Origin: Winogradskya consettensis
GTDB lineage: Bacteria; Actinomycetota; Actinomycetes; Mycobacteriales; Micromonosporaceae
Direction of reading: 5' to 3'
Assembly: GCF_018332715.1 (NCBI RefSeq)
Contig: NZ_BOQP01000067.1
Coordinates: forward strand, 1-64,000
Length of the DNA: 64,000 nucleotides
The notes under the pieces were generated by a model. It made no database searches. It was not told where the DNA came from and saw only the letters and a list, made by a program, of their open reading frames with translations. A program made the position numbers and the translations under genes. This document shows, piece after piece, positions 1-64,000 of this stretch. The first letter of the stretch is position 1. The number at the start of each line of letters is the position of its first letter.

Positions 1-2
1 CA

Positions 3-326
3 AGATCCGGGGGCAACGCCCGAGTGACGGTGATCCACACCCCGGGCCACACAGCCGGCCATATCTGCCTCTACCACCACGCAAGCAAGACCCTCATCGC
101 CGGAGACGCGCTGAACATCCTGCACGGAGAGCTGGTCGGTCCGAACGAGGATCCGATGGCCGAGGACGGCGTTGTGGCGGACGATGCCATTTCTGCTCTC
201 GAGAAGCTCACGGAGTACGACATCGCGGCCATCATCACCTATCACGGAGGCCTGTTCGACACCGAACCCAACAAAAACCTCGGCGAGGTCATCGCCCAGC
301 GAAAGCTCTACAGCTATAGGCGTTAG
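3..326 (+). CDS. MBL-fold metallo-hydrolase, 3' part only
   Basis: The frame is open to the left edge of the window, so the N-terminal half of the protein lies outside it. The visible 107 residues contain HTPGHTAGH, the third metal-ligand region of the metallo-beta-lactamase fold. A GDALN segment follows that supplies the bridging Asp, and a late TYHGG supplies the last His ligand. These are the expected C-terminal landmarks of zinc-dependent MBL hydrolases such as glyoxalase II-like or lactonase-like enzymes. The substrate cannot be told from this part. The gene ends in TAG with no neighbour close enough to suggest an operon. A GTG at 24 is inside the conserved region and is not the real start. 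Confidence 0.85.
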   Translation, partial: RSGGNARVTVIHTPGHTAGHICLYHHASKTLIAGDALNILHGELVGPNEDPMAEDGVVADDAISALEKLTEYDIAAIITYHGGLFDTEPNKNLGEVIAQRKLYSYRR

Positions 327-529
327 GAATGAGTTGCCAGGCGGCGCGGCAGTGGTTCTACATGGTGTCGGCCGCTGGCACCTAACAAGTTCAAAGCTCG
401 CTTCGTGGTAGCCGCCTTGCAGCAACCCGAAGATGCCGGCCTCGACCAGGTGGAGAGCTCTCCAACGTCGAACGCAATCCTGGTCGCGTCACGGCGGGCA
501 CGGCCCATCGCCTGCGTGCCGCGGCTGCG

Positions 530-1046
530 GATTTGACCGCAGCAGAAACCGAATGCCTGGACGGCACCGGCGTTGACACGAATGTGCTGCATGACCCGGC
601 GGCCGAGGTCACCGCCGGCCAGGAGTTCGAGGTGATCCGGAACTTGCAGCACAGGCTGGCCGCGGCCCACCCGGGCCTGGCCATCGACGCCGGCAGCCGC
701 TACCACGTGGCGATGCGTGACAGGAGCGGTGCGCGACGCCCTGCGCCGCAGACCGGGGCCGCTGCCGACGCTGCCGGAGGTCGCCGGAGACCTGGGCAGG
801 AGCGTCCGAACGCTGTCCCGCCGACTCGACGCGGAACATTCGTCGTTCCGCGCACTCGCCGACGAGGTCCGGCAGGCACAAGCCGAGGCACTGCTCACGA
901 CCGGCATGACGACGGACCAGGTCGCCCAGCGCCTGGGCTACGCGGAGACATCCAGCTTCATCCGGGCATTCGGCCGGTGAACCGGCCGCGCTCCCCAGAC
1001 TTACCGCCGCGAGCGGCAGACCTCGACGCCCGACCGGCTGCGGTAG
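530..1046 (+). pseudogene. AraC-family regulator remnant
   Basis: Two frames together give a recognisable AraC-type regulator. Positions 533-715 encode an effector-domain end (EFEVIRNLQHRL ... IDAGSRYH). Positions 717-980 encode most of the C-terminal double HTH (VAGDLGRSVRTLSRRL ... TTDQVAQRLGYAETSSFIRAF). The second frame then meets a TGA at 978 exactly where the family has Trp (FxRWTG), and reading past it gives TGRAPQTYRRERQ to a TAG at 1044. The gene therefore has a frameshift, a loss of sequence between the two domains and a Trp-to-stop change. It is not expected to make a working protein. Its former target is unknown. Confidence 0.75.
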
Positions 1047-1558
1047 GTCATGCGTGATGGGTGCTCAGGTGCCGGCGGGGCGGCGTCCAGCCCGTTCGGC
1101 AAGACCCTTGTCTGGCGATCAGCGTGATCGTGGCAGGACTGGTCTCGTTCAGTGAGCCGCGTAGGACTACACCCAGGCTCGAACGGTGATCACGTACGAG
1201 CCATGGCACGGCGGCCCGGCAGAAGCCGTCAGCGGCCGCGGCTCACCGGCCAATCAGGCCGCATGACTTGATCTGTCACCTATCGGTGCAGCAGACCCGC
1301 CTGGGACGATGCGAGCAACAAGGTACGAGCTATCGAAAACGGCTGCGCCGCGTGTGCGCCGACCGGTGGCGGGGCTTGGCTCTAGTCTTGACGAGAGTGG
1401 CGGCCATCAGCCGATCGTGCACCGGGTCGGCGATCAACATCCAGACGTGAAACGATCATGGCCGCTGCTGTCGTGGCATCCGTGCCGGTCGTCGCCGCGC
1501 AGCGATTCACCGCCGCCGACGTGACCACCGGCGGCAGTCAGGAACTGAAAGGCGGGCC
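1047..1558. other. Non-coding stretch upstream of the glycosidase
   Basis: About 510 bases without a convincing reading frame. It holds one copy of the 22-base direct repeat (1273-1294). The right end should carry the promoter of the glycosidase that starts at 1559. A short frame from 1458 is in a different register from the glycosidase and shows no recognisable protein. Confidence 0.5.
1273..1294 (+). repeat. 22-base direct repeat, copy 1
   Basis: The segment with core CACCTATCGGTGCAGCAG is identical over 22 bases to 11595-11616, about 10.3 kb away, in the same orientation. The flanks of the two copies do not match. CACC and GGTG form a small dyad around TATC. It could be a shared binding site or an insertion-sequence end left behind. 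Confidence 0.6.
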
Positions 1559-3259
1559 GTGGGCGCCGACTCGACATTTTCCATCCAGGACATCCCGTTC
1601 AGCTGTCGCGGATCCTGGTTCGGCATCTCCCCGGTCATCGCGCAAGATACTTACGCTGACCATCTGCACCTGGTCTCGCACCAGTCCGGCATGCATCCCG
1701 TGCTGCGTTTCGAGGTTCGCGGCGATCCGGCGGTCGTGGCGACGCCGGCCATGCTGTCGTGGCACGGCGAAGGGGGCCGGATCGACCTGGTCTTCGAGGG
1801 CTCCGACACGATCCGCATCCGCGGCGAGCACCTCGGCTTGCGTATCGCTGCGGCCGCCGCGGAACTGACCCCGTTCAGCGGAACCTACCTCTACCACGAC
1901 CCGGTCGACGGAGCGCACGTTTTCACGTCGTACGAGACCGGTCGGCGCTACCGGATCACTGTGCTCGCCGGCGACGTCGCAGGGTCGGCCGGCGTACAGC
2001 TGCTGGGCGCGGGAGAGCGCCACGTCGACCTGCCCGCCGGCGCCGACTGGGAGATCTCCATCATGGAGTACGAGGCGGGCCGGTCGCCGTACTCCGCCGA
2101 CGCCACCTTCGAGCAGGCCGCCCATGCTGCCCGGACACGATTCGCCACCTTCGCCGATGCGGTGGCGCCCTGGCGCAGCGAACGAACCCCGGCCGCCGAG
2201 CTCGCCGCGTACGTGGTGTGGTCCGCCACCGTGGCACCGTCGGGTTTCGTCACCCGACCGGCCGTACTGATGTCCAAACACTGGATGGACAAGGTGTGGA
2301 GCTGGGACCACTGCTTCAACGCGATCGCCCTCGCAGCGGGCGACCCAGAGCTGGCCTGGCATCAGTTCCAGCTGCCCTTCGACCACCAGGATCCCTCCGG
2401 GGCGCTGCCGGACTCGGTGACCCACTCCGAGGTCCTCTACAACTTCGTCAAGCCACCCATCCACGGCTGGGCACTCGCCCGGCTGCGTGAACAGACACCG
2501 CTCGACCGGCAACAACTGAGCGAGGCTTACCAGCGGATCAGCCGCTGGACGCAGTTCTGGCTCACCCACCGCCGCGTTCCCGGCCATGAACTCGCGCACT
2601 ACCAGCACGGCAACGACAGCGGCTGGGACAACGCCACCGCCTTCGACGACGAACGGCTCCTCGAGACCGCCGACCTCGCCGCCTTCCTGGTGACACAGTC
2701 ACGCGAGCTGGCCGTGCTCGCCGACGACCTTGACGAACCGGGCGCGGCCCGGCGCTGGACCGACATCGCCGATCGGATGCGCGCTGCTCTGCTCGAGCAA
2801 CTCTGGGACGGCAATGCCTTCACCGCGCGAAGCGCCGTGACCGGGCAGCCGCTCTCGAGCACCAGCCTGCTCGCCTTCCTGCCCCTCGTGCTCGGTGACG
2901 AACTCCCGGCCGAGATCGTCGACCAGCTCACCGCCGCGCTGCGGTCGCACTTGACAGGCCACGGCCTGGCCACCGAACCGGTCAGCTCGCCCCACTACAC
3001 CGCCGACGGCTACTGGCGCGGTCCGATCTGGGCGCCGTCCACCGTGCTGATCGAGGACGGCCTTCGCCGAGCAGAGCAGACCGAGCTGGCCGACGAAATC
3101 AGCCGGCGGTTCCGGACCTTGTGCGAAACGTCCGGCTTCGCCGAGAACTTCGACGCCGAAACCGGCACCGGGCTGCGCGACCGCGCATACACCTGGACGG
3201 CGAGCAGCTACCTCATTCTCGCCGCCGCTCATGAGCGGCGCCACGCCGGTCTCCAGTGA
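1559..3259 (+). CDS. Six-hairpin glycoside hydrolase (GH63/MGH1-like)
   Basis: A 566-residue protein of the (alpha/alpha)6-barrel clan that includes GH63 glucosidases and mannosylglycerate/glucosylglycerate hydrolases. The N-terminal third is a beta-rich domain. The catalytic part begins near residue 245 with KVWSWDHCFNAIAL and continues with DPSGALPDSV, NDSGWDNATAFD and, near the end, GYWRGPIWAPSTVLIEDGL and AENFDAETGTG, all typical of the clan. No signal peptide is visible, so it is probably cytoplasmic and acts on an imported oligosaccharide or a compatible solute. The GTG start is preceded by AAAGG at a good distance. It is transcribed alone. The exact substrate is not resolved. Confidence 0.8.
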   Translation: MGADSTFSIQDIPFSCRGSWFGISPVIAQDTYADHLHLVSHQSGMHPVLRFEVRGDPAVVATPAMLSWHGEGGRIDLVFEGSDTIRIRGEHLGLRIAAAAAELTPFSGTYLYHDPVDGAHVFTSYETGRRYRITVLAGDVAGSAGVQLLGAGERHVDLPAGADWEISIMEYEAGRSPYSADATFEQAAHAARTRFATFADAVAPWRSERTPAAELAAYVVWSATVAPSGFVTRPAVLMSKHWMDKVWSWDHCFNAIALAAGDPELAWHQFQLPFDHQDPSGALPDSVTHSEVLYNFVKPPIHGWALARLREQTPLDRQQLSEAYQRISRWTQFWLTHRRVPGHELAHYQHGNDSGWDNATAFDDERLLETADLAAFLVTQSRELAVLADDLDEPGAARRWTDIADRMRAALLEQLWDGNAFTARSAVTGQPLSSTSLLAFLPLVLGDELPAEIVDQLTAALRSHLTGHGLATEPVSSPHYTADGYWRGPIWAPSTVLIEDGLRRAEQTELADEISRRFRTLCETSGFAENFDAETGTGLRDRAYTWTASSYLILAAAHERRHAGLQ

Positions 3260-3308
3260 TCTGCCGGCTCACGTCCGGGCCGGGCGAGGGTGACGCTGTT
3301 TGCCGGCA

Positions 3309-3852
3309 TCAGCTTGCGGCCACAATCTTCCAGCGCTGGTTGACACTGGTGGAATCGCTGTACTGGCCGATACTCGCCCCGTTCGCTGTGCGGCCCATGC
3401 CGTCGAGATAGAGCCCGCTGCCCACGTTCCTGACCCGTACGTAGGTGCCTGAGTTCTCGATTACCCTCGCCCCGGTGTAGGTGTTCCAGTAGCCGGCCAC
3501 GGTCGGCTCGTTCCATCGCTGGTTGGCCGCGCCGGTGCAGGACCAGATCCGCGCCCGGGCACCGGTGGAGGCGCTCGGGGCATCGAGGCACTTGTTGCCG
3601 TACACAACCAGCTGACTGCTTGAGGTCGCCGTCCAGCTCCGGTTCGCGCAGCCGTTGCCGTCCCAGATCTGAACGACCACCCCGTCGAACTGGCTCTGGC
3701 CGTTGACGTCCAGATAGCGGCACCACCCCCCACCGCGGATCTCCCCGGTGGGGGGTGGTGCCGTCAATGGCGGCGGTCAGGGTGCTGCCGTTGAGGGTGA
3801 GTGACAGCCGCTGCATCATCGGGCCCCGAGGGGATGGCGACTTGACGAGCAA
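3309..3852 (-). pseudogene. Secreted glycosidase remnant with ricin-B lectin domain
   Basis: The minus strand first reads RLSLTLNGSTLTAAIDGTT (about 3815-3759), which resembles the C-terminal beta-sandwich of GH59-type galactosidases. In another frame it then reads a ricin-type beta-trefoil: WCRYLDVNGQSQFDG, VVQIWDGNGCANRSW, GNKCLDAP, ARIWSCTGAANQRW and a final YLDGMGR ... NQRWKIV to the stop at 3309. The catalytic domain is missing, and the two parts are joined out of frame at a perfect 18-base inverted repeat (3718-3763). It sits just downstream of the xylanase and may once have been another enzyme of the same secreted set. A TTG at 3767 could open the lectin frame, but no signal peptide would be present. 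Confidence 0.7.
3718..3763. repeat. Perfect 18-base inverted repeat at the remnant's junction
   Basis: Arms 3718-3735 (CGGCACCACCCCCCACCG) and 3746-3763 are exact reverse complements, with a 10-base loop. Each arm contains a six-base C or G run. The hairpin lies exactly where the GH59-like frame changes to the ricin-lectin frame. There is no T-run after it, so a role as a terminator is unclear. Confidence 0.8.
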
Positions 3853-3879
3853 TGGGGCGGGGCTGGGTCGTGTCGTCGG

Positions 3880-8114
<4,235 letters not shown>

Positions 8115-8161
8115 GGTTGTCCCTTCCATGAAGAAGAGCAGGGTCAGGCGCCGGACAATGC

Positions 8162-8175
8162 TGGGAGCGCTCCCA
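8162..8175. promoter_or_regulatory. CebR/LacI-type operator
   Basis: The sequence TGGGAGCGCTCCCA is a perfect 14-base palindrome about 50 bases upstream of the GH95 start codon. It equals the consensus bound by CebR, the LacI-family repressor of cellulose/cello-oligosaccharide genes in streptomycetes, and is close to sites of related LacI regulators. Its position fits repression of the GH95-GH10 operon until a plant oligosaccharide is present. No LacI-family gene lies in this window. Confidence 0.85.
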
Positions 8176-8446
8176 AAAGCGGCATCCCTAGATTGCCAGA
8201 TTGTTTCCGACCCATCAAGTGATGGGCGTCAATCTTTTATCTATTTCTTGGCGGTTCGACGGCGTAACAATTTTTGCTCATTGGTTCTTGGAGAATGGCG
8301 AAAATGTCTATTGATCGCCTCACGCCCGCATTCAGCACCGCCCGGCCTGTCCCGTCGGTCGTCTACCCCGCATCATCCGCGTACGCCGACGTCCCGGCCT
8401 CACCGGCCGGGTCCGGGTCGCCGCTCCGCGGGGCGGCACGGCAGCG

Positions 8447-8758
8447 GTCGACTGCGCCGGCACCGACGAGGCGCTCGACGTCTCCCTGGAGCTGGTGCCC
8501 AACCTCGACCCGTCCACAGTGGCGGCTGACCTGCACGTCTCGGTCCGGGCCCTGCCGCACCTTCGCCCAGGACCAGCAGACCGTCATAGCTTACGTACGG
8601 CAGCGGCGCCTCGAACGCATCACCGCGGAACTGATATCCACCTCCTGGCCAATCGCCGAACTCGCAGGCCGCTGGTATTCACCGATGAGAGCCATCTCGG
8701 CGAGGCGTACAAGAAGCATCTCGGCGAAACCCGGGGAACGCGGAGCGGTACGCCATGA
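8447..8758 (+). pseudogene. AraC-family HTH domain remnant
   Basis: Reading across frames gives LDPSTVAADLHVSVRAL, then QDQQTVIAYVRQRRLERI and STSWPIAELAGRW, then FTDESHLGEAYKKHLGETRG. This is the order of an AraC C-terminal DNA-binding domain of the kind that ends proteins with an N-terminal cupin-like domain. At least two frameshifts separate the pieces, and most of the sensing domain is absent. The gene points away from the GH95 operon, so it might once have been a neighbouring regulator. Confidence 0.65.
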
Positions 8759-8766
8759 CAGTGGGG

Positions 8767-9177
8767 TCAGCGTTCAGGTTGCGACGATCTGCCGGTCGTG
8801 GTGAGGCTGGTCCGGAACGCGATCGGCGTCAGGCCGGCTCGCGCGCGGAAGTATTCGGTGAAGTTTGTGCCGCTGGCGAACCCGAGGCGGGCCGCGATCT
8901 GAGCTGCGTTGTGGTCGCTGTGCGCGAGCATTCGTTTGGCCTCCAGGACGATGCGTCGATCGATGAAGTCCTTGCCGTTGACGCCCGCGGTGGCCATGGT
9001 CGCCCGGCTCAGGGTGCAAGCCGAGTAGCCGACTGAACGGGCGTAGTCGTCGAGCCGATGGATGCGGGTGAAGTCGCGTTCGAGGGCGGTCCGGAACCGT
9101 TGAAAGGTATCGCCGGTTTCGAGGTTCTGGTCGGCGGTGGACGCGCCGAGGTGTGTTGCCGAGCAGGGCGTCACCAT
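8767..9177 (-). pseudogene. AraC-family regulator, C-terminal fragment
   Basis: The 136-residue frame contains a full AraC DNA-binding part: LDDYARSVGYSACTLSRATMAT as the first HTH and NAAQIAARLGFASGTNFTEYFRARAGLTPIAFR as the second. The sensing domain normally found upstream is missing. The first ten or so residues come from antisense of the NTF2-like fragment, so the true gene is cut near 9130. It may still be translated as a bare DNA-binding domain, but it is best seen as truncated. Confidence 0.6.
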
Positions 9178-9367
9178 GGTCTACGACACCGTGCACAAGG
9201 TCATCGCCGAGGGCAACTTCGTTCTGACCGTGTCGGAGGGTTCGTTCGGCCCGGCGCCGACGGCGTTCTACGACCTGTTCCGCGTCGACAACGGCAAGAT
9301 CGTCGAGCACTGGGACATCACCCCGGAGATCGTGGCCGACCTGCCGCACAGCAACGGCCCGTTCTGA
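9137..9367 (+). pseudogene. NTF2-like (SnoaL-type) protein, C-terminal fragment
   Basis: The readable part, VYDTVHKVIAEGNFVLTVSEG followed by AFYDLFRVDNGKIVEHWDI and ending PHSNGPF, is the C-terminal half of the cone-shaped NTF2-like fold common in small actinobacterial proteins. The N-terminal half is missing. The start of homology coincides with the broken end of the AraC fragment on the other strand, so both were cut by one rearrangement near 9130-9160. Confidence 0.6.
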
Positions 9368-9422
9368 TCACTCGTGTTCCGCCGGGCCGGGCTCGGCGGA
9401 ACACGATCCACCTTGGAGAGCA

Positions 9423-11054
9423 TTAGGGGCGGGCGAGGACTCCGGGGAAGGGCAATTCGGGTACGGCGGACCGCCGGGCATCCGTCGTCCGGCGCTGCTC
9501 CGGCGCCACGTGACAGGTGACGTCCCGGTTCGGGAGGACACCGGTGGCCAGGTATGAGTTGGCCACCGCGACCGCGCACGGGTTGCCGTCGTCGTACACA
9601 CCGTGGTTCTTGGCCTTCTCGACCATGACCAGACGGGATTCTCGCAGCGCACGGTGCATGCCCACACCCATCGGGCCGGGCGTCTGCAGGTCCCACTCGT
9701 TCTGCAGGAGCAGCACCGGGACCTTGTTGTCGATCCGGAGGTCCGGCTCGGTGTGCGGCAGCGACCAGAAGCTGCACGGGTTGGCATTGACCAGGAAATC
9801 GCCGACCAGCGGATACCGGCGGATGGTTCGCTTGATGTCGTCGAGGGTGGCCTTCTCGCCCAGCGGCCAGGTCGAGCTGTCGTTGCACAACACCGACCAG
9901 AACGGCGAGGTGAACGCGTCGTCCTGCCCGCCGTCATCGGGGATGCTCAGGTCATGCGGCTTGCCGTCGAGGGCGCCGCGCAGCTCGCGGACATAGGCCA
10001 CGCCGGCCTCCGGGCCGTCGATCGTCGCGCTCACCATGTCGGACCGCGCCTCCAAAGCGGAGTAGGACCTCCCGTCGATCTGGATCGGGTGCTGCGCGAC
10101 CCGCGCGGCCAGATCCCAGAAGGACTTCTCGACGGCCCCGGGTGTGCGGCCGAGATGGTAGATGGCGTCCCGCTCGGCGGTCCACCGGGTGAACCGGTCG
10201 AAGTACGCGGTGGCGCCATCGGCCATCGCGTCGTAGACGCCCCGCCAGATTCGTGCCGGGTCCAGGTTGCTGTCCAGCACGACGCGGTCGGTCCGATCGG
10301 GGAAAAGCTGGGTGTACGCCGCGCCCAGGAAGGTGCCGTACGAGAGGCCGTAGTAGGAGATCTTCGGCTCGCCGAGGACCGCGCGGATCAGATCCATGTC
10401 GCGTGCGGTGTTCCGGGTCGAGATCTGCCCGGCCGTCGGGGTCGCCGCACACTTGGCGGCCACCGCTTTGGCCACCGCCACATCGCGCGTGAACCGCTGC
10501 GGCCGGTAGGGCCTGCTCTGCACCGCCTCGTCGCCGACCAGGCCGCAGGTCAGGGCACTGCTCCGGCCGATACCGCGCGGGTCGAAGCCGATCAGGTCGT
10601 ACTGCTCGCGCACCTCCTGGGGTAGCCCCTCCCCGCGCCACAGTGGCTCGTCCAGCCCGGGTGCGCCGGGGCCGCCGGGGTTGAGGAAGAGGACACCGCG
10701 GCGCTTGGCGGGGACGCTGGTGGCGAGCTTGGAGAACGTGATCCGCAGGGTGCCGGCGTCCGGCCGCAGGTAGTCGACCGGCGCGTCGATGGTGGCGCAC
10801 TGCAGCTCGGATTCGTCGTCGCAGGCGGCCCAGGTGACCGGCTGCTCGGTGAACCGCCGCGAGGGCGTGCCCGGGGTCGGCGACGGCTCTGTCGCCGCGC
10901 CGGCGTGCGGCGCGACCAGCAGCGCGGCCACGGCGGCCAGGGCGCCGCCAAGACCGGCGAGCGCTGGTGTGCGGAGGGGGCTTCGCCGCCGTGCCCGACG
11001 GGCCGGATACTCGGCGTCAGTCATCGGCGTCTCGGTGGCGTCGTTGGTACTCAT
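9423..11054 (-). CDS. Secreted S33-type tripeptidyl aminopeptidase-like hydrolase
   Basis: A 543-residue alpha/beta hydrolase resembling streptomycete tripeptidyl aminopeptidases, which release short peptides from protein N-termini outside the cell. A cytoplasmic basic stretch is followed by a hydrophobic segment (about 30-52), giving a signal peptide or anchor. LFLNPGGPG is the oxyanion region and GLSYGTFLG carries Ser238. In the C-terminal TAP-like domain NEWDLQTP gives Asp455 and KNHGVY gives His484, completing the triad. Several Cys residues could form disulfides. GGAG lies about 12 bases before the ATG. It is monocistronic and fits the scavenging theme of its neighbours. Confidence 0.9.
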   Translation of the reverse strand: MSTNDATETPMTDAEYPARRARRRSPLRTPALAGLGGALAAVAALLVAPHAGAATEPSPTPGTPSRRFTEQPVTWAACDDESELQCATIDAPVDYLRPDAGTLRITFSKLATSVPAKRRGVLFLNPGGPGAPGLDEPLWRGEGLPQEVREQYDLIGFDPRGIGRSSALTCGLVGDEAVQSRPYRPQRFTRDVAVAKAVAAKCAATPTAGQISTRNTARDMDLIRAVLGEPKISYYGLSYGTFLGAAYTQLFPDRTDRVVLDSNLDPARIWRGVYDAMADGATAYFDRFTRWTAERDAIYHLGRTPGAVEKSFWDLAARVAQHPIQIDGRSYSALEARSDMVSATIDGPEAGVAYVRELRGALDGKPHDLSIPDDGGQDDAFTSPFWSVLCNDSSTWPLGEKATLDDIKRTIRRYPLVGDFLVNANPCSFWSLPHTEPDLRIDNKVPVLLLQNEWDLQTPGPMGVGMHRALRESRLVMVEKAKNHGVYDDGNPCAVAVANSYLATGVLPNRDVTCHVAPEQRRTTDARRSAVPELPFPGVLARP

Positions 11055-11714
11055 AGTTGTAGATCGCTCCGAGCCCCCCGCCAGGTTTCGTCAGAGACTA
11101 TGAGGTGGATCATATTCAGCACGTCTGCTGGATCGGGCCGTCCCTCGTCGCCAGTTCGTCCACGGAGACAATCCGTTCGTGGCGTTGCACAGCCGCGTCA
11201 CCCTCATTTCCGCCTTCATCAAACTGTCCGCACATCCTCGAGAGGCGTACCGGCGCCCGCACGGAGCGCGACCTGGCTCCGGCGATCTTCGATGAGTTCG
11301 ACCCGGAAGCCTGGTCGAGCTCCTGGGGGCACTCGGCGGCCGAGATCCGCGAACGAATAGCCGGCAACGGACCGTAATCGGACCGCCCGGTGTTCCGTAC
11401 GCCTGGGGCGCGATCAAGAGTTGGCCGGCACTCACGGATGTCAGTCTGGGGTGAGATTCGCGGTTGGCTGTGGCTCACCAGGCTCACCAGGCTCACGGTC
11501 ACGAGCGACCCGCACAACATCGTCGAGGAACTCACGAGGGTAGAGCTTGGGCACAGAACATATTCCAGCCCGCCGTCACGGCAAGCCGTCTCAGCTGTCA
11601 CCTATCGGTGCAGCAGGTCCAGACATGAACGCGCTCGGTCGGTTGTCACTGTGACGCCCGACCGAACGGCGGGCCGCGTGAACTGGGCCGGTTCCGGTCG
11701 GCTGCGCGTGCGGA
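11055..11714. other. Gap with possible decayed gene
   Basis: No intact gene is supported in these 660 bases. On the plus strand two frames read like protein one after the other: DNPFVALHSRVTLISAF (about 11166-11220) and DLAPAIFDEFDPEAWSSSW (about 11270-11330), ending at TAA near 11375. That suggests a lost, frameshifted gene which I do not recognise. The second copy of the 22-base repeat lies at 11595-11616. Confidence 0.4.
11595..11616 (+). repeat. 22-base direct repeat, copy 2
   Basis: Identical over 22 bases to 1273-1294 in the same orientation. Here it lies beyond the 3' end of the GH20 gene rather than in front of a gene, which argues against a simple shared promoter element. Confidence 0.6.
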
Positions 11715-13586
11715 TCAGCGGGTGACGGTGACCGGGACGGTGAACATGGCCGCATCCACTTTCGGGCTCCCGCCGTAGCTGATGACGACCTTGCCGGCGC
11801 CGGCCTTGGTGCTGGTTTTGATGGGCACGGTTATCTGGCCGTTGCTGTTGGTGGTGTGCGCTTGGTGGACCGTTCTGCCGCCGGGAAGCGTGACCCGCAC
11901 GCTGAACTGTGCGGACGCCATGGGTGTCCCGTTGGTGCTGCTCGTAAACGTGAAGATCCGCCTGACGGTCTTCGACGTGCGGACCTTGATCGTGGACGTG
12001 CCGGACGCGCGGACCTCAGCCGGAACGGTTGTCGTCGGTGCCGGTACCGCAGGAGGTGTCGGCTTCGGGGGCGGCGGCGCGGTGCCACCGGCAGGTGCGT
12101 CTCCGACAGCTCTGATGATGGCGGTGTACGTGTTGTACGTCGAGGCGGGTTTTGGCGAGCCCCAGGTGCCCTGGATGAGGGCCCGCAGCGGGTCCTTCAG
12201 GTTGGTGGCGATGTCGTTCTCGGGCTCGTCACGGCCGGGCTCGCCCCAGAGGCTGAGTTGGGAGCCCAGCAAGTGCGGGTCCGACCTTGCGATGGTGGTG
12301 TTGCCGGTGCCGAAGGCGAACTGGTTGGGAACGAACGATTCGTAGATGGCAGCCGGGTCGGGCCGGCTGATGCCGACGATGTAGTACAGCTGGTTCCAGT
12401 TGGCGTTGATGAGGTCGTGGCCGCGGTCGGCAAGAGTCTGCGGGGTCATGTCGGTCGAGCCGTACCAGTGTGCAATCTGGACGGTCGGCGCGACGTTGAC
12501 GACGGTTCCCGGGACGAGTTGGTCGTTCCAGATCCGTAGGGTCTTACCGTTGGCCCGTACCAGATGGTTGATCTTGTTGATGAAGTCGTATTGCAGGTCC
12601 CGGCCGGTAGCGGACTTGCCGAACAACTGGTGAGCGCGCTGGTCGAGCTGCGGGAACTGGGACATTTCCGCGGCGCTGAGCCATTCATCGGCGCCGAGAT
12701 GCCAGTAGGGGCCGGTGAAGAGAGGTAGGTACTCGGTGATCAGATCACGGGCCAAGGGCCATGCCTGGTCGCTGGACAGGTCCAGGCTGCGTGTGCCGTT
12801 GTTGCGCACCAGGCTGAGACTGGGTTTGTCCCGCAGGATGCGGGTCATGTGTCCAGGCATGTCGATCTCGGGAACGATCGTGATCCGGTACTGCGCCGCG
12901 TAGGCCACGAGTTCGGCGATCTGCGCTTTGGTGTAGTGCGTTGCCGACACGACCTCGGGGTGGCTGCTGCTCTCGATACGGAATTCCTGGTCGTCGCTCA
13001 GGTGCAGGTTCAGCCGGTTGTACTTCAGGTATGCCAGTTCGCGTACCCGAGCGTGTAGCCAGTCGATGGTGTAGAACTTGCGGCCGGTGTCGATCATGAA
13101 GCCGCGATCGCGGTAGACCGGTGCGTCGGTGGCGGTGCCTTGGGGCAGGGATCGGTTCTGCTTGAGCATCTGCAGCAGGGTCTGGGTTCCGTAGAAGACA
13201 CCGGCGGTGCTGCCGCTGATCGTGGCGGTGCCCGCCAGAGCGAGCCGATAGCCCTCGTCGCCGAAACTGCCTGCGGTGAGGACGACGTCACCGACGGCTG
13301 GGGTGCCGGACGCGATCGGCACTGGGTAGCCGGTCACGGCCCGTAGATCCGCGGCGAGCAGCCCCGCGGCGGTCTGCAGAGCCACGGTACTTGTCACGAT
13401 CCGTGATGCCGCCGTGAAGATGTAGTTCCCCGAGGCGGCTGTCCATTGCTGGATGGATGGGATGGTGGCCGGTGGCGCCGAGGCGGCGGCTCCTGCGGGT
13501 GCCGATGCGGATGCGGACGCGGACGTCAGCGTGCATCCTGCAGCTAGAAAGAGGGCTGCGAGGAGCCTTCCGTGTCCGGGGCGCAT
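11715..13586 (-). CDS. Secreted GH20 beta-N-acetylhexosaminidase
   Basis: A 623-residue exported enzyme removing terminal GlcNAc or GalNAc, for example from chitin oligomers. The start at 13586 gives a short basic head, a hydrophobic stretch and an LAAGC, so it is either a signal peptide or a weak lipobox. An N-terminal GH20b-like domain (about 40-150) precedes the barrel. The barrel has RGFMIDTGRKFY, YNRLNLHLSDDQ, EIDMPGHM and HLGADEW, the last carrying the catalytic Asp300-Glu301 pair. The last hundred residues, after a Pro/Thr linker, form an Ig-like beta domain. AGGAAAGG lies upstream of the ATG. A longer frame from 13676 adds residues without signal-peptide character and was not used. 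Confidence 0.92.
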   Translation of the reverse strand: MRPGHGRLLAALFLAAGCTLTSASASASAPAGAAASAPPATIPSIQQWTAASGNYIFTAASRIVTSTVALQTAAGLLAADLRAVTGYPVPIASGTPAVGDVVLTAGSFGDEGYRLALAGTATISGSTAGVFYGTQTLLQMLKQNRSLPQGTATDAPVYRDRGFMIDTGRKFYTIDWLHARVRELAYLKYNRLNLHLSDDQEFRIESSSHPEVVSATHYTKAQIAELVAYAAQYRITIVPEIDMPGHMTRILRDKPSLSLVRNNGTRSLDLSSDQAWPLARDLITEYLPLFTGPYWHLGADEWLSAAEMSQFPQLDQRAHQLFGKSATGRDLQYDFINKINHLVRANGKTLRIWNDQLVPGTVVNVAPTVQIAHWYGSTDMTPQTLADRGHDLINANWNQLYYIVGISRPDPAAIYESFVPNQFAFGTGNTTIARSDPHLLGSQLSLWGEPGRDEPENDIATNLKDPLRALIQGTWGSPKPASTYNTYTAIIRAVGDAPAGGTAPPPPKPTPPAVPAPTTTVPAEVRASGTSTIKVRTSKTVRRIFTFTSSTNGTPMASAQFSVRVTLPGGRTVHQAHTTNSNGQITVPIKTSTKAGAGKVVISYGGSPKVDAAMFTVPVTVTR

Positions 13587-14271
13587 GGCGGCACTGCCTT
13601 TCCTACGCGAGGCCAAGAACGGAACCGAGGGGTCTGCGAAGCAGGTGATGTGGAATGCGGCCGCACCCGAGTTCACCGGGGTTGTTCATGGTAGCCACGG
13701 AAGCGGCGTAGCCCGCCGGGTCCACCCCCTCCCCGCGGGCCAGCAAGCCGGTAACCAGCGCGTCCGCCGGCTCAGCCGGCCACGCGCCTCGATCCGAGAC
13801 GCGGCCACCTACACCTGCCGCGTCATCCCGGCCAGCTGCTGTCGACATATCTCAGATGATCGGAAGCCGAGGCACCCACCTGAGTCTTTCACTAAATCTG
13901 GCTCCCGCCCGCAAACCGCTACCAACGCAGCTACGACCCGGGCGCGGCCCCGCACGGCGGGGAGTCCCCACCTGCGGCCATCATCGGTGCCTGCAGAACA
14001 TCGCCAAGTCGCCGGGCTCGTCGTTCGGACTGTCGTGGACGTGCGGCGGCTCCTGGGCGTTCCTCAACGTCGACCATAGGTCCTCTATCGGCGCGTGATT
14101 GCACGGTGACCATCGACGGCCACCCCATCACCACCCGCATAAGGGTCGCCCCACCGAGCACACCAACCGATCTCCGCCGACCACTGTGCATCATCGACAG
14201 CGTCCGGAGGTAGCGGCGCGCGCTTCGGCGTGGTCGGTGGGAATCGCCCGCTTCGATGCACTCAGCCGAAC
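13587..14271. other. Non-coding gap
   Basis: About 680 bases between the GH20 start and the terminator of the surface-protein gene. Frames present on both strands have the arginine/proline-rich look of non-coding high-GC DNA, and none matches a family I know. The left part must contain the GH20 promoter. Confidence 0.5.
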
Positions 14272-14300
14272 GCCCCATCACCGATGATCGGTGATGGGGC
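14272..14300 (-). terminator. Hairpin terminator of the surface-protein gene
   Basis: GCCCCATCACCGA (14272-14284) and its exact complement (14288-14300) form a 13-pair stem with a three-base loop. It lies 16 bases beyond the stop of the minus-strand surface-protein gene. No U-run is present, which is common for actinobacterial terminators. Confidence 0.8.
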
Positions 14301-14315
14301 TCCGGTTTCACCGAT

Positions 14316-17300
14316 TCAGCATCCGTGCGACTGATGAGCCGGCCGGCTTCGCGCGTAGGCGATCATCGCTATACCGGCGCCGATGATGAGCGTGGCCCAC
14401 ACAACAAGCATTTGAACCGGTGCCCCGGTGGTGGGCAGTTGGCCGCTACCACCGCTGTCCCCGGAATCGCCGCGGGGCGGGGTCGCACTCTTCTCGACCG
14501 TGACCGCCATGCGGATCATGTGCGTTTCGCCTGAGGCATCGACGCCGGACGCGACGAGGTCGTGCTCACCGATCGCCAGAGAAGCGGGGACGGTGATCTG
14601 CCTGGTGAAGTTCCCGTCGGAGTCGGCAACGACGGTGCCCAGCACGATCGGGGCGCTGTAGACGATGATCACTGCGGTGGAGTAGGGCGCGAAGCCGGTG
14701 CCGAGCACGGTGATCTGCTGGCCCGGGTCGACGGTGCTGAGCACGCCTTCGGTGGTGGTGAGGGTGGCAGGCGCGGCTGCGGGGGCGCTGACCGGTACTG
14801 CGGGCTCCTGCGCAACGGTCGAGGTTGACGCGTCCGATTCGAGCGAGTCGCCGCCCGGACTGTGTGCGACGACGGTGTAGGTGTAGGAAACCCCCGCGGT
14901 AGCACCGATGACGCAGGACGTCGCCGTGATCGAGGTGGTGGCACAAGTAGCAGGCCCGGGGTGCGCGTAAACCGTGTATCCGGTCACCACGCCCGTCGTC
15001 GACTGCGGCCATGTGACTGTGGTGGATGACGTACCGGCGGTGGCGGTCGGGCGGGTCACCGTGGCCGGTTTCGTCGTCACCGAGGTGGCTGTGCTCGCCG
15101 TGCCCGTGCCGACCGCGTTGACCGCTCGGAGCGCGACGGAGTAGCGAACACCGCTTTGCAGACCGGTAGCCGTGCCCGTGAGCGGGGAGCCACTGGGGGT
15201 GAACGTGGTCCAGTTCTCCCCGCCGTCGAGCGAGATCTGGTAGCCCGTGATCGGTGATCCGCCGGAGTCAGGAGCTGTGAACGACAGGGTCAGTGCCTCC
15301 GGACCGGCGGTGGTGCTGATGCCGCTCGGCACGCCGGGAGTGGTCATCGGTGTGACCGCAGCGGTGGCGATGGATTCCCCGGAGCTACCGACGCTGTTCG
15401 TGGCGTGCACGGTGAAGATGTACGACGTGCCGTTCCGCAGCCCGGTCACGGTGCAGGGGGAGGCTGAACAGTTTGCGGTGACACCATCGGGCGTCGAGGT
15501 GACCGTGTAGGAGGTGATGGCTGCCCCCCGCCGGTGGAGGACGGGGTGGAGAACGACACAATCGCACGGCCCGCTCCGCCGGTCACCACCGCCGCAGTGG
15601 GCACGCCGGGTACAGCGGCCGGGGTGACCTGCACGGCGGCGGTGGCAGCACCGGCACCGACCGAGCTGCGCGCCCGGATTCTCACCGGGTAGGTGGTGCC
15701 GTTGGCCAGGCCGGGAACGGTCGCGGTCAGCGAGGCGCCGCCGGTAACGGTCAGTGTGTTCCAGGTACTGCCGTCGTCGAGGCTGTACTCGTATCCGGTG
15801 ATCGGCTCGCCGCCGGTGTTGACCGGGACACGGAACACGAGGGTCGCGGCCCCGTCACCCCGCTGGACCGTCAGGGCCCCCGGAGCTGCCGCGACGGTAG
15901 CAGGGGTGACGGCGGCCGATGCACTCGACGATGCCGAGTTACCGGTGGCGTTCGTGGCGCGCGTCGTGAAGGTGTACGACGTGCCGTTGGACAGTCCGTT
16001 GATGACGCACGGGCTGGAGGGGCACGTGGCGGTAATGCCACCTGGCGTCGACGTGACCGTGTAGGAGGTGACCGCGGACCCGCCGTTGTCTGCCGGCGGG
16101 GTGAACGAGACTGACGCGGATGCGTTCCCGCGGGTGGCGGATACTGCGGTCGGTACGCCCGGGACGGCGGCCGCCGTGGCGGATTGCTCGGCCGAGGCGA
16201 GGCTGGGGCCTTGGTCGTTGACTGCCCGTACCCGTATCCCATAGGTCGTGCCGTTGATGAGATCGGCGACCGTGGCGGTGACCATGCCGTTGGTGGTGGT
16301 GCTCTGCAGTGTCGTCCACGGTCCCCCGTCGAGGGACACTTCGTAGCCGGTGATCGCCGAGCCCTGGGCGGCTGGTGGCGTGAACGACACCGAGACCTGC
16401 CTGTCGCCCGGTGTGACGGCGATCGTGGGTGCCGAGGGCACATCGACCGGTGTCACGGAGGCCGAAGCCGGCGACTCGGCCGAGTCGCCGATCGCATTCG
16501 TCGCGTGAACGGTGAACGTGTACGAGGTGCCGTTGCTCAGTCCCGTCACCGCGCACGGGCTGGACGGGCACGAGGCGGTATGGCCACCCGGACTCGCCGT
16601 GACGGTGTAGGACGTGATCGCCGAGCCACCGTCGCCTGCCGGAGCGGTGAACGACACGCCGGCCCCGGCGTGGCCGGCGGTCGCCGACACGGCGGTCGGC
16701 GCACCGGGCAGAGACGCCGGGGTGACGGCCGAGGAGGCGTTGGAATCGGTGGAGTCGCCGATGGCATTCGTTGCGTGGACCGTGAATGTGTACGACGTGC
16801 CGTTACCCAGCCCGGTCACCACACACGGGCTGGACGGACACGAGGCGGTGAAACCGCCCGGACTCGCCGTCACCGTGTAGGACGTGATCGCCGAGCCACC
16901 ATTGCTCGACGGCGCGGCGAACGACACCGACACCTGAGAGTCACCCGGGGCTGCGGTCACGTCGGTCGGCACGCCGGGTTGCCCGATGGGCGTTGTCACG
17001 CTTGACGCGGTGGACTCGGGCGAGTCGCCGACGGCGTTCGTCGCGTGGACCGTGAACGTGTACGACGTGCCGTTATCCAGCCCGGTCACCACACACGGGC
17101 TGGACGGACACGAGGCAGTGAAACCACCCGGACTCGCCGTCACCGTGTAGGACGTGATCGCCGAGCCACCATTGCTCGACGGCGCGGCGAACGACACACT
17201 GGCCTGACCGTTGCCCGCGGTCGCTGTGACCCCCGCCGGAGCCGTCGGCGCCAGCGCGGGAGTCACCGCGGCGGAGGCGGTCGACTCGGTCGAATCACCG

Positions 17301-18442
17301 TTGACGTTGGTCGCGTGGACGGTGAACGTGTACGCCGTGCCGTTCGTCAAGCCTGTCACGACGCACGGACTCGAAGGACATGACTGAGTCACACCCCCCG
17401 GGTTCGACGTCACCGTGTAGGACGTGATCGGTTCACCGCCATCGCTGACAGGCGCGGTGAACGACACGGACGCCTGGGAATCGCCGGGCGTCGCCGAGAC
17501 CGCCGTCGGACTGCCCGGGCTTGCCACACCGTTGAACGTCATGACGACCGAACCGGTGGAACCGTCGCTGGCTACCAAGCCGGGCAACTGCACACCGCCG
17601 GTGCCGGCCTGCACCGCGATCGAGGCCGACGACAGCGCGCTGGACGCGAACGAGGAGCCACCGCCTCCACCAGCCACATTGGAGCTGAGGATGGAACCCC
17701 GGCTACCGCCTCCGCCACCACCGCCACCGTATCCACCACCGCCACCGCCGCCTCGAGCACCGCCGGGCACCGCACCGCCCGTTCCGCCGGCCGCGATGGA
17801 CTTCGCCGAGGGGTTGTTGCTACCTCCGGCCGTACCGGGAGCGTAGTTGCCTGTCCCGCCGGCCCCGCCGGTGGAACCGACGCCCGGACTACCGGGGCCG
17901 GACACGGCCTGGGCGTTGTCACTGGTACCCGCCGACCCCGCGTTGCCGCCGTCACCGTTGTACGAGCCGCCGCCACCACCACCGGCGATGACGAGTTTCG
18001 CCAGGACGGCGTTCGACGAGTCGAGAGCGAAGATGCCCGAGCCCGCGCCGCCGGTGCTCGTGCCATGGTTGTCGCCGGTACCGGCTAAACCGACCAGGAC
18101 GTACAGAGATGCTGTACCAACGGGAAGTGTCAGTGTCCCAGTCACCTCGGCCGCGTTACCTCCGATGTGCGCCCGCGCGGGATAGCCGGCGCCGCCACCG
18201 GCGCCCACCACATCCACATCCACCGACGTCGTGCCGTTTGGCACCGTCAAGGTGTAGTTGCCGCTGGAGGAACAGGTGACCGTGCTGAGCAGGGCCGGCG
18301 TGGAGCCATCAGAACAAGGTGACGTGACAGCCCAAGCCGGTGCTGCCGCCGCCAAGGACATCCCGCCCCCGGCGAGTACGCCGCTGACCAGCACAGCGGT
18401 GGTCCGACGCAACCTCGAACTGACGTTTCGACACATACTCAC
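14316..18442 (-). pseudogene. Gly-rich/fibronectin-III LPxTG surface protein, frameshifted
   Basis: Without one extra base this would be a protein of about 1375 residues. It has a signal peptide (1-38), a short beta region and a Gly-rich domain (about 105-285) with many GGGG runs. About a dozen fibronectin-III-like repeats follow; many carry a CPSSPCVVTGL segment whose two Cys may pair. A final Ig-like domain leads to LPTTG, a membrane helix and an ARSRPAHQ tail, the sortase-anchoring signal. The frame is lost at a six-base C run (15524-15529 on the plus strand). With five bases, STGGAAITSYTVTSTPDG continues smoothly. The gene may be intact if this is a sequencing error. Otherwise a soluble, unanchored protein is made. 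GTG at 18442 has AAAGGA in front. Confidence 0.85.
16777..17205 (-). repeat. Near-identical fibronectin-III coding repeats
   Basis: Two units offset by 270 bases (from about 16777 and about 17047) are almost identical over roughly 150 bases, with only scattered differences. Neighbouring units at about 16500 and 17310 are more diverged. This is a setting for repeat-number change by recombination. Confidence 0.75.
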
Positions 18443-18597
18443 TCGGCCGTCCTTTACCGCTGCGTGGCCTCGTCGCCACCGACCCCATCAACATCAACAC
18501 CTCACTCTAGAGAAGATAGGGCGGAAAATGCATAAAAGCCGCATTTCTTCTCATAGTCGGTGACGACTAGCCCCAGGCCGATGAGCCGGTCCTTGAG

Positions 18598-19314
18598 GTG
18601 ATGGTCGGTCGAGTCCGGGACCCATTTCTAGATCGGCAGCGGTATCGGCTGGTCCGGCGCCGCGGCAGCGTGCTGGGGCTGGACGAGATGCGCCGGCTGG
18701 GCCTCAACGTCAGCACCGCCGGGTTCGATGAGCCCGGCTGGGTCCACGACGAGACAGCAACCCAGCGTGCCCTCGCCTTGGCCAAGCACGTCACGGGTAT
18801 CCACCTGAGCGAAACAGCACCGAACGTCACGGCCTTTACCGCCGTCGCCGTACCCAAGCAGGGCTCCGACCGGATGGCACCCACATCTTTCGTCGTGCCG
18901 CCCGCCGAGGATTACGACGAGGACGAATACGACGAGCAAGCCGAGCAGACTCAGGCGTGGACCGGCATCGACCTACCCGGCGAGCGGTTACGCTCGGGCG
19001 GATTCAGTGGTGCAGAGCCCGCCCGCCGGAACATGAACCTGCTCACGGCATTGGCCGACGCCGGGAACGACATGACGCTCTTCCCGATCCGGCGGCAGCT
19101 CGATCCTTTACCGATGGCTCCGCAATATCTTCCCGACGGCAGCCTGGACCGGGGATCGCGTCAGCACCTGGCCTGGAATTTGCTGCACAACCCGACGGAC
19201 CCCGTCCCGCTGTCAGCGGCATGCAACGCCCTCACCACCGCCATCGCAGTCGACAACGGACGAGACCGGCAACTGTTCGCCGACCTGCGCGTACGGTTCC
19301 CTCAGCTCGGATAG
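18598..19314 (+). CDS. Hypothetical protein with acidic linker
   Basis: I do not recognise this 238-residue protein. It starts with a basic region (RDPFLDRQRYRLVRRRGSVLG) and continues with a mixed alpha/beta part to about residue 95. A very acidic stretch (AEDYDEDEYDEQAEQTQAW, about 102-120) follows, then a second part with RNMNLLTALADAGNDMTLFPIRRQLDP. That layout suggests two small domains joined by a charged linker. No signal peptide or membrane helix is seen. GTG at 18598 and ATG at 18601 are both possible starts. It is divergent from the surface-protein gene, which could share its promoter region. Confidence 0.55.
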   Translation: MMVGRVRDPFLDRQRYRLVRRRGSVLGLDEMRRLGLNVSTAGFDEPGWVHDETATQRALALAKHVTGIHLSETAPNVTAFTAVAVPKQGSDRMAPTSFVVPPAEDYDEDEYDEQAEQTQAWTGIDLPGERLRSGGFSGAEPARRNMNLLTALADAGNDMTLFPIRRQLDPLPMAPQYLPDGSLDRGSRQHLAWNLLHNPTDPVPLSAACNALTTAIAVDNGRDRQLFADLRVRFPQLG

Positions 19315-19491
19315 TTCGCGGTGCCTGCCTGGCTGATTATCTTGCCCGCCACAATTCCGGTGGATTGACAGGGCTTCATCGAGGCTGAGGCGCCCGCCTT
19401 CCGGCGCCCCCCAAGACCCAGTTCCGGCGGATAGTGGATGCTCGGTGAGCGCGGCAGCCGGCCCAAGCCGGCGGCAACGGCGCACAGGACA

Positions 19492-19786
19492 TGGCCGGCG
19501 TGGTCGTCACGCTCTACTCGGCGCAGAGCTGCACCTGGAGGGAGAAGAAGTCCTCCAGGTGCCAGGTGCTCTCGATCTTCCCGTTCGCGAATTCGCGTGG
19601 GTGCAGGAGGAGACGGCCAACCAGGGCGCATGGTCGTTCGTCGCGCTGAACCTGCTCGAGCACCTCGAAGGCGTCCGCCTACGCCCGATCTCGCGCCCGG
19701 CCGCCGCGGCGCCCGCCGTGGGCTCGGCCACGATGCACGACGCCGAGCAGGCCGCCCTGACCGAGGCGGCGCTGCCGAAGCCGTAG
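19492..19786 (+). pseudogene. Hypothetical protein, frameshifted
   Basis: From ATG 19492 the sequence begins MAGVVVTLYSA, then changes frame near 19525 and continues ELHLEGEEVLQVPGALDLPVREFAW and QEETANQGAWSFVALNLLEHLEG to the stop at 19786. The second frame alone starts at a GTG at 19445 but has a meaningless Arg-rich head. The family is not known to me. A strong terminator follows at 19802, so this was a true transcription unit. Confidence 0.5.
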
Positions 19787-19801
19787 GGTTTGGCAGGTTG
19801 A

Positions 19802-19830
19802 AAGGGCGGGGCCACTGCGGCCCCGCCCTT
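19802..19830 (+). terminator. Strong hairpin terminator
   Basis: AAGGGCGGGGCC (19802-19813) pairs completely with 19819-19830 around a five-base loop, followed by CTTC. It closes the hypothetical unit and separates it from the sigma-factor operon. Confidence 0.8.
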
Positions 19831-19887
19831 CTTCGCATATGCAACGCTTCCGGGCCGGGCTGCGTCCTGGGTCGGAGGTGTGAGCAC

Positions 19888-20394
19888 ATGGCTGATGACA
19901 GCCTCTTCGCGGACTTTGTTCGCATGCGAGGTCAGGCGCTCTACCGGTATGGGTATCTGCTCACCGGCAACCATCACGACGCTGACGATCTGGTGCAGGA
20001 CGCACTGATCAAGCTGCGGTCGCACTGGTCGCGAGTGTCCCGCAAGGACGATCCGACCGGGTATGTGCGGACGACCATGGCGCGGTCGCATGTGTCGGTG
20101 TGGCGACGGCGACGACGTGAGGTCCCGACCGCGAAGCCGCTGGACCACGCGTTCGACGATCCGGGGATCGACCGGGCGGAGCACACCGGCCGGGCCGGGC
20201 GGATCTGGGCCGCGCTGGCCCTGCTGCCGCCCCGCCAGCGGACCGTGCTGGTCCTGCGCTACTACGAACACATGACCGACGCCGAGATCGCGGTGTCACT
20301 CAACGTAAGCCCCGTCACCGTCCGCACCAATGCGTTGCGTGGTCTGGAGAAGTTGCGTGCGACCGGTGTCGCCGACCTGGAAGTGGTGAAGTGA
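19888..20394 (+). CDS. SigE-family ECF RNA polymerase sigma factor
   Basis: A 168-residue sigma factor with region 2 (FADFVRMRGQALYRYGYLLTGNHHDADDLVQDALIKL) and region 4 (LPPRQRTVLVLRYYEHMTDAEIAVSLNVSPVTVRTNALRGLEKL). Members of this actinobacterial SigE-type ECF group direct RNA polymerase to small regulons, often membrane or stress genes. The ATG at 19888 has GGAGGTG seven bases upstream. Its stop overlaps the start of the next gene (TGATG), so the two are translationally coupled and that partner probably controls it. Confidence 0.93.
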   Translation: MADDSLFADFVRMRGQALYRYGYLLTGNHHDADDLVQDALIKLRSHWSRVSRKDDPTGYVRTTMARSHVSVWRRRRREVPTAKPLDHAFDDPGIDRAEHTGRAGRIWAALALLPPRQRTVLVLRYYEHMTDAEIAVSLNVSPVTVRTNALRGLEKLRATGVADLEVVK

Positions 20395-21545
20395 TGACCA
20401 ACACGGACCTCAGTGCGGCGATGACCTCGTTCGCCGACGACGCCCCGCAGCCGCCGATCGATCTGCTGGAGCGGGTCGAGACCAGGCACCGGCGCCGCCG
20501 CCGCGCCCAAGCAGCGGTCGCCACCTGCGCGGCGGTGGCCGTGGTGGCGGCGGGTGCCGGTTTGTTGCGGCCGGCCCCCGAGACCGCCCAGCCGGCCGGG
20601 CCGCCGGCCACGGCCGGGTTCCACCTGCCGCCCGTCCCGGCCACGGTGCCGTCGATCAAACAGGCATGGCCGGACGCGGTGGTGGCCGACGCGATCGCGA
20701 ACACGCCGGCCGGCCGGCCGCCCCTCGTCGTCGGCGTGCTCGATCCCACTCACTGGCTGGTGGTCAGCCAGCCGGATTCGGGAAAGATGTGGAGCTACGC
20801 GGTCGCGGATCGAAAGTACCGGCCTCTGCTCACGCACACGGGCGGCGCGGTCTTCCAGGAGAGCCTGGCGGTCACCGGCAAGGCGATCGTCCGGGCCGTC
20901 GCAGCCGGTGACCACACCGAGGTCTGGATGAGCACGCGCGACGGTGGAAACGATCACCGCGTAGGCACGGTGAACCAGAAGGACTCGAACAGCCTTTGGG
21001 CTGACGACACAAACGTCTATCTCTCGTTCAACGCCGTGCCGGGCATCTTCCGGATGTCGCTCAATGACGGCCGGGCCGAGCCGCTCGACGGGTTCGATCA
21101 GTTCCGTCTCGACAAGTCACCGTGGGCGTTCAGTGACGCCGGGCCGCTCCGCAACGTGGTCACCGGCCAGGAGATCGCCGTTGCCAGGTCGACGGGCGCC
21201 GGGCCCACCGCCCCGGCCGGAGCGCAGCCCAGCTCTGCTCCGAGCGGCGAGGAAACCGTGGAATGTACGCCCGCGTTCTGTGTCGCCTGGGACGCCGCGA
21301 AGTTCGTGCAACGGCCGGACGGCTCCGAGCGCACCCCGGTGCCCTACCCGGGAGTGGAAATGATCATGCCCGGCCATCTGCTGGTGTCGGACGAGAAGCT
21401 CCTGGTCGACCCGCTGACCGGAGTGATGGGCCAGGCCGGGCCGGAGTGCCGCTACGAGGGCTACCTCGCGATGTCGGGCGGCGTCATCGTCAACTGGAGG
21501 TGCAAGGGTTCACTCTCGCAGATCTTCCTCCGCACCGAGAACTGA
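20394..21545 (+). CDS. Membrane-anchored sigma-factor partner with propeller-like domain
   Basis: A 383-residue protein. Its first 45 residues, with an LLERVETRHRRRRRAQ head, face the cytoplasm, and AAVATCAAVAVVAAGAGLL is a single membrane helix. The remaining 300 residues are extracellular and beta-rich with repeated WVxSQPD / MWSYAVADRKYRPLL / VWMSTRDGG-type strands, as in WD40-like propellers. Two Cys pairs near the end (CTPAFC, CRYEGY ... WRC) suit an exported domain. Such proteins follow SigE-family sigma genes in many actinomycetes, and an anti-sigma-like or sensing role is inferred. No clear ZAS zinc motif is visible. Confidence 0.75.
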   Translation: MTNTDLSAAMTSFADDAPQPPIDLLERVETRHRRRRRAQAAVATCAAVAVVAAGAGLLRPAPETAQPAGPPATAGFHLPPVPATVPSIKQAWPDAVVADAIANTPAGRPPLVVGVLDPTHWLVVSQPDSGKMWSYAVADRKYRPLLTHTGGAVFQESLAVTGKAIVRAVAAGDHTEVWMSTRDGGNDHRVGTVNQKDSNSLWADDTNVYLSFNAVPGIFRMSLNDGRAEPLDGFDQFRLDKSPWAFSDAGPLRNVVTGQEIAVARSTGAGPTAPAGAQPSSAPSGEETVECTPAFCVAWDAAKFVQRPDGSERTPVPYPGVEMIMPGHLLVSDEKLLVDPLTGVMGQAGPECRYEGYLAMSGGVIVNWRCKGSLSQIFLRTEN

Positions 21546-21547
21546 TC

Positions 21548-21586
21548 GGCAGGGGCGGGGCCGCGTGCCCCGCCCCTGCCGTTTTT
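21548..21586 (+). terminator. Rho-independent terminator
   Basis: GGCAGGGGCGGGGC (21548-21561) and its exact complement (21567-21580) form a 14-pair stem with loop CGCGT, followed directly by GTTTTT. It ends the sigma-factor operon three bases after the stop codon. Confidence 0.95.
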
Positions 21587-21598
21587 AGTATCCGGGGC

Positions 21599-21773
21599 AT
21601 GTACGTCACGGATCGTGGGATCGAGGAACTCGTCGAGCGGCACGGAGCCCGTGTCGCTCGAGTGGGTCGGCGAGCAGCTGCGGACGTTCGTCGACATGAA
21701 CCCCGAGTTCGAGACGCCGATCGAGCGGTTCGCCACCTGGCTGGCCCGCGACGACGAGGACAATGAGGACTGA
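21599..21773 (+). pseudogene. DUF6104-type small protein, frameshifted
   Basis: The ATG frame begins MYVTDRGIEELVERHGA and then becomes meaningless. The next frame continues VSLEWVGEQLRTFVDMNPEFE and TPIERFATWLARDDEDNED to TGA at 21771. Together they match the roughly 59-residue DUF6104 family, a small acidic protein widespread in actinomycetes with no known function. One base is missing between about 21640 and 21655. As the family is usually conserved as an intact gene, either an error or a recent loss is possible. Confidence 0.75.
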
Positions 21774-21825
21774 TCGGCCGATCCGGCGGGTCTCGGCATC
21801 CTCTCGAATGCTCGCCGCCGTCGGG

Positions 21826-21928
21826 GGCCCGATCCTGACCGCCGGGGTCGCCGGCGGTGTCGATGGCCCTGGGCGAGTACGTCTCGGTCAGCAGCCAGCG
21901 CGACACCGAACGCGCCCTGCTCGCTAAG
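21826..21928 (+). pseudogene. Short partial copy of the VIT-family transporter gene
   Basis: About 100 bases match the interior of the transporter gene at 28744-29448 (there about 28888-29003), including MALGEYVSVSSQRDTERALL at near nucleotide identity. A dozen or so bases are missing within the copy (the GLVAGAV part). It has no start, no other domain and lies between the DUF6104 remnant and the IS3 remnant. It marks a duplication or rearrangement between the two sites. Confidence 0.85.
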
Positions 21929-22037
21929 CGATGTCTCGCAACTCGGTGCAGGCGTTGCCCGTGACCGGTTCCGGATCAGCCGGCCAAGGCGATGTTGAGC
22001 TTCCCCCGGTAGCTCGCAGGGTTTCCAGCATGGTCTG

Positions 22038-22576
22038 ATGACCGTGGGAGGAGTCCTCGTGGCAGCACCGAAGAAATACCCCGACGAGCTACGCCGGCGT
22101 GCGGTGCGGTTGTATCGGGAGTCGGATCCCAAGCCGGTGATTCGGCGTCTGGCCGAGCGACTCGGGGTGCATCCAGAAGCCCTGTCGAACTGGATCGAGC
22201 AGGATCAGGCCGACCATGGCTTTTTCGTATCGGAACTCGACCCGTCCCGGCGACGGTCATGACATTCGTTGCCGAGTTGCGTGAATGGTTCGGGGTCGAG
22301 CCCATCCTTCGGGTGCTCGGCATCGCGACCTCGACGTTCTACGGCTGGCTGAAACAGGCCGCTGAGCCGTCGCATCGCTGCCGGCAGGACGCGATCCAGG
22401 TCGAGGATATCGGCCGGATCCATGAGCGGTCCGGCCAGATGTATGGGTCGCCGCGGGTTCATGCCACGCTGCGGCGCCAGGGCCACCAGATCAGCCGTAA
22501 ACGCGTCGAGCGGTTGATGCGTGAGCAGGGCGCCCCGCCCCGGCATCCGCGCTGGATCTGCAGCGCGCTGCGGTAG
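22038..22576 (+). mobile_element. IS3-family insertion sequence remnant
   Basis: The first frame (22038-22262) is an OrfA start: KKYPDELRRRAVRLYRESDPK, then an HTH ending in LGVHPEALSNWI. Its Glu/Leu zipper region is missing. The second (22259-22576, overlapping by four bases) is the N-terminal part of OrfB with VEPILRVLGIATSTFYGW and RIHERSGQMYGSPRVHATLRR. It stops at MREQG before the DDE catalytic core. The element is therefore truncated at its 3' side and cannot move. I could not identify matching terminal inverted repeats. Confidence 0.85.
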
Positions 22577-22601
22577 CCGCGCGCTGATCCGCTCACCGTG
22601 G

Positions 22602-24038
22602 TCATCGCCAGTCGAAATGCTCGCGGTGCAGGTTACGGCGAGCGATCCCCGCCGCACGAAGGCTTTGGATGAAGGCGTTGACCATCGGCGCGGGCCCGCA
22701 CAGGAACACCGACACCTGGCGGGGGTCGTCGTCGGCGATGGCGGTCAGGGCGGCGTCCACGCTCAGGTAGCCGCTGGTGGTGCTGTCGTGCAGGTGTAAC
22801 CGCAGGTGGGGAACTCCGGCGGCGAGGGCGGCGATCTCGTCCGCGAACGGTGCCGGGCCGGCGGTGGTGTAGAAGAAGTCGATGCGGGCGTTCAGATGAT
22901 GGGTGTCGTGTGAGCGTAGCCAGCTCAGGAACGGGGTCACGCCGATGCCGCCGGCGATCCAGAGCTGCCGGGCCGTGCCCCTGGTGTGCGCGAAACGGCC
23001 GTGCGGGCCGCCGATCACGGCGGGCATGCCCGGCGCGACGGATTCCTGGATCGCGTGAGTGTCGTCGCCGAGTGCCTTGATACTGAACCGCAGCTCACCG
23101 TCGCTCGGGGCGCCGGAGATGGTGAAGGGGTGCCGACGCCAGCCGTGGCGGCCCTCCAGGAACAGCATCGCGAACTGCCCGGGCACGAAATGCAGAGGCC
23201 GTCCGACCGGTGTCAGCGTCACTTCGGTCAGGCCCTGCGCCACCGGGGTGACGGTGGTGACCTGGTAGTCGTGCAACGGCAGGAAGAACCGGGCGGCGGT
23301 CTCCCGGTAGACGTAGAAGACCAGTCCGGTCCCGCCGACGGCGAGGTAACTCCAGCGCAGCACCGGCGACCCGAACGTGGTGGCATCCAGCAGGCCGTGC
23401 ACGAACCCGGCCGCGAGCAGCAGGCCGGTCAACCGGTGCAACGACCGCCAGCGCTCGTACCCGCCGAGCACCAGCCGGCCGATCGCGGCCGTCCGCCGCG
23501 CCACTGCGGTCGTGCCGAGCCGGTCGACGCGACGCAGGACATCGGGCGGCAGCCAGGACAGCAGAAACCGCCACCGCGGCATGATCGCCCACAGCGCCAA
23601 GGCGGCCAGACCCCAGATCCCGATCTGCGCGAGCAGACCACCCATCCCGGAACCGTGACCATCCGGAGGTGGTCCGGTCTGGCCCACCGGGCCGGACGGG
23701 CGATCACCCTGGGCGAACAGAAGGTGCGGGATGAGCAGCAGCAGGCCGGTGATCGACAGCCGCCGGTGCCAGATCGCGGCCTTGTCAATGCCGTCGAACC
23801 AGGTCTCCACCGCGGGCAGCACCGAGATCAACATGATCGCCACCGCCATCAGCAGCACCGCCTCGGCCCCGGCCAGCTGACCCAGGAACGACCCCCATCC
23901 CACGCCGGCCGGCCGCCATACCAACCACACGACGCCGAACACGCCAGCCAGCACCATTACGCCGGCAGGCCCGACGGTACGGGCCGGCGGCACCAACCGT
24001 GACAACGGCATGAAGGCCGGACGAGTCACCACGCTCAC
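22602..24038 (-). CDS. Ferric-reductase-like transmembrane flavoprotein
   Basis: A 478-residue protein carrying electrons from cytoplasmic NAD(P)H through FAD and haem across the membrane. About six helices fill residues 20-240, with two His pairs suited to b-haem binding (IWHRRLSITGLLLLIPHLL and SLHRLTGLLLAAGFVH). The cytoplasmic C-terminal part is an FNR-type module with RHPFTISGAP for FAD, GGIGVTPFLSW for the nucleotide and FLCGPAPM near the end. The middle has a Gly/Pro-rich loop (about 108-128). It lies 45 bases beyond the kinase gene on the same strand and is probably co-transcribed with it. The acceptor, whether iron, copper or an exported flavoprotein, is not shown. Confidence 0.9.
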   Translation of the reverse strand: MSVVTRPAFMPLSRLVPPARTVGPAGVMVLAGVFGVVWLVWRPAGVGWGSFLGQLAGAEAVLLMAVAIMLISVLPAVETWFDGIDKAAIWHRRLSITGLLLLIPHLLFAQGDRPSGPVGQTGPPPDGHGSGMGGLLAQIGIWGLAALALWAIMPRWRFLLSWLPPDVLRRVDRLGTTAVARRTAAIGRLVLGGYERWRSLHRLTGLLLAAGFVHGLLDATTFGSPVLRWSYLAVGGTGLVFYVYRETAARFFLPLHDYQVTTVTPVAQGLTEVTLTPVGRPLHFVPGQFAMLFLEGRHGWRRHPFTISGAPSDGELRFSIKALGDDTHAIQESVAPGMPAVIGGPHGRFAHTRGTARQLWIAGGIGVTPFLSWLRSHDTHHLNARIDFFYTTAGPAPFADEIAALAAGVPHLRLHLHDSTTSGYLSVDAALTAIADDDPRQVSVFLCGPAPMVNAFIQSLRAAGIARRNLHREHFDWR

Positions 24039-24083
24039 CTTGCCGACGATCCCACCGGCGACCGGCTGCGGTGGCGAAATGCC

Positions 24084-25331
24084 CTACCGGACCAGGTCTT
24101 CCGACGCCGGCGGCAGCCTGATCGTGAAGGCGGCGCCCTGCCCGGGGCTGCCCCAGGCCTCGATCGTGCCGCCGTGCCCGGTGATCACTTCCCGGGCCAA
24201 CGCAAGCCCGAGTCCGAACCGGCGATGATCGTGGTCGCCGGCCCGGGCGAACCGGGCGAACAGGCGTTCGGCGTCGGCCGGGTCGAAACCGGTGCCGTCG
24301 TCGCGGACCACGACGGTGACCATGGCGCGGTCCCGGCCGAGCGTGACACTCACGTGCCCGCCGGTCTCGGTGTGACTCAAAGCGTTGTCGACCAGTGCGG
24401 TCAGCACCCGGCGCAGGGCCGCCTGGCGGCCGAGAACCCTGGTCGGCTCGCCGACTCCGGGGTCCAGTGTCAGGGCCACGTCCTGGTTCCGGGCACGGTC
24501 GGCCTGTTCCGCGATGACCGCCGATGCCACGGCTCGCAGGTCGATCGGGGTCTGGGCGTCGTCGCGGCGGCCGAGCTGGGTGGACAGCAGGAGATCCTCG
24601 ACGACCTCGCCGAGGTGCCGGGTGCCGGTGACGAGGTGATCGACGTCGGCGCTGACCTGCTCGAGGTCGACGTCGGCGCGCAGATCCATCTGCAGCAACT
24701 GTGCCCGGGTGTGCAGCTGGGTCAACGGAGTCCGCAGCTCGTGGCTGGCGTCAGCGACGAACTGCCGCTGCCGGGCCAGGGCTTCGGCGAGGGGGGCGGT
24801 GGCGCGGCGGGCGAGCAGCGCGGCCGACAACACCGCGATGACCAGGCCGACCACTTCGCCGGCCAGCAGCGCGCCGAGGAGCCGTTCGCGTTCGTCGTGC
24901 TGCTCGTGGCGGCTCATGACGACCTGAACAGTCCGGGTTCCCCTCTGCCGGGTCAAGGCCAGGTAACCGCCCTCGCGGCCATCTATGCGGGTCGTCGCGG
25001 TCGGCGCGCCGGCACGGACCCGGTCGATCGCCTCCCGGTCGGGAAGCCCTTCAGGCACATCGTCGCTAGCATCGATCCCACCAGCAGCGTTCCGCACGAA
25101 GATCCACACACCGGGTGGTGGATCGTCCACGTCCTCCGCGGTCGCCGCGGTCTGCCGCAGCAGTGTCGCGGCGGCGGTGTTCTGGCTGTGGATCACCACG
25201 ATCAGGGCCAGTGCACCGAGGACGAGCAGACTCACCGTGATCGCGGCCGCGGTCTGCGCCGCGATGACGCGCCGGGCCCGCGACAGCAGGGCCTGGTCCG
25301 GATCGCTCCTGGCCGTACCGGGCCGGTTCAT
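24084..25331 (-). CDS. Sensor histidine kinase
   Basis: A 415-residue membrane kinase. A helix at about 24-48 and another at about 152-174 enclose an extracytoplasmic sensor of about 100 residues. The HisKA box FVADASHELRTPL carries His197, the N-box is VDNALSH, and the G-boxes are DDGTGFD and RRFGLGLALAREV. The start overlaps the stop of the response regulator (ATGA), so the two are made together. The flanking redox proteins suggest it senses a redox, metal or envelope signal, but the sensor domain itself shows no named fold. Confidence 0.93.
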   Translation of the reverse strand: MNRPGTARSDPDQALLSRARRVIAAQTAAAITVSLLVLGALALIVVIHSQNTAAATLLRQTAATAEDVDDPPPGVWIFVRNAAGGIDASDDVPEGLPDREAIDRVRAGAPTATTRIDGREGGYLALTRQRGTRTVQVVMSRHEQHDERERLLGALLAGEVVGLVIAVLSAALLARRATAPLAEALARQRQFVADASHELRTPLTQLHTRAQLLQMDLRADVDLEQVSADVDHLVTGTRHLGEVVEDLLLSTQLGRRDDAQTPIDLRAVASAVIAEQADRARNQDVALTLDPGVGEPTRVLGRQAALRRVLTALVDNALSHTETGGHVSVTLGRDRAMVTVVVRDDGTGFDPADAERLFARFARAGDHDHRRFGLGLALAREVITGHGGTIEAWGSPGQGAAFTIRLPPASEDLVR

Positions 25332-26005
25332 CCGTGCCCCAGCCGGTAACCCACTCCTCGTACGGTGGCGATGGCGGTTACTCCAAGTTTGCGCCGCAGG
25401 TAGTGCACGTACGTGTCGACCAAGGCGACGCTCGCGGCGTCGGGGAAGACCTGGGTGACGATCTGCTCGCGGGTGAACGCCTGCGCCGGGTGCTGGGCCA
25501 GCAGGCGCAGCAGGTCACTCTCGCGGCCCGACAGGGCCGTGACCGACCCGTCCGGGCCGGTCACCGTCCGGGCGATCAGATCGAAGGTGGCAGCACCGAC
25601 GGCGAGCCGCTCCCCCGCCCCGGTTCGGCCGCGCAAAAGTACCCGGACACGGGCCAGCAGCTCATCGACCTCGAACGGTTTGACCAGGTAGTCCTCGGCC
25701 CCGCTGTCCAGACCGGTCACCCGGTCGGCGACGGTACCGAGGGCGGTCAGCACGAGGACCGGGACGGTGACTCCGGAACGGCGCAGCCGGCCGAGCAGGT
25801 CGAGGCCCTCGATGGCGGGCAGCCCGCGGTCGAGGATCATGGCGTCGTAGCGGCGGGTCAGGGCCAGGTGCAGTCCGGCCTGGCCGTCCGGGGCGAGGTC
25901 GGGCTCGTAGCCGGCGCCGCGGAACAGGCGCAGCAGCAGCGGGCCCAGCTCGCGGTCGTCCTCGACCACCAGCACTCGGGCGGCGGGCAGGGCAGCATCG
26001 GTCAT
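25328..26005 (-). CDS. OmpR-family response regulator
   Basis: A 225-residue regulator. The receiver domain has the acidic pair VEDD, phospho-acceptor Asp59 in ILDRGLP, and Lys109 in YLVKPFE. The winged-helix DNA-binding domain ends in VDTYVHYLRRKLG and TVRGVGYRLG. The ATG at 26005 begins just before the receiver, and the much longer open frame upstream is not protein-like. It is the natural partner of the overlapping kinase and presumably controls the surrounding operon. Confidence 0.95.
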   Translation of the reverse strand: MTDAALPAARVLVVEDDRELGPLLLRLFRGAGYEPDLAPDGQAGLHLALTRRYDAMILDRGLPAIEGLDLLGRLRRSGVTVPVLVLTALGTVADRVTGLDSGAEDYLVKPFEVDELLARVRVLLRGRTGAGERLAVGAATFDLIARTVTGPDGSVTALSGRESDLLRLLAQHPAQAFTREQIVTQVFPDAASVALVDTYVHYLRRKLGVTAIATVRGVGYRLGHG

Positions 26006-26031
26006 GGGGTCACTGTCGCAGGCTCGCATCC

Positions 26032-26499
26032 TCATCCGCCGTGTGCCGCGTCGAGCGCTGCTTGCAGTGACTGCCGGTAGCCGTCGCTGGTCACGGTGGC
26101 TCCGCTGACCCCGTCGATCCGGGCGCTCTGGGCCTGGAGGACCTGCTGCCGCAGCTTCGGCAGGGCGTAGGCGTTGATCTGGTCGTCGTGGCTGTTGCCG
26201 GTCGGGTGCTGCAGCACCCGTACCTGGGTGATCTTCGTCCCGGCGATCGTGGCCTGGATCTGGACCGGCCCCCACCGGGTCTGCGCCACCGTGCCGTTGA
26301 CAGTCGTGGTCCGCACGGCGGGCTTGCGCGACGGGGAGCCGGCCGGCGGGGCCGCGGACGCGTCGGGGACGACCCCGGGTGCGGCGGCGGCCGAGGTGGT
26401 GCCCGGCAGTCCACCGCCGGTGCTGGTGCGGTAGCTGAACAGCAGCACGAGCGCGGCCAGGGTGGACACGATCAGCAGGGTGATCCGGCGCATTCTCAT
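26032..26499 (-). CDS. Membrane-tethered FMN-binding protein
   Basis: A 155-residue protein with one N-terminal helix (about 6-22), a Pro/Ala-rich linker and an exported FMN-binding domain. RIDGVSGATVTSDGYRQSL contains the DxxSGAT motif on which ApbE-type transferases place FMN covalently at Thr, and TGNSHDDQINAYALP is also typical. It should serve as an extracytoplasmic flavin carrier between a membrane reductase and an acceptor. It lies 25 bases after the second reductase and 26 before the regulator, in one operon. ATG 26499 and ATG 26493 are both possible, the second having better spacing to GGGGAG. No ApbE gene lies in the window. Confidence 0.88.
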   Translation of the reverse strand: MRMRRITLLIVSTLAALVLLFSYRTSTGGGLPGTTSAAAAPGVVPDASAAPPAGSPSRKPAVRTTTVNGTVAQTRWGPVQIQATIAGTKITQVRVLQHPTGNSHDDQINAYALPKLRQQVLQAQSARIDGVSGATVTSDGYRQSLQAALDAAHGG

Positions 26500-26524
26500 C
26501 GTCTCCCCGGTCGGTGCGGTGGGT

Positions 26525-27943
26525 TCACCATGCGAACTCCTCGGCATGGATGTGATCAGGGCCGACGCCGGCCTCGCGCAGCGTGGCCCGCACCCCGGCC
26601 ATCCAGGGCGGCGGCCCACAGAGGAACGCGTCGTGCTGGGCCACGTCGGGCACCAGCCACCGCAGCGCGGCCAGGTCGCTGACCTGTGCGAAGCGGTCGG
26701 GCAGCCAGGAGCCGGGCCGGGCCCGGCCGCCGTCGAGGTAGATCACCCGGACCTGGCCGCGGCGGGCTGCCTCGTCGAGCTCGGTGCGAAACACGGCGTC
26801 CTCGGGCCGCCGGACCCGGTAGAGCAGGGTGACCTTCACGCCGGAACCGGCGAACTCGTCGATCAGCGCGCGCATGGTGGTGATCCCGACTCCGGCCGCG
26901 ATCAGCAACACCCTCCGCGCACCGGATCGGCGGTCGGCGGTCAGGGCGCCGTAGGGTCCTTCGACCAGCACCCGGGTGCCCGGTCGCAGCGTTGCGGCGC
27001 GGGAGCTGCCGTCGCCGAGGTCCTTGACGGTGATCCGCAGTAGATCACCGGACGGTGCGGACGACAGCGTGTAGGGGTGTGCGCGGGTCCAGCCCGGCCC
27101 GTCGAGGAAGCGCCAGAGGAAGAACTGGCCGGCGCGGGCGGGGAGCCGGTCCAGGCGGTGCCCGCTCAGATACACCGACACCACACCCGGAGCCTCCGGT
27201 ACGACCGCATGCACCCGGAGCCGGTGATACGCCGACCGGTACAGCGGCAGGCCGACCCGGAACACCACCACCGCGCCCAGCGCTACGGCGTACAGCCCCC
27301 ACCAGTACAGCCGCGCGGGTGTTGAGGCGATGAAGTCAGCACCGGTCCACAACTGATGCGGCAGGGCCAGCCCGACCCCGAGGTACGCGTACAGGTGAAT
27401 GAGGTGCCACGTCTCGTACCGTTGCCGGCGCCGTGCCAGCCGGATCGACAACACCACGACCAGGACGAGCAGTACGGTGCCGGCCGCCGCCAGGAGCATG
27501 CCGGGATATGTGGCGACCAGGTCCCAGATCTCGGCGACGACCCCCATGCCGCCGGCCTGCCCGTAGCCCACGGTGATCAGCACGACGTGGGCGATCATCA
27601 GCCAGAACGAGCAGAAGCCGACGAGGCGGTGACGGCGGGCCAGGGTGTCCTGGCCGTAGCTGCGCTCGACCCACGGGATCCGGGCCATCAGCAGAACCTG
27701 GAGCAGCAGCAGATCGGACGCGACCAGACCGGTCACCCGGCCGATCGAGGTCGCCGCACCACCCGGTGCGGCGAACCCGCGGAGCCCCCCGTTGTGCAAC
27801 CAGAGCGCCACCACGACGACCACGCTGAGCAGTGCCGCCGAGCCGGCCAGCTCGGCCCACCACCGTCGCGGCGCACGCAGCCGGCGGCTCGTCCGGCCCG
27901 CGCCGGTCAGCCGGACCCGTCCTGTCACTCTGGTCACGCTCAC
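26525..27943 (-). CDS. Ferric-reductase-like flavoprotein, second type
   Basis: A 472-residue membrane oxidoreductase, first gene of the operon. About six helices include His residues for haem in ARRHRLVGFCSFWLMIAHVV and ETWHLIHLYAYLGVGLALPH. The C-terminal FNR module has RAHPYTLSSAPS, AAGVGITTMRAL and FLCGPPPWM. It should move electrons from NAD(P)H via FAD and haem to the outer face, where the adjacent FMN-binding protein can receive them. It is not a recent copy of the reductase at 22602, since the two share only family motifs. The divergent region 27944-28103 must contain its promoter. Confidence 0.9.
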   Translation of the reverse strand: MSVTRVTGRVRLTGAGRTSRRLRAPRRWWAELAGSAALLSVVVVVALWLHNGGLRGFAAPGGAATSIGRVTGLVASDLLLLQVLLMARIPWVERSYGQDTLARRHRLVGFCSFWLMIAHVVLITVGYGQAGGMGVVAEIWDLVATYPGMLLAAAGTVLLVLVVVLSIRLARRRQRYETWHLIHLYAYLGVGLALPHQLWTGADFIASTPARLYWWGLYAVALGAVVVFRVGLPLYRSAYHRLRVHAVVPEAPGVVSVYLSGHRLDRLPARAGQFFLWRFLDGPGWTRAHPYTLSSAPSGDLLRITVKDLGDGSSRAATLRPGTRVLVEGPYGALTADRRSGARRVLLIAAGVGITTMRALIDEFAGSGVKVTLLYRVRRPEDAVFRTELDEAARRGQVRVIYLDGGRARPGSWLPDRFAQVSDLAALRWLVPDVAQHDAFLCGPPPWMAGVRATLREAGVGPDHIHAEEFAW

Positions 27944-28103
27944 GGCAGTTCACGGCCCCTTCCTCGTTCGGCTGACCGGTCCAGCGTCTCCGGCGAAAAT
28001 GGGAAGACTCGAAGATTCGGTCCATAGCCTCTGCCCCGGACGCTCGGCCGATCTCGGGTCAGCTGGTTCGCGTCGCCTCCGCTGTCGTCTTGGAAGGACA
28101 TTC

Positions 28104-28646
28104 ATGGGCTCCGTCAACGGACTGCCGGCGCACATCCTGCTGGTGCACGCCATCGTGGTCCTGCTCCCGCTCGCCGCCCTCCTACTCGTGCTGACCGCCG
28201 TCTGGCCGGCCATGCGCCGCCGCCTGGCCGGCCCCAACGCCATACTGTCGGTGCTGGTCGTCGCGCTCGTGCCGGTCACCACCAGCGCCGGGGAATGGCT
28301 GGAACACCGAGTCGCCGAAACAGAGCTGGTGCGCGACCACACCGAGCTCGGCGACACCGCCATCTGGGTCGCCCTGCCGGTAGCCGTACTGGCCCTGCTG
28401 ATCTGGTGGCGGCAGCGGGAAGCCACCGCCTCAGCCGGCACTAATGACACTGCCGGCACCGGTCAGCGGCGCACCTACCTGGCCCCGTTGTCGGTCACCA
28501 TCACCCGGGTCGTCGCCGTCCTCGCGATCGTCGCCGGCACGGCCGCCGTCTACGACACCTACCGCATCGGTGACTCCGGAGCCAAAGCCTCCTGGACCGG
28601 CAACTTCAGCCCCACCGCCGCGCCCGGAGGACCCGACGGCGACTGA
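28104..28646 (+). CDS. Small membrane protein, DUF2231-like
   Basis: A 180-residue protein with about four membrane helices. It opens with MGSVNGLPAHILLVHAIVVLLPLAAL, typical of DUF2231-type actinobacterial membrane proteins. A loop with EWLEHRVAETELVRDHTELG precedes helix three and contains His residues that could bind a metal or haem. The C-terminus is polar and Pro-rich. AAGGA precedes the ATG. It is divergent from the reductase operon and 97 bases ahead of the VIT gene, so it may share transcription with that gene. The function is unknown; an electron-transfer or metal link is inferred from context only. Confidence 0.7.
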   Translation: MGSVNGLPAHILLVHAIVVLLPLAALLLVLTAVWPAMRRRLAGPNAILSVLVVALVPVTTSAGEWLEHRVAETELVRDHTELGDTAIWVALPVAVLALLIWWRQREATASAGTNDTAGTGQRRTYLAPLSVTITRVVAVLAIVAGTAAVYDTYRIGDSGAKASWTGNFSPTAAPGGPDGD

Positions 28647-28743
28647 GTGAACCCGGCCGGCGCCAGGCCGGATTCCTCTGGCGTCAACCGGATGAACGGG
28701 AGCACACTGCGATCATGCAGACCGACCACCCGGCACCGCGACA

Positions 28744-29448
28744 ATGACGCATCCCGGCGAACCACACACCGGCGGGCTGGCCGGCCGGTTGAACTGGCTG
28801 CGGGCCGGAGTGCTGGGCGCCAACGACGGCATCGTGTCCACCGCGGGCCTCGTCGTCGGGGTAGCCGGCGCAACCCTGGCAGCCGGCCCGATCCTGACCG
28901 CCGGGCTCGCCGGTCTCGTCGCCGGTGCCGTATCGATGGCCCTGGGCGAGTACGTCTCGGTCAGCAGCCAGCGCGACACCGAACGCGCCCTGCTCGCCAA
29001 GGAACGCACCGAGCTCGCTGAGTCCCCCGAGCAGGAACTCGACGAGCTGACCGCCCTCTACGAAGCCAAGGGCCTGACCGCAGCGACCGCACGCCTGGTA
29101 GCAGAGGAGCTCACCGCCAAGGACGCCTTCGCCGCCCACGCAGACGCCGAGCTGGGCATCGACCCCGACGCCCTCACCAACCCCTGGCACGCAGCCGGCG
29201 CCTCAGCGATCGCCTTCACCATCGGCTCGCTGCTCCCGCTGATCGCGATCCTGCTCCCACCGCCGCACCTCAGGGTGCCGGTCACCTTCACCGTGGTGAT
29301 CCTCGCCCTCGCCGTGACCGGCGCGGTCAGCGCCCGGCTGGGCTCAGCCGGTATCACCCGTGCCGTCACCCGCCTGGTAGGCGGCGGCGCCCTGGCCATG
29401 GCAGTCACGTTCGGCATCGGACAACTCGTCGGCGCCGCTGTCGGGTAA
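28744..29448 (+). CDS. VIT-family Fe/Mn transporter
   Basis: A 234-residue membrane protein of the VIT1/CCC1 family, which moves Fe2+ or Mn2+ out of the cytoplasm. The first helix pair has the family signature LGANDGIVSTAGLVVGVAGA and MALGEYVSVSSQRDTERALL. The cytoplasmic metal-binding region is rich in Glu (ERTELAESPEQELDELTALYEAKGL). Three more helices follow from about residue 150. Beside two ferric-reductase-like proteins it suggests iron handling. A short piece of this gene is repeated at 21826-21928. Confidence 0.92.
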   Translation: MTHPGEPHTGGLAGRLNWLRAGVLGANDGIVSTAGLVVGVAGATLAAGPILTAGLAGLVAGAVSMALGEYVSVSSQRDTERALLAKERTELAESPEQELDELTALYEAKGLTAATARLVAEELTAKDAFAAHADAELGIDPDALTNPWHAAGASAIAFTIGSLLPLIAILLPPPHLRVPVTFTVVILALAVTGAVSARLGSAGITRAVTRLVGGGALAMAVTFGIGQLVGAAVG

Positions 29449-29779
29449 GTCCCAGGTGCGGGTGTCACTACAAGCCGGTGTTCTGGCTGGCGGGTTCCGG
29501 ACCTGACGAAGAAACCGCTCACACCGCCTTGAGCATCCTAGGAGGCTGGGTCATCGTATATTGCAGCGGTGCTGACAGCCCGCGGTCATCGCAGTGCGAC
29601 GCTGCCGCGAGTGGCCAACGTTCGCGCCGCCGCCAGGCAAATTCCTGCCACCACAGGCCGGCGAGGCGATGGGCTGGGGTGCGCGCCTGCCGGAGATGCT
29701 GTCGCCGGGCCGGGGTGCTCCGGCGTTCGCGGGCTACCTCGTTCTGGCTGCGGTGTTGCCGCATGGCGGCTGCAGCACT
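29449..29779. other. Gap without a supported gene
   Basis: About 330 bases after the transporter gene. I see no gene or clear terminator here. Part of it may be the far 3' end of the decayed kinase gene that lies to its right on the minus strand. Confidence 0.4.
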
Positions 29780-30060
29780 CGGACGCCTGAGCTCGACAAT
29801 GTGGCTTCCCGGCATCGCAGGTGCCGCCCCGGTGTCGGTCGCGGGCGTTGCCGAGGCGAGTGAAACATTCGAAGACCCGTTCCCGGTCGGCTCGGGAATG
29901 CCGGGGTCGTCGTCGGCGATGCTGATGCGCAAGCGGCTCGCCCCGGACCCTGCCCGTCCGGGTGGTGCCGGCGCCGCGCCAGTCGACGCGCGCCGGATCG
30001 GGCTCGTGCCTCTCGGTCACCACGACGGACGCACGCCGGAGGTCAATTCGCCGGCGGTCA
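29780..30060 (-). pseudogene. Histidine-kinase ATPase-domain remnant
   Basis: The minus strand reads DPARVDWRGAGTT, then in a second frame RISIADDDPGIPEP, then in the first again DRERVFECFTRLGNARDR, then DTGAAPAM. This is the order of the N/G1/F/G2 region of a histidine-kinase ATPase (usually DDGPGIPExDRERVFERF ... DTGGTGLGLAI). The frame changes twice and the G2 loop is lost. It abuts the stop of the DUF4132 gene. Kinase and regulator parts upstream are absent. Confidence 0.65.
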
Positions 30061-30063
30061 CCG

Positions 30064-32721
30064 TCAGTTCTCCCGGGTGAGATAGCGGACTGCGCGGATG
30101 GTCTCGGAAACGGCGATCGGGTTGCTCGGATCGGCGCGAACTGCGCGGAGGCGGCCCAGGTCATCGGGCTCGGAGGACAGCGGATCCCAGTCGTCGTACA
30201 GCTCGAGGTGGATCGTCTCGCCACCGAGAACCGCACGGCTGAGGCTCGTGTGGCCCTCACCGAAGCGCCAGCCCCGCGCGGCGAGCGCGTAGAGCCGCCG
30301 GCGGGGGAAATCCCGATCGAGGTACGGCTCGTACGGCTCGGCCTCGTAAACCTCCCGCTGCACCTGCTGGAACGGCTGCACGATCACATAATCGGCGAAG
30401 ATGTCCGACCAGGCGGCAACATCGAGTTCGAGCGGATGCGCCACCCGTATGACGGCGTCGCCGGGGAGCACTACCGCCTGATCGGAGACGTCGGCGAGGG
30501 AACCGTCCTCGGCCACCCGGAAGGCCACCCCGGCGGACGAGATCCAGACGAGGCGGCGGGTGAGCACCCCCATCAGCGGATGCCTCACGAGAAACGCGAG
30601 GAAGTCCGGCAGTGCCCAGCCCCGGCCGGCGACCATGGCGTCGTCCAGGGCCCGGATGCGGTCGGCACCGATCGTGGTGAGCTCCTTCTTGAGGCGCTCA
30701 AAGCCGGGATGGCGGCGGGGCAGCCGGTTGACGACGACGCCCGAGGCATTGCGGAGGACGGGGCTGAGCGACTCGTCGACGGTGACGGTGTAGAGCTCGT
30801 CGCCGGCCTCGAGGGTGGTGCTGCCCCTACGGTCGAGGCCCAGGTCGGGCACGATCCGGTCGTCGAGCTGCTCGCGGCTCAGGCCACGGACGGCGGCGAC
30901 CTTGTCCAGGCGTTTCCCGGCGTGGTTGCGCAGGCCCTTGGTGCGGGCCTTGGTAGCCGTGCGGTGCAGGTGGGTGATGGCTGTGTCCGTGCCGATCGAA
31001 GCGAGCGCGTCGAGGACGGCGGGCACCCTGGCAGAGGCCTCGACGGACCAGACCGGCAACTGCACGGCGAGGTCGTCCGCGGTGGTGTCGGTGCCGAGGT
31101 GGCCGAGCGCGGTCATCGGGAAGCGGCTGCCGTCCGCGTACTGGAATTCCCTCCACCGTTCGAAGATCGCCCACGCGAACCGGGCCGCGGACACCGGATC
31201 GAGCGCGGATCGGGCGGTGAGGAGCGCCGGGTGCGCCTTGTCCGGGGTCGAGCGGGCGATGAGTGCACAGAGCCGGTGCGCGGCGATCGGGGGCAGCGCT
31301 CCGGTGGCCGTCTCCAGCACCGGGAGACGTTGCACGACCAACCAGGTGGGGAGCCGGGGTGTGCGGCCCGGCACCTCGGCGAAGCCCTCGGGAAGCTCGC
31401 CGCCGGGTTCGGGGATGGTGTCGACAGGAAGCAGGGGGTCACCGGCGGGAAGCACTCGGGCGGCCCGCTCGGGGTCACGCCGGATGGCGGTGAGCAGGGC
31501 GGGTAGGACGTAATCCCGTTCCCGTTGCTCGGCGAGCACCGCGAACGCGTGGTCACCAGGCAGCGCGGCGAGGAACTTCACGATGGCCCGGCTCTCGACG
31601 GCGGAGCGGACGGCGGGCCATTCGCCCTTGGTCTGCGCGGCTATCAGCCCGGACAGGCCCGCGCCGACCGTGGTCACCCGGCCGGCCCGCAACTCCTCGA
31701 CCTTGTCGCGGGCGGCCGGGGGCAGCGGTGACCAGTCGGTCCTGCCGTTCCTGGTCACGACGGCGGCGAGGAGGTCGGTGGCCAGGCCGGGGATGCTGAG
31801 CCGCAGATCGGCCAGGACGCGGGCGCAGAGCAGCGGATGCCGGATCAGCACGGTCGACGAGGAGACCAGCAGATCGAAGCGGGTGACCGCATGCCCCTCC
31901 CCCACGGCGGCTTCGAGCAGCAGCCGTACGGTCTCCTCGTCGGGGCAGAGCTCCAGCAGGCGCACAGTCTCGTCGTCGTAGCCCCGCCAGCCGCTGCGCA
32001 GCTCGGAACAGAGGTGCCGGCAGTCCTCGCTCATCAGCGCGGCGGCGGCGGCGGGGCCGACGTTGCGCAGCACCGTGCCGAACAACTCTCTGCTGTACAG
32101 ATAGGTGTCACCGGCCAGGGTGTGCCGGCCGACGTGGCGCAATTGCCCGACACTGCGTACCGAGAACAGCAGCAGCCTGGACAGCTCCGTCCGTTCCCAG
32201 TGGGGCAGGTCGCGGCAGTCCTCGTCGATCCAGTCCGTGCGCTCGGGCACGAGATAGGAAGCGACGAGCCGGGCGGCGGGGTTGTCGCGACGCGGGGCCA
32301 GCTCCGCCATCACCTGGCCGATCAGCGCGGGTCCGGCGTGGACAAGTCTCGGGCGCAGGTGCTCCGCGAGGTAGATCGCCTCGGACGTGAAGGGCCCCAG
32401 GCCGGCCAGTTCGGCCACGGCCGCCGCCGCGAACGGCAGGCCGCCGAGGTCGAGCCAGGCGTCGACCAGGATGTCGAGGCTCAGGCTGATCGTGCCGTTC
32501 GGACCGCCGGTGGCGATCGCGACCTCGGCAACGCCCCGCGGTGTCGCCGAACCACCCGACCCGGTCAGGAAGTCCAGAGCCCGGGCACCCTCCGGGTCAA
32601 GACCGAGGCGGGGGGTACGGGAGAGCCAGTCGGTGTAACGGCTCAGCACATTGGGGCGAGGGTTGATCGGACGCAGGTCGGCGACGCAGCGCAACCAGTC
32701 CTCGGGGATCTCGAAAGGCAC
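30064..32721 (-). CDS. DUF4132 (MolR-like) protein
   Basis: An 885-residue cytoplasmic protein. The first 580 residues are largely helical and Leu/Ala-rich, as in HEAT-like arrays. The C-terminal 270 residues carry the DUF4132 features: a LKKELTTIGADRIRALDDAMVAGRGW segment, FLVRHPLMGVLTRRLVW, RVAHPLELD, VQPFQQVQREVY and RGWRFGEGHTSLSR. The family includes E. coli MolR and other large proteins of unsettled role, often beside WGR-domain or MoxR-type genes, neither of which is present here. The start at 32721 lies about 50 bases past a large hairpin. It appears to be expressed alone. Confidence 0.8.
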   Translation of the reverse strand: MPFEIPEDWLRCVADLRPINPRPNVLSRYTDWLSRTPRLGLDPEGARALDFLTGSGGSATPRGVAEVAIATGGPNGTISLSLDILVDAWLDLGGLPFAAAAVAELAGLGPFTSEAIYLAEHLRPRLVHAGPALIGQVMAELAPRRDNPAARLVASYLVPERTDWIDEDCRDLPHWERTELSRLLLFSVRSVGQLRHVGRHTLAGDTYLYSRELFGTVLRNVGPAAAAALMSEDCRHLCSELRSGWRGYDDETVRLLELCPDEETVRLLLEAAVGEGHAVTRFDLLVSSSTVLIRHPLLCARVLADLRLSIPGLATDLLAAVVTRNGRTDWSPLPPAARDKVEELRAGRVTTVGAGLSGLIAAQTKGEWPAVRSAVESRAIVKFLAALPGDHAFAVLAEQRERDYVLPALLTAIRRDPERAARVLPAGDPLLPVDTIPEPGGELPEGFAEVPGRTPRLPTWLVVQRLPVLETATGALPPIAAHRLCALIARSTPDKAHPALLTARSALDPVSAARFAWAIFERWREFQYADGSRFPMTALGHLGTDTTADDLAVQLPVWSVEASARVPAVLDALASIGTDTAITHLHRTATKARTKGLRNHAGKRLDKVAAVRGLSREQLDDRIVPDLGLDRRGSTTLEAGDELYTVTVDESLSPVLRNASGVVVNRLPRRHPGFERLKKELTTIGADRIRALDDAMVAGRGWALPDFLAFLVRHPLMGVLTRRLVWISSAGVAFRVAEDGSLADVSDQAVVLPGDAVIRVAHPLELDVAAWSDIFADYVIVQPFQQVQREVYEAEPYEPYLDRDFPRRRLYALAARGWRFGEGHTSLSRAVLGGETIHLELYDDWDPLSSEPDDLGRLRAVRADPSNPIAVSETIRAVRYLTREN

Positions 32722-32778
32722 GCAGTGAAGCTAGCCCACCCCTACGACAAAAATTCCGCCCGATGGCGTCACGAGTCG

Positions 32779-32823
32779 CCGATGGCGCCGACGAGGTTTG
32801 GTAGACCTCGATGGCGCCATCGG
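32779..32823 (-). terminator. Two-tier hairpin after the DUF1996 gene
   Basis: An 11-pair stem (32779-32789 with 32813-32823, CCGATGGCGCC) and, after a two-base mismatch, a six-pair stem (32792-32797 with 32805-32810) close a seven-base loop. It begins 26 bases after the stop of the minus-strand DUF1996 gene and ends before the DUF4132 start, fitting a U-less terminator. Confidence 0.75.
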
Positions 32824-32848
32824 AGTGTTGCTGGGAAGGAATCCGCGG

Positions 32849-34624
32849 TCAGCGGCAGGTCTTGCCCTTGTTGATACAGGTGGCGATTCTCTGCATGGTC
32901 TGCGCGGAGTTGACGTTGATGAAGTCGTTGTGGTCGGAGAAGGGGTTGTGGTCTTCCTCAGGGAAGGAGTCCAGCGCGTACTGGCCCTTGGTCTGCACAT
33001 CGCGGGGGATGTCGTAGGAGAGGGTGATGCGTAGCTGCGGGATCGCGGCGAAGCCCTGCTTGCACGCGCCGGTTTTGGTATCGGCGAAGGCGACGTGGTC
33101 GCGGTGGTTGGTGCTGTCGATGTTCTTGCCGTCCCAGCAGCCGGGGAAGTCCTGAACGCGTTGGACCTGCTGACCCGGCGGGCAGATGGGGTACTTGTCG
33201 GAGAGGCGGTCGGTGAAGCCGGAGCAGGCCCAGGTGGCGCGGGCGTTGGCCGGACCGCGGCTGATCGGCTTGGCGTCACCGGTGAGCGCCCGCAGGAACT
33301 TCGGCATCGGGACGACCTTGCTGGTGGCGTTGCCGCGGTACTCGATGCGTACGGATGCGGGCCGGACGATGCCGCCGGTGTTGTTCGGCAGTTCGAGGTT
33401 CGGGCCCTGCGGGTCGGGCAGGGCGGCAGGAGCGCTGGGCGCCGCCGCTCCACCGTTCTGGTTGCCCGGGCCGTTCTGGCTGGGGGCTTGATCGGTGACG
33501 GTGCAGCCGGCCAGCTTCTCCAGGCCTTGCGGGCGTGCGGCACGGCGGGAGATGGCGATGCTGATGCGATCCAGGACGGCGGTGCGCTTGGCCTTCAGCG
33601 GCCCGAGGATGGCGTTGTCGACGAAGTTCTTCCCGCCCTGTCCGCGGGTGGTGACGAGACGTTCATTGGCCTCGGAGATCTGCCGGTCGAGTTCGGTGAG
33701 ATTGCGGTTGACCTCGTCGAGCGCAGCGGTGGGTATGCCGGGGAGTTTGTCGCGTACGGTCGGGCACTGGACTTGCTGGTTGGCAGCCAGACCGGCTTTC
33801 ACGCTGGCGGCGGTGTGGCGCATGGCGGCATGCATGCCGTCGTAGTTGGTGTCGCATTCCACGAGCGAGATCATGCCGGAGGTCCGGCCGCCACCGGCCG
33901 CGGCGATACTGTCGCTGATGCCCCTGATCAATGTGGTGCGCTGATCCCGCAGGTCGGCCAGAACGGAGGAGTTCAGGCGGGCATCGATGCGGCCCTTACC
34001 GGTCGCCATCCGCTCGTTGGCCGCGGCGTATCCGCGGTCGAGTTCGGCCAGCCTGTTGTCGACGGCGCGTTTGGCCTGTGCGGGCACGGCGGGCAGCCGG
34101 TTGCGCACGCTGGGGCATGTCACCATCGGGGTTGTCGCCGCGAGGGCACGCTGGGTGTCGGCTCCGGACCGGACGGTTTTGTCGATGCGTACGACGGGCC
34201 AGAAGTAGGAAGACTTGTCGCCGTTCTTGCAGGTGGTGCCGGAGGCGTCGAGGTCGGCGTTGGACGAGTTCGCGGTGATGGCGAGGTTTCCGACGAAGTC
34301 GTGGACGTGTTCGGCACCGTTCTTGATGCCGGGTTGCGCGACGGGGTTGTCCGGGCTGAACTTGCCGTTGCCGTTGGTGCCGCAGTCCACAGTGAAGGAA
34401 CCTTTGGACGCTCCCGGACCGGATGCGGGATTCTGCACGTTGGGCCGGACGTTCTGGATGGCGACGAACTGGTTGATCTCGGTGGACGCGTCCGCAGTGC
34501 CTTTGCCGCCGCTGGAGACGAAGGTGGCGGTGAGGATCCCGGACGCGGCGACGACTGCCACGGCCACAGCGATCCTCGGGGTGGTGATGTGCTTTCGCCC
34601 TACTCGGCGTGGTGTAGTTCGCAC
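32849..34624 (-). CDS. Secreted DUF1996 protein with inserted helical repeats
   Basis: A 591-residue exported protein with a signal/anchor (about 18-40). DUF1996 features are split in two. The first part (about 48-150) has FVAIQ, FTVDCGTNGNGKFSPDNP and AEHVHDFVGN. The second (about 405-570) has ASVRIEYRGN, PMPKFLRALTGDA, FPGCWDGKNIDSTNHRDHVAF and IPQLRITLSYDIP. Between them sits an insert with two similar helical units, TCPSVRNRLPAVPAQAKRAV and QCPTVRDKLPGIPTAALDEV. Each is followed by LAELDR or LTELDRQISEANERL and by a Cys that may pair, and a Gln/Asn/Pro-rich linker ends the insert. DUF1996 is common in fungi and actinomycetes and its function is unknown. The propeller-protein gene lies upstream on the same strand. 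Confidence 0.85.
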   Translation of the reverse strand: MRTTPRRVGRKHITTPRIAVAVAVVAASGILTATFVSSGGKGTADASTEINQFVAIQNVRPNVQNPASGPGASKGSFTVDCGTNGNGKFSPDNPVAQPGIKNGAEHVHDFVGNLAITANSSNADLDASGTTCKNGDKSSYFWPVVRIDKTVRSGADTQRALAATTPMVTCPSVRNRLPAVPAQAKRAVDNRLAELDRGYAAANERMATGKGRIDARLNSSVLADLRDQRTTLIRGISDSIAAAGGGRTSGMISLVECDTNYDGMHAAMRHTAASVKAGLAANQQVQCPTVRDKLPGIPTAALDEVNRNLTELDRQISEANERLVTTRGQGGKNFVDNAILGPLKAKRTAVLDRISIAISRRAARPQGLEKLAGCTVTDQAPSQNGPGNQNGGAAAPSAPAALPDPQGPNLELPNNTGGIVRPASVRIEYRGNATSKVVPMPKFLRALTGDAKPISRGPANARATWACSGFTDRLSDKYPICPPGQQVQRVQDFPGCWDGKNIDSTNHRDHVAFADTKTGACKQGFAAIPQLRITLSYDIPRDVQTKGQYALDSFPEEDHNPFSDHNDFINVNSAQTMQRIATCINKGKTCR

Positions 34625-34789
34625 GCTTTACTCCTCATGGTCTCTTGGGGATTCCGTGGCCGGCCCTGGTGTGAAGTCGCCACTCGCAAGTACGGGGAGA
34701 ACGAGGCAGCAGACGGGTCTGCGGTGACCGCGTAAGCAGTCGGTAAGAAATCGGGCCGCTGATGATCGCGGCAGGCGCCTTCGCGCTGG

Positions 34790-36070
34790 TTACCAGACGA
34801 CGAGGCCTTCCATGCCGGATCCGTCGGTGAACGCGGGCAGGCCCTCGTTCTCGGTTTCCACGAGGGTGAGTTCACCGTTCGGGCCGACTCGGAATCCTTC
34901 GACGGTGCCTGCGAGCGTGTTCTGGACGTACAGCAGCGTGCCGTCAGCGGTGGCGGCCAGGTCGATCGGGCCGGCGCCTGGGGCCTTGGCCGGTGCGGCG
35001 TCCGGGTCCTTCGCCGCGGCCGAGGCTGCGGCGGCGACCTCCGCAACCGCTTCCGGACCACCGGCGGCGGCGATCACGCCGTCCTTACCACCGATGCTGA
35101 CTTTTCCTCGGCCGTCGACGGTGTAAAGGCTGATGGTGGAGCTGCCCGGGTTGGTGCCGTAGAAGAACTTTCCGGCCCGGGCGATCCAGCACAGCACCTG
35201 CTGGCCCGACTCCACCGACGGTGTGATGACGTCGAGGGTGCCGTTCCTGCGTAGCGCGTACGAGGTGACCCCGGACTTGGCGGCCTCGGTGACGAGTAGA
35301 TGTCCGGACGGGTCGAAGACGAACGAGAACGGTACGTCTCCGGCCGATGTGGTGGTCACCGGTTTGGCGGAGAGCATGCCGTCGTGGGCGGCCGCGAAGA
35401 CCTCGATCGTGTTCTTGCTTTTCGTGGTGACCAGTAGGTGCCGGCCATCGGGGCTGAAGCCGACTTGTGGCGGAGAGTCGGTGAACAGCGGCACGGCGGC
35501 GTTGGTGACACCCAGCTTCCGGATCGAGCCGGGAAGCGGACGCAGTCCGTCGTGAGTCAGCCGAAAGCCGGTCACGTTCGTGGTGCCCCCGGCGTTGAGG
35601 ACGTAGACGGTCTTGCCGGAGACGGCGATGCTCGTCGGGAAGTCACCGCCGGATTTCACTGTGCGAGGGTTGGTGAGCTTGCCGTCCTGCTCTCGGAAGG
35701 TGGTGACCGAGTTGCTACCGGCGTTCACCGCGATCATCAGGTGTTGCCGGCGGTCGAAGACGAGGGATTCCTGCGATGCAAGGGGATCGAACGGGTTGTC
35801 CTTCTGAGCACCGCCGCGGCCCCCGGTCGGGTACTCGCCGGCTGCTGTCAGTTTGCCGTCCGCCGCCCGCCGGAAGGCCAGGATCGAGTTTCGTTCCGGG
35901 TCGTTCGACTGGACGAACACCATCCCGCCGCGTCCCGCCGGAGCGCGGTTGTCGGCGACCTTGGATCGCTTGCCGGACGGGTTCTCATGCGCCGATGCGA
36001 CTCCCGTGGACACCCCACCAGCCGTTACCAACAGGCCAACGGCCGCGGCGATACCAGTTCTCCTACGCAT
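34790..36070 (-). CDS. Secreted beta-propeller protein (lactonase/YncE-like)
   Basis: A 426-residue exported protein with a signal peptide (1-27, ending ASAHE). Seven or so blades of the type LVFDRRQHLMIAVNAGSNSVTTFREQDGKL are visible, as in 6-phosphogluconolactonase-like and YncE-like propellers. An Ala-rich stretch (EAVAEVAAAASAAAKDPDAAPAKAPGAGP, cut here into shorter pieces by Glu and Asp) is inserted late in the propeller. It is 165 bases upstream of the DUF1996 gene on the same strand and may be expressed with it. There is no evidence for true lactonase activity. Confidence 0.85.
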   Translation of the reverse strand: MRRRTGIAAAVGLLVTAGGVSTGVASAHENPSGKRSKVADNRAPAGRGGMVFVQSNDPERNSILAFRRAADGKLTAAGEYPTGGRGGAQKDNPFDPLASQESLVFDRRQHLMIAVNAGSNSVTTFREQDGKLTNPRTVKSGGDFPTSIAVSGKTVYVLNAGGTTNVTGFRLTHDGLRPLPGSIRKLGVTNAAVPLFTDSPPQVGFSPDGRHLLVTTKSKNTIEVFAAAHDGMLSAKPVTTTSAGDVPFSFVFDPSGHLLVTEAAKSGVTSYALRRNGTLDVITPSVESGQQVLCWIARAGKFFYGTNPGSSTISLYTVDGRGKVSIGGKDGVIAAAGGPEAVAEVAAAASAAAKDPDAAPAKAPGAGPIDLAATADGTLLYVQNTLAGTVEGFRVGPNGELTLVETENEGLPAFTDGSGMEGLVVW

Positions 36071-36184
36071 GTCTGCCCTACCTCCGTCGACGAACGCTGC
36101 ATTCCGTCATCAGGTACGGCACTACCGCAGCGCCAGTTGAACGTCGGAGCCGGTCGTAAGGAGTGCGTAATACCTCCCGCCGGA

Positions 36185-36231
36185 TGGGTGACCCGGTCGG
36201 ACGCCGCGAACCCCGTCCGGCGTGTCACCCA
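36185..36231. other. Imperfect inverted repeat
   Basis: TGGGTGAC (36185-36192) pairs with 36224-36231, and CGGACG (36198-36203) with 36214-36219, giving an interrupted hairpin. It lies about 115 bases upstream of the propeller-protein start, in a gap that should hold its promoter. It may be an operator or an old terminator. Confidence 0.4.
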
Positions 36232-36446
36232 ACCCGGCCGACGTTTCCCTTCAGGGGCACTCGCTGACGTTTCCGAGCAAGGTGGACGGCTCGGTGTGGC
36301 CCGACGTCCAGACGATCGGCGTCTGTTCCGGCATCTGGCGGATGCACTGACAGATCACCTCGTCCTCGTCGGCGCAGGCGGCGTACCAGCGGATAGTGAA
36401 CGACCCGTTCATGAACCCGTGACATGTCCCGATCGTCTTGCCTGTC

Positions 36447-36695
36447 ATGGAGAAGAAAGTGGACGCCACCATCGCGTGGATCGATGCCCGGATCGAGAAC
36501 CCGCCCGACGGCGTGCTGGTCCTGGGCGCGGTCACCGGCCGTTACCCGGCCGACGAGGGCGAGGTCTCGTCGGCCGGGCAGGATTCCTGGCTGGTGATAG
36601 CCATGCACCTCCGCTCGGTTCATCCGGTCGAGGGCAGCGACCAGGTCATCCGCGGCCGTTACTGGGACTGCGACCAGGTGGTCCGCAAACCGTAA
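36447..36695 (+). CDS. Small hypothetical protein
   Basis: An 82-residue frame beginning MEKKVDATIAWIDARIENPPDG and ending RGRYWDCDQVVRKP. Composition and the regular SWLVIAMHLRSVHPVEG pattern look protein-like, but the ribosome site is weak and I know no family. An overlapping minus-strand frame (36251-36448) of 65 residues is an alternative, and at most one is likely real. Confidence 0.35.
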   Translation: MEKKVDATIAWIDARIENPPDGVLVLGAVTGRYPADEGEVSSAGQDSWLVIAMHLRSVHPVEGSDQVIRGRYWDCDQVVRKP

Positions 36696-36774
36696 GATGC
36701 CGTGTCGAAGGAGGGTGTGACCCACTGGGCAGCCCTGCCACCGCTGCCGGGGGCACCCACGTCCCTGCTCACAG

Positions 36775-37143
36775 GTGTGCCGGTCGCATCGGACCCTGAC
36801 CTCAGCGGTGCTGTGGGCGGCCGGGAACTGGATCTTCGACGCTGCCTCGCTGTGGCTGTTCCTGGCCGCCTACGGCCACCGCATCAACCCCGTCACGCTG
36901 TTCGTCGCCTACGGCATAGCCAACCTGCTGGGCACCCTGCCGGTCAGCCCCGGCGGCCTGGGTATCATCGAAGGTGTCCTCGTCCCGTCCCTGGTCGGCT
37001 TCGGCGCCCCGTCCGCCGTCGCAGTGCTGGCGGTGGTCTCCTGGCGGCTGTTCGAGTTCTGGGCACCGATCCCGATCGGCAGCCTCAGCTACCTCTCCCT
37101 GCGCCTGCAACGCTGGTGGAGCACCCGCGGCCCGACCCAGTGA
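36775..37143 (+). pseudogene. YbhN-type membrane protein, C-terminal fragment
   Basis: About 115 residues match the last third of lysylphosphatidylglycerol synthase transmembrane/YbhN-type proteins: NWIFDAASLWLFLAAYGHR, LPVSPGGLGIIEGVLVPSL and FEFWAPIPIGSLSYLSLRL. About five helices of the N-terminal part are missing, and the frame upstream of 36790 is not protein-like. It is a 5'-truncated gene. Whether the fragment is expressed is doubtful. Confidence 0.75.
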
Positions 37144-37186
37144 ACGCCGAAGCAAATCATGATGTCTTCATCCGGTCATGATGCGC

Positions 37187-38152
37187 TCAGACGACGCGGC
37201 CTGAGAACGCGACGAGGCGGTCCAGCGCAGGTGCGGTGTCGTTGATCGGGGTCGATGGGTTGAAGCCCGCGCTCTTGCGCAGTTCGGGCGTGACGATCTT
37301 TTCCGCGAGCCCAAGTACGTAGGTGGCGACCTCATCAGACACGGCCACCTTCTGCTCCGTGGCTGACGCGAAGTCCCACGCGTGCACGAGGAACTCCACG
37401 GACAGGATGCTCGCTGCGATGGTTGCCGGCAGGTCCTGCGGCCCGGCTTTCACCGTGCCCTCAAGACCTCGCTCCATCCAGGTCTCGACCGCCTGCTGCG
37501 CCGCGTCGGCGATCCGCGACTCCAGATCACCGGCTGACGCGGGAATGAGCGTGCTGCCGGCCAGGCTGGTCAGCGATGTCAACGAACCCAGCAGGTGCGC
37601 CTCGAGCTGACCCACGGTGAACTCCGGGCACGGCGTCGAATTGCTGAGGTCGTGTTCGCCGATGCCGCGCAGCACGTGCTGCAGGACGGCGAGCGTGGCG
37701 TTGGCAGACGTGAGTGGGTCGAGGCGCGCCGGGGCGGCGGCCCACTCGTCGGGACCTGCGTCACCGGCGGCGGCGGCGCGTTCCAGCCGTTCGAAGAAGT
37801 GGGTCCAGCCTTCGAGGAAGTCCTTGCCTTGGTCTTCGGGAAGACCCTCGTGGACCAGGCGCACGAGGGTGCCGCCATCGGTGGGCTCGATCGTGATGGT
37901 CACCGTGTCCGTGCGAGGCTCGGCCGGCAGGTCCGCACCGAAGCTGAAAACGATCCGGCGGCCGGGGTCGACTTCGGTGACCGTGCCGACCATGACGGCC
38001 ATGGGGGTGAGGATCCAGCGAAACTCCCCGCCCGCTCGCAGGTCGACCCGGGCGGAGACGGTGAGCCAGCGGCGCAGACGGTCGGGCTGGGTGATGAGAG
38101 CGAAGGCCTCGTCGGCAGAGACGGGCAGCAGTGCGGTCTTCTCGATGGTCAT
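37187..38152 (-). CDS. SRPBCC (AHSA1) - MDMPI-like fusion protein
   Basis: A 321-residue two-domain protein. Residues 1-140 form an AHSA1-type SRPBCC ligand-binding fold (IEKTALLPVSADEAFALITQPDRLRRW ... GTVTEVDPGRRIVFSF, shown here as two landmarks, and a final WTHFFERLERAA). Residues 150-321 resemble mycothiol-dependent maleylpyruvate isomerase-like/TIGR03086 proteins: LSNSTPCPEFTVGQLEAHL, and FLVHAWDFA near the metal-ligand His. Such proteins may use mycothiol or bind a metal in detoxification. Its start overlaps the stop of the ArsR gene by four bases, so the repressor and this protein form an operon. Substrate unknown. Confidence 0.85.
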   Translation of the reverse strand: MTIEKTALLPVSADEAFALITQPDRLRRWLTVSARVDLRAGGEFRWILTPMAVMVGTVTEVDPGRRIVFSFGADLPAEPRTDTVTITIEPTDGGTLVRLVHEGLPEDQGKDFLEGWTHFFERLERAAAAGDAGPDEWAAAPARLDPLTSANATLAVLQHVLRGIGEHDLSNSTPCPEFTVGQLEAHLLGSLTSLTSLAGSTLIPASAGDLESRIADAAQQAVETWMERGLEGTVKAGPQDLPATIAASILSVEFLVHAWDFASATEQKVAVSDEVATYVLGLAEKIVTPELRKSAGFNPSTPINDTAPALDRLVAFSGRVV

Positions 38153-38472
38153 GGGCGGTGCTCCTCGGGTTGCGTGGTGGCTCTCTTGGTGGCGTCGTCG
38201 ACCAAGAGGTCGAGCTCGGTGCTCCAGAAGCGGTCGATCTCGGCGCGCAACTGGACGATGCCGGCGGGTACGACGCTGTAGAGGCGCTGCCGACCGTCCT
38301 TGCGGGCGGTCACGAGCCCGGCGTCGGCCAGCACCGCAAGGTGCTGGGAGATCGCCGGCCGGGTCACCGTGAACTGCTCGGCCAACTCGCTGACCGTCCG
38401 TGGACCTGCCGCCAGCAGCTGCAGCAGGCGTCGCCGGGTCGGCTCAGCTGCTGCTGAGAGGGCGTCGGCCAC
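38149..38472 (-). CDS. ArsR/SmtB-type HTH repressor
   Basis: A 107-residue winged-helix protein: LSAAAEPTRRRLLQLLAAGPRTVSELAEQF, the recognition helix VTRPAISQHLAVLADAGLV and the wing RKDGRQRLYSV. No Cys or His cluster for metal sensing is visible, so it probably responds to an organic ligand or to its partner, as in many ArsR-AHSA1 pairs. It is the first gene of the operon with the SRPBCC fusion. Confidence 0.9.
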   Translation of the reverse strand: MADALSAAAEPTRRRLLQLLAAGPRTVSELAEQFTVTRPAISQHLAVLADAGLVTARKDGRQRLYSVVPAGIVQLRAEIDRFWSTELDLLVDDATKRATTQPEEHRP

Positions 38473-39195
38473 TCGAATACGTTAGCCCGGACTTACGCAT
38501 TTGCAAAGGAGGCCGGCGCCCCGTGCCGCGAGTACTCGAACCACTCGACGGCGCTCGGGTTCCTCGACACCCGCCGCATCCAGGTGGAGGCGGTGCACCT
38601 CAAGTGGTGCGGCCACCCGCCTCGCTGACCAGCACGTGACGATCACGGCGACGCTGACCGCGCATGCGCTCAACGTCGGCATCGTGCCGGCAATCTCCGA
38701 CCGGGCGCTGGCCCCGGGCCGGATCAGCCATGTCGACGCCACGGCAAGTAGAACGCGAACCGGGCTATTCGCCCGGGCGCGGGCGGCAAGGCAGATCTGG
38801 CGGCCGGGGGCAGCGGCGGCGCCCACCCGCCGAGTAGAACGGGGCGATCGGTTTTGCCTCACCGAGCCGGCGGTGGCGCTGCCCATGGTGTAGGCGAGCC
38901 TTTCGTCACGAGGGGCCCCGACGCTAACGGCGCCGGGGCCCTCCCGTTCCACTGCTACCACCGTTGCCCGCTGTCAGCAGCTACCGAGGCACGTCGGGAA
39001 GGATCACGAACCGACAAGAACCGACATGATGCCGCTGCAAGGTGCAGGTGTCTCCAGTGGGCAGATGCACCCGGCCGCATTCGCCCCGCCGGGCTGAGTC
39101 CTCTTCGAGCGACGGGATGTGCAGTTCCGGCCGGTCGTCGTCATCACGGTGGTCGCTCACAAGATTCTCCCGATCGACCGGTGGTGGGTCGCTTT
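38473..39195. other. Gap with a possible transposase scrap
   Basis: No intact gene in these 720 bases. On the plus strand about 38620-38750 reads HVTITATLTAHALNVGIVPA then ALAPGRISHVDATAS, and about 38525-38625 in another frame reads EYSNHSTALGFLDTRRIQVE. The first resembles the C-terminal domain of Tn3-family transposases, but this is a weak match by eye. The region after 38890 shows nothing. Confidence 0.35.
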
Positions 39196-40212
39196 TCACG
39201 ACGTCCACGTCCAGTCGCGGACCTCGGGCAGGTCCTCGAAGTTCTCCCGGATGTAGGCATGGTGCCGCTCCAGCATCTGCTGACAGTGTTGAGCCAGATC
39301 AAGACCCTTCTCCGGTACGCGGCGGGAATGGCGAAGCGCCTCGAGGACCAGGTGGTAACGGCTCATCCGATTGAGCACGACCATGTCGAACGGTGTGGTC
39401 GTGGTGCCCTGCTCGTTGAAGCCACGCACGTGGAACCGCCCCGGGTGCACCCGGCCGTGCAGCAGCTCGTGGATCGCCCGCGGGTAGCCGTGGAACGCGA
39501 ACACCACATCGGTGTCAGTGGTGAACATGGCCTCGAACTGCTGGTCGCTGAACCCGTGCGGGTGATCGTCGGCGGGCAGCAACGCCATCAGGTCGACCAC
39601 GTTGACGACCCGGACCCTCAGGTAGGGCACCCAGTCCCGCAGCAGCTTGGCCGCGGCCAGGATTTCCAGGGTGGGCGTGTCACCGGCACGCCACCGTCAG
39701 ATCAGGGTGGTCGAAGGCGGCGCCGGCCGCGTGCGCGAGGGCGTAACCGAGCTCCCCGCCCTCGTGGATGCTGCCCGGCATCTGCACGCTGACGTGGCTG
39801 GGCACCCCCCACCCGGAGTGGAGAACTGTCGCACCAGGGCAGTCAACCCGTCGAGTCCTGCGGCGATGTTCGGATAGATCTCGCTGTAGGTGCCCTCGAG
39901 GTAGACATTCGCGAGTAGCGCGGGCCCGCCGTGGCCCGGCCCGGCGACGTAGATGACGTCTGATCCGGTGTCCCGGATGAGCCGGTTGAGCAGGGTGTAG
40001 ATCATCGACAGGCCCGGGCTGGTGCCCCAGTGCCCGAGCAGGCGGGGCTTGATGTCGGCGACGCTCAGCGGGTCACGGCCCAGCGGGTTGCCCTGCAAAT
40101 AGATCTGGGCGACGGTCAGATAGTTCGCGGCAGCCCACCACCGCAGATCAAGCTCCCGATCATGGTCGGTGTAGTGCAGTGCCGTCGTCACCGGTTCGGC
40201 CAGGGTGTCCAT
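39196..40212 (-). pseudogene. Phosphoketolase gene with internal deletion
   Basis: The 5' part encodes the start of xylulose-5-P/fructose-6-P phosphoketolase: [39 protein letters not shown] and [21 protein letters not shown] six-base C run at 39805-39810 shifts the frame. With five bases it continues [20 protein letters not shown] to DHPDLTVAC. There it joins directly, out of frame, to [20 protein letters not shown] and the family C-terminus (VVNVVDLMALLPADDHPHG ... RNMS-like NRMSRYHLVLEAL, ending WTWTS). Most of the roughly 790-residue enzyme, including the thiamine-diphosphate core, is gone. ATG 40212 has GAAGGAG upstream. The enzyme would split sugar phosphates to acetyl phosphate. Confidence 0.92.
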
Positions 40213-40497
40213 GAATGAGTTCTCCTTCGTGCCTTGTGACAGCGCCGGAGGACGTGTGCGGTTGCGCCGCCCTCTGACAGCCTGCTTTCTGGGCATGGCC
40301 GGATTTTCTCTCGGCAAGTGGCACCCGAGGCAGAGGCTTTGGTCCCGCCCGCGCCGGTCATATCACCCCCATCTCAGCCCCCACCGGGGGGCGGGTGGAC
40401 GCCCTGCATCCGACCCGTCGAGTGGGGCCGTTCGGCCCTGCACCGAAACATGCCGGGAGCCGACCGTGGAACAAGACCCAACTCTGGAGGTTCCCTC

Positions 40498-41090
40498 ATG
40501 ACCGCATCAACCGAGCGGACGAACCGCGAGACGACCGCCGTCCTCTACGCTGCGGCCCGGGCATCGCTGCGCGCGCCGTCGGTGTTCAACACCCAGCCGT
40601 GGAAGTGTCACATCACCGGCGATACTCACCGTCGATCGGTTCCCGGACCCCGCACGCCCCGACCTGCTCACCCGCGTCCACCTCGGCAAGGCAGTACCAC
40701 CCGACCCGGAGGCGCAGCGGATGGCCGCGGTCATCCCGCGCCGACACACCGACCGGCGAGCCTTCGCCGACCGGCACGTGTCTGAAGCGATCCTCACCCG
40801 CCTGCGTCGCTTCGTCGAGTCCGAGGGCGCGTACCTGCATGTGGTGCCGCAGGATCAGATCCCGATGCTGGCCGTGTCCACCGAGCAGGCCACCGGCGCG
40901 GAACGCAACGACCCCGCCTACCGCGAGGAGCTCAACAAGTGGACCAACCGGCCGCAGTGGCGTGGCGACGGTGTGCCGCCGTCGACCGCTGTACAACCCA
41001 CCCTGCGCCGGGTCGGCGTTCGCGACTTCGTCCCGGAGGGCGCGACCGGCGGTCTGACCGCCGGCGACGGCTTCACCCACCGGTCGTCGA
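40498..41090 (+). pseudogene. Acg-type nitroreductase remnant
   Basis: ATG 40498, with GGAGG upstream, opens AARASLRAPSVFNTQPWKC and ITGD, the N-terminus of actinobacterial Acg-family FMN-dependent nitroreductase-like proteins. A deletion of perhaps 60 codons and a frame change near 40620 lead into ILTVDRFPDPARPDLLTRVHLG, IPRRHTDRRAFADRHV and AYLHVVPQDQIPMLAVS. The end (VRDFVPEGATGGLTAGDG) loses similarity at about 41085, so the C-terminal quarter is missing too. It lies divergent from the broken phosphoketolase. Confidence 0.8.
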
Positions 41091-41711
41091 ACCCTCGTGG
41101 CGGCTCACCGCCCGCTCGACGACCCTCTATCTGCCGTATACGTCCGCTCCCGGCGCGGCCGGTCGGGATGATCAGGTCGAGGCGGATCTTCTTGACGGAC
41201 TCGCCCGCGGCCCGCTGGCGCAGCATGTCGTCAGTGACAACCATGACAAGGCCACGGCATACCGGCCTGGTGCACTGCCCGATGCGCTGACCGCGGCTAT
41301 GTGCTGTGGTCGACGGCGTACGGATTCCGGCCGAACCGGTGCCGGGCTCACCGGCTCCACGCGACCGTCCGGTCGGTCAGACCCCTAACGGGTGATCAGG
41401 CATACAGCCGGGTAGGACTGTCAGTAGAGTATTCGACGGTGACTTGTTCACCGTTTCTGCTGCCCCAGCTCCCCGGTAGCGCATTTCGGGCCGTGCCAGG
41501 TGCCTTGTGGGAGCAGCAGTGTATTTCCGATTGATTGTCTTCGCGCGTACACCGTCAGTCGGGGTAGCGCCGACCGTGCTGTCACTTCACGGTGGGCACC
41601 GGGCTCAGGCTTCTCGCCGACCCCATCCTGCCAGAGTGTGCGCCTCGATGACCACGCCAGCCTCGGAACCCGCGAAGGTGGCCTGGTCGCGGCCAAGGGG
41701 GAGGTGACCCC
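41091..41711. other. Gap between the nitroreductase remnant and the STAS operon
   Basis: About 620 bases. Several short frames on both strands around 41100-41290 look partly protein-like but match nothing I can name. From 41400 to 41560 the DNA is less GC-rich than its surroundings and probably holds the promoter of the STAS-GAF operon. Confidence 0.4.
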
Positions 41712-42170
41712 ATGCGAACAGGCTGGCCGTATCCCTCATCAGCCTGTGACGACATCACCACTGCGGTGATCGTCACTGACGGTCCGGTCGCCGCGTCGGT
41801 GGAGATGTCGGTGCACGGCGTGTGGTCGCGAAGGCTCGGCGTGGATATCGCCGCTGAGCTGCGGGGGCGTTTCGCAGACCGTCCCGGTGCGGTCATCGTC
41901 GATCTGCACGGTCTGCTCGATGAAGACGCTGCCAGCATGCCCTTGTGGTTGGCGGCGTGCCGAATCGCTGCCGCGCTCCGCCCGTCCGTACACCTGGCTC
42001 TGTGCCTGCCCGCCGACGCGGTGCTGGCACAGCGGCTGCGGCGCATCGGTGCTCACCGCCTGCCGGTATTCGCCACCAAGTCCGAAGCGCGCGCAGCGGT
42101 GACGAAACTGCTACCCGCCGCCGCCTGCTCGCGTCAGGGTGAAGTGAGGCCGCATGTCGGCCGCCTATGA
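41712..42170 (+). CDS. STAS-domain protein
   Basis: A 152-residue protein with a STAS-like fold: strand VEMSVHGVWSRRLGVDIAAEL, VIVDLHGLLDEDAASMPLWL, where an anti-sigma antagonist has its phospho-Ser/Thr region, and VHLALCLPADAVLAQRLRRIG. The usual DSSG is replaced by EDAAS, so whether it is phosphorylated is unclear. GGGGGAGGTGA precedes the ATG. Its end overlaps the next gene by 17 bases, and the three genes to 43655 form one operon. Confidence 0.75.
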   Translation: MRTGWPYPSSACDDITTAVIVTDGPVAASVEMSVHGVWSRRLGVDIAAELRGRFADRPGAVIVDLHGLLDEDAASMPLWLAACRIAAALRPSVHLALCLPADAVLAQRLRRIGAHRLPVFATKSEARAAVTKLLPAAACSRQGEVRPHVGRL

Positions 42171-42918
42171 ACGCGTCGTGTCCGACGGAGAGAAGGGCCG
42201 CATGGATTTCTTGTCGCCACCGGGCGAGATCGGTGAGGTCGCGTCGCTGGTGATGCAGTTACGCGCCGAGGGAGGCACCGCGGCACTCTGCGGTCACTGC
42301 CATCACGACATTCCCTCACTCTCGGGGGTGGGATTGACGGTGCTCGCTTCCGGCGGCCGGCGTTTCGTGCTGGGCACCTCGGGCCTACTGATCGACCAGG
42401 TCGAAGATCTGCAGATCCGCCTCGACCAAGGACCTTGCCTGCAAGCGCTCACCGTGCGGGCACCGGTGCTGGTCGAAGACCTCGCCGATACGCAAGCCCG
42501 CCGGAGCTGGCCACAGTTCGCACCCGAGGCACTGCGTGGAGGTGTGGCGGCGGTGTTCGCTTTCCCGGTGCTGACCGGCACTCTGCCTGTCGCCATCCTC
42601 GACCTGTGCCGCGCAACCGCAGGCCCGTTACCGCGCTACGCCTACGAACGGGCCGTGACGTACGCCGCCGCCGCCGCGGTCCTGCTGGTCGACGACCTCC
42701 CGGACAAGGCACACGACGGTGACGGCGCGGCGGTGTCGATACCGGCCGCGCGAACTCAGGAAGCGACCGGCAGGGTAATGGGTCAGGCCGCCACCGACGC
42801 CACCGACGCGCTGCACCGCCTCCGCGCCCACGCCTTCGACCGCCACCTGCCGCTGGGCACCGTCGTCAACGACGTCCTGGACGGCACACTGCGCTTCGAA
42901 CCCCAGCCCGACTCATGA
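42154..42918 (+). CDS. GAF-domain protein with ANTAR-like tail
   Basis: A 254-residue protein. Residues 25-170 form a GAF-type sensor (GVGLTVLASGGRRFVLGTS, RLDQGPCLQALTVRAPVLVEDL, VFAFPVLTGTLPVAILDL). The last 60 residues (TQEATGRVMGQAATDATDAL, then RLRAHAFDRHLPLGTVVNDV) have the three-helix pattern of ANTAR RNA-binding domains, which act by antitermination. ATG 42154 overlaps the STAS gene. ATG 42202 with GAGAAGG upstream is a plausible shorter start. The ligand is unknown. Confidence 0.8.
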   Translation: MSAAYERVVSDGEKGRMDFLSPPGEIGEVASLVMQLRAEGGTAALCGHCHHDIPSLSGVGLTVLASGGRRFVLGTSGLLIDQVEDLQIRLDQGPCLQALTVRAPVLVEDLADTQARRSWPQFAPEALRGGVAAVFAFPVLTGTLPVAILDLCRATAGPLPRYAYERAVTYAAAAAVLLVDDLPDKAHDGDGAAVSIPAARTQEATGRVMGQAATDATDALHRLRAHAFDRHLPLGTVVNDVLDGTLRFEPQPDS

Positions 42919-43655
42919 GCAACCCCGACACCCCCACCGGACGACCACCGCGCGAGCAGCGAGTGGCTGAAGCGTTCGTCTACCTTGCCGACACCCTGGT
43001 GGACGATTTCGACCTGCCCGACTTCCTCTACGAACTGACCAACCACTGCGCCGACCTGCTCGACGCCGACGGCGCCGGCGTGATGCTCGCCGACGACGAC
43101 GGACGGATGCGACTGCTCGCCTCCTCCGACGAGACCGCCCGCCTGCTCGAGTTGTTCGAGATCGACGGCAACCAAGGGCCCTGCCTCACCGCCTACCGCA
43201 CCGGCGAGGCCGTCGAGCACAGCCTGCTCTCCGCCCCCGACCCCCGGTGGCGACTGTTCGCCGAACGCGCCCATCACGACGGCTACCGCTCCGCCCACGC
43301 CATCCCCATGCGACTACGTGGACAAGTCATCGGCGTAGTCGACCTGTTCAGCCGCAACCCGGATCCGCTCAGCGAGCCGAAACAGAAACTCGGCCGGGCC
43401 CTCGCCGACGTCGCCACCATCGCCCTGCTGCAACACCGCACCATCGACATCCACCGCACCCTGGCCGAACAACTCCAGACCGCCTTCACCACCCGCCTCG
43501 ACATCGAACAGGCCAAAGGCCTGCTCGCCGAACGACACGGCATCGATTCCCACGAGGCATTCCAGCGCATGCGCGCCCACGCCCGCCGCACCAACCGCAA
43601 ACTCTCAATCCTCGCGGCCGACATCATCACCGGCACCGTGACCCTGCCCGACTGA
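42915..43655 (+). CDS. GAF-ANTAR regulator
   Basis: A 246-residue protein. Residues 20-175 are a GAF domain (LLDADGAGVMLADDDGRMRLLASSDE, quoted in part, and EIDGNQGPCLTAYRTGEAV). Residues 180-240 are ANTAR, with RLDIEQAKGLLAERHGIDS and AFQRMRAHARRTNRKLSILA. ANTAR domains bind paired RNA hairpins and prevent early termination. The start overlaps the previous stop (ATGA). It resembles the preceding protein in layout, so the two may be old duplicates sensing different ligands or forming a heterodimer. Confidence 0.92.
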   Translation: MSNPDTPTGRPPREQRVAEAFVYLADTLVDDFDLPDFLYELTNHCADLLDADGAGVMLADDDGRMRLLASSDETARLLELFEIDGNQGPCLTAYRTGEAVEHSLLSAPDPRWRLFAERAHHDGYRSAHAIPMRLRGQVIGVVDLFSRNPDPLSEPKQKLGRALADVATIALLQHRTIDIHRTLAEQLQTAFTTRLDIEQAKGLLAERHGIDSHEAFQRMRAHARRTNRKLSILAADIITGTVTLPD

Positions 43656-44108
43656 CATCTGATACGCAACGAGCGCCGGGTTCCCAGCCCGGCCAGGATT
43701 ACCGGAGCACTGGGCCCGACACAAGAAGGCAGCGGCCCCCACCAACGCCATCAACCAAGGCGGACAACCGACTTCACTTCGTCCAATGGGCGCCGGGACT
43801 CGGGATCCTGGCTACGCCATCGGGTGACGTACGTACCGCCTCCCCGCACCCACCAGCCGTCGGCGCCATCGCTGGACACATGCCGCGACACACATTGCCC
43901 AGCACTGTTCCGGCCGACGATCCCTGATCATGCAGCATCGACGGCTGGACCCTCGACGTCGTCGCACCGGACCGGCCCCACCACCGCGTGCTGGAGTCCG
44001 GCGACGGCGGCCTCTGGCGAGGCCCTGCAGGCGGGTATCGATGAGGACTGCAGGTAGGCGATACGAGACAGTTGAACGTGCCTGAGCCTGTTGCAGGAGA
44101 GCGGCCGG
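43656..44108. other. Gap with a possible gene scrap
   Basis: About 450 bases between convergent units. On the plus strand 43935-44035 reads DGWTLDVVAPDRPHHRVLES and GDGGLWRGP before a stop, which looks like a short piece of a lost gene of unknown family. No terminator hairpin was found. Confidence 0.35.
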
Positions 44109-45742
44109 TCAACTAGCTGGTGCAACATCCATGGCTGCTGAAATCGAACCGCCCGGTCTTCTGGAACGCAGCAATAGTTTGCGGAACTCGTCCGCAGCCA
44201 GCAGCAGGACACCGTAGGCCACCAGGATCGCCCAGTCGGCCGCATTCAGCGGCGCGGTGTGGAACAGGCGGTGCAGCAGCGGCAGATAGGTGATCGCGAG
44301 GATCGCCACGAGGCTGAGGCTCTGGGCGGCGAGCATCCGGCCGCTGGAGCGCAGGCCCAGGGTGACGATGCTGGCCCGGTCGCTGCGTACGGTCAGCCCG
44401 ACGAAGACCTGGCTGATCACGATGCCGGCCTGAGCCATGGTCAGCGCCTCCCGATAGACCGGGTTGTCCGCGGTGAAAGCGCTGAAGGCCAACCCGGCGC
44501 TGTGGATGTGCCAGAAGAACACCGCCGTGACCCCAGCCGCCTGAATGCCGCCCAGGAACAGGATTCTGCGCACGACCGCACCGGAGAACAACGACTCGCG
44601 TGGACTGCGTGGCGGCTTGTCCATCGTGCCGGGCTCGGGCTGCAGCGTGCCCAGCGCGAGGGCGGGCAGCACGTCCGAGCCGAGGTCGATCGCGAGGACC
44701 TGCACGGCGGACAGCGGCACGAGGGGGAACCCTGCGAAGGTGGCCACCAAGATGGGGACGAGCTCGCCGACGTTGGACGTGAAGACGTAGATGAGGAACG
44801 TCCGGATGTTCTGGTAGACCGACCGTCCGCGTTCGACTGCCGCGGCGATGGAGGCGAAGGAGTCGTCGAGCAGCACCATGACGGCGGCTTCGCGGGCCAC
44901 GTCCGTACCGGAGGCTCCCATCGCCACGCCGATGTCGGCCCGGCGCAGGGCGGGTGCGTCGTTGGCGCCGTCGCCGGTGACGGCGACGATCTCCCCCAGA
45001 TCCTTGAACGCGGATACGACGCGCATCTTGTGCTCGGGTTTGACCCGGGCGAACAGAATCGGCGACGGATCCGCCAGCAGGGCACGTAGCTGTTGGTCGT
45101 CGAGGTGGTCGAGGTCGGCGCCGGTCAGCGCGCGCGGGGACGGCCCGCTGACGAGTCCGACCTTGCGGGCGATGGCTTCCGCGGTCAACGCGGAATCTCC
45201 GGTGACCATGACGATCCTGATCCCGGCGCGGGCACAGGTTGCGATCGCCGCGGACACCTCGGGGCGGGGTGGGTCGAGCATGCCGATCAGGCCGAGCAGG
45301 ATCAAACCCTGCTCGGCCTCAGTTTGCCCGGTGTCCGCCGCGACCGGCCGGTAGGCGACGCCCAGCACGCGCAGCGCGTCGCGGGACATGTCGTCGTTGA
45401 CGGCCGTGACCCGGGCGCGCATCACGTCGCTGATCGCGACGACGCCCTCGGCGCCCTGCTCGATGTGGTGCACCGGGCGAGCAGTTCCTGCGGTGACCCT
45501 TTGACGTACGCGACGACCGTGTCGCCGATGCGGTGCACCGTGGTCATCATCTTGCGATCGGCATCGAACGGGAACTCCTCGATGCGGGGCGCCGCGACCT
45601 GCTCAGCGCTGACGTCCACGCCGGCCTTGGCCGCCACGACCAGCATCGCACCCTCGGTCGTGTCCCCCCAGGACCCGCCAGCCCCCGTCGGAGTCGGGCG
45701 CCCGGAGTCTCAGGATCCGGTCGCCGCTGCCGGGACGTGGGT
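44109..45742 (-). pseudogene. Cation-transporting P-type ATPase, broken
   Basis: The 454-residue frame holds the C-terminal half of a PMR1/SERCA-like cation ATPase: MLDPPRPEVSAAI, MVTGDSALTAEAIA, VAVTGDGANDAPALRRADIGVAMG and about six helices to the end. Just upstream, in other frames, lie the nucleotide-domain pieces EEFPFDADRKMMTTVH and VKGSPQELLARC, and before them WRVLGDTTEGAMLVVAAKAG. One base is missing near 45472, and one is extra in a six-base C run at 45664-45669. Everything before about 45742, including the phosphorylated DKTGT loop, is absent. No working pump can result. ATPases of this kind (CtpF type) occur with phosphoketolase and Acg genes in actinobacterial hypoxia gene sets. 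Confidence 0.9.
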
Positions 45743-45876
45743 TGCGGTCCTTGATGGCTGCCGGCCACGACACCCTGTCGCGCTCACGCGAATGTCTACA
45801 TACCGGCCTGGGCGATGACGGGTCGAGCGCCGAGCTGCGGGGAGAAACCATCGAGAAATATCGCTTGACGCGCATA

Positions 45877-45911
45877 GTTAACGTCATTAGCCTCCAGTTA
45901 ATGCCGTTAAC
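45877..45911. promoter_or_regulatory. 35-base inverted repeat, probable TetR operator
   Basis: GTTAACGTCATTA (45877-45889) and TAATGCCGTTAAC (45899-45911) are complementary at 12 of 13 positions around a nine-base centre. The A/T-rich dyad stands out in this GC-rich DNA. It lies 20 bases before the hydrolase start, overlaps the region after a TTGACG (45865-45870), and precedes an operon that encodes a TetR-type regulator, so autorepression is likely. Confidence 0.75.
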
Positions 45912-45930
45912 CAGCCCTGTGGAGGTCGTG

Positions 45931-46767
45931 ATGACCGAGTACTTGAGCATCGCCGATAACACCCTCGCCTATGAGGTGTCCGGGCAGGGCCCTCTGGTCG
46001 TCCTGGCGCACGGTATCGGCGACAGCCGGCACTCCTATCGTTTCCTCGCTCCGGCCCTGGCCGACGCCGGGTACCGGGTCGCCAACGTCGACATCCGCGG
46101 CTGCGGCGACTCCAGCCTCGGCTGGAACGGCTACAGCCGCACCGACATCGCGGGCGACCTCGTCGCCGTCGTGCGTCACCTGGGCGGCCCCGCCGTGATT
46201 ATCGGCCAGTCGATCAGCGGCGGCGCGGCGACCATCGCGGCAGCTACCGCGCCGGGCCTGATCAACGGGGTCATCGAGCTGGCGCCGTTCACCCGCGTCC
46301 AACCGTTCGACCTTGGCGGGCTGATGCGGGTGAAGCGTTTCCGGAGCGGTTACACCCAGATGGGGCTGGTCATGGTCCGTGGAAGTCTGGCGAGCTGGAA
46401 GAAGTACCTCGACGCGGCGTATCCGGTCAAGCCCGCAGACTGGGGCGCCGAACTGACGCGGATCGACGCGAAGCTGAGCGAGCCCGGCCGGATGAAGGTC
46501 CTGCAGGCCATGTGCAAGACCAGCCCGACCGACGCCGGCGCGCAGCTGGCCAACGTCACCTGCCCGGTCCTGATCATCGAGGGCAGCCTCGACCCCGACT
46601 GGGCCGACCCCCGCGCCGAGGGCGAGAAGATCATCGCCGACCTGCCCAGTGGCCTCGGTGAGCTTGCCGTCATCGAGAGTGCCGGTCACTACGCGCACGC
46701 CCAGACACCGGATCAGGTCCTCGCGCTGGCCCGGCCTTTCCTCGACAGGACGCTGACCAGTGCCTAG
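45931..46767 (+). CDS. Alpha/beta hydrolase
   Basis: A 278-residue cytoplasmic alpha/beta-fold hydrolase. VVLAHGIGDSRHSYRFLAPAL holds the oxyanion HG, VDIRGCGDSS follows strand four, GQSISGGAA is the nucleophile elbow with Ser, IEGSLDPDW supplies the acid and ESAGHYAHAQ the His. The substrate is unknown, and esterases, lactonases or epoxide hydrolases share this pattern. ATG 45931 has GGAGGT five bases upstream. It leads an operon with the TetR regulator, overlapping it by eight bases. Confidence 0.9.
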   Translation: MTEYLSIADNTLAYEVSGQGPLVVLAHGIGDSRHSYRFLAPALADAGYRVANVDIRGCGDSSLGWNGYSRTDIAGDLVAVVRHLGGPAVIIGQSISGGAATIAAATAPGLINGVIELAPFTRVQPFDLGGLMRVKRFRSGYTQMGLVMVRGSLASWKKYLDAAYPVKPADWGAELTRIDAKLSEPGRMKVLQAMCKTSPTDAGAQLANVTCPVLIIEGSLDPDWADPRAEGEKIIADLPSGLGELAVIESAGHYAHAQTPDQVLALARPFLDRTLTSA

Positions 46768-47383
46768 GGCCCGGCTCACCCCAGTGTCGGTCACCGAGGC
46801 CGGCGCCGCCCTGATCGACGAGATCGGTCTCGAGAAATTCAGCATGGGACTGCTCGCCGAACGGCTCGAAGTCAAGACCCCCGCGCTCTACAAACACGTC
46901 ACCAGCCAGGCCGATCTGGTCCACCGCATCGCTGTCCGAGCCATGGCCGAGTTTGCTGACGCCATTCGCGATGCCATCCAGGGCCGGGCCGGCAGTGACG
47001 CTTTAGCCACCGGCGCACAGGCGATGCGGACCTATGTGCTGGAACACCCCGGCCAGTACGCGGTCGGCGATGCTGCTGCTGCCCGCGCGACCGGACCCGA
47101 TGACCCGATCATCCCCGCCGTCAAGCGGGTCGTCGCCTCCTGGGCAGCCATGCTGCGCGGCTACCACCTGGACTCCAGTCAGGAGATTCACGCCCTGCGG
47201 ATGCTCCGCAGCGCCCTGCACGGGTTCTCGACCCAGGAAGCGGCAGGCGGGTTCCAAATCGACGCATCCGTCGACAACAGCTTCACCTGGATGATCAATT
47301 TTCTCGACCGCGGCCTGCACGACATCACCGCCACCGCCACCGCAGCCACGACCACCCGGACACCACCACCCGGCGGCCACTGA
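46760..47383 (+). CDS. TetR-family regulator
   Basis: A 207-residue repressor. The HTH is TEAGAALIDEIGLEKFSMGLLAERLEVKTPALYKHV, quoted here by its ends (TEAGAAL ... PALYKHV), and the all-helical ligand domain (about 70-190) includes a WHG-like region with MLRSALHGFSTQEAAGGFQ. The GTG start lies inside the hydrolase gene, and the stop overlaps the LtrA start (TGATG). It probably binds the inverted repeat at 45877 and responds to a substrate or product of the hydrolase. Confidence 0.9.
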   Translation: MPRARLTPVSVTEAGAALIDEIGLEKFSMGLLAERLEVKTPALYKHVTSQADLVHRIAVRAMAEFADAIRDAIQGRAGSDALATGAQAMRTYVLEHPGQYAVGDAAAARATGPDDPIIPAVKRVVASWAAMLRGYHLDSSQEIHALRMLRSALHGFSTQEAAGGFQIDASVDNSFTWMINFLDRGLHDITATATAATTTRTPPPGGH

Positions 47384-48651
47384 TGGTGAACATCGACGAA
47401 GAGCCCAGAAACATCAGGATCGAGCGGCACGCGAGCTGGGCCGAGCTGTTCTTCGACCTCGTGGCGGTGGCCGGTGTGGCCGCCCTGGCCCACGTGCTCG
47501 GGCCCGAGCTGGACGCCGCGGCGCTCGGTCTCTACGCGCTGCTGTTCCTGGCGCTGTGGCTGTCCTGGACCACGTTCATGCTGTACGGCAATGTCGCCGC
47601 CGGCCAGACCCGCGTGCTGCGAATGATGGTCGGCATGTTCGGCCTCGGGGTCATGGCCGCGTCCGTGCCAGGCGTGGCGCACACCGTGCTCGAGCACGGC
47701 GGTGACCTCCTGCCGCTCAACGTCTTCGCGATCGCCTACATCGCGACGCGCGTCTACGGGTCCAAGTCGTGGCAACGCGGCGCGGTATTGCTGGACTTCC
47801 CCGTGGTGCAGTACTCGGCCGGACTGCTGCCCTGGTTCGCATCCCTCTGGGCCGACGAGCACTGGAAGCTCGCGCTCTGGGCCGCCGGAGTCTGCCTCGA
47901 CCTGCTGCTGATCCTGGTCCTGTCCGGCAGCCGGATCCTCCAGCGCGTCCAGTCGTACCTCAGCTCACCGGAACGCAGCCGGCGCCGGCGTCGATCATGG
48001 GGTCGCTCCGACGGCGCGGGACCGGCGATCCATGGGGTATCGGTCGATCCGGCCCACCTCTCCGAACGGTTGGGACTCTTCGTCATCATCGTGCTGGGTG
48101 AATCGGTGGTGCAGGTCGCCGCCGCCGCCAGCGAGGCGACCTACGATCTCGGTCTGCTGGCCACCGCAATCGCGTCCTTCATTCTGCTGGCCGGGCTGTT
48201 CGGCTTGTCTGTCGTCTTCGGATACGCCGGTCTGCCGCACCTGCGCGCCGGCCGGATCCCCACCCGCGCCGCCCTCGGCCTGCACTGCCTGGTCACCGGC
48301 GTCGTCGCCACCATCGCCGTGCCGCTCTCGCTGGTGGTCAGTCACGGCTCCGACCCACTGCCCGACCATGTTCGCTGGCTGCTGTGCGGCGCGGTTGCGG
48401 CCTACTTCACCCTCGGCGTGGTCACCGGCGTCGCCAGCCACAGTTCCGACCTGCAGAGGACGATCTCACGAATCATCACGGGCATCGCGGCTCCACTGCT
48501 GCTCGGCCTGCTCGCCACCGCCGTCAGTGGCCGGATGCTCGTGGTCTACCTGACCCTGATAGTCCTGGCCCACCTCTGGTTCGAACGACGACTGACGCCG
48601 ATCGAGGCCGCTCCCACCGACTCATCGCCCGACCCAGCGGGCGGCTCATGA
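47383..48651 (+). CDS. LtrA-family membrane protein
   Basis: A 422-residue integral membrane protein of the low-temperature-requirement A family with about ten helices. The start RHASWAELFFDLVAVAGVAALAHVL and the central LSERLGLFVIIVLGESVVQVA are family signatures. An Arg-rich loop (SSPERSRRRRRSWGRSDG) divides the two halves. The function of LtrA proteins is not settled. Overlap with the TetR gene places it under the same control as the hydrolase. Confidence 0.9.
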   Translation: MVNIDEEPRNIRIERHASWAELFFDLVAVAGVAALAHVLGPELDAAALGLYALLFLALWLSWTTFMLYGNVAAGQTRVLRMMVGMFGLGVMAASVPGVAHTVLEHGGDLLPLNVFAIAYIATRVYGSKSWQRGAVLLDFPVVQYSAGLLPWFASLWADEHWKLALWAAGVCLDLLLILVLSGSRILQRVQSYLSSPERSRRRRRSWGRSDGAGPAIHGVSVDPAHLSERLGLFVIIVLGESVVQVAAAASEATYDLGLLATAIASFILLAGLFGLSVVFGYAGLPHLRAGRIPTRAALGLHCLVTGVVATIAVPLSLVVSHGSDPLPDHVRWLLCGAVAAYFTLGVVTGVASHSSDLQRTISRIITGIAAPLLLGLLATAVSGRMLVVYLTLIVLAHLWFERRLTPIEAAPTDSSPDPAGGS

Positions 48652-48754
48652 ACCTCTTCCCGTGAAGCAGCCGTCGCGCCGTGGCTCGTCCTCCAGACAC
48701 ACCGTCCCCCCAATGACTGGCCAATCGATAGCCCCGACGGAAATGGACCACACC

Positions 48755-49447
48755 ATGAACAAGCTCCGCCCCTTCACCGCCGCCACCTTCCTGCTCGGCC
48801 CGGTGATTTACCTCGCCGCCGAAGCGATCACCGCTGCGGCTTGGAAAACACCCCGCTACAGCTACGCCGACAACTGGATCAGCGACCTCGGATCCGCAAA
48901 AGCCGGCGTGTTCCAAGGCCGCGAACTCGACTCACCGCTGCACGTCATCATGAACGCCGGCTTCATCGTTCAGGGCGTCCTCTTCGGGATCGCCACACTG
49001 TTGCTCTCACGGACGACCAGCGGGCGGCCCCGTACCTTCACCGCCGTGACGGGGATCGTGACCATGATCGGTTACATCCTGGTCGGAACCTTCCACGGTT
49101 CCCTGCAGGCACAGCAGAACGGCACGCTCCCCCTGCACTTCACCGGAGCAACGCTGGCGATCCTCGGTGGGAACGTGCTCGCGCTCGTCCTGGGCATCCG
49201 CTGGCGAAAGACTCCCCAGACGCGGCTGATCGGCCTCATCAGCATCGTCCTGGGAGCCTTCGGCCTGGCCTCCGTAACCGCTCTCTTCCTCACCTTCAAT
49301 GCCGGCCTGCCGTCAGGCGCGATTGAACGCTGCTCCGTCTACACCATCGTCATCTGGCAATTCGCCGTCGCCGTCGCACTCCTCCGCAACCGGGCCGCCT
49401 TTGGCGCACCCCGCGTCGCCGCGGCTGGTGCATCCGCAAGCGACTGA
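48755..49447 (+). CDS. DUF998-type membrane protein
   Basis: A 230-residue membrane protein with six helices. It opens with FTAATFLLGPVIYLAAEAITAAAW, followed by SYADNWISDLGSAKAGVFQGRELDSP, which is quoted only in part as NWISDLG, and GYILVGTFHGS, the landmarks of DUF998. The function is unknown. ATG 48755 was chosen, but 48743 is also possible and neither has a strong ribosome site. It follows LtrA by about 100 bases on the same strand. Confidence 0.82.
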   Translation: MNKLRPFTAATFLLGPVIYLAAEAITAAAWKTPRYSYADNWISDLGSAKAGVFQGRELDSPLHVIMNAGFIVQGVLFGIATLLLSRTTSGRPRTFTAVTGIVTMIGYILVGTFHGSLQAQQNGTLPLHFTGATLAILGGNVLALVLGIRWRKTPQTRLIGLISIVLGAFGLASVTALFLTFNAGLPSGAIERCSVYTIVIWQFAVAVALLRNRAAFGAPRVAAAGASASD

Positions 49448-49732
49448 CTCCCGCCATCTCCACAACCCCGATCAACAACGCGTCAATTCAGCGTGCCCGG
49501 CAACGGAAAGTGACCCCGAGGTTCAGGAGGGTTCCGGGATTCCTCGTGCATGCTCCCGGGCTTGTGAGGCGGCGGGGCTGATGTCCGGACTCAGGGTTTC
49601 GGCACAGGCGAGAAACAGTTCGTCGTACGTGTTCGGGGCCATGAAGTCGCGTGGGGTTCCCGCATCGGCGGACAGCAGGAGTGATGCCCTGGTCGACCGC
49701 CCCGCGCAGGACGGCGATCTCGTGGTCCCGGC
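49448..49732. other. Gap with unclear minus-strand frame
   Basis: About 285 bases. A minus-strand frame (49523-49735) reads LLLSADAGTPRDFMAPNTYD and ELFLACAETLSPDISPAAS, which looks protein-like. Just before it another frame reads HEIAVLRGAVDQGIT, reminiscent of the N-terminus of aldo/keto reductases. They cannot be assigned with confidence. Confidence 0.3.
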
Positions 49733-49877
49733 CAACGCCGCGCAGGCTCACGAGGCCCTCGCTCCCCTACGCGACCAGGTCGTGATCGCGACCAAGTTCG
49801 GGTGGCGCATCGAAGGCGGCAAGTCGGTCGGGCTCGACAGCCGGCCCACTGTCAACGTCCCGCAGGTGGCCGCCTGA
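49733..49877 (+). pseudogene. Aldo/keto reductase fragment
   Basis: About 45 residues read AHEALAPLRDQVVIATKFGW and RIEGGKSVGLDSRP before the stop. This is the strand with the catalytic-Lys region of aldo/keto reductases (usually NEELVGEALAPxRDQVVIATKFG). The rest of the barrel is absent on both sides. It is a small leftover of a deleted gene. Confidence 0.6.
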
Positions 49878-50265
49878 CGACCTGCCCGATCCGCGGGCCT
49901 CGCCCGCATCTCCATGCTCCATGCCGACGACACGGGGAGCCGCTCTCATCTGCGTCGAGACAACCAGCCCTGCCGGCCAGTCCGGCCAGTCCGTCATCGA
50001 AGCGGCGCCCACGGCGCCCGGCCGGGCAGTTCAGCGGACATCGTCATCCGTTCGCCGGACAGCGGCACCACGACAACGGACCAGGAAAGCGACCAGCATC
50101 CGCGCATGGCGGGCCGGCGCTCTCGCGAGGCCGACGGCAGGCGCGCACGGTCGTGCAAGCAACGCAGGCAGGTCTTCGGACTCGCTGGCCGCCAACGGGC
50201 CATCGCTTCCCGGAACATCGCGGATCCAGTACTTACTGTAAGTGCTGGCTGAGCCGATGATCCTC
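49878..50265. other. Gap without a gene
   Basis: About 390 bases between the aldo/keto reductase fragment and the zinc-finger gene. Only short Arg/Pro-rich frames are present. I see no recognisable protein, repeat or hairpin. Confidence 0.5.
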
Positions 50266-50955
50266 CTACTCAATCACCAGGTCACAGCGAGCATGTATCG
50301 CCAGTTCGTCGACGGGAACAATCAGCTGATGGCGCCGCACGATGGCGAAACCCAGCATTTCCGCCTCCACCAGTACCCCGCGCACGTCCTCGACGGGCGC
50401 GCCGACTCCGTCCGCCAATCCCTCCAACGTCACCGATAACGTGCCACCCGCCACCCTGGCTCGCCGCACGATTGCCTCCCAGATAGCCAACGTCATGGCA
50501 GAGAACTGCCGCGACGGGCGCACCTCACGACTCTCCGCCAGACTCGGGCTCCGGACACCCAAGCCGGCTCGCGCGTCGCGCGCTTTACCTTGGACAACAG
50601 CAAGAGCTTTCTCGATACGGCCGGCATGCCACGATGCCAACCGTCCATCGCCCAACTGCTCCGACAACTCAAGCAACGCTTGTTCCCAGCCACTGGCGGT
50701 ACGCGGGTACCGCCTTCGTACGACGCGTTCGACAATCCGTTCGGCGGGCTCCGTGCGCACGACGCCGGCCGCTACGTCTGCCTTCAGTCGTCGGCTGGCG
50801 GCACGTACTTCATAGGCACGTTGGCGGCACGATCGATCGCAGTAGCGCACCAGCCGCCCTGTCGGCCGCTGCCGGACCGTGTTGCCGCACCATTGGCACG
50901 GAGTCTGCAATGGCCGGTCAACGGTACCCATCGAACAACGGTAGAGGCGTCTCAT
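50266..50955 (-). CDS. Zinc-finger DNA-binding-like hypothetical protein
   Basis: A 229-residue protein. Near the N-terminus CQWCG ... YCDRSCRQRAYE forms a Cys4 zinc-ribbon-like motif with spacing C-x2-C-x19-C-x3-C, followed by a basic helix. The middle (about 70-150) is helical. The C-terminal part (MTLAIWEAIVRRARVAGGTL then LEGLADGVGAPVEDVRGVL) looks like a winged helix. A nucleic-acid-binding role is inferred. I know similar uncharacterised actinobacterial proteins with the YCxRSCRQRAYE signature but no function. ATG at 50955 or 50931 could start it. Confidence 0.65.
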   Translation of the reverse strand: MRRLYRCSMGTVDRPLQTPCQWCGNTVRQRPTGRLVRYCDRSCRQRAYEVRAASRRLKADVAAGVVRTEPAERIVERVVRRRYPRTASGWEQALLELSEQLGDGRLASWHAGRIEKALAVVQGKARDARAGLGVRSPSLAESREVRPSRQFSAMTLAIWEAIVRRARVAGGTLSVTLEGLADGVGAPVEDVRGVLVEAEMLGFAIVRRHQLIVPVDELAIHARCDLVIE

Positions 50956-50991
50956 CAAACGGGCGACCGCACCACCGGAGATGACGGTATG

Positions 50992-51006
50992 AACGTCACT
51001 GACGTT
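50992..51006. promoter_or_regulatory. AACGTCA-C-TGACGTT palindrome
   Basis: A perfect 15-base palindrome with seven-base arms lies about 37 bases upstream of the zinc-finger gene. Twelve of its bases (AACGTCACTGAC) recur at 51074-51085. Paired copies in a promoter region suggest a regulator binding site, possibly for the adjacent DNA-binding protein itself. Confidence 0.55.
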
Positions 51007-51389
51007 GCGGTAGCCGTGGCAATGCCAGGGGGTGTGCCATGTTCAAGAAGGGGTGTCGTGGATTGTTGACTACAACGTCACTGACCTGGGGTGACACGTA
51101 CCAGGACAATGCATGATTCCCCAAAATTGCAAGGAGAGCTGCCAGCGAGTAGCGAGGCAGCAAAGAAATGTTCGGCTAATTGTCAACGACTCCTGATTCC
51201 GAAGGCTTCACGACGTGTTTTGCGTCGGCTTGGACACCCTCCTCAGTCGAATCGCCTCCGCATGCCGACAGCGGCAACGGCAACGGCAGAGCCCTGAGCT
51301 GGTTCTGCTGAGGCACTTCAGTCGTACTTTGGCCCAGGGTGGGTATACACGGCTTGACAAGATCATTACATCAAACCGGGAGAGCCCTC
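51007..51389. other. Less GC-rich promoter region
   Basis: About 380 bases of lower GC between the zinc-finger gene and the SDR gene. Besides the second palindrome half (51074-51085) it contains a TTGACA at about 51356, a candidate -35 element for the SDR gene. No gene was recognised. Confidence 0.4.
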
Positions 51390-52130
51390 ATGCCTTACGC
51401 CACCACCCGCTCACTGGACGGCACCGTCGTCGCGATCACCGGCGCCAGCGCCGGCATCGGTGCGGCCTCGGCCTACTCACTGGTCGACGCGGGGGCACGG
51501 GTCGCCGTGTCGGCTCGCCGCGAGGACCGTCTCGCCAAGATTGTCAGTGACCTCGGTGAGGACAAGGTCGTACCCGTCGTCGGCGACGTCCGTGACCCCG
51601 CGCTGAGCGACGCCCTGGTCAAGGCGGCCGTCGACAAGTGGGGCCGGCTCGACACGATGGTCGCCAACGCGGGCATCGGCGCGTACGGCGGCATCCTTGA
51701 CCTTGATAACGACACCCTGAGCGAAATGGTGCAGACCAACTACCTGGGCACGGTCTGGAGCGCTCGGTCAGCGGTCAAACAGTTCCGATCGCAGGACGGC
51801 GGCGGTGACATCATCATCCTCTCCTCGGTGGCGGGATTCCGCGGCGGCGCCGACGAGGCCGTCTACGCCGGCACCAAGCACGCCCAGGTGGGGCTGGCCG
51901 GCTCCCTCGACCGCGAGTTGCGAGCCGAAGGCACCCGCGTCACCCTGATCTGCCCGGCCGGAACGGCAACCGAGTTCGCCATCGGCGCGGGCCGCACCGA
52001 AGGCTCCCCGGACCTGGATGCCTACCTGCGTCCCGAGGACGTCGCACACGCGATCCGCGTAGTGCTCGAGCAGCCGCGTTCGGTCCGTACGACGGTATGG
52101 CAGCTTTGGAGCACTGAGCAGCAGAGCTGA
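51390..52130 (+). CDS. Short-chain dehydrogenase/reductase
   Basis: A 246-residue NAD(P)-dependent oxidoreductase of the classical SDR type. VVAITGASAGIGAAS is the cofactor loop, MVANAGIGAYG the NAG motif, ILSSVAGFRGG carries the catalytic Ser, and VYAGTKHAQVG the Tyr and Lys. SARREDRL after strand two suggests NADP preference. The substrate is unknown. ATG 51390 has GGGAGA upstream, and the longer frame from 51339 has no ribosome site. It stands alone. Confidence 0.92.
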   Translation: MPYATTRSLDGTVVAITGASAGIGAASAYSLVDAGARVAVSARREDRLAKIVSDLGEDKVVPVVGDVRDPALSDALVKAAVDKWGRLDTMVANAGIGAYGGILDLDNDTLSEMVQTNYLGTVWSARSAVKQFRSQDGGGDIIILSSVAGFRGGADEAVYAGTKHAQVGLAGSLDRELRAEGTRVTLICPAGTATEFAIGAGRTEGSPDLDAYLRPEDVAHAIRVVLEQPRSVRTTVWQLWSTEQQS

Positions 52131-52198
52131 GGGCGGCGCCTGATCGCCGGTGGCCCGTGGGCGCGCAGCGGCAGCAGGGCGTCGAGGTCGGTCATCGG

Positions 52199-53195
<997 letters not shown>

Positions 53196-53268
53196 CGCGT
53201 ATGGCTGGGTATGGATCTCGGGTTGACGATCATGCGTCGAGGTGCTGTCCAGCGGGCATACCGGTGGC

Positions 53269-53778
53269 GTGGGTCAACTGCGTACGTCACCGCCACCGCT
53301 TCAGGGCCGGGAACTGCACGCCTGGGTGCTGCAATCGAGTACTGAGCTGAAGGCACTGCGGGCAGCATTGCATCAGACGGTGCACAAGCATCCCTCGGTA
53401 GCTGACCAGTGCACAGATCACGTGCTCGAACAGATGCTCCTGGTGGTGACCGAGTTGGCGTCGAATGCGATCAAGCACGGGCTGCCACCGACCGAGGTGC
53501 GATTGTCCTGCACGGACGAGCAGTTCATCCTCGATGTCGCCGACCACGATCTGAGCAGCGTGCCCGAACTGGCGGACACCCGGCCTGTCGATGCTGGCGG
53601 GCGCGGCCTGAAGCTGGCGCTGTCGTTGTCGCTGGACGTCGGCTGGTATGCCACCGACTCCACCAAGCACGTCTGGGCGTCGTTCCCCATTGCAGGCGTG
53701 ACCCTGCCCAGACGAAGCCTATTTCAGAGTTCACGCGTGGCGGCGAAGCGTCCGTACACGTGGGGTGGAACTGGATGA
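53269..53778 (+). CDS. Anti-sigma-type ATP-binding protein
   Basis: A protein of about 169 residues with the GHKL ATPase fold of RsbW-like regulators: LEQMLLVVTELASNAIKHG is the N-box, LDVADHDLSSVPEL stands in place of the usual DxGxG loop, and DAGGRGLKLALSLSLDVGWY the G2 region. The G1 box is poorly kept, so ATP binding may be weak. Such proteins act as anti-sigma or kinase-like switches with STAS partners. GTG 53269 is chosen, and 53242 is also possible. It starts where the broken aminotransferase has lost its N-terminus. Confidence 0.75.
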   Translation: MGQLRTSPPPLQGRELHAWVLQSSTELKALRAALHQTVHKHPSVADQCTDHVLEQMLLVVTELASNAIKHGLPPTEVRLSCTDEQFILDVADHDLSSVPELADTRPVDAGGRGLKLALSLSLDVGWYATDSTKHVWASFPIAGVTLPRRSLFQSSRVAAKRPYTWGGTG

Positions 53779-53819
53779 CCCGGACCGCATCCTCGACCTC
53801 GTGGGGTCTCCCCGGCCGG

Positions 53820-54270
53820 GGCCGCGCCCGCCTCGACGAGCTCACGCCGGGCGGCCGGCAGCACGCCGCCCTCGCCGGGGGCATCGCCGCCGGCCCGGGG
53901 TACTGCCGGTCGACGAGCCCACGGGCCGCCTCGACACGTCGGCAGCAACGAGGTGCCGGCCGCCCTCGAAACCGTCGACCAGGAACGGCACACCACCATC
54001 GTCTTCACCTTCGACAACGAGGTCGGCGCGCACCTCGACTATGCGGTGACCATCCGGGTCTGCCGGGTCGATGCCGAGGGCCGCGATGGTCAGGACTTCG
54101 CCGTGGTCGCCAGCGACGGCACCGTCCAGCTGCCGCCCGAGGTGCTCGGCAACTTCCCGCCCGGCATCATGTTCACCGTCGACCGCGAGAACGGCACCTC
54201 GCCCTCGTGCCCGGCGGCACCGAAGCCGCCTCCTGACGGGGTGTCGTCTAGGGCCACTACGCGGCGGTGA
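53820..54270 (+). pseudogene. ABC transporter ATPase remnant
   Basis: Three frames in turn give LDELTPGGRQHAALAGGIAA (signature motif region), VDEPTGRLDTSA (Walker B and D-loop) and ALETVDQERHTTIVFTFDNE followed by AVTIRVCRVDAEGR. A small C-terminal extension, VASDGTVQLPPEVLGNFPPG, follows. The N-terminal Walker A part is absent and at least two frameshifts separate the pieces. It was probably an MacB/LolD-like export ATPase. Confidence 0.75.
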
Positions 54271-54648
54271 CCCGGGACGAAGAGGTCCGGGCTCGGGGTC
54301 ACCGGACCCCTCCGCCGGTCAGACCGGTGATCCCCGGTGGCGTGTGTTACCACCGAGATGATCAGCAGCGTCCAACGACAGGCCTCCCGGCGCTCACCCG
54401 AGATCAGCCCGGTTTAAGATCATCTATTGGGTGCTGCCCAACAACAACCCGGGCCTTTCCGGAATCGGCGACCAGCGGCGGGCCGTGTTCAGCGATGACG
54501 GCTAACAACTGACAAACTGTTAATCAGAGTGTCCACAGTGAATAAGCCTCCCCGCCGCGTATGGCGAGGTCGGGGTACGGAAACGGGTCGAGATCGCGTC
54601 CTGGGCTTCCGCTCCGGTCTGCAGGCCGACTCACCGCAATTCCGGTGA
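54271..54648. other. Gap without a gene
   Basis: About 380 bases between convergent units. The segment 54400-54540 is relatively AT-rich. No gene, repeat or clear terminator hairpin was recognised. Confidence 0.5.
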
Positions 54649-55773
54649 TCAGCCGACCCGATGCGGTATTCGGGCCTGGCCCCGAGCGACCGGCACGGCT
54701 CGTCCGACGGCCGGCGGCCGGACACCCACCTGCCTCGTCTGCACCGGAATGCCGACCGGCATCGCCACCATCCCGATCGCCTTCGGCCAGATGTACAGCG
54801 GCGCGTCCCCGGTCAGGTCGGCGACCGGCGCCGGACCGGTTACGGCGGCGATGAGCAGCCCGCCCAGAATGGTGGCGCAGGCCGCCCATGCGGTCGTGGT
54901 CAGCCGTTCGCCGAGGATGAGGGTGCTCAGCAGGGTCGCGGCCAGCGGCTCCCCCAGGCTCAGAGTGCCGGCAAGGTTCGCACTGACACTTTGCAGGCCC
55001 TTGGTGTACAGGGCGTAGACCGCACCCGTGGTGATCAGGCCGAGCCAGGCTATGAGCAGCACGGTACGCGGCTGACCGACCTCCCCGGCATCGGTGAGCA
55101 TGGCGGGCGCGAGCACGACCGCCCCGATCAGCATCGTCAGACCGGTGGAGACGTGCACGTCCGGGACGTCGGTCGACAACCGCTTCGACAGGACGGTGTA
55201 ACCGGCGAAGATGGCACCGGCCAGAACCCCCCAGAGGAGGCCGACCGGATTGACCCGGGCGCCGGCGCCGGGCAGTAACAGCAGGACGGACCCGGCCACG
55301 GCGACACCGGAACCCAGCATCCAGTTGCGGGTGAGCGGCTCACCGTCGACACGTCGCGCCGCGATCCCGGAGAACAGCGGCACCGTCGCCACCGCCACGA
55401 CGGTGCCCATCGCGCCACCGGTCAGCGATACCGCCATCAGGAAACTGAACTGGTAGCCGGCGCTCAGCACCCCGGTCGCGACCACGTTCGTCCACACCCG
55501 GCGACCCCGCAGCGATTGGAATGCCTCAAGGTCGCGCAGAGCCATCGCGGTGAGGGCCAGCCCGCCGATCAGGTGGCGCCAACCGGCCAGCGCCGCGGGC
55601 CCGATCGTGTCGCCGATGAGCACCTGGGCGGGGCCGATCGTTCCGCCCAGAACCATCGCCGCCAGCACGAACGCGGAACCCCGCCCGGAGCTCCGGAGAC
55701 CGACCGGTGGCCGGGCCGCCGGCGGGGACGGCCGGCGTACGGGGCGGCCCGCGGGGGCGGGTGTCGATGTCAT
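54649..55773 (-). CDS. EamA/DMT-superfamily transporter
   Basis: A 374-residue membrane protein with ten helices in two EamA repeats: the first begins SAFVLAAMVLGGTIGPAQVL and the second VGLLWGVLAGAIFAGYTVLS. GTLSLGEPLAATLLSTLILGERL is the conserved end of the second repeat. It should export a small metabolite or amino acid. The first 30 residues are Pro-rich, and the last 60 (after PAPVADLTGD) are polar and unusual for the family, perhaps a read-through past the original end. It is transcribed alone. Confidence 0.85.
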   Translation of the reverse strand: MTSTPAPAGRPVRRPSPPAARPPVGLRSSGRGSAFVLAAMVLGGTIGPAQVLIGDTIGPAALAGWRHLIGGLALTAMALRDLEAFQSLRGRRVWTNVVATGVLSAGYQFSFLMAVSLTGGAMGTVVAVATVPLFSGIAARRVDGEPLTRNWMLGSGVAVAGSVLLLLPGAGARVNPVGLLWGVLAGAIFAGYTVLSKRLSTDVPDVHVSTGLTMLIGAVVLAPAMLTDAGEVGQPRTVLLIAWLGLITTGAVYALYTKGLQSVSANLAGTLSLGEPLAATLLSTLILGERLTTTAWAACATILGGLLIAAVTGPAPVADLTGDAPLYIWPKAIGMVAMPVGIPVQTRQVGVRPPAVGRAVPVARGQARIPHRVG

Positions 55774-56342
55774 GGTTCAGATCATGGTGATGGCGGACCC
55801 GTGTGGCTTCGGTCCGCAGGCCCGGGCCGGGTCGGCGGCAGGAGGAGATCCTCGGCCGCGGTCTCCTCCGAATGGCGGAGATCATCACCCGCCCCGTACT
55901 GCTCTCGGTGGCGGGCAGGGAGACTTCTGATCCCTCGGAACGTCGACATTGATTTCACCAGCGTCGTCGGTGATGCCTGTCTGCCCGCGGTTACCGTTGC
56001 CTTCATGGTGGCGGTGCCGGTTACGGCGCTATGAGATCCGATGTGGACGCGGGGCGAGGCGCCGGGTAAGACGGCATTCCACGATCAAATGCTCGACCCG
56101 CGTCTCGCCATGTTGTCCTGACTGCCGCTTCAAATGCCACCGCTACCAGCCGAAGCAGACACGATGGCAGAAGAAGGTCAGCCGCTCCATGGTCGAACGC
56201 GCCAACGCCACCCTCGAACTTGACAATTTCTACCAAACTGTGGCGCGCCCACGGCGAGAGCCCGGCTACGCAGGATGAAAAGGGCACCGATCGGTGCTGG
56301 ACGGAGATCACCGGCGCCGTCCTCCAACGATCGGTGGAGCCG
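55774..56342. other. Gap with possible transposase scrap
   Basis: About 570 bases. Near 56140-56275 a plus-strand frame reads QPKQTRWQKKVSRSMVERAN and LELDNFYQTVARPRRE, which might be a piece of a transposase or other lost gene but cannot be assigned. The rest is unremarkable. Confidence 0.3.
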
Positions 56343-57512
56343 CTACCGGGCCGGCTCCGCCAGGGGCAGGTCGGCGACCACCTGCCAGCCCCCGTCGGGC
56401 TCGGGTCCGGCGGCGAACCGCCCGCCCAGCAACTGCACCCGCTCACCCATGCCGACCAACCCGAAGCCGCCGCCGTAGCGCTGGGGTTGCGCGCCGGGCC
56501 GGCCGTCATTGCGGATGGTGACCCGTACGATCCCCTCTCCCGCCGACACCGTCACGGCGATCTCCCGGGCCCCGGCGGCGTGCCGGCGGGCGTTGGTCAC
56601 CGACTCCTGCACCAGCCTCAGCACCGACGTCGCGATCACGGCCGGGATCGAATCGGCCGCGGCGATCGACAGGCGAACCGGCGTGCCACCCGGCGGGGTC
56701 GCCGTGGCAGCGCGCAGGTCGGCGTCGAGGTCCATGGGCCGAGCCGGTGCGCCGCCGTCCGGTTCGCCCTCGCGCAGCACCGAGACCATCCGGCGCAGCG
56801 CGGCCAGCGCGTCGGTCCCGGCCTCCTCGGCCAGGGCCAGCAGCCGGGCCCCTGCCTCGGGGCCGGGCATCACCTGGGCGGCCTGCGCCTGCACGACTAC
56901 CCCGCCGATGTGGTGGGCGACCACGTCGTGCAACTCCCGCGCCAGCCCGACGCGTTCCCGGTACCGCGCCGCCGCGACCGCGTTTCGAGTGGCGCGGGCC
57001 GCCGCGCTGTCGCGGCCACGCAGATACCGCCCGACGGCCACCGGCGTGAGCACGACGACGACGAGGACGGCGAGGGTGACGGCCGTCTCCAGGAGCGAGG
57101 GGACCCGCCTCGGCCATCCACCCCGGATCAGCTCCGCGGCGCCCTCCGCGACGGTCAGCAGGCTTACCAGAGCGGCCGCGGTGAGGGCCGGGATCGCCCG
57201 CACCACCTCGACGACGATCGCCGCCACCGCGACGACCTCGGTCACCGCAATCGGGCCGGGCATGTGTGCTCCGGCCAGGTGCACGACCACCGAGGAGACG
57301 ATCAGCAGACCAGCCGTGGCCAGGCCCGCCCGGACCGGCGACCGTGGTGCCAGTACCGCTGTGACGATCAGCGGTGCGGCGCACGGCAGCACCCACCACT
57401 CGTCGTCGTACGCGCTGTCCCAGCCCAGAGGCAGGTCGAACAGCAGCAGCCCGCACAGCAACAGCGCGATCAGCCAGCTCCGGTGCAACCGCCACACCCG
57501 TCCGCGTTCCAA
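56343..57512 (-). CDS. NarL-type sensor histidine kinase (first of pair)
   Basis: A 389-residue kinase with about five N-terminal helices (about 12-165) and little extracytoplasmic loop, so it may sense within the membrane. The HisKA_3 box VGLARELHDVVAHHIGGVVV carries His195, the N-box is ESVTNARRHAAG, and the G-boxes are RNDGRP and GGGFGLVGMGERVQLLGG. It is divergent from a second kinase of the same layout, with a palindrome (57522-57539) between them. It has no regulator of its own and probably signals to the one at 58920. Confidence 0.92.
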   Translation of the reverse strand: MERGRVWRLHRSWLIALLLCGLLLFDLPLGWDSAYDDEWWVLPCAAPLIVTAVLAPRSPVRAGLATAGLLIVSSVVVHLAGAHMPGPIAVTEVVAVAAIVVEVVRAIPALTAAALVSLLTVAEGAAELIRGGWPRRVPSLLETAVTLAVLVVVVLTPVAVGRYLRGRDSAAARATRNAVAAARYRERVGLARELHDVVAHHIGGVVVQAQAAQVMPGPEAGARLLALAEEAGTDALAALRRMVSVLREGEPDGGAPARPMDLDADLRAATATPPGGTPVRLSIAAADSIPAVIATSVLRLVQESVTNARRHAAGAREIAVTVSAGEGIVRVTIRNDGRPGAQPQRYGGGFGLVGMGERVQLLGGRFAAGPEPDGGWQVVADLPLAEPAR

Positions 57513-57521
57513 GGGGTCTCC

Positions 57522-57539
57522 TCACCGGCTGACCGGTGA
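57522..57539. promoter_or_regulatory. TCACCGG-CTGA-CCGGTGA palindrome
   Basis: Perfect seven-base arms around a four-base centre, ten bases upstream of the minus-strand kinase start and about 155 before the plus-strand kinase. A palindrome between divergent signalling genes is a candidate site for their shared response regulator. Its closeness to the minus-strand start would favour repression of that gene. Confidence 0.55.
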
Positions 57540-57693
57540 TAGTAGACACAAGACCCCGAGGTAAGGCCAGCGCATGTGCGCAACCTCGCGTGGTTGTCGC
57601 GGCATTGAACGGTCTCCGCGCATTTCCCCGGCGGCGGATGATTTCCTCCCTTCGGGGGAGGACAGCGCGGGGCCCGTCGCCGACACTGACCCG

Positions 57694-58878
57694 GTGACCG
57701 AGCCGAGGCGGGACTGGATCGACCGGCGATGGCCGCGCGTTGTGATGCTGGCCGTCCTGTTGGCCACGGACCTGCTGTCCATCGAAGCCTGGGACCAGGT
57801 CCATGGTCGATGGGTGCTGGTCAGCGCACTGCTGGTCGGCGGGCTCGCCGTGCTGGCCGATGACCGGCCGGTGCGGGCTGCGCTCGCCGCCGCCGGCGTC
57901 CTGACCGCCGGGTCGGTCGGGTTGTGGCTGACCGGCTACCTGGCCACGGCCGCGGTGGGAACGCTGACCGCCGCCGAGTGCGGCGCCACGGCGGTCCTGA
58001 TCGTCGCCGTCCTTCGCCGGCGGAGCCCGCGGTCCGCCGCCGCCCCGATCGGAGCGCTGCTGTTCGGTGTCGCGGTGGCACAGTCGCTGCGGTTGCCGTA
58101 CGCGCTCACTTTCCCCGTGGTGTGGTGGTACAGCCTGGCCCAGATCGTGGTGTTCGTGGTGGTGAGCGTGCTCGTCGGTGTCTACTTGCGGCACCGCGAC
58201 CAGGCGCAGGTACGCGCGGCCCAACAGGCCGACCTGGCGGCCCGACAGCGGGAACGGCTGGTCCTGGCCCGGGAACTGCACGACGTGGTGGCGCACCAGG
58301 TCGGCGCGATGGTGGTTCAGGCCCAGGCGGCCCAGGCGGTGCTCGCGGACGATCCCGGGGCCGGCCGCCGGGCACTGCCCACCATCGAGACCGCCGGCCG
58401 GGAAGCTCTGGACGCGATGCGCCGACTGGTCACCACGATGCGTGATGTCGAGGCGTCCGGCACCGGCCATAGCGGCCCGCCGACGCAAACCGCCGACCTG
58501 CTGGCCGACCTGCGGGCGGCCGTGGCGGCCCCACCCGATGACGGCCCGCCGGTGCGGCTGACCACCGACCTCGCCGAACCGGTACCGGCCGAGATCGCCG
58601 GGTCGGTGCTCCGCGTGGTCCGGGAGGCTACGGCCAACGCTCGGCGACACGCCGCCGAGCCCCACGGGATCGAGGTGTCGGTCCGGGCCGGCGACGGCGT
58701 CCTGCGCGTACACGTCGCCGACGACGGGACCGGCAGGCGGCCGAGACCGATCGACGAGGGCTACGGTCTAGTCGGCGTACGGGAACGGGTAGAGTTGCTC
58801 GGCGGCAGCTTCTCAGCAGGTCACGACGCTGATGTCGGCGGCTGGCAGGTGACGGCTGAGATCCCGCTGCACGGTTGA
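57694..58878 (+). CDS. NarL-type sensor histidine kinase (second of pair)
   Basis: A protein of about 394 residues with five or six N-terminal helices (about 14-165). The HisKA_3 box LVLARELHDVVAHQVGAMVV carries His196, the N-box is EATANARRHAAE, and the ATP-lid is DEGYGLVGVRERVELLGGSF. It resembles the divergent kinase throughout, so the two are paralogues. The GTG at 57694 is the best fit to the membrane region, although a longer frame from 57574 exists and no strong ribosome site settles it. The response regulator follows after 41 bases. Confidence 0.9.
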   Translation: MTEPRRDWIDRRWPRVVMLAVLLATDLLSIEAWDQVHGRWVLVSALLVGGLAVLADDRPVRAALAAAGVLTAGSVGLWLTGYLATAAVGTLTAAECGATAVLIVAVLRRRSPRSAAAPIGALLFGVAVAQSLRLPYALTFPVVWWYSLAQIVVFVVVSVLVGVYLRHRDQAQVRAAQQADLAARQRERLVLARELHDVVAHQVGAMVVQAQAAQAVLADDPGAGRRALPTIETAGREALDAMRRLVTTMRDVEASGTGHSGPPTQTADLLADLRAAVAAPPDDGPPVRLTTDLAEPVPAEIAGSVLRVVREATANARRHAAEPHGIEVSVRAGDGVLRVHVADDGTGRRPRPIDEGYGLVGVRERVELLGGSFSAGHDADVGGWQVTAEIPLHG

Positions 58879-58919
58879 GACACCGCGCCGCCACGCCCGA
58901 CTCGAGGAGCTCCAGAACC

Positions 58920-59567
58920 GTGCGCGTAGTCATCGCCGACGATCAGGAACTGATCCGCGCCGGGTTCAAGATGATCCTCGAGGCCCAGCCGGACATCACC
59001 GTGGTGGCCGACGTCGCCGACGGGACCCAGGCGGTCGAGGCCGCCCAGCGGCTGCGGCCCGACGTGTGCCTGTTCGACATCCGCATGCCCGGCCTGGACG
59101 GGCTGGAGGCCACCCGCCGGCTGGCCGGTCCCGGTGTGAGCGACCCGATCCCGGTCGTCGTGATCACCATGTTCGACCTCGACGAATACGTGCACACGGC
59201 GCTGCAGCACGGCGCGAGCGGTTTCCTGCTCAAGGACTGCGGCCCGGCATTGCTGGTCGAGGCGGTCCGAGCCGCCGCCCGCGGTGACTCCCTGGTGGCG
59301 CCGCAGGTCACCGTACGACTGCTGCGCCATTTCCGGACCAGCGCGCCGGGCCGGCCGGCCGCCCCGGCGGTCGCGCTGACCGAACGTGAGGCCGACGTGG
59401 TCCGGGGCGTGGCGGCCGGCTGGACCAACCAGGAGATCGCCGCCGACCTGTACGTCGCGGTGTCCACGGTCAAGACACACCTCGGGGCGGCGCAGGCGAA
59501 GATCGGCGTACGCAACCGGGTCGAGGTCGCCTCGTGGGCCTGGCGAGCCGGCCTCGCCGACCACTGA
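58920..59567 (+). CDS. NarL/LuxR-family response regulator
   Basis: A 215-residue regulator. The receiver has IADDQELIRAGF, phospho-acceptor Asp53 in CLFDIRMPGLDGLEA, and Lys105 in GFLLKD. The LuxR-type HTH is LTEREADVVRGVAAGWTNQE followed by STVKTHLGAAQAKIGVRNRVE. GTG 58920 with GAGGAG upstream is the start. It is the only regulator beside two kinases and likely receives phosphate from both. Confidence 0.94.
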   Translation: MRVVIADDQELIRAGFKMILEAQPDITVVADVADGTQAVEAAQRLRPDVCLFDIRMPGLDGLEATRRLAGPGVSDPIPVVVITMFDLDEYVHTALQHGASGFLLKDCGPALLVEAVRAAARGDSLVAPQVTVRLLRHFRTSAPGRPAAPAVALTEREADVVRGVAAGWTNQEIAADLYVAVSTVKTHLGAAQAKIGVRNRVEVASWAWRAGLADH

Positions 59568-59679
59568 CAGCTCTAGGCGGCGGTCCTCGGCTTAGCCGAT
59601 GCTGGTCCTCAGGCCAGGTGGCAGGGAAAAGCGCACAGCTGCGAGGCCTCGTGGACGGGCTGCTGCTTAAGTGAGTGTT

Positions 59680-59790
59680 TTAGAGGGTTGTAGCTCGGGC
59701 TTGTTGCAGGGTGTGGCGTTGCTGTCGTGCGGCGGGCTTGCCGCGGGCGACGCGTCGTAGCATCTGGTTGATCGCGGCCCAGCACTTCCC
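59680..59790 (-). pseudogene. Possible transposase 3'-end scrap
   Basis: The minus strand reads INQMLRRVARGKPAARQQRH and TLQQARATTL followed by TAA. This has the look of the C-terminal tail of a DDE transposase and lies beside a recombinase fragment. It is too short for a firm assignment. Confidence 0.3.
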
Positions 59791-59881
59791 GCCCGCCGAA
59801 CACGAAGCGCTACACGCGATGACCCGCACGGTTACCGCACCTCTGGAAACCAGTTAACCAACTCTCCATCAAACCCGGGGT

Positions 59882-60358
59882 TTGACACACCCGCAGAACG
59901 GCGCACTTCGCGACTATCTGCTGACCGGGTTGGTGATCTGTGACGGGTGCGGGCGCCGCGCGGAATCCCAGTGGGCTTACAACCGCCCGGCGTACCGGTG
60001 CCGGCACGGCCGCCGCGGAGCCCGCAGTCTCGACAGTGATGGCCCTTTCCACGCCCGTGAGGACCGACTGGTATCGGCAATCGCCGTACAGCTCGACCTC
60101 AACACCGGCCAAGGCCAAACATTGTGGTCCGCAGCGGATATCGCCGCCTATCTGCGGACCTACGGTCTGACCGTGCGCTGCACCAGCAGCACCGTTGTCA
60201 TCGACGGGACACTACCGCCAGCAGTCATCGAAGCCGCCAAGGTTGAGCAGCTCACAGACGTGATCAACCGGCTTCGGACTTCCCCGATAAGACACAGAAA
60301 AGCGGCGCCCCCGAGCGTGAGGAAACGCCGCATCATTCGAAGAACAAAATACCCCTAG
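59882..60358 (+). pseudogene. Large serine recombinase, C-terminal fragment
   Basis: The frame begins in the zinc-ribbon domain of a large serine recombinase: LRDYLLTGLVICDGCGRRAE and YNRPAYRCRHGRRGA, with a Cys pair and a later Cys-x-His. It then continues through a coiled-coil-like part (REDRLVSAIAVQLDL) to a basic tail (RHRKAAPPSVRKRRIIRRTK). The catalytic resolvase domain and the recombinase domain are missing. It is the leftover of an integrated element, and a hairpin with flanking A/T bases follows the stop. Confidence 0.7.
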
Positions 60359-60370
60359 AGTTTTAGGGGT
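60351..60370. terminator. Short hairpin after the recombinase fragment
   Basis: ACCCCTA (60351-60357) pairs with TAGGGGT (60364-60370) around GAGTTT. It overlaps the stop of the recombinase fragment and has an A-rich left flank (AAAAT), so it could work as a terminator in the leftward direction too. Confidence 0.55.
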
Positions 60371-60501
60371 TTACGTGTCCGGGGGGCTGGGCCTGGACGA
60401 GCTCGCCCAGCCCGACCGCTTCGACGTCGACGAGCAGCCAAACGGTGCCGGCGTCCTCGGGATCCGGGTCGGCGTGAGGCGCCTGCAGCACGGACCGCAC
60501 G

Positions 60502-60768
60502 GTGATGACGTACCTGCTCGACGACCTCGAAGCGCACGCACTAGTGACCCGCAGCCCTGACCCCCGGGACCGGCGCGCACGCCTGGTCCTCATCACCGAC
60601 ATCGGCCGCAACCGACTCCAGCAAGTGCGTCAGAGTCTCGCCATCGCCGAGGCGCGCCTGCTCGACGACCTCGACGACCAGGACGCGGGAAAGTTACGCA
60701 CCCTGCTCTCGCGCGTGGCGCAGACCGCGCAACGCGAATCGCTCGCTCCGGACGAGACGGACTGCTGA
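60502..60768 (+). pseudogene. MarR-family regulator, C-terminal fragment
   Basis: The frame reads TYLLDDLEAHALVTRSPDPR, DRRARLVLITDIGRNRLQQV and a helical end, which is the recognition-helix end, wing and dimer helix of a MarR regulator. The first half of the protein is missing. The sequence before it belongs to something else: on the minus strand 60363-60490 reads DAGTVWLLVDVEAVGLGELV, perhaps a piece of another cut gene. Start GTG 60502 would give an 88-residue protein without a full HTH. Confidence 0.65.
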
Positions 60769-60980
60769 CGGACGCCGGGGCGAAGCATCACCGGGTGACT
60801 TGGTCCGTCGCAGCAGTGGCCCCGCTACGGTGGGACACGTCGTGTTCCTGGTAGCTCGCCGTCAGCCGGTTCGAGCAGCGGATGCGAGTGCGACAGTTGA
60901 CGGACATTACAGCGAAGCCCTGGCCGAGGACTGACATCGCCCGTACAGTCCGCTTACATTGACCTCGTACGTTTTGGGGC

Positions 60981-62264
60981 ATGACCGACCGTCAACGTGT
61001 CTCCCACGTGCTGCGCCGCCTCACCTTCGGGCCGACCACATCCGAAGTGGACGCCGCTGAGAAAGCCGGCCTGACCACCACGGTCTCGACTGCGCTCACG
61101 CGCCGGGCCGCGCCGCCCGAGCCGGACATCGACCCGCCGTCGGAGCCGCCTCAGGACACGGACCGGGACGCCCGGCGCAAGGCGCGCGCTGAGCAGAATG
61201 CCGAACTGAGCCGCTGGTGGCTGCGGCAGATGGCGGCGGACAGCAGCGCCGCGGAGAAGCTGACCTTCTTCTGGCACGGGCACTGGGCCACCAGCATCCA
61301 AAAGGTCAAATCGGCGGCCATGATGTTCCAGCAGCAGCAGACCTTCCGGCGGTACGGCACCGGTGACACCGGAGCGTTCGTGCGGGCGATGCTGCGCGAC
61401 CCGGCACTGATCCTCTGGCTCGACGGTCAGAAGAACACCGCGAAGGCACCGAACGAGAACCTGGCCCGCGAGCTGATGGAACTGTTCACCCTCGGCGTCG
61501 GCAACTACACCGAGGACGACGTCAAAGCCGGCGCCCGGGTCCTGACCGGCTGGACGATCGACCGCAGCACCGGCACGGCAAAGCTGATGCCGAAACGGCA
61601 CGACAAGACACCGGTGACCCTGCTCGGCCGGACCGGGGTGAACGACACCGACGCGTACGCCGACCTGCTGGTCCGGCACGAGGCCCACGCACCGTTCCTC
61701 GCCTCCCGGCTGTGGGTCCGGTACGGCTCGGGCGCTGCACCCTCGGCGGCGGTGACCGGGCGGCTGGTCGCGGCGTTCGGGCCCGGCCGCAGCGTGACCG
61801 CGATGCTGCAGGCCTTGGCCCTGGACCCGGAGTTCGCGGGCACCGGCAACCAGCTCGTCAAGCAACCCGTCGAATGGGTGATCGGCGCGATCCGCCAGCT
61901 CGGTATCGATGTCGGTGACCTCGACGAGAAACAGCTCAAGCAGATGTCGACCACGATGCGAGCACTCGGTCAGGTGCCGCTGCGGCCGCCGTCGGTCGGG
62001 GGCTGGCCCGCGGGAACGGCGTGGCTGACCACCTCATCGGCGCAGGTTCGCCTCCGCAGCGCACCGAACCTGGTCACGCTGGCCCCGGCGGCCGTCGCCT
62101 CGCTGGAGCAGGCCGCCCGGACGGACCGGCTCGACGCCCTGGCCCGGCTGCTGGTGATCGACCAGTGGTCCGACCGTACCGCCGCGGTCCTCACCCCCGC
62201 GGCGAAGGACCCGAAGAGGCTGCTCGCGCTCGGTCTGGCCACCCCCGAATACGCCGTGCACTGA
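60981..62264 (+). CDS. DUF1800 family protein
   Basis: A 427-residue protein of the DUF1800 family. VSHVLRRLTFGPTTSEVDAA opens it, and WWLRQMAADSSAAEKLTFFWHGHWATS, shown here by its end FFWHGHWATS, LILWLDGQKNTAKAPNENLA, RELMELFTLGVGNYTEDDV and LTGWTID are family hallmarks. Near the end RPPSVGGWPAG is also conserved. No signal peptide is seen. It is followed after 12 bases by a DUF1501 gene, a pairing found across bacteria. The function is unknown, with export or cell-surface roles suggested for the pair. Confidence 0.93.
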   Translation: MTDRQRVSHVLRRLTFGPTTSEVDAAEKAGLTTTVSTALTRRAAPPEPDIDPPSEPPQDTDRDARRKARAEQNAELSRWWLRQMAADSSAAEKLTFFWHGHWATSIQKVKSAAMMFQQQQTFRRYGTGDTGAFVRAMLRDPALILWLDGQKNTAKAPNENLARELMELFTLGVGNYTEDDVKAGARVLTGWTIDRSTGTAKLMPKRHDKTPVTLLGRTGVNDTDAYADLLVRHEAHAPFLASRLWVRYGSGAAPSAAVTGRLVAAFGPGRSVTAMLQALALDPEFAGTGNQLVKQPVEWVIGAIRQLGIDVGDLDEKQLKQMSTTMRALGQVPLRPPSVGGWPAGTAWLTTSSAQVRLRSAPNLVTLAPAAVASLEQAARTDRLDALARLLVIDQWSDRTAAVLTPAAKDPKRLLALGLATPEYAVH

Positions 62265-62276
62265 AAGGCAACCATC

Positions 62277-63521
62277 ATGGATCTGCTCACCCGCCGCAAA
62301 TTCCTGCTCGCCAGTGGCGTGACCGGCGCCGCAGCCCTGGTCGCCGGCGGCACCGCGTACGGTCTGCACGACCTTCTAGCCTCCGGCGACGACCGACCGC
62401 ATGGGTCCCGGACATTGGTCCTGGTGACCCTCTACGGCGGCAACGACGGCCTGAACACCGTCATCCCGTACGCCGACGAGGCGTACGCCAAGGCCCGCCC
62501 GACCCTGGCTTACCCGGCCGACCAGGTCCTGAAGCTGGACGACGAGTTCGGCCTGAACCCCGGTCTGGCCGGTCTGCACAAGCTGTACGGCGCCAAGAAG
62601 ATGGCGGTGGTCCGCGGGGTCGGCTACCCCAAGCCCGACCACAGCCACTTCCGGTCGATGGACATCTGGCAGAGCGCCGACCCGGTCCGGCCCCAGACCA
62701 CCGGCTGGATCGGACGCTGGCTGGACACGGCCGGCGGCGATCCACGGCTGGCCGTCTCGTTCGAACCGGTCCTACCGCCGCTGCTGGCCGGAGCCACCAG
62801 CGCCGGCGCGACCGTGCCCGGCGGCACGGTGAAGCTGCCAAAGTCTGTTACGCCGGAGCTGGTAAAGGGCCTCGGCGCCGCCGCGACCGGCGACACCCCG
62901 GCGCTGGCCCGGGCCGCGGGCTGCTTCCGCGACCTGAGCCGCGTGCAGAACCTGATGGCGGAGGTGGCCGAGGCGGCGCCGGACGAGATGTCCGACGACA
63001 GCACCGAGGACGGCGGCGCCACAGCCACAGGCGCGGCTGCCGGGCCCCTGCAGCAGCAGCTCGAGCTGGTCGCCCGGTGCGTTGAAGCGGGCGCGGTGAC
63101 CCGGGTCTACTCGGTGTCGCTCGGCGGTTTCGACCTGCACGCCGACGAGAAGAATGCCCAGAAAGGCCAGCTGGAACGCCTGGACAAGCCACTCGCCGCC
63201 TTCATGGACCGCATGAGCAAGTCGGAACAAGGCAAGGACGTCGTGGTGGCGGTCTACTCCGAGTTCGGGCGCCGGGTGACGGCGAACGCCTCCGACGGCA
63301 CCGACCACGGCACAGCATCGTCGGTCTTCCTGCTCGGCAACAACATCAAAGGCGGCCTCTACGGCGAGGCACCGAGCCTGACCGACCTCGACAACGGCGA
63401 CCTGAAATACACCACCGACTTCCGGGACGTCTACGCCGGACTGCTACGAAACGTGCTCGGCGCAGAACCTGACCGGTTGCTCAACAACTGGAAAGGTCAC
63501 CTGGACGAGGTCTGGGAGTAG
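62277..63521 (+). CDS. DUF1501 family protein, Tat-exported
   Basis: A 414-residue protein with a twin-arginine signal (LTRRKFLLASGVTGAAALVAG). The body has LVLVTLYGGNDGLNTVIPY, LNPGLAGLHKLYGAKKMAVV, PDHSHFRSMDIWQSADP, SLGGFDLHADEKNAQ, VYSEFGRRVTANASDGTDHG, which together are the sulfatase/alkaline-phosphatase-like landmarks of DUF1501. Asp and His residues there may bind metal. An acidic insert (DEMSDDSTEDGGATATG) lies at about 240. It is co-transcribed with the DUF1800 gene, and the two products are thought to work together. Tat export implies it folds with a cofactor inside the cell. Confidence 0.93.
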   Translation: MDLLTRRKFLLASGVTGAAALVAGGTAYGLHDLLASGDDRPHGSRTLVLVTLYGGNDGLNTVIPYADEAYAKARPTLAYPADQVLKLDDEFGLNPGLAGLHKLYGAKKMAVVRGVGYPKPDHSHFRSMDIWQSADPVRPQTTGWIGRWLDTAGGDPRLAVSFEPVLPPLLAGATSAGATVPGGTVKLPKSVTPELVKGLGAAATGDTPALARAAGCFRDLSRVQNLMAEVAEAAPDEMSDDSTEDGGATATGAAAGPLQQQLELVARCVEAGAVTRVYSVSLGGFDLHADEKNAQKGQLERLDKPLAAFMDRMSKSEQGKDVVVAVYSEFGRRVTANASDGTDHGTASSVFLLGNNIKGGLYGEAPSLTDLDNGDLKYTTDFRDVYAGLLRNVLGAEPDRLLNNWKGHLDEVWE

Positions 63522-64000
63522 AGTCCTGGGCCAACCTCGACGCGCTCGCGACGGCCGCCGGTGATGAGCACGCCCCTTCACGGCGACGACTGACGTCGTT
63601 CCCCATCGCCGCGCAGGACCGGGGTTCAAGCGTTACGCCAGCAACTCGACGTGGCCGACGAATCCGCCCAGCAGAGCCAGATCGGTCGACACCGCTGAGG
63701 CGCTGCCCCTCCCCTACGGCATCGTCACCCCGCTGATCTTCGCCGTCGGCCTCGTCCTGGTCCGGCTCGCCATCGCCTCGGCAGCAAGCGCCGAAGACCG
63801 TTGACTTCACCGCCTGCTGGTGAAGAGTCGGTAGTCCAGAGTTGCGGTATTCACCGTGCCGGGCGTGACTTGAGTCCGGTCCGATCGCTGGCCGGGGCCG
63901 CGGCGGCGGGTCCGTGTTCTTGTCTGGTCTGCAGGCGCCACTGCCGTGCAAAGGCCTGCTGGACGATCGCATCGGTCATGAGTCGGCGGAGGGGTGCGAG
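63522..64000. other. Right edge without a supported gene
   Basis: Only a short plus-strand frame stands out: LPYGIVTPLIFAVGLVLVRL and AIASAASAEDR before the stop at 63802. It would be a single membrane helix, either the end of a lost membrane protein or a small peptide. Nothing else is recognised up to the window edge. Confidence 0.35.

Follow-up and report, generated by a model that had tools for sequence, protein, structure and literature searches.

We propose that a conserved 20-bp box places a two-component system (TCS) in control of an electron-export chain, formed by the reductase FRE2 and an FMN-binding protein and joined here by a second reductase, FRE1, and of a divergent pair of genes encoding a DUF2231 protein and a VIT transporter. 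We assign this reading a probability of about 0.68. The genes lie in a stretch of 64,000 nucleotides (the window) from an Actinoplanes; with its two haem-flavin reductases and its flavin carrier, the cluster is likely to export electrons from the cell. Machinery of this basic type is already known, and what is newer is the control circuit. MsrQ-like flavinylated systems are common in Actinobacteria according to the main-text parts of Meheust 2021 (PMC8238504), and the conserved box offers a handle on their switch and signal.

Organization of the locus

Open reading frames and Pfam matches gave the following order on the minus strand, a putative operon. FRE2 (26525–27943), a MsrQ-like membrane protein fused to FAD and NAD domains, is first in the row and is followed by the FMN-binding protein (26032–26499), an OmpR/PhoB-type response regulator (RR; 25328–26005; Pfam Response_reg and Trans_reg_C), a sensor histidine kinase (HK; 24084–25331; HATPase_c and HisKA, two hydrophobic segments) and, last, FRE1 (22602–24038), a 478-aa NOX-like di-haem FAD/NAD(P)H membrane oxidoreductase. 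DUF2231 (28104–28646; Pfam 2.4e-7), a four-helix membrane protein, and a VIT1-family Fe/Mn transporter (28744–29448; Pfam VIT1, 5e-68) run divergently on the plus strand. Three start codons are our preferred choices: 26005 for RR (open reading frame 25328–26275), which gives a protein of 225 aa and a 4-bp overlap with HK, 26499 for the FMN-binding protein (open reading frame 26032–26619), and that of DUF2231. The initial annotation had described two reductases, an FMN-binding protein with a DxxSGAT motif, an OmpR regulator with an overlapping kinase, and divergent DUF2231 and VIT genes; all of these were confirmed, and its outer coordinates, 22602–29448, match the ends of the reading frames. 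A consensus scan of 22000–30200 yielded no sigma-70-like promoter. The divergent promoter region, an intergenic stretch of 160 bp, contains the box, GAATCTTCGAGTCTTCCCAT (27999–28018, minus strand), the proposed binding site of RR.

In our model, the TCS would sense something outside the cytoplasmic membrane, and RR would bind the box between FRE2 and DUF2231 and switch on both arms, that is, FRE2-FMN-RR-HK-FRE1, itself included, and DUF2231-VIT. An ApbE encoded elsewhere would flavinylate the FMN protein, a membrane-anchored carrier, at its SGAT threonine. FRE2 would pass electrons from NAD(P)H to this carrier via its FAD and two b-haems, and the carrier would deliver them to an acceptor beyond the membrane. 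FRE1, as a later addition in this species and its sister, would export electrons directly, with oxygen or ferric iron as the most likely acceptor. VIT would move Fe2+/Mn2+, and DUF2231 may be a constant helper or a sensor partner.

FRE2 and the FMN-binding protein

FRE2 matched Ferric_reduct at 2e-17 (63.8 bits, cut-off 28) and the FMN-binding protein matched FMN_bind at 4.2e-11 (43.8 bits, cut-off 22). Like FRE1, FRE2 carries two H-X12/13-H pairs; its FAD motif reads HPYTL and falls outside the published NOX filter H[PSA]F[TS][LIMV]. The translation of the FMN-binding protein contains DGVSGAT, an instance of the [S/T]GA[S/T] motif on a predicted extracytoplasmic protein with one N-terminal hydrophobic segment (residues 5–23); the protein is a putative target of flavinylation. 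MsrQ-like flavinylation systems are defined by a PF01794 protein clustered with an FMN_bind or ApbE gene, and FRE2, which adjoins an FMN_bind gene, forms with it such a system by its sequence features. Of 80 relatives of FRE2, 77 have an FMN gene no more than 1.5 kb away, 58 have ApbE within 4 kb and 46 have an RR/HK pair within 5 kb; one boxed FRE2 (L138, the same place as G004 C84) has no adjoining FMN gene.

As described in the main-text parts of PMC8238504, published MsrQ-like systems consist of a PF01794 membrane protein with a C-terminal NAD-binding domain and an FMN_bind protein with SGAT, both of which are found here, and 153 such clusters were reported with VIT1. The clusters "typically include apbE" (same parts of PMC8238504), whereas the cluster described here does not. 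A whole-genome search, which the initial annotation had proposed, found no ApbE in the window's contig and ApbE genes at two other places, the second of them on a 3.9-kb contig, starting 78 bases short of its end. The present locus differs further in having its own TCS and a conserved box common to unlinked copies, and in having DUF2231 and a second, NOX-like reductase; neither a regulator nor DUF2231 is named for MsrQ-like clusters in the main-text parts of PMC8238504. In the literature searched, in part by title, we found no report of a TCS tied to flavinylated systems in Streptomyces or of a TCS with a ferric reductase in Actinoplanes. In Streptomyces, FRE-FMN-ApbE clusters have a divergent RR/HK pair that is only distantly similar to the one described here.

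A conserved box precedes TCS and electron-transfer genes

The box was present in 21 of 21 intergenic regions examined between DUF2231 and FRE2 or RR, representing 21 of 24 TCS loci; the remaining three (in G057, G017 and G004) also carry it. Leave-one-out scores with a position weight matrix (PWM) ranged from 21.0 to 36.1. All sites of at least 25 bits fell within module loci and the next best scored 20.2, in a scan of 5.16 million positions made up of overlapping loci chosen around module genes. The box was first spotted by eye in the regions that built the model, so the independent part of the evidence consists of the unlinked sites and an unbiased scan of the genus, in species that have common ancestry.

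That scan, of 67 genomes, returned 43 matches to the box pattern and 7 to the reversed pattern. TCS loci accounted for 24 of the 43. Nine of the 19 matches elsewhere scored at least 25 bits, and eight of these nine precede FRE2 and/or DUF2231; such strong unlinked sites occur in genomes that own the TCS. Nucisporomicrobium flavum is one species whose unlinked FRE2 carries the box. The ten further matches were weak (at most 24 bits). A strong box of 33 bits (G020 C144) stands ahead of the gene for an unrelated, secreted protein, and a 20-bit match at C42:4147 of the same genome as the window is also found in the sister species. The box lies upstream of all 12 FRE2 copies of at least 640 bits (from 11 genomes), five of these copies being training sites and a sixth a near-identical sister copy of training sites; among the other six, one was missed by the pattern and picked up by the PWM. 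Three TCS-linked loci from a different family of the order have box-like sites (15–17 bits) ≈ 40–80 bp before ApbE; across the 40 loci scanned there, or 1.17 million positions, no other match exceeded 14 bits. A box common to the TCS and to electron-transfer genes suggests that the TCS controls the cluster, and from co-occurrence and position we propose the box as the candidate target of RR.

Occurrence of the kinase with its partner genes

Kinase orthologues, defined by a score above 400 bits, were present in 23 of the 67 genomes. The box pattern was found in 23 of 23 genomes with the orthologue and 4 of 44 without it, DUF2231 in 23 of 23 and 2 of 44, and the FRE2 class (at least 640 bits) in 11 of 23 and 0 of 44; both cut-offs were chosen after the gaps were seen, and Fisher tests on these counts take no account of relatedness. 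Because the association of kinase, DUF2231 and FRE2 recurs across the genus, we regard it as more than chance. The initial annotation had called for a check of co-occurrence in related genomes; these three genes do co-occur, and the module stands. Its notion of regulated trans-membrane electron transfer with a dedicated sensor gains indirect support from this co-occurrence, from the common box and from ApbE elsewhere in the genome. In five of the 23 kinase genomes (G017, G042, G045, G065 and G067), no boxed or nearby intact FRE2 was found, and FRE2 is therefore dispensable. G023 carries a piece of the kinase.

The two hydrophobic segments of HK are separated by a region of ≈ 105 aa. An AlphaFold2 model (mean pLDDT 79, pTM 0.49) gave the element order a-b-b-a-b-b-b for this sensor region, which may be read as PAS/PDC-like.

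Kinase relatives were also sought class-wide, in 296 genomes with six candidates scored in each, so that their number is a lower bound. In 27 of 39 relatives outside the genus, no match to FRE2/FMN, ApbE or DUF2231 occurred in the stretch examined, which was short in some cases; a 34-bit FRE1-type match in L313 was left out of this count. We therefore dropped the idea that pairing with a reductase, ApbE or DUF2231 is general for the kinase family.

FRE1 is a NOX-like reductase

FRE1 matched FAD_binding_8 at 1.3e-6; its matches to Ferric_reduct (0.0016, 18.9 bits) and NAD_binding_1 (0.002, 19.2 bits) were under the cut-offs of 28 and 22 bits, respectively. It matched the bacterial NADPH oxidase SpNOX (PDB 8qt6) with an E-value of 4.5e-32. 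Two haem pairs, H91-X13-H105 and H201-X12-H214, conform to the NOX pattern of two His-X12-14-His, and the motifs HPFTI and GIGVTP are found at positions 303 and 364. FRE1 shares with SpNOX, as described in parts of PMC5676040 and PMC11031084, the architecture, the four haem histidines and both motifs; it differs in being ≈ 80 residues longer (478 versus 399) and in being encoded beside a TCS. By family, FRE1 resembles NOX and may produce superoxide in an NAD(P)H-dependent manner. The NOX-like enzyme is here placed beside a defined sensor.

FRE1 is distant from FRE2. The initial annotation described two distinct ferric-reductase-like proteins; we correct it in that FRE1 is NOX-like and, among the 67 genomes, adjoins this kinase in only two of the 24 TCS loci, those of the present genome and the sister species G057. 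In G020, a FRE1 orthologue lies next to ApbE and to a P-type ATPase that has a hemerythrin domain, and the neighbours in G018 and G056 include no common partner.

Redox stress or iron

The genes around related loci are consistent with a different function for the regulon. It could be an electron outlet for low oxygen or redox stress, which drains reductant or detoxifies as oxygen or nitric oxide changes, with the iron genes as optional passengers; we consider this a serious possibility, somewhat short of even odds. Universal-stress (USP), nitroreductase or CBS genes accompany nine of the 24 TCS loci and three of the nine unlinked box loci, that is, 12 of 33 case loci versus 0 of 28 other Actinoplanes loci, in a comparison in which the queries were drawn from case loci, the controls were a convenience set and not random, and related species were counted apart. 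Family assignment was by Pfam for one nitroreductase of the cluster and by eye for USP and CBS. One locus (G240, L323) has the row VIT-DUF2231-catalase-RR-HK. Against this reading, palindromes of a pattern that we take to be DevR-like were not enriched (5 in 214,528 bases versus 8 in 283,515). In the window, the nearest stress-type gene (40495–41068) lies 11 kb away from VIT and seems to have a broken frame. The DevR/OsdR dormancy regulons include USPs and nitroreductases, as stated in part of PMC5069765; the module resembles these regulons in TCS control and in having stress and nitroreductase genes close to some of its loci. The module differs from them in its OmpR-type regulator, its other box and the lack of a tight neighbourhood of such genes in the window. 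The company of USP, nitroreductase and CBS genes hints at low oxygen or redox stress, and the genes found around related loci favour these at least as much as iron.

An assimilatory iron system, in which the reductases would reduce Fe3+ outside and VIT would take up or balance Fe2+, seems to us doubtful. It is the interpretation given for MsrQ-like clusters with VIT1 in the parts of Meheust 2021 cited above (PMC8238504), where the 153 such clusters speak for it. The VIT described here matched the VIT1 domain over its full length (229.5 bits, positions 1–214 of 214), as in the VIT1/CCC1 family, and aligned to the VIT1 structure 6iu3 over residues 20–229 (9e-17). The ATPase beside the FRE1 orthologue in G020 also favours iron: we infer that it is a P1B-5 ATPase, and among those of hemerythrin-domain build one is linked to Ni and Fe transport in part of PMC9388753. 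Seven of the 24 TCS loci have an intact VIT next to DUF2231 and an eighth has VIT in pieces, but most TCS loci are without it. The direction of transport is doubtful, as part of PMC7762939 places bacterial MbfA, which has a VIT-like domain, under iron efflux; the present VIT scored 15.7 bits with the MbfA model NF045676, below its cut-off of 450, and has no ferritin-like domain. With VIT at 7 and FRE1 at 2 of 24 loci, the iron balance suggested by the initial annotation fared poorly. FRE1 and VIT are accessory to the module, and an iron role of the module is unproven.

DUF2231 and the kinase

The TCS could instead act for DUF2231 or in some unrelated task, with FRE2-FMN, FRE1 and VIT as neighbours recruited by chance. 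This would fit the constancy of DUF2231 as the steadiest partner of RR-HK, the five kinase genomes without a boxed or nearby FRE2 and the restriction of FRE1 at the locus to two species, but is improbable given the same box before unlinked FRE2 genes and the absence of the FRE2 class from all 44 genomes without the kinase.

Under the box-controlled regulon that we prefer, the box gives DUF2231, scarcely covered in the literature searched, a functional context. An unlikely but more specific proposal treats DUF2231 and the kinase as a new unit for redox sensing at the membrane. The conserved histidines of DUF2231 would be ligands of haem or metal and would inform the kinase of how the electron-export chain stands; the kinase would then set the level of flavinylated electron transfer (FRE2-FMN; ApbE in another family) wherever the box occurs, the NOX-like enzyme having been wired in later in one species pair. 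The conserved residues of DUF2231 are H10, H15, E64 and H79.

Gene content and the flavinylation system

ORF calls and Pfam matches agreed with the genes and coordinates of the initial annotation. The minus-strand row comprises, in transcription order, the ferric-reductase-like haem/FAD protein FRE2 (27943-26525), an FMN-binding protein (FMN; 26499-26032), an OmpR-type response regulator (RR; 26005-25328), a histidine kinase (HK; 25331-24084) and a second reductase-like protein, FRE1 (24038-22602). We chose the start codons used here for FMN and RR. Spacing along the row is 25 bp, 26 bp, a 4-bp RR/HK overlap and 45 bp. DUF2231 (28104-28646), a four-helix membrane protein, and the VIT1-family Fe/Mn transporter (VIT; 28744-29448) lie on the plus strand. 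The genome measures 10.6 Mb; its FRE2 is 96% identical to the copy in Winogradskya (Actinoplanes) humida NBRC 14915.

The module is real and, by its gene content, probably exports electrons through flavin and haem, as known systems do. FMN has a DGVSGAT motif and a hydrophobic segment at the N-terminus. Judged by sequence, FRE2-FMN is an MsrQ-like flavinylation system (Meheust 2021, PMC8238504), flavinylation itself being predicted; that paper gives 1797 such clusters, 153 of them with VIT1. The flavinylating enzyme ApbE is encoded at two places in the genome, and the whole-genome search found none on the window's contig. Among the best 80 of 424 FRE2 relatives in our genome collection, 77 have FMN at most 1.5 kb from FRE2, 58 have ApbE within 4 kb, 46 have an RR/HK pair, whatever its kind, within 5 kb, and nine have DUF2231 within 4.5 kb; VIT was present in four.

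The two reductases scored 63.8 bits (FRE2) and a weak 18.9 bits, below the cut-off (FRE1), against Pfam Ferric_reduct. FRE1 grouped with Streptococcus pneumoniae SpNOX (8qt6; phmmer against PDB, 4.5e-32, versus 2.6e-8 for FRE2). FRE1 satisfies the bacterial NOX motif filters of PMC5676040, with HPFTI, GIGVTP, H91-X13-H105 and H201-X12-H214; the FAD filter motif was absent from the FRE2 translation, which reads HPYTL where NOX proteins have HPF. FRE1 orthologues (≥ 58% identity) occurred in four other genomes of 67: the sister species G057 (96%), G020 (60%), and G018 and G056 (58% each), the last three away from the two-component system (TCS). The G020 orthologue adjoins ApbE as well as a hemerythrin-domain P-type ATPase (L128, contig C144, 3614-9882).

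Conservation within the genus

To follow the kinase through the 67-genome sample, 27 candidates were scored per genome with an orthologue cut-off of 400 bits. Matches above it were found in 23 genomes (24 loci), the next reaching 285 bits. DUF2231 (E ≤ 1e-15) was present in 25 genomes, namely all 23 kinase genomes plus G005 and G023. No box (the conserved promoter element described below) was found in the 7 kb read of these two; in G023, kinase residues 338-409 remain beside DUF2231, by the look of the sequence a deletion. FRE2 reached ≥ 640 bits in 12 copies, spread over 11 of the 23 kinase genomes, and in none of the 44 genomes without the kinase; after this gap, copies of 571 bits and below were common. 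Fisher tests for association with the kinase gave 6e-16 (DUF2231) and 1e-6 (FRE2), with kinship ignored and cut-offs chosen post hoc. VIT adjoins DUF2231 in the own genome (G000), G057, G054, G052, G014, G074 and G013. It is fragmented in G045, where the FRE2 promoter and both FRE2 ends are kept and the middle is gone. The expectation that the arrangement recurs in related genomes held for kinase, DUF2231 and FRE2. Among all TCS loci, FRE1 stands beside the kinase in G000 and G057 only. DUF2231 constantly accompanies the module; VIT is a frequent accessory and FRE1 a rare one. On the kinase tree (12 of 23 inner forks open, bootstrap unsettled), FRE2 adjoins RR in the G000 clade, in G014 and in G020, a distribution that probably reflects more than one gain or loss of this linkage.

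A conserved box in the divergent promoter region

The DUF2231-FRE2 or DUF2231-RR intergenic regions share a 20-mer with the consensus GAATCTTCGAGTTCTCCCAT. The box expression, built from reading those same regions, matched once in each of the 21 (27999-28018 in the window). A PWM from them gave leave-one-out scores of 21.0-36.1; over 5.16 million positions, in overlapping loci chosen around these genes, all sites ≥ 25 fell within module loci, the next best scoring 20.2. Non-training boxes were found upstream of unlinked FRE2-FMN (G012, G008, G020 C143, G047, G013 and, at 30.1, G055), between FRE2 and DUF2231 (G004 C84), upstream of DUF2231 (G017), upstream of a decayed second locus with FRE2-FMN (G074 C59) and upstream of FMN-RR-HK (G004 C13) and RR-HK (G017).

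The least biased test, an IUPAC-pattern scan of all 67 genomes, yielded 43 matches versus seven with the reversed pattern. The pattern occurred in 23/23 kinase genomes versus 4/44 others, those four at ≤ 18. TCS loci held 24 matches; of the 19 elsewhere, nine scored ≥ 25, eight of them FRE2/DUF2231 sites. The sole strong box outside a FRE2/DUF2231/TCS context (33 bits; L252, G020 C144, 6793-6812) precedes a 152-aa secreted DUF11-like protein. The other ten scored ≤ 24, with no module gene nearby in the stretches fetched except in G069, where a FRE2-FMN-ApbE row lies near a match below 13. The FRE2-FMN paralogue of the own genome (C22:69435) had no site > 10.1 within 19 kb.

On the FRE2/RR side, the consensus, judged by eye, shows an A.GCT-type hexamer 11-16 bases past the box. 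Opposite, a TA-containing element (GCTAGG, GCTATG, CGTAGG and similar) was seen by eye at 22 DUF2231-linked sites, less distinctly upstream of unlinked FRE2-FMN copies. We infer that the RR of this TCS binds the box and activates from it; a single box would then let the regulator switch on both divergent promoters.

The signal

Of the proposed regulated electron-transfer and iron-balance system, the electron-export part is most likely controlled by its own sensor via the conserved box; iron balance, a possible role, is not preferred to a low-oxygen/redox role. The extracytoplasmic part of the HK, in its AlphaFold2 model, appears PAS/PDC-like in element order by our judgement, which indicates no particular ligand. 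Universal stress, nitroreductase or CBS genes accompanied 9/24 TCS loci, 3/9 unlinked box loci and 0/28 other Actinoplanes loci (Fisher test, 2e-4); since the three queries were drawn from case loci and the controls were loci at hand, this enrichment is a lead. DevR/OsdR regulons include USPs and nitroreductases (PMC5069765). A locus of another genus (L323, G240 C28, 2-6242) has the row VIT, DUF2231, catalase, RR, HK.

Relatives beyond the genus

A class-wide kinase search (six candidates scored per genome, E ≤ 1e-50) gave matches in at least 37 of 296 genomes, the own genome included. Twelve of the 39 loci outside the own genome had module partners: four FRE2/FMN, five others ApbE and four DUF2231 (one shared with FRE2). 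The pairing of the TCS with these genes looks old but loose. At one ApbE locus (L315), a NuoF-like protein also adjoins the TCS. Three of the five ApbE loci, from one other family, carry box-like sites of 15-17 bits ≈ 40-80 bp upstream of ApbE (L317 10273, L318 7362, L320 9581), the only matches > 14 in 1.17 million positions of 40 loci, which hints that the same circuit extends to the flavinylating enzyme there.

Other features of the window

Directly 3' of FRE1 lies a truncated IS3-family transposase ORF (22259-22576; HTH_21 2e-16; NF033516 76 bits, cut-off 160), in a stretch mostly unalignable with the sister genome. Beyond it, a 103-bp piece (21826-21928) matches a section of the intact VIT gene at 86% identity, with gaps, and is, on this similarity, a remnant of a second VIT copy; the corresponding end in the sister genome has the same piece. 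ARAGORN called a tRNA-Thr at 30911-30981, antisense within an 885-aa ORF, which may be a false call. Nitroreductase similarity at 40495-41068 is split over two frames and frameshifted in appearance. At 19819-21545, a sigma-70-like factor and, after it, a protein that matches no Pfam family are possibly a sigma/anti-sigma pair.
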